A DNA stretch of 12,970 nucleotides from a bacterium (GTDB lineage Bacteria > DYJV01 > JALVYZ01), in the NCBI GenBank assembly GCA_027037705.1, contig JALVYZ010000167.1:1-12970 (forward strand). Reading direction: 5' to 3'. Position 1 is the stretch's first letter; each line of letters opens with the position of its first letter. Below the pieces are notes generated by a model, which was given only the letters and a program-made list of their open reading frames with translations, made no database searches and was not told the DNA's origin. Of the stretch, positions 1 through 12,970 are shown in pieces. Position numbers and translations under genes: made by a program.

Positions 1-123
1 TTGATTTTTATCTCCAAGAAAATCTAAAAAAACAGCTGTAACATTTTCAAAATTTTTTTTAGCCCAGGTAAGGGCGTAATAACTATCTACGCCCCCACTT
101 ATACAAACACCAATTTTCATCAT
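1..123 (-). CDS. PP-loop ATPase, N-terminal fragment (possibly MnmA-like tRNA thiolase); runs off the left edge
   Basis: Only the first 41 codons are present; the rest lies beyond base 1. The product begins [18 protein letters not shown]. The SGGVDS stretch is the ATP-pyrophosphatase (PP-loop) signature, which adenylates a substrate. That motif so close to the N-terminus, followed by a strand ending in VFLDF, fits tRNA 2-thiouridylase (MnmA) and related tRNA-modifying or amidotransferase enzymes, but too little is visible to choose among them. Two ATGs lie in tandem (123-121 and 120-118). The first overlaps the stop codon of the upstream mutase gene in a TAATG arrangement, so translation is probably coupled to it. 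No strong Shine-Dalgarno sequence is visible. The PP-loop assignment is seen directly; the tRNA role is inferred. Confidence 0.75.
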   Translation of the reverse strand, partial: MMKIGVCISGGVDSYYALTWAKKNFENVTAVFLDFLGDKNQ

Positions 124-1805
124 TAAAACATTGCTGGATCTCTGAAAGTTCCATAAACTTCTCTAAAGACATCGCATATTTCTTGTAAAGTGCAATATTC
201 TCTTACACAGTTAATTATATAAGGCATTAAATTATCATTTCTTTTAGCTGCTTCTTTTAATTCTCCTAATAATTGTGCCACTTTAGCATTATCTCTTGTT
301 TCTTTTATTTTCTTTAATCTTTCAATCTGTTTTCTTTCAACTTCAGGATCTATTCTCAAAATTTCAATTGGCTCTTCCTTTTCCTGAACATATTTATTAA
401 CTCCAACAACAATTTTTTCTCCCTTATCTACCTGTTGTTGATAACGATAAGCAGCTTCGGCAATTTCCTGTTGAGGAAAACCAAGCTCTATTGCTTTTAA
501 AATTCCACCTAATTCATCAATTTTATTAATATAAGCCCAAGCATCTTGCTCCATTTTATTTGTTAAAGCTTCTACAAAATATGAACCAGCAAGTGGATCA
601 ATAGTGTTTGTTACTCCACTTTCTTCAGCAATAATTTGCTGAGTTCTTAACGCAATTGTTACAGCATGTTCTGTTGGTAAAGCTAAAACTTCATCAAGAG
701 AATTTGTATGTAAACTCTGTGTTCCACCCAAAACTGCAGCAAGAGCTTCTAATGTTGTTCTTATTACATTGTTATATGGTTGTTGAGCTGTTAATGAACA
801 ACCAGCAGTTTGTGTATGAAATCTTAACATCCAGCTTCTTGGTTTTTTAGCTTTAAATCTTTCTTTCATTATTTTTGCCCATATTCTACGAGCAGCTCTA
901 AATTTTGCTATCTCTTCAAAAAAATCTATATGAGAGTTAAAAAAGAATGATAATCTTCCTGCAAAGTCATCTACATTAAGTCCTCTTTCAATACATGCCT
1001 GGACATAGCCAATACCATCTGCAAGTGTAAAAGCAAGTTCCTGAACAGCAGTAGACCCTGCTTCTCTTATATGATATCCACTTATTGAAATAGTATTCCA
1101 TTTTGGAACATTTTTAGTACAAAATTCAACTGTATCAACAATAATTTTTAAAGATGGTTCAGGAGGTAGCATAAATGTCTTTTGTGCAATAAATTCTTTT
1201 AACATATCATTCTGGATTGTTCCACCAATCTGATCCATTCCTACTCCCTGCTTTTCAGCAACAACTATATACATAGCAAGTAAAATTGCAGCTGGTGGAT
1301 TTATTGTCATTGAAGTAGTTACTTTTGATAAATCAATTCCATCAAATAAAATTTCCATATCAGCTAAAGTATCTATTGCAACACCACATTTACCAACCTC
1401 TCCTCTACTCATTGGGCTATCTGAGTCATATCCCATCAAAGTAGGCATATCAAAAGCTGTACTTAAACCAGTTTCACCATGTTCAATTAAATATTTAAAT
1501 CTTTTATTTGTATCTTCCGCTGTTCCAAGACCAGCAAATTGTCTCATTGTCCATAATCTTCCTCTGTACATTGTAGGCTGAATCCCACGAGTAAAAGGAT
1601 ATGAACCAGGGAAATTTAAATCTTTTACATAGTCTAAATCTTTTATATCTTCAGGGGTGTATAATGGTTTGATTTCCATATCAGAAACAGTAGTAAATCT
1701 TTCAAGTCTCTCTGGAACTTTTTCACATGATTTTTTATAATTTTCTTCCCATATCTCTTTCTCCTTCTGAATTTCACTGAATATTTCTTCATTAAACATT
1801 TTCAT
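123..1805 (-). CDS. Coenzyme-B12 acyl-CoA mutase large (catalytic) subunit; methylmalonyl-CoA mutase family with isobutyryl-CoA-mutase-like active site
   Basis: 560 aa, the substrate-binding TIM-barrel subunit of the methylmalonyl-CoA mutase family, which rearranges acyl-CoA carbon skeletons by a radical mechanism. It lacks the C-terminal B12-binding domain and ends after the barrel and linker, so it needs a separate small subunit, not seen here. Length matches IcmA-type large subunits. Conserved blocks include [10 protein letters not shown] (83-92), GGTIQND (194-200), [10 protein letters not shown] (241-250), RFHTQTAG (328-335) and [10 protein letters not shown] (363-372). By alignment from memory with the Propionibacterium enzyme, Thr196, Gln198 and His245 match its Thr195, Gln197 and His244. 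However, Tyr89 is Phe90 and Arg207 is Gln208, the pair described for isobutyryl-CoA mutase. Position 117 is Ala, not the Asp of 2-hydroxyisobutyryl-CoA mutase. A GGGGGAG Shine-Dalgarno sequence at 1812-1818, six bases from the ATG, fixes the start. The family is certain; the substrate is inferred. Confidence 0.93.
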
Positions 1806-1833
1806 TTCTCTCTCCCCCTTTTATTTTTTAATA

Positions 1834-1951
1834 TTAGTGTTAGTGTTGGTGATAGTGTTAGTTAATTTTCATTTTCCACTATTCACTGTTCACTATTCAC
1901 TACCTCTACAACCTCTATCCACTTCCGACCCCACACACCGCACTCCCGACT
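1834..1951 (+). repeat. Composite short-tandem-repeat block R1 downstream of the adenosyltransferase gene
   Basis: This fills most of the 175-base gap between the mutase and adenosyltransferase genes. On the plus strand it holds, in order: a hexamer array of TTRGTG type (1834-1863), a linker, four heptamers of CACTATT type (CACTATT, CACTGTT, CACTATT, CACTACC; 1877-1904), then a C-rich part with CTCTACAACCTCTATCC (1904-1920) and CACTCCCGAC (1942-1951). The same order of hexamers, ATCCATTATCACT-like linker, AACCTCTATCC words and final CACTCCCGAC recurs at 2674-2800. I saw no ORF, promoter or terminator hairpin in it. Confidence 0.85.
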
Positions 1952-1980
1952 TTTTATAGCCCAGTGCCTCTTGCCTATTT

Positions 1981-2529
1981 TTAAAACTCAAACCCTTCCC
2001 TTTCAGGAATACCTTTGTGATAATAATGTCTTATTTCTTTCATCTCTGTTATAAGATCAGAAATTTCTATAATTTCTTTAGGTGCATACCTTCCTGTAAT
2101 AATTATTTCTACATTTTCAGGCTTATTTTTCAAAGTTGATATTATCTCATCTATTTGTAATAGTTTGAAATCAAGAGCAACATTCAATTCATCAAGAATA
2201 ACTATATCATAATTTCCTGAAAAAATAGCCTTTTTTGCTTTTTCCCAACAATTTTTTGCTAAATCTACATCAATTTTTTCAGGATTTTCTTTACTAACAA
2301 ATTCCTTTCTTCCACACTGTTCTATTTCAACATAAGGAGATAGTTTCTTAATAGAATTTAATTCACCATAATTAATCTGACCTTTCATAAATTGAAAAAT
2401 TTTAACTTTTTTATTATGTCCAGCAGCTCTTAACGCTAATCCAAGAGCTGCAGTGGTCTTACCTTTACCATTTCCAGTATAACATTGAATAAAACCTTTA
2501 TTAATGTTGGTGTTAGTTTTATTATTCAT
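1981..2529 (-). CDS. cobO: Cob(I)alamin / cob(I)yrinic acid a,c-diamide adenosyltransferase (CobO/BtuR family)
   Basis: 182 aa, ATP:corrinoid adenosyltransferase, which moves the 5'-deoxyadenosyl group of ATP to Co(I) corrinoids in the cytoplasm to form coenzyme B12. The N-terminal P-loop TGNGKGKTTAALG (18-30) is the family hallmark. ILDELNVALD (111-120) carries the acidic Asp-Glu pair, TGRYAP (145-150) is the usual late motif, and the C-terminus (EMKEIRHYYHKGI, 162-174, then PEREGFEF) is typical. Its neighbour, a B12-dependent mutase, is a likely consumer of its product. The start is odd: residues 5-10 (TNTNIN) are encoded by a TTRGTG-type hexamer repeat, and a 10-base repeat array begins one base upstream of the ATG, so no Shine-Dalgarno is visible. 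An in-frame TGA at 2544-2542 rules out a longer N-terminus, and the next in-frame Met is residue 49, beyond the P-loop. Confidence 0.93.
   Translation of the reverse strand: MNNKTNTNINKGFIQCYTGNGKGKTTAALGLALRAAGHNKKVKIFQFMKGQINYGELNSIKKLSPYVEIEQCGRKEFVSKENPEKIDVDLAKNCWEKAKKAIFSGNYDIVILDELNVALDFKLLQIDEIISTLKNKPENVEIIITGRYAPKEIIEISDLITEMKEIRHYYHKGIPEREGFEF
2501..2518 (+). repeat. Hexamer repeat inside the 5' end of cobO
   Basis: Three plus-strand hexamers, TTAATG, TTGGTG and TTAGTT, match the TTRGTG word found in the intergenic arrays at 1834-1863, 2674-2695 and 9701-9722, in the same orientation. A hexamer equals two codons, so on the coding strand it reads as alternating Thr/Ile and Asn codons (residues 5-10 of the adenosyltransferase). 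The conserved part of the protein begins right after it. Confidence 0.75.
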
Positions 2530-2530
2530 A

Positions 2531-2590
2531 GTTATTTGTAGTCATTTATAGTAATTAATTGTTATTTGTAGTAATTTGTTGTAATTCATT
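2531..2590 (+). repeat. Six tandem 10-base units directly upstream of cobO
   Basis: Units start at 2531, 2541, 2551, 2561, 2571 and 2581, with consensus GTWATTTGTA on the plus strand; GTTATTTGTA occurs twice exactly. The spacing is exactly 10 bases throughout. The array ends one base before the cobO ATG, so it occupies the place where a ribosome binding site is expected. Confidence 0.85.
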
Positions 2591-2632
2591 GTTCGCTGTT
2601 CGTGATTCGTAATTCGTGGCTCGTGGTTCGTG
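2591..2632 (+). repeat. Six tandem 7-base units (RTTCGTG type)
   Basis: Units of exactly seven bases start at 2591, 2598, 2605, 2612, 2619 and 2626, with consensus RTTCGTG (for example GTTCGTG, ATTCGTA, ATTCGTG, GCTCGTG). It abuts the 10-base array without a gap. The same word family appears at 9595-9622 in front of carA. Confidence 0.9.
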
Positions 2633-2639
2633 TTTTTTC

Positions 2640-2667
2640 TTCCACCTTCCGCCTTCTATCTTCAACC
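2640..2667 (+). repeat. Four tandem 7-base units (TTCCACC type)
   Basis: TTCCACC, TTCCGCC, TTCTATC and TTCAACC follow each other without a gap after a short T-rich spacer. The period is exactly seven bases, as in the preceding array, but the word differs. Confidence 0.85.
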
Positions 2668-2673
2668 TAAAAT

Positions 2674-2800
2674 TAAGTGTTGGTGTTGGTGATAGTTTTT
2701 AATAATTTTGAATTATCCATTATCACTAACCTAAACTAACCTCCAACTAACCTTTATAACCTCTATAACCTCTATCCCCTCTCGACTCCACACTCCCGAC
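2674..2800 (+). repeat. Composite short-tandem-repeat block R2 between cobO and the acyl-CoA dehydrogenase gene
   Basis: Order on the plus strand: hexamers TAAGTG, TTGGTG, TTGGTG, ATAG (2674-2695); an AT linker; three CTAACC-containing words (about 2724-2753); three nonamers TATAACCTC, TATAACCTC, TATCCCCTC (2755-2781); then TCGACTCCACACTCCCGAC (2782-2800). This is colinear with the block at 1834-1951. Its last base is the first base of the acyl-CoA dehydrogenase stop codon, so in the mRNA the repeat starts immediately after that gene. Confidence 0.85.
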
Positions 2801-3948
2801 TATTTTATTCCAAGAACATTTCTTGCAATAACAAGTCTTTGAATTTCACTTGTTCCTTCATATAATGTTGTTGCCCTTGCATCTCTATAGTATCTTTCAA
2901 CTTTGTATTCTTCAGCATATCCATATCCACCAAGAATTTGTATTGCCTCATATGTAGCTCTATTTGCTGCTTCTGTCCCATATAGCTTTGCCATTGAAGC
3001 TTCCTTTGTAAAAGGTTGTCCATTTTGTTTTAACCATGCAGCTCTCAAACATAATAATCTTGCAGCTTCAAGTTCTGTCATATGATCAGCAATTTTCCAC
3101 TGAATTGCCTGAAAATTAGCTATTGGTTGACCAAATTGAGTTCTTTCCTTTGCATAGTCAACTGCTATTTCCATTGCTCCAAGGCCTATACCAACAGCCA
3201 TTGAACCAATTCCAATTCTTCCTCCATCAAGAGCAGAAAGAGCTATTTTTAAACCATCTCCTTCATTTCCAAGAAGATTTTCTTTTGGAATTCTTACATC
3301 TTCAAGTGTTATAGGATTTGTTGGTGAACCTTTTTGTCCCATTTTAAGTTCTGCTTTACCTATTGTCATTCCTGGAGTTCCCTGTTCAACCAAAAAAGCG
3401 CTTATTCTTCTACCTTTTGGTGCATCCTTATCAGTTACTGCCCATATAACAATAACTCCAGCAACTTCTGCACTTGTAATCCATATTTTGCTGCCATTTA
3501 AAATATAATAATCTCCATCTTTGACAGCTCTTGTTCTCATACTTGCTGGGTCACTTCCAGCATGAGGTTCTGTGAGGCCAAAAGCTCCTGCAAGGTATTC
3601 TCCAGAGCAAATTTTTGAACAATACTTTTTCCTCTGCTCTTCTGTACCAAATCTATATATGACCTCATTTACCATATTTGTAACACTCATGGTAACACCA
3701 GTTGAAGCACATTTTTTCCCAACTTCAGTCAATGCTAAACTTAGTGGCACAACCCCAACATTAGCACCACCATACTCCTCTGGAATTGTCATTCCCATTA
3801 GTCCCAGTTCTGCCATTTTTTTAATATTCTCAGCTGGGAATTTATGTTCTTTATCTGAAATATCAGCAAAAGGTTTAATCTCTTTTTCTGCAAAATCAGC
3901 AACCATATCTCTTATCATTTTTTCATGTTCCGTAAGAAAAAAATCCAT
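2800..3948 (-). CDS. Acyl-CoA dehydrogenase (short-chain / butyryl-CoA dehydrogenase type)
   Basis: 382 aa, a full-length FAD enzyme that oxidises acyl-CoA to 2-enoyl-CoA and passes electrons to electron-transfer flavoprotein. The N-terminal helical domain is followed by the family signature GLTEPHAGSD (124-133), a central beta-domain with WITSAE (156-161), and a C-terminal helical domain with RTQFGQPI (269-276) and LGGYGYAEEY (339-348). The catalytic base is Glu364 in LYEGTSEIQ, the short-chain/butyryl arrangement. The position used by isovaleryl-CoA dehydrogenase is Gly243, which argues against that enzyme. Butyryl-CoA or isobutyryl-CoA are the likeliest substrates. A Shine-Dalgarno AAAGGAG at 3955-3961, six bases from the ATG, supports the start. 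It stands 70 bases after the amidohydrolase gene with its own candidate promoter, and upstream of the B12-related genes. Family certain; chain length inferred. Confidence 0.95.
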   Translation of the reverse strand: MDFFLTEHEKMIRDMVADFAEKEIKPFADISDKEHKFPAENIKKMAELGLMGMTIPEEYGGANVGVVPLSLALTEVGKKCASTGVTMSVTNMVNEVIYRFGTEEQRKKYCSKICSGEYLAGAFGLTEPHAGSDPASMRTRAVKDGDYYILNGSKIWITSAEVAGVIVIWAVTDKDAPKGRRISAFLVEQGTPGMTIGKAELKMGQKGSPTNPITLEDVRIPKENLLGNEGDGLKIALSALDGGRIGIGSMAVGIGLGAMEIAVDYAKERTQFGQPIANFQAIQWKIADHMTELEAARLLCLRAAWLKQNGQPFTKEASMAKLYGTEAANRATYEAIQILGGYGYAEEYKVERYYRDARATTLYEGTSEIQRLVIARNVLGIK

Positions 3949-3979
3949 CTCCCTCTCCTTTCATTAGATTTTGAGAAGC

Positions 3980-4006
3980 ATTATAATAAATAAAAAAAAA
4001 TTTCAA
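3980..4006 (-). promoter_or_regulatory. Candidate sigma70-type promoter for the acyl-CoA dehydrogenase gene
   Basis: Reading the minus strand, TTGAAA (4006-4001) and a perfect TATAAT (3985-3980) are separated by 15 bases, shorter than the ideal 17. Transcription would begin near 3973, giving a leader of about 25 bases that contains the ribosome binding site. The whole 70-base gap is AT-rich with a run of nine T, so part of this match could be chance. Confidence 0.5.
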
Positions 4007-4018
4007 TTATTTTTTACG

Positions 4019-4738
4019 TTAACTGGGAAGTATTGTCAAAAGATTTTCTGAAGCGATTCTTTGAATTTCCTTTTTTGAAAAGAGATTTTTTATTTTTAAA
4101 AGTTCATAATATGGAGAACCAAAAGGATAGTCACTCCCAAAAAGTAATTTATTTATATCAAAATTTTTTGCATAATCTTCAATTTCATCAATACTTGCAA
4201 GTGCTGTATCAACATATATATTTTGTTCATTAAAAATTCCTTCTGCTTTTAATTTACTATATCCTCCATTTAAAAAACCAAAATGAGGTATAATAATTAT
4301 TGTTCTTTTATTAATCATTTCAATAAATTTAATTGTGTTTAAAAATTCTTCTTCTAAAATAACTGGTAGATTGTTTTCACATATAAATTTGATAAAATGT
4401 TGACATTTTTCAGATCTATAATCATATTCTGGTTCATTTGAGTGTCTATGCCATTTAATACCTTTAAAAATTTTGTCTGGCAATTTAAAGTCATTCCATA
4501 CAAAATAAAAAACAAAAATATTTTTTTCATTCTTAGCAATATTTTTTAGATAATTATGAACATTTTCTCTTAAAGATTTGTATTTATTAGAATCATAAAA
4601 ATTAGAATTGTATCTATCATAAATTTCTTCTACAGGTGAGAATAGTACTCCTCCATCAATCCCAGCTTTTTCCCATTCTTTTTTTATTATATCAAATTTC
4701 TGTGTTAAACCACAATGCACATGAGAATCTAAAATCAT
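4019..4738 (-). CDS. Amidohydrolase-2-type TIM-barrel metal hydrolase
   Basis: 239 aa, a small member of the amidohydrolase superfamily (the family of ACMSD-type decarboxylases and related hydrolases). The N-terminal HxH is His6 and His8 in LDSHVHCG, the strand motif GIKWH is at 93-97, PHFG (151-154) gives His152, and FGSDYPFGSP (200-209) gives the catalytic/metal Asp203. The segment that often reads PVLIHTG is PVILEEE (125-131), so that histidine is missing and an acidic cluster stands in its place. At 239 aa it is shorter than many relatives. It is the last gene of the closely packed run from pyrR, eight bases after the lipoprotein stop. The substrate cannot be told from sequence. No clear Shine-Dalgarno is visible, but the start is supported by the conserved HxH six residues in. 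Confidence 0.85.
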   Translation of the reverse strand: MILDSHVHCGLTQKFDIIKKEWEKAGIDGGVLFSPVEEIYDRYNSNFYDSNKYKSLRENVHNYLKNIAKNEKNIFVFYFVWNDFKLPDKIFKGIKWHRHSNEPEYDYRSEKCQHFIKFICENNLPVILEEEFLNTIKFIEMINKRTIIIIPHFGFLNGGYSKLKAEGIFNEQNIYVDTALASIDEIEDYAKNFDINKLLFGSDYPFGSPYYELLKIKNLFSKKEIQRIASENLLTILPS

Positions 4739-4746
4739 ATTAAATA

Positions 4747-5322
4747 CTAATTTAAATTTTGAATCTCTTTTGTATTGATTTCTATTTTTGCTGAATGTCT
4801 CAATGATTCAATATATTTTTGAAATAATTTTTGTTCTTTTTCTTTTTTTAATATTTCTCTTATTTTAGATTTTACTTGATCGTAAGGCAAATTAAAGTTC
4901 TTTTTATTTTTATCATAATAATCTTTTATTTCTTGTTCAGAAATAATAATATTATTAAAAATTTTTCTTTTTAAAAATTCATTAATCATCAGCTCCTTTT
5001 TTAATGCTTCTAATTTCTTTTTAAAGCTTTCATCTTCATCAATTCTTGCTTTTTTACTCTCTTCATATATTAATTCTTTATCAATTAAATTTTGAATAAA
5101 TTGTAATTTTTTCTCTGGTTTTTTCAGTAATTTCTGCAAGTTTTCTGGCAATTTTGCTTTTTCTCTCCTATAATCATCTAAAGTTATTGGGATATTATTA
5201 ACTTTTGCGATTACAGGTACTTTTAACTTTTTTACATCACTAACCTTCTTTACTTTTGTCATCTTTGAATCACAAGCAACAAAAGAAAATATTAGCAATA
5301 AATAAAAAATTTTTTTAATCAA
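4747..5322 (-). CDS. SurA-like periplasmic chaperone domain lipoprotein (no PPIase domain)
   Basis: 191 aa. A hydrophobic signal of about 16 residues ends in FVAC, a lipobox with Cys17 as the lipidated residue; the next residue is Asp. A SurA/PrsA N-terminal-type chaperone region follows, with VIAKVNNIPITLDDY (37-51), LIDKELIYEE (79-88), a charged helical stretch, and SEQEIKDYYDKNKKNFNLP (128-146), the usual link toward a parvulin domain. No parvulin domain follows; the protein ends after one more helix. It is therefore a chaperone-only form. The start codon is TTG (5322-5320): AAGGAG at 5333-5328, five bases away, supports it, and the next in-frame ATG (residue 21) would remove the signal peptide. 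The gene overlaps the preceding membrane-protein gene by eight bases. A role in outer-membrane protein folding is an inference. Confidence 0.82.
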   Translation of the reverse strand: MIKKIFYLLLIFSFVACDSKMTKVKKVSDVKKLKVPVIAKVNNIPITLDDYRREKAKLPENLQKLLKKPEKKLQFIQNLIDKELIYEESKKARIDEDESFKKKLEALKKELMINEFLKRKIFNNIIISEQEIKDYYDKNKKNFNLPYDQVKSKIREILKKEKEQKLFQKYIESLRHSAKIEINTKEIQNLN

Positions 5323-5980
5323 ATTTTCTCCTTATTTTTTTATAAATAATTGGTGAAATTGACATTAAAACAAACAAAAATACTGCAACGAAAAATTTTA
5401 ATGAAAACCTTCCATTCATAACATCAATTATTGAATTTCCAAAAATAACATAAACAGCACAACTTGGAATAGAGAATATAAATGATGCAATTATGTAATG
5501 GGAAAATTTTATCTCAGTTAATCCAAACATATAATTCAGAAGATTATATGGAAACAACGGGATTAATCTTGTAATTGCAACAATTTTCCATCCATTTTTT
5601 TTTACATCATGGTAAAGCTTTTCAAATCTTGAATCAAGAATTTTATTTTTTATATAATTTCCTAAAAAATATTTAGCAAGATAAAAACAAATTGTAGCTC
5701 CAATAACTGTTCCAATTAAACTGTATAAAGTCCCCCAAATTGGACCAAATAAAATTCCAGCAATTAAACCAAAAGGTGAAGGAGGGATAAAAAAAACAGG
5801 TGCTAATGAATAAACAATTATATATATAACAGGAGCAAAATTTTTATAGTGATGTAAGGTTAAGGATAAATCTTTATTATTAAAAAGTCCTTCAAAGTAA
5901 AATTTAATAAAAATAAGTATTATAATTAGTGTAATTAAAAATCCTATTTTTTTAAAATTCACTTTTTCTATTTTATCCAT
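5315..5980 (-). CDS. TVP38/TMEM64-family (DedA-superfamily, VTT domain) inner-membrane protein
   Basis: 221 aa, with hydrophobic segments near 11-29, 48-66, 70-105, 160-182 and 194-213. Family motifs are clear: GLIAGILFGPIWG (71-83), a glycine-rich segment GTVIGATICFYLAKYFLG (90-107), and the re-entrant motif RLIPLFPYNLLNYMFG (138-153) with its conserved Arg and prolines. Proteins of this family sit in the inner membrane, and several act on or transport lipids or small solutes; the substrate here is unknown. The start overlaps the end of the LapA/LapB-like gene by 13 bases, and its end overlaps the lipoprotein gene by eight, so the three are probably translated from one message. No independent Shine-Dalgarno is evident. 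Confidence 0.9.
   Translation of the reverse strand: MDKIEKVNFKKIGFLITLIIILIFIKFYFEGLFNNKDLSLTLHHYKNFAPVIYIIVYSLAPVFFIPPSPFGLIAGILFGPIWGTLYSLIGTVIGATICFYLAKYFLGNYIKNKILDSRFEKLYHDVKKNGWKIVAITRLIPLFPYNLLNYMFGLTEIKFSHYIIASFIFSIPSCAVYVIFGNSIIDVMNGRFSLKFFVAVFLFVLMSISPIIYKKIRRKFD
5328..5333 (-). promoter_or_regulatory. Ribosome binding site selecting a TTG start
   Basis: AAGGAG on the minus strand lies five bases before TTG at 5322-5320. It decides the start of the SurA-like lipoprotein, because no ATG precedes the signal peptide in that frame. Confidence 0.75.
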
Positions 5981-7164
5981 TTTAATTTCAAAGCATTAAA
6001 CTCTCCACAATTTTCACAGAAATCACTCCATTTTGAAAATGAATTTTTACATTGTTCGCAAAGAAAATCAAATATATTTAAGTTATCTAAATTAAATACT
6101 TTTCTTAATTCTTCATAACTTTCTTTTAACTCTCCTTCTTGTCTATAACTTATTTCAGCTAATAAAAATGATGCTATAATTTTAAAATTTTCATCATTAA
6201 CTAAAGAGTTTACAATCTTTTTTGCTTCATTAACATTCCCTTTTTTAAACAAAATTAAAGCTTTAAAAAATTTTCCAATTGGAGAAGAATTAAGTTTCAT
6301 TATTATTTTTTCAATTTTTTCATCCTGAGAATTTTCATATAATTCATATAATTTATAAATAAAAAAATCATCTTTAGTTTTTTTAAAGCCTTCTTTTAAT
6401 ATTTCTACATCACCTTTTTTCTCATATTTTAACATATAAGCAGGTGTTAATTTAGGGAACTTTTTTATTAAATCATCAATTAATTTTTCATCATTACTAC
6501 TTTTGGCTTTTAAATAATGTATTTTTTCTAATATCTTATCATCTTTTCCAATTCTTTGTTGAATTTCAATTGCTTTATCAAAATTTTTCAATTTTAAATT
6601 TGCCTCTCTTAGTTTTTCTAATATGTCTTTATTACTAAATGAGCTATCCTGTAAAATTTCTTCTCCAAGTTCAACAACATTTTCATAACTTTTATGTTCA
6701 AAAAAATAATCTATTAAATAAAATTTTCTCAACTCTACTGGTAGTTTATTAATTATATTTTCAATTTCTTTTTCATTTTCAATATCTTTTAAAAAAATCA
6801 ATGGTAAAAAATTTTCCTCATCTAACTTATATGCACTTTTTAAATCTTTTCTTGCATTTTTAATTTTTCCAGATAATAAATTAACTAATCCCTTTTTTAT
6901 GCTTTCTAAAGCACTAATTTTCTTATTCAAAATCTTTTCAATTTTTCTTCCTTTTAGCTTTAGTTTCATTTCAATTGTTAATGAAATTAAAAACATTATA
7001 AAAACACCTAAAAGGATACTCCCTAAAATTAAAATTGATAAAGGTAAATGAACTGATTCTCCAGGATATAAAGTTAACTGAATTTCTCCTGAATTTAAAA
7101 ATACAAAAAATGCAACAGCAATTATTATAATTGCAAAAAATACTAATCCTGCTTTAAACTTCAT
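5968..7164 (-). CDS. lapB: LapA-LapB fusion: two-helix LapA (DUF1049) domain, TPR-like helices and C-terminal zinc ribbon
   Basis: 398 aa. Residues 1-65 resemble LapA/YciS: a first transmembrane helix (about 5-23), a short linker with LNSGEIQLTLYPG (23-35), a second helix beginning PLSILILG (41-48), and a basic exit. The middle (about 85-360) is made of helical hairpins resembling divergent tetratricopeptide repeats. The C-terminus holds CEQC (369-372) and CENC (383-386), a rubredoxin-like zinc site as in LapB/YciM. In E. coli, lapA and lapB are adjacent separate genes whose products regulate lipopolysaccharide synthesis through LpxC turnover; here both parts are one polypeptide. A GGGGAG at 7176-7171, six bases before the ATG, supports the start, and ugd ends two bases upstream. 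The domain layout is seen; the role in lipopolysaccharide control is inferred. Confidence 0.78.
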   Translation of the reverse strand: MKFKAGLVFFAIIIIAVAFFVFLNSGEIQLTLYPGESVHLPLSILILGSILLGVFIMFLISLTIEMKLKLKGRKIEKILNKKISALESIKKGLVNLLSGKIKNARKDLKSAYKLDEENFLPLIFLKDIENEKEIENIINKLPVELRKFYLIDYFFEHKSYENVVELGEEILQDSSFSNKDILEKLREANLKLKNFDKAIEIQQRIGKDDKILEKIHYLKAKSSNDEKLIDDLIKKFPKLTPAYMLKYEKKGDVEILKEGFKKTKDDFFIYKLYELYENSQDEKIEKIIMKLNSSPIGKFFKALILFKKGNVNEAKKIVNSLVNDENFKIIASFLLAEISYRQEGELKESYEELRKVFNLDNLNIFDFLCEQCKNSFSKWSDFCENCGEFNALKLKWIK

Positions 7165-7166
7165 TT

Positions 7167-8462
7167 TTATCTCCCCACTGCTTTGTATTTAAAACCTAAT
7201 TTTTCAATTTTTTTTCTATCATAAATATTTCTTCCATCAATTATTACATTATCTTTCATTAAATCTTTGATTTTAAATAAATCAAGATACTTAAATTCAT
7301 TCCATTCAGTAACAATTACAATTGCATCTGAGTCCTTTGCAACTTCATAAGAATTATCACAATAAGTAATTGAAACATCTTTAAAAATCTTTTTTGCATT
7401 TTCCATTGCTTCAGGATCATATGCTTTGATATTTGCTCCTTCTTTATGTAAAGCGTTAATTATATCAATTGATGGAGCAAGTCTCATATCATCTGTATTT
7501 GGTTTAAAAGCTAATCCCAAAATTCCAATATTTTTACCACTTAAATTACCATAAATTTCTTTTAATTTTCTCACTGGAAATAATTTCTGATAGTCATTTA
7601 TATTTCTAACTTCTTTTAATAATTTAAAATCATATCCCAAATCTTTTGAAATTGCAATAAAAGCATCTAAATCTTTTGGGAAACAAAAACCTCCATACCC
7701 CAACCCTGCATTTAAAAATGCTTCGCCAATTCTTTTATCAAGGCCAATACCCTTTGCAACTTTTTTTATGTCAGCTCCTGCAAGTTCACAAATATTTGCA
7801 ACTGCATTTATAAAAGAAATTTTCATTGATAAAAATGCATTTGAAGCATGTTTTATTATTTCTGCACTTTTTATATCAGTTACAAGAATAGGAGCATTTA
7901 AGGGCTGGTAAAGAGAAATTAAAATTTGTGCTGCTTTTTCATTTTCAACTCCAATTACTATCCTATCAGGGTTCATAAAATCCTGAATAGCTGTGCCTTC
8001 CCTTAAAAATTCAGGATTAGAAGCTACATCAAATTCACAATTATTAACATTATATTTTTCAATAACATTTCTTAACCATTCGCCAGTTCTAACCGGGACT
8101 GTACTTTTTTCAACAATTAATTTGTAACCATTAATATTCGTTCCAATCTCTTTTCCCACTCTTTCTATTGCTGATAAATCAGCACTTCCATCTTCTCTTG
8201 GAGGAGTACCAACAGCAATAAAAATAACTTCGCTTTCTTTTACTCCTTCTGAAATTTCTGAAGTAAAACTTAATCTTTTTTCCCTGACATTTACTTTAAC
8301 TAAATTATCAAGTCCAGGTTCATAAAATGGAATTTTATTATTTTTTAATTTTTTTATTTTATCTAAATCATTATCAACACATATAACTTCATTTCCTAAA
8401 TCAGCAAAGCAAGCACCAGTTACAAGACCCACATAACCAGAACCAATCACAGCAATTTTCAT
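7167..8462 (-). CDS. ugd: UDP-glucose 6-dehydrogenase
   Basis: 431 aa, a complete NAD-dependent enzyme that oxidises UDP-glucose twice to UDP-glucuronate in the cytoplasm, a precursor for surface polysaccharide or lipid A modification. The N-terminal Rossmann fold starts IGSGYVGLVTG (6-16). Other landmarks are VGTPPREDGSADLS (84-97), the substrate-binding NPEFLREG (149-156), Lys204 and Asn208 in KHASNAF, and the catalytic Cys260 in GYGGFCFPKD (256-264 region). The C-terminal Rossmann-like domain has GILGLAFKPNTDD and ends with DGRNIYD. A closely related UDP-sugar dehydrogenase (e.g. UDP-ManNAc dehydrogenase) is possible but the motifs favour UDP-glucose. GGAGG at 8474-8470, seven bases from the ATG, supports the start; the ATG overlaps the carA stop by four bases (ATGA). 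Confidence 0.95.
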   Translation of the reverse strand: MKIAVIGSGYVGLVTGACFADLGNEVICVDNDLDKIKKLKNNKIPFYEPGLDNLVKVNVREKRLSFTSEISEGVKESEVIFIAVGTPPREDGSADLSAIERVGKEIGTNINGYKLIVEKSTVPVRTGEWLRNVIEKYNVNNCEFDVASNPEFLREGTAIQDFMNPDRIVIGVENEKAAQILISLYQPLNAPILVTDIKSAEIIKHASNAFLSMKISFINAVANICELAGADIKKVAKGIGLDKRIGEAFLNAGLGYGGFCFPKDLDAFIAISKDLGYDFKLLKEVRNINDYQKLFPVRKLKEIYGNLSGKNIGILGLAFKPNTDDMRLAPSIDIINALHKEGANIKAYDPEAMENAKKIFKDVSITYCDNSYEVAKDSDAIVIVTEWNEFKYLDLFKIKDLMKDNVIIDGRNIYDRKKIEKLGFKYKAVGR

Positions 8463-9577
8463 CTATTTTCCTCCATTAACTTAATAAAATTATCAAATAA
8501 ATACCTTGAATCATGGGGGCCAGGTGAACTTTCTGGATGAAATTGAACACTAAAAAATTTTCTACTTTTACATTCAATTCCTTCTAATGTGTTATCATTT
8601 AAATTTATATGAGTAATTTTTACATCTGTAGGTAAAGATTCAGGCATGATAGCAAATCCATGATTTTCAGCTGCAATATGAACTCTACCTGTAGCCAAGT
8701 TTTTAATTGGTTGGTTCCCACCATGATGACCAAATTTTAGTTTATATGTTTTACATCCTAATGCCAGTCCTAAAATTTGATGTCCAAGACAAATTCCAAA
8801 TAAAGGTTTTTTCCCAACTAAATTAGATACATTTTCAATTGCATAATCTACAGCTGCAGGATCTCCTGGTCCATTAGATAAAAAAACTCCATCTGGATTC
8901 ATATCAAGGACATCTTTCCAATGAGTTTTAGCTGAAATAACTTTAACTTTTACTCCTCTTTCAGTAAGTAATCTTAAGATATTCTTTTTAATACCAAAAT
9001 CGTATGCAACAACAAAGTATTTAAAATCTTTTACTTTTTTATATCCATTCTCAATATCCCAATCTCCCTCATCCCACTCATAACTATCTTCACATGTCAC
9101 TTTATCAACTAAATTTTGTCCTGTCATAGGTTTTAATTTTGAAGCCTTCTCTTTTAAATAATTTAAATCAAGATTGATAGAAGATATTACTCCTGGTTGA
9201 GCACCTTTATCTCTGATATGTCTAACAAGAGCTCTTGTATCAATACCTTGAATTCCAACAATTTTAAATTCTTTTAAATATTCATCAAGTGTTTTTTTAC
9301 TTCTCCAATTGCTTGGAAAATCAAAATACTCTTTGACAATAAATCCTTCAACAAAAATCCTATTTGATTCAATATCCTCAAAGTTTACTCCATAATTTCC
9401 AATTTGAGTGTAAGTCATTGTTACTATTTGACCACAATAAGAAGGATCAGTTATAATTTCCTGATATCCAGTCATGCTTGTATTAAAAACTATTTCACCT
9501 TCAGTTTCTCCTATATATCCAAATGAATAACCTTCAAAATATGTACCATCTGAAAGCATTAAAATTGCTTTTTTCAT
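8459..9577 (-). CDS. carA: Carbamoyl-phosphate synthase small (glutaminase) subunit
   Basis: 372 aa, normal full length. The N-terminal CPSase small-chain domain has FNTSMTGYQEIITDPSY (31-47) and GIDTRALVRHIR (111-122). The C-terminal class-I glutamine amidotransferase domain has SNGPGDP (234-240), the nucleophile Cys263 in GICLGHQILG, and His347/Glu349 in QFHPESSPGP. It releases ammonia from glutamine for the large subunit CarB, giving carbamoyl phosphate for pyrimidine and arginine synthesis; carB is not in the window. The Shine-Dalgarno GAGG lies seven bases before the ATG. It is separated from pyrC by 158 bases of repeat-rich DNA, while its own end is fused by an ATGA overlap to ugd. Confidence 0.97.
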   Translation of the reverse strand: MKKAILMLSDGTYFEGYSFGYIGETEGEIVFNTSMTGYQEIITDPSYCGQIVTMTYTQIGNYGVNFEDIESNRIFVEGFIVKEYFDFPSNWRSKKTLDEYLKEFKIVGIQGIDTRALVRHIRDKGAQPGVISSINLDLNYLKEKASKLKPMTGQNLVDKVTCEDSYEWDEGDWDIENGYKKVKDFKYFVVAYDFGIKKNILRLLTERGVKVKVISAKTHWKDVLDMNPDGVFLSNGPGDPAAVDYAIENVSNLVGKKPLFGICLGHQILGLALGCKTYKLKFGHHGGNQPIKNLATGRVHIAAENHGFAIMPESLPTDVKITHINLNDNTLEGIECKSRKFFSVQFHPESSPGPHDSRYLFDNFIKLMEENR

Positions 9578-9594
9578 TTAATTTCCTCGTTTAT

Positions 9595-9697
9595 ATTCGT
9601 GATTTGTTACTCGTTAATGCGTATATCCGTTAATGTGTGGATGCGTATATGAGAATATTAATTTTTATACATCTACGCATCTTCTTTCATCTTCCTT
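9595..9697 (+). repeat. Short-tandem-repeat block R3 between pyrC and carA
   Basis: Four seven-base units (ATTCGTG, ATTTGTT, ACTCGTT, AATGCGT; 9595-9622) match the RTTCGTG word at 2591-2632. The ten-base word ATGCGTATAT is present twice (9617-9626 and 9641-9650). CATCTTCTTT and CATCTTCCTT stand in tandem at 9678-9697. An 8-base inverted repeat, GATGCGTA (9640-9647) with TACGCATC (9674-9681), could form a stem with a 26-base loop in the carA leader. It has no U-tract after it and does not look like a terminator. Confidence 0.75.
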
Positions 9698-9700
9698 AAA

Positions 9701-9722
9701 TAAGTGTTAGTGGTAGTGTTAG
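9701..9722 (+). repeat. Hexamer array downstream of pyrC
   Basis: TAAGTG, TTAGTG, GTAGTG and TTAG follow without gaps, the same TTRGTG-type word and orientation as at 1834-1863 and 2674-2695. It begins 14 bases beyond the pyrC stop codon, so in the transcript it is the first element after that gene. Confidence 0.8.
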
Positions 9723-9735
9723 TTTTCATTAGCAA

Positions 9736-11049
9736 TTATTTAGATAGTTCCTCTTCTAATCTCTTATACCACCAGTCATAAACAATTTCCCCATTAGAAA
9801 TTGTCATTATAGGCCAGCCTTTAAATTTTCTTCCAATAAATGGAGAATTTTTACTTTTAGACTTTATTTCATCTTTTGTATAAACTTTTTCAAGCTCTAT
9901 ATCAATTATTGTAATATTAGCCTTAGCACCTACTTCTATTTCACCTTTCTCTATTCCTACAATTTTAGCTGGTTTAATGGTCATTCTGTATATTAAATCT
10001 TTTAGAGTAATTTTATTATTAAGCACAAGCTGATAACATACAGGAAAAGCAGTTTCAAGTCCTATAATTCCATTCGGTGCATATTCAAACTCTACAAGCT
10101 TTTCATGTTCTGCATGAGGAGCATGATCTGTTGCAACACAATCAATTATTCCTTCACTTAAAGATTCAATTAATATCTCTTTATCTTCTTCAGTTCCAAG
10201 GGGTGGATTCATTTTGAAATTTGTATCATAATCTGATTCGTATACATCTTTATCAGTCAAGCTTAGATGATGAGGCGTGACTTCACAGGTGACATTAACA
10301 TCTTTATTTTTAAAAAATCTTATTATCTCTACACTTCCTTTAGAGCTTATATGACAGATATGAACTTTAGAACCAGTATATTCAGCAATTTTAATATTTC
10401 TAAATACATTTATTTCTTCTGAAATTGATGGATTTCCCATAATTCCAGCCAATGTTGAATATTTTCCATCTCTCATAAATCCTGTGGCTAAATTTAAGTT
10501 TTCACAATGGCATAAAATTGGGACATTAAAAAATTTAGCATATTCAAAAGCTGTTTTTAATAAAAATGCATTTCTTATATCAACACCATCATCAGAAAGA
10601 GCAATTGCACCTGCTTCAATTAAATTACCAAATTCTGTTAAACTTTCTCCTTTTAATCCTTTTGTAATAGCAGCAACAGGATAAATATTAATCTTTGTTT
10701 CTTTTCCTTTTTTTAAAATATACTTTACTACTTCTTCATTATCAATAACTGGATTGGTATTTGCCATACAGCAAATATCTGTAAATCCACCTTTTTTTGC
10801 AGCTTCTGCTCCAGAAAAAATATCTTCTTTATATTCATATCCTGGATCTCTTAAATGAACATGAATATCAACAAATGAAGGTGTAGCTACTTTACCTTTT
10901 AAATCAAAATGTTGAAAATCTCTATACTCTTTCTTCTCAAGTTCTGATTCATATATGTCAATAATTATTCCATCTTTTATTGCAATATTAAAAATGCCAT
11001 TAAAATCTTTTACAGGATTTACAATTTTTAGATTTTTTAAAACAATCAT
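9736..11049 (-). CDS. pyrC: Dihydroorotase
   Basis: 437 aa, a type-I dihydroorotase that cyclises N-carbamoyl-aspartate to dihydroorotate, third step of pyrimidine synthesis. Metal and catalytic residues are all present: His63 and His65 in DIHVHLRDPG, Asp153 in SDDGVDIRNA, His181 in CHCEN, His233 in HICHISS, and Asp308 in ATDHAPH. Having Asp153 at the bridging position is the pattern of the Bacillus/Aquifex-like class rather than the carboxy-lysine of the E. coli enzyme. The C-terminus has the usual NSPFIGRKFKG motif. Its start is three bases after the pyrB stop, as expected for coupled genes whose products act in sequence. The hydantoinase/allantoinase alternative is unlikely given pyrB and carA alongside. 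Confidence 0.96.
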   Translation of the reverse strand: MIVLKNLKIVNPVKDFNGIFNIAIKDGIIIDIYESELEKKEYRDFQHFDLKGKVATPSFVDIHVHLRDPGYEYKEDIFSGAEAAKKGGFTDICCMANTNPVIDNEEVVKYILKKGKETKINIYPVAAITKGLKGESLTEFGNLIEAGAIALSDDGVDIRNAFLLKTAFEYAKFFNVPILCHCENLNLATGFMRDGKYSTLAGIMGNPSISEEINVFRNIKIAEYTGSKVHICHISSKGSVEIIRFFKNKDVNVTCEVTPHHLSLTDKDVYESDYDTNFKMNPPLGTEEDKEILIESLSEGIIDCVATDHAPHAEHEKLVEFEYAPNGIIGLETAFPVCYQLVLNNKITLKDLIYRMTIKPAKIVGIEKGEIEVGAKANITIIDIELEKVYTKDEIKSKSKNSPFIGRKFKGWPIMTISNGEIVYDWWYKRLEEELSK

Positions 11050-11052
11050 TTC

Positions 11053-11982
11053 TTAACTTTCCCCACCACTACCAATTAATAGATAAAGAATTGCCATTCT
11101 CACAGCAATACCATTTTCAACTTGTTCTAAAATTACACTTTTATCTGAATCAGCAACTTCAGATGAAATTTCAACTCCTCTATTCATAGGACCTGGATGC
11201 ATAATTATTGCATCATTTTTTAAATTTTCAAGATATTCTTTTTTAAAACCAAAAAATTTTGCATATTCTCTAATTGAAGGGAATAATGCTTTATTTTGCC
11301 TTTCAAGCTGAACCCTTAACATCATTACAACATCAGCTTCTTTAATCTCATCTCTGAAATCTTTTACAATTTTTACACCTGTTTTTTCAATATCTCTTGG
11401 CATCATCATTGGAGGTGCATAGACTTTTACATTTGCACCAAGTTTTGTTAGTAGGAAAATATTTGAACGAGCAACTCTACTATGCAAAATATCACCAGCA
11501 ATTATTATATTTAATCCTTTAATTCGACCTTTTTTCTCTAAAATTGTGAAAGCATCAAGAAGTGCTTGAGTTGGATGTTCATTTATTCCATCTCCAGCAT
11601 TAACAACAGATGCTTTTAAAATTTTTGATGCAAATTTTGTAGCACCACTTGCAGGATGTCTAATAATTACAACATCACTTTTTAATGCTTCTATATTTTT
11701 TAATGTATCTAAGAATGTTTCACCTTTTTTTACACTACTTGTAGAGGCAGAAAAATTTAAAGTATCAGCACTTAATCTTTTAGCAGCAACTTCAAATGAT
11801 AGTCTTGTCCTTGTGCTTGGTTCATAAAAACAGGTAACAACAGTCTTCCCTCTTAAAGTTGGGACTTTTTTTATTACTCTTTCATTTATTTCCTTAAATG
11901 ACTGGGCTTGCTCTAATATAAACTCAATTTCTTCTTTAGTTAAATCCCTGATGCTAACTAAATCTTTTCTATTGAATTTCAT
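11053..11982 (-). CDS. pyrB: Aspartate carbamoyltransferase, catalytic subunit
   Basis: 309 aa, normal catalytic-chain length. It joins carbamoyl phosphate and aspartate. Carbamoyl-phosphate binding residues lie in EPSTRTRLSF (54-63, Ser56-Thr57-Arg58-Thr59) and HPTQ (136-139); Lys85/Lys86 in SVKKGET correspond to the loop contributed by the neighbouring subunit; RHPASGA (108-114), HSRVARS (167-173), RVQLER (223-228) and HPGPMNRGVE (262-271) complete the active site. MLRVQLERQ favours the aspartate enzyme over ornithine carbamoyltransferase. No regulatory pyrI is nearby. The ATG overlaps the pyrR stop by four bases (ATGA), a standard coupled junction; no strong Shine-Dalgarno is seen. Confidence 0.97.
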   Translation of the reverse strand: MKFNRKDLVSIRDLTKEEIEFILEQAQSFKEINERVIKKVPTLRGKTVVTCFYEPSTRTRLSFEVAAKRLSADTLNFSASTSSVKKGETFLDTLKNIEALKSDVVIIRHPASGATKFASKILKASVVNAGDGINEHPTQALLDAFTILEKKGRIKGLNIIIAGDILHSRVARSNIFLLTKLGANVKVYAPPMMMPRDIEKTGVKIVKDFRDEIKEADVVMMLRVQLERQNKALFPSIREYAKFFGFKKEYLENLKNDAIIMHPGPMNRGVEISSEVADSDKSVILEQVENGIAVRMAILYLLIGSGGES

Positions 11983-12518
11983 TTTAATTTAACATTCTCT
12001 GAAATATATATTTCATCTTTTCCATCATACTCTTTCACTTTAACATGAATTCTTTCTTTTTTTGAAGTTTGAATTCTTTTGCCAACATAATCAGCTTGAA
12101 TTGGGAGTTCTCTATGTCCTCTATCAACAAGCACGCATAATTGGATTGTTTTTGGTCTTCCTAAATCCATTATAGCATCAAGTGCTGCTCTTACTGTTCT
12201 ACCTGTATATAAAACATCATCAACTAAAATAATATTCTTATCGTCAACAGAAAAATCAATTTCTGTACTTTTTAATTCTGGATAATGAGTACTTATTGAT
12301 AAATCATCTCTATATAATGTTATATCAAGGATCCCCTTAGGAATATCAACTCCATACTTTTCTTTGAATAAATCTTTTAATTTCTCAGCAATATAAACTC
12401 CTCGTGTTCTTATACCTACAAGAGCACAATTTTCCATCCCTTTATTTCTTTCAATTATTTCAGCAGCAAGCCTTTCATATATCCACTTCAACTGATTTTC
12501 ATCAGCAATTAATTTCAT
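11979..12518 (-). CDS. pyrR: PyrR: bifunctional pyr regulator / uracil phosphoribosyltransferase
   Basis: 179 aa, full length for PyrR. The PRPP-binding loop IILVDDVLYTGRT (96-108) is exact, IERNKGMENCALVGIRTRG (22-40) matches the family start, DITLYRDDLS (65-74) and VDRGHRELPIQADYVGK (131-147) are signature PyrR blocks. In Bacillus it binds UMP and the pyr leader RNA to cause attenuation, and it can also make UMP from uracil and PRPP. It is the first gene of the pyr operon here. The leader of at most about 150 bases shows no obvious PyrR-binding loop and no terminator hairpin, so an attenuation role is doubtful and the enzymatic role, or another control site, may dominate. The start is set by alignment to the family N-terminus; no clear Shine-Dalgarno is visible. 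Confidence 0.96.
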   Translation of the reverse strand: MKLIADENQLKWIYERLAAEIIERNKGMENCALVGIRTRGVYIAEKLKDLFKEKYGVDIPKGILDITLYRDDLSISTHYPELKSTEIDFSVDDKNIILVDDVLYTGRTVRAALDAIMDLGRPKTIQLCVLVDRGHRELPIQADYVGKRIQTSKKERIHVKVKEYDGKDEIYISENVKLK

Positions 12519-12567
12519 AGTATATCAATACCAGCATGTTAAAATATTTTCAACTAATTTTTAAAAT

Positions 12568-12596
12568 TTGACTTTAAAAAAAATTACTATTATAAA
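12568..12596 (+). promoter_or_regulatory. Sigma70-type promoter for the divergent nucleosidase gene
   Basis: TTGACT (12568-12573) and TATAAA (12591-12596) are separated by exactly 17 bases, the ideal spacing. Transcription would begin near 12603 and the gene starts about 70 bases later. This is the best promoter match in the window. Confidence 0.7.
12589..12594 (-). promoter_or_regulatory. Candidate -10 element for the pyr operon
   Basis: A perfect TATAAT reads on the minus strand, which would start transcription near 12582 and give a leader of about 64 bases before pyrR. The -35 region at the right distance (AAACTT, 12617-12612) is weak; TTGATA at 12623-12618 is too far (23 bases). The element overlaps the -10 box of the divergent promoter. 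Confidence 0.4.
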
Positions 12597-12674
12597 TCAT
12601 AATTAATAATAAAGTTTTATCAAAAAATTTAAAAACAATGGCACTTTAGAAAGAATTTATAAGAAGTATGCTCA

Positions 12675-12970
12675 ATGGTAAAAATACTAATTTTATGCGC
12701 ATTAAAAGTTGAGCTGCAATTTTTACAAGCAAATTTCAGTAAAATCATTGAAAAAGGAGAATATCCATTTAAATTCTTTTTTTCAGATTACAAAAATTTA
12801 AAAATAATCTCTGCTAAATGTGGCCTTGGTAAAATTAGAAGCGCATCATTTACTCAGTATGCAATAGATAATTTAGATTTTGATTTAATTGTTAATTTTG
12901 GAAGTTGTGGCCAGATTGATGAAAATGTAACAATTGGTGATTTAATTTTCTGTACTGAGACTATTGAATA
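12675..12970 (+). CDS. Nucleoside phosphorylase/nucleosidase family protein (MTA/SAH nucleosidase or futalosine hydrolase type), N-terminal part; runs off the right edge
   Basis: 98 codons are present and the frame is open to the end. The product begins MVKILILCALKVELQFL, where ALKVEL resembles the AMxxE start of MTA/SAH nucleosidases. KCGLGKIRSASFTQYAID (residues about 49-66) matches the GxGKxxAA loop, and DLIVNFGSCGQIDENVTIGD (residues about 70-89) matches the family block usually reading N-x-G-x-x-G-G-x-x-x-x-x-x-x-G-D. These enzymes cleave the glycosidic bond of methylthioadenosine, S-adenosylhomocysteine or futalosine; the discriminating C-terminal half is missing. The start follows an in-frame TAA at 12660-12662 and has only a weak AAGAAG upstream. 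It is the only plus-strand gene, divergent from pyrR. Confidence 0.85.
   Translation, partial: MVKILILCALKVELQFLQANFSKIIEKGEYPFKFFFSDYKNLKIISAKCGLGKIRSASFTQYAIDNLDFDLIVNFGSCGQIDENVTIGDLIFCTETIE

Follow-up and report, generated by a model that had tools for sequence, protein, structure and literature searches.

A probable isobutyryl-CoA mutase large subunit of the IcmA type encoded beside a corrinoid adenosyltransferase

The adenosylcobalamin (AdoCbl)-dependent acyl-CoA mutases share an established radical mechanism, and methylmalonyl-CoA mutase (MCM; 1REQ, human MMUT) binds the free carboxylate of its substrate with Tyr89 and Arg207. Isobutyryl-CoA mutase (ICM) is represented by the IcmA/IcmB enzyme of Streptomyces cinnamonensis (EC 5.4.99.13), which we take to have Phe and Gln as the corresponding residue pair, and by IcmF of Cupriavidus metallidurans (4XC6), in which a B12 domain, a GTPase, and the mutase are fused. 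In Syntrophothermus lipocalidus, a strain of which is reported to isomerise isobutyrate to butyrate as a step proposed to precede beta-oxidation, Narihiro and co-workers assigned Slip_0757-0760 (large subunit, small subunit, adenosyltransferase, and MeaB) to isobutyrate isomerisation (PMC5017805).

The window analysed here is a stretch of 12,970 nucleotides from a draft genome of 496 contigs that is 92.8% complete. The features that concern us are all on the minus strand:

1..123, minus strand, first part of the following gene, truncated at the contig end; PP-loop ATPase-like and not a B12-binding subunit (reverse-strand frame 2; its start overlaps the mutase stop)
123..1805, minus strand, large subunit of an AdoCbl-dependent acyl-CoA mutase, predicted isobutyryl-CoA mutase type, 560 aa (ORF; PF01642, 795 bits; TIGR00641, 845 bits; HCM 4R3U, 1.2e-185; tree)
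1182..1184, minus strand, codon of Gln208, at the Arg207 site of MCM (alignment; coordinates computed from the ORF)
1455..1457, minus strand, codon of Ala117, which is Asp in 2-hydroxyisobutyryl-CoA mutase (HCM) and speaks against that enzyme (alignment, tree set)
1536..1538, minus strand, codon of Phe90, at the Tyr89 site of MCM (alignment; coordinates computed from the ORF)
1981..2529, minus strand, corrinoid adenosyltransferase of the CobA/BtuR type, 182 aa (PF02572, 222 bits; TIGR00708 above cut-off)
2800..3948, minus strand, short-chain acyl-CoA dehydrogenase (ACAD), butyryl-CoA type, 382 aa (Pfam ACAD domains; PDB matches)

The mutase frame runs from ATG to stop over exactly positions 123-1805, as the preliminary description had it with the strand left unstated, and the plus strand over the same interval contains many stops. 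PF01642, the MM_CoA_mutase substrate domain expected of an ICM large subunit, was the only Pfam domain found in the protein and was covered over nearly the whole profile; the same search found no B12-binding domain. This architecture agrees with the IcmA type, as had been proposed, but it does not separate ICM from MCM, because a Tyr/Arg paralogue in the same genome is built alike (552 aa, with its small subunit encoded separately). An AlphaFold2 model from a 14-sequence alignment had a mean pLDDT of 69, with values below 50 in the loop of residues 80-92 that includes Phe90, too low for a reading of the active site.

Alignment to solved chains places Phe90 (in WTMRQFAG) on the Tyr of 1REQ within the same RQYAG motif, and Gln208 (in EFIAQK) on the Arg of FMVRNT in Propionibacterium MCM. 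The two MCM residues have chain indices 88 and 206 in 1REQ, which are the 89 and 207 of the literature if the chain begins at residue 2, and the site at Phe90 can be equated with Tyr89 because 5REQ has Phe where 1REQ has Tyr. The equivalents of Thr195, Gln197, and His244 are kept as Thr196, Gln198, and His245. All five assignments had been made in the preliminary description and were borne out. The solved IcmF carries Phe at chain position 618 and Gln at 762, which we take to be residues 598 and 742 of the literature after subtraction of 20 extra N-terminal residues, read as a tag. It thus shares both diagnostic letters with the window mutase, but the window protein corresponds to the mutase part of IcmF alone and is only distantly similar to it (309.5 bits).

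We gathered homologues from 60 whole genomes, 80 named genome loci, and plasmid records. In the 129 aligned sequences, positions 90/117/208 read Tyr/Ala/Arg in 65, Phe/Ala/Gln in 63, and Ile/Asp/Gln in one, which is HCM. None of the 129 mixes the Tyr/Arg and Phe/Gln pairs, so the pattern is not a matter of chance; together with the letters of the solved IcmF, this supports the earlier proposal that Phe and Gln mark isobutyryl-CoA mutase. A Streptomyces match from the plasmid records was considered as IcmA and rejected, being a Tyr/Arg enzyme. Two further observations came from the survey: a Syntrophaceae contig (L041:3816-8674) has a Tyr/Arg and a Phe/Gln mutase adjoining, each followed by a small-subunit-like ORF, and one 2.5 Mb draft genome (G033) gave 19 mutase-family matches, far above every other genome searched.

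A maximum-likelihood tree was built with the diagnostic columns masked, from a set without the Streptomyces IcmA and pivalyl-CoA mutase sequences. A single branch with an SH-aLRT support of 95 sets all 65 Tyr/Arg rows, including the human, Propionibacterium, and Sinorhizobium (S. meliloti) MCMs, apart from the rest, and the window mutase, the IcmF-type rows, and HCM lie on the opposite side. The comparison that the preliminary description had called for thus places the window mutase outside the branch with all known MCMs in the set. The residue pair requires one change on this tree, whereas shuffled labels averaged 43. The window mutase pairs with that of genome G001 (same order, 82% identical; support 99) and groups with Syntrophaceae Phe/Gln rows (support 99). 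It does not group with meaA/Ecm; the meaA of Ruegeria (L144) sits on a long branch on the Tyr/Arg side. In the midpoint-rooted drawing the Phe/Gln rows form a grade, but whether this side is a grade or a clade, like the direction of the residue change, depends on where the root is placed.

The gene order in the window is acyl-CoA dehydrogenase, CobA-type adenosyltransferase, mutase. The adenosyltransferase is likely to supply AdoCbl for the mutase, and its position beside the mutase gene recalls Slip_0757-0760; that cluster also holds a small subunit and MeaB, whereas the gene after the mutase in the window is unrelated. The best PDB match of the dehydrogenase is 5ol2_C, followed by short-chain ACADs, and 1rx0 (ACAD family member 8, isobutyryl type) scored much lower (269 versus 381 bits). 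The window gave no Rfam match, and thus no cobalamin riboswitch, at the gathering threshold. On either side of the adenosyltransferase gene (1806-1980 and 2530-2799) are non-coding, repetitive-looking runs, such as AGTGAATAGTGAACAGTGAATAGTGG and CACGAACCACGAGCCACGAATTACGAATCACGAAC. Elsewhere in the window, the minus strand of 8459-12518 carries an apparent pyrimidine biosynthesis run, with ORFs whose translations resemble carbamoyl-phosphate synthase small subunit, dihydroorotase, aspartate carbamoyltransferase, and PyrR.

Same-strand neighbourhoods within 5 kb were compared for 42 Phe/Gln and 38 Tyr/Arg mutases; because the loci are related and the trait changed once, the p-values are descriptive only. 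Epimerase-like genes accompany 1/42 Phe/Gln and 21/38 Tyr/Arg mutases (p 6e-8), and carboxyltransferase genes 2/42 and 16/38 (p 9e-5). Acyl-CoA dehydrogenase genes (nine Phe/Gln loci versus two Tyr/Arg) and enoyl-CoA hydratase genes (five versus none) lean the other way, each near p 0.05. A CobA-type adenosyltransferase adjoins Phe/Gln mutases in G022, G045, and L037. G022 has the dehydrogenase, CobA, and mutase in the order of the window and continues with a small B12 subunit and MeaB, and G045 has the order CobA, mutase, small subunit, MeaB.

The source genome encodes three mutase large subunits. The one on contig C264 has the Tyr/Arg pair (552 aa) and adjoins genes for a small B12 subunit and the end of a carboxyltransferase. 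It is likely to be the true MCM of the genome, which would leave MCM otherwise accounted for. Thiolase and 3-hydroxyacyl-CoA dehydrogenase genes occur together on contig C94, so the cell appears to have separate genes for the methylmalonyl-CoA and isobutyryl-CoA pathways. The third mutase (G000:C62 = L122; L003:1474-3111, minus strand) is a divergent Tyr/Arg enzyme with the motifs RGIHPQGYR and PQNDILKEIIGRG, of a clade shared with G001:C164 and, more distantly, with a Sulfitobacter plasmid. Encoded on the same contig are hydantoinase A and B, molybdenum hydroxylase subunits, and an AMP-binding ligase, together with a small B12 subunit and an epimerase-like VOC protein; the whole looks like a pathway not yet characterised and could be of greater interest than the window mutase.

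Because of the residue pair, the tree position, the gene neighbourhood, and the separate Tyr/Arg mutase beside a carboxyltransferase, we regard the window gene as the large subunit of a two-component isobutyryl-CoA mutase of the IcmA type, with a probability of about 0.85; from sequence and genomic context we infer its substrate, reaction direction, and partner subunit.

There is a small chance that this ICM-like enzyme acts mainly on another uncharged branched acyl-CoA, such as 2-methylbutyryl/valeryl-CoA or isovaleryl/pivalyl-CoA, since Phe and Gln show only that no second carboxylate is held. Position 210 differs among the Phe/Gln subclades (Thr in the window mutase, Ser or Glu in others), which may or may not matter, and Kitanishi and co-workers reportedly found that IcmF weakly accepts isovaleryl-CoA and pivalyl-CoA. 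Against such a substrate, the neighbouring dehydrogenase most resembles butyryl/short-chain ACADs, and the similar published cluster of Syntrophothermus belongs to an isobutyrate degrader.

That the protein is an MCM despite its changed residues is very improbable. It shares the MCM fold, the retained Thr, Gln, and His residues, the family name, and 66% identity with the Tyr/Arg paralogue, but both carboxylate-binding residues are replaced, it lies across the split in the tree from the known MCMs, epimerase and carboxyltransferase genes rarely adjoin mutases of its kind, and another, Tyr/Arg enzyme with MCM-like neighbours is present. In NCBIfam, it passes the cut-off of TIGR00641 (methylmalonyl-CoA mutase N-terminal domain), which confers a family name only, and misses that of the MCM equivalog PRK09426 (696 versus 876), a score that is lowered by its B12 domain being separate; it is also below the cut-offs of the IcmF equivalog (397 versus 1500) and the beta-subunit equivalog. 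The earlier worry that automatic annotation would call it MCM is reasonable, as IcmF-type ICMs are often misannotated in this way (PMC7764203), but the current NCBIfam name goes no further than the family. Equally improbable is a 2-hydroxyisobutyryl-CoA (or lactyl/3-hydroxybutyryl-CoA) mutase: HcmA (4R3U) tops the PDB matches at 621 bits, no solved structure being closer in sequence, and has the same subunit architecture and Gln208, but HCM has Ile90 and Asp117 (chain indices 101 and 128, with Gln at 219, presumably 90/117/208 of the literature after subtraction of 11 extra N-terminal residues, read as a tag) where the window mutase has Phe90 and Ala117, and it sits with haloarchaeal rows apart from the window clade.

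By its description, a large subunit of about 560 aa with Phe/Gln and no B12 domain, the window mutase stands beside IcmA; it differs in that its partner subunit was not found in the draft genome. The 92.8% complete draft yielded only two small B12 subunits, each beside another mutase, and no third, and no true MeaB was found in its 496 contigs. A location just past the contig end was ruled out for both genes, as the 122 downstream bases start the PP-loop ATPase-like gene. The G001 mutase gene is likewise separated from such partners: in that genome MeaB and a third small subunit are encoded together on a different contig. Of the neighbours of that region, the metallo-hydrolase-like gene has no match in the window's genome and the response regulator only paralogues of 24-39% identity. 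Because these neighbours, too, are without a close match, an assembly gap is suggested as the cause of the absence. As an outside chance, the Phe/Gln lineage to which the window mutase belongs, Syntrophaceae relatives included, may have moved to a different uncharged branched acyl-CoA, or may share a small subunit with one of the other two mutases in the cell; in the latter case a single B12 subunit would serve mutases that differ in specificity.

If the window gene encodes isobutyryl-CoA mutase, the large subunit would bind AdoCbl together with a separate small B12-binding subunit, the neighbouring adenosyltransferase providing the cofactor. Homolysis would generate the 5'-deoxyadenosyl radical, which would take a hydrogen from a methyl group of isobutyryl-CoA, and the CoA-carbonyl group would move to the adjoining carbon to give butyryl-CoA in a reversible reaction. 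With Phe90 and Gln208 in place of the Tyr and Arg to which methylmalonyl-CoA is bound through its free carboxylate, the pocket would suit an uncharged acyl chain. The neighbouring acyl-CoA dehydrogenase could then oxidise butyryl-CoA to crotonyl-CoA for beta-oxidation. Carbon from isobutyrate or valine would thereby enter butyrate metabolism, or butyryl-CoA would leave as isobutyrate.

The window mutase belongs, as an ordinary member, to a known family whose enzymes are often misnamed, and it will hold little surprise for the specialist. The reading would nevertheless change the pathway predicted for the organism, from propionate/succinate metabolism to isobutyrate-butyrate interconversion. 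Across many phyla, two active-site letters cleanly divide the members of this enzyme family; the principle is already published, and a check of these two residues together with the gene neighbourhood could mend many annotations.
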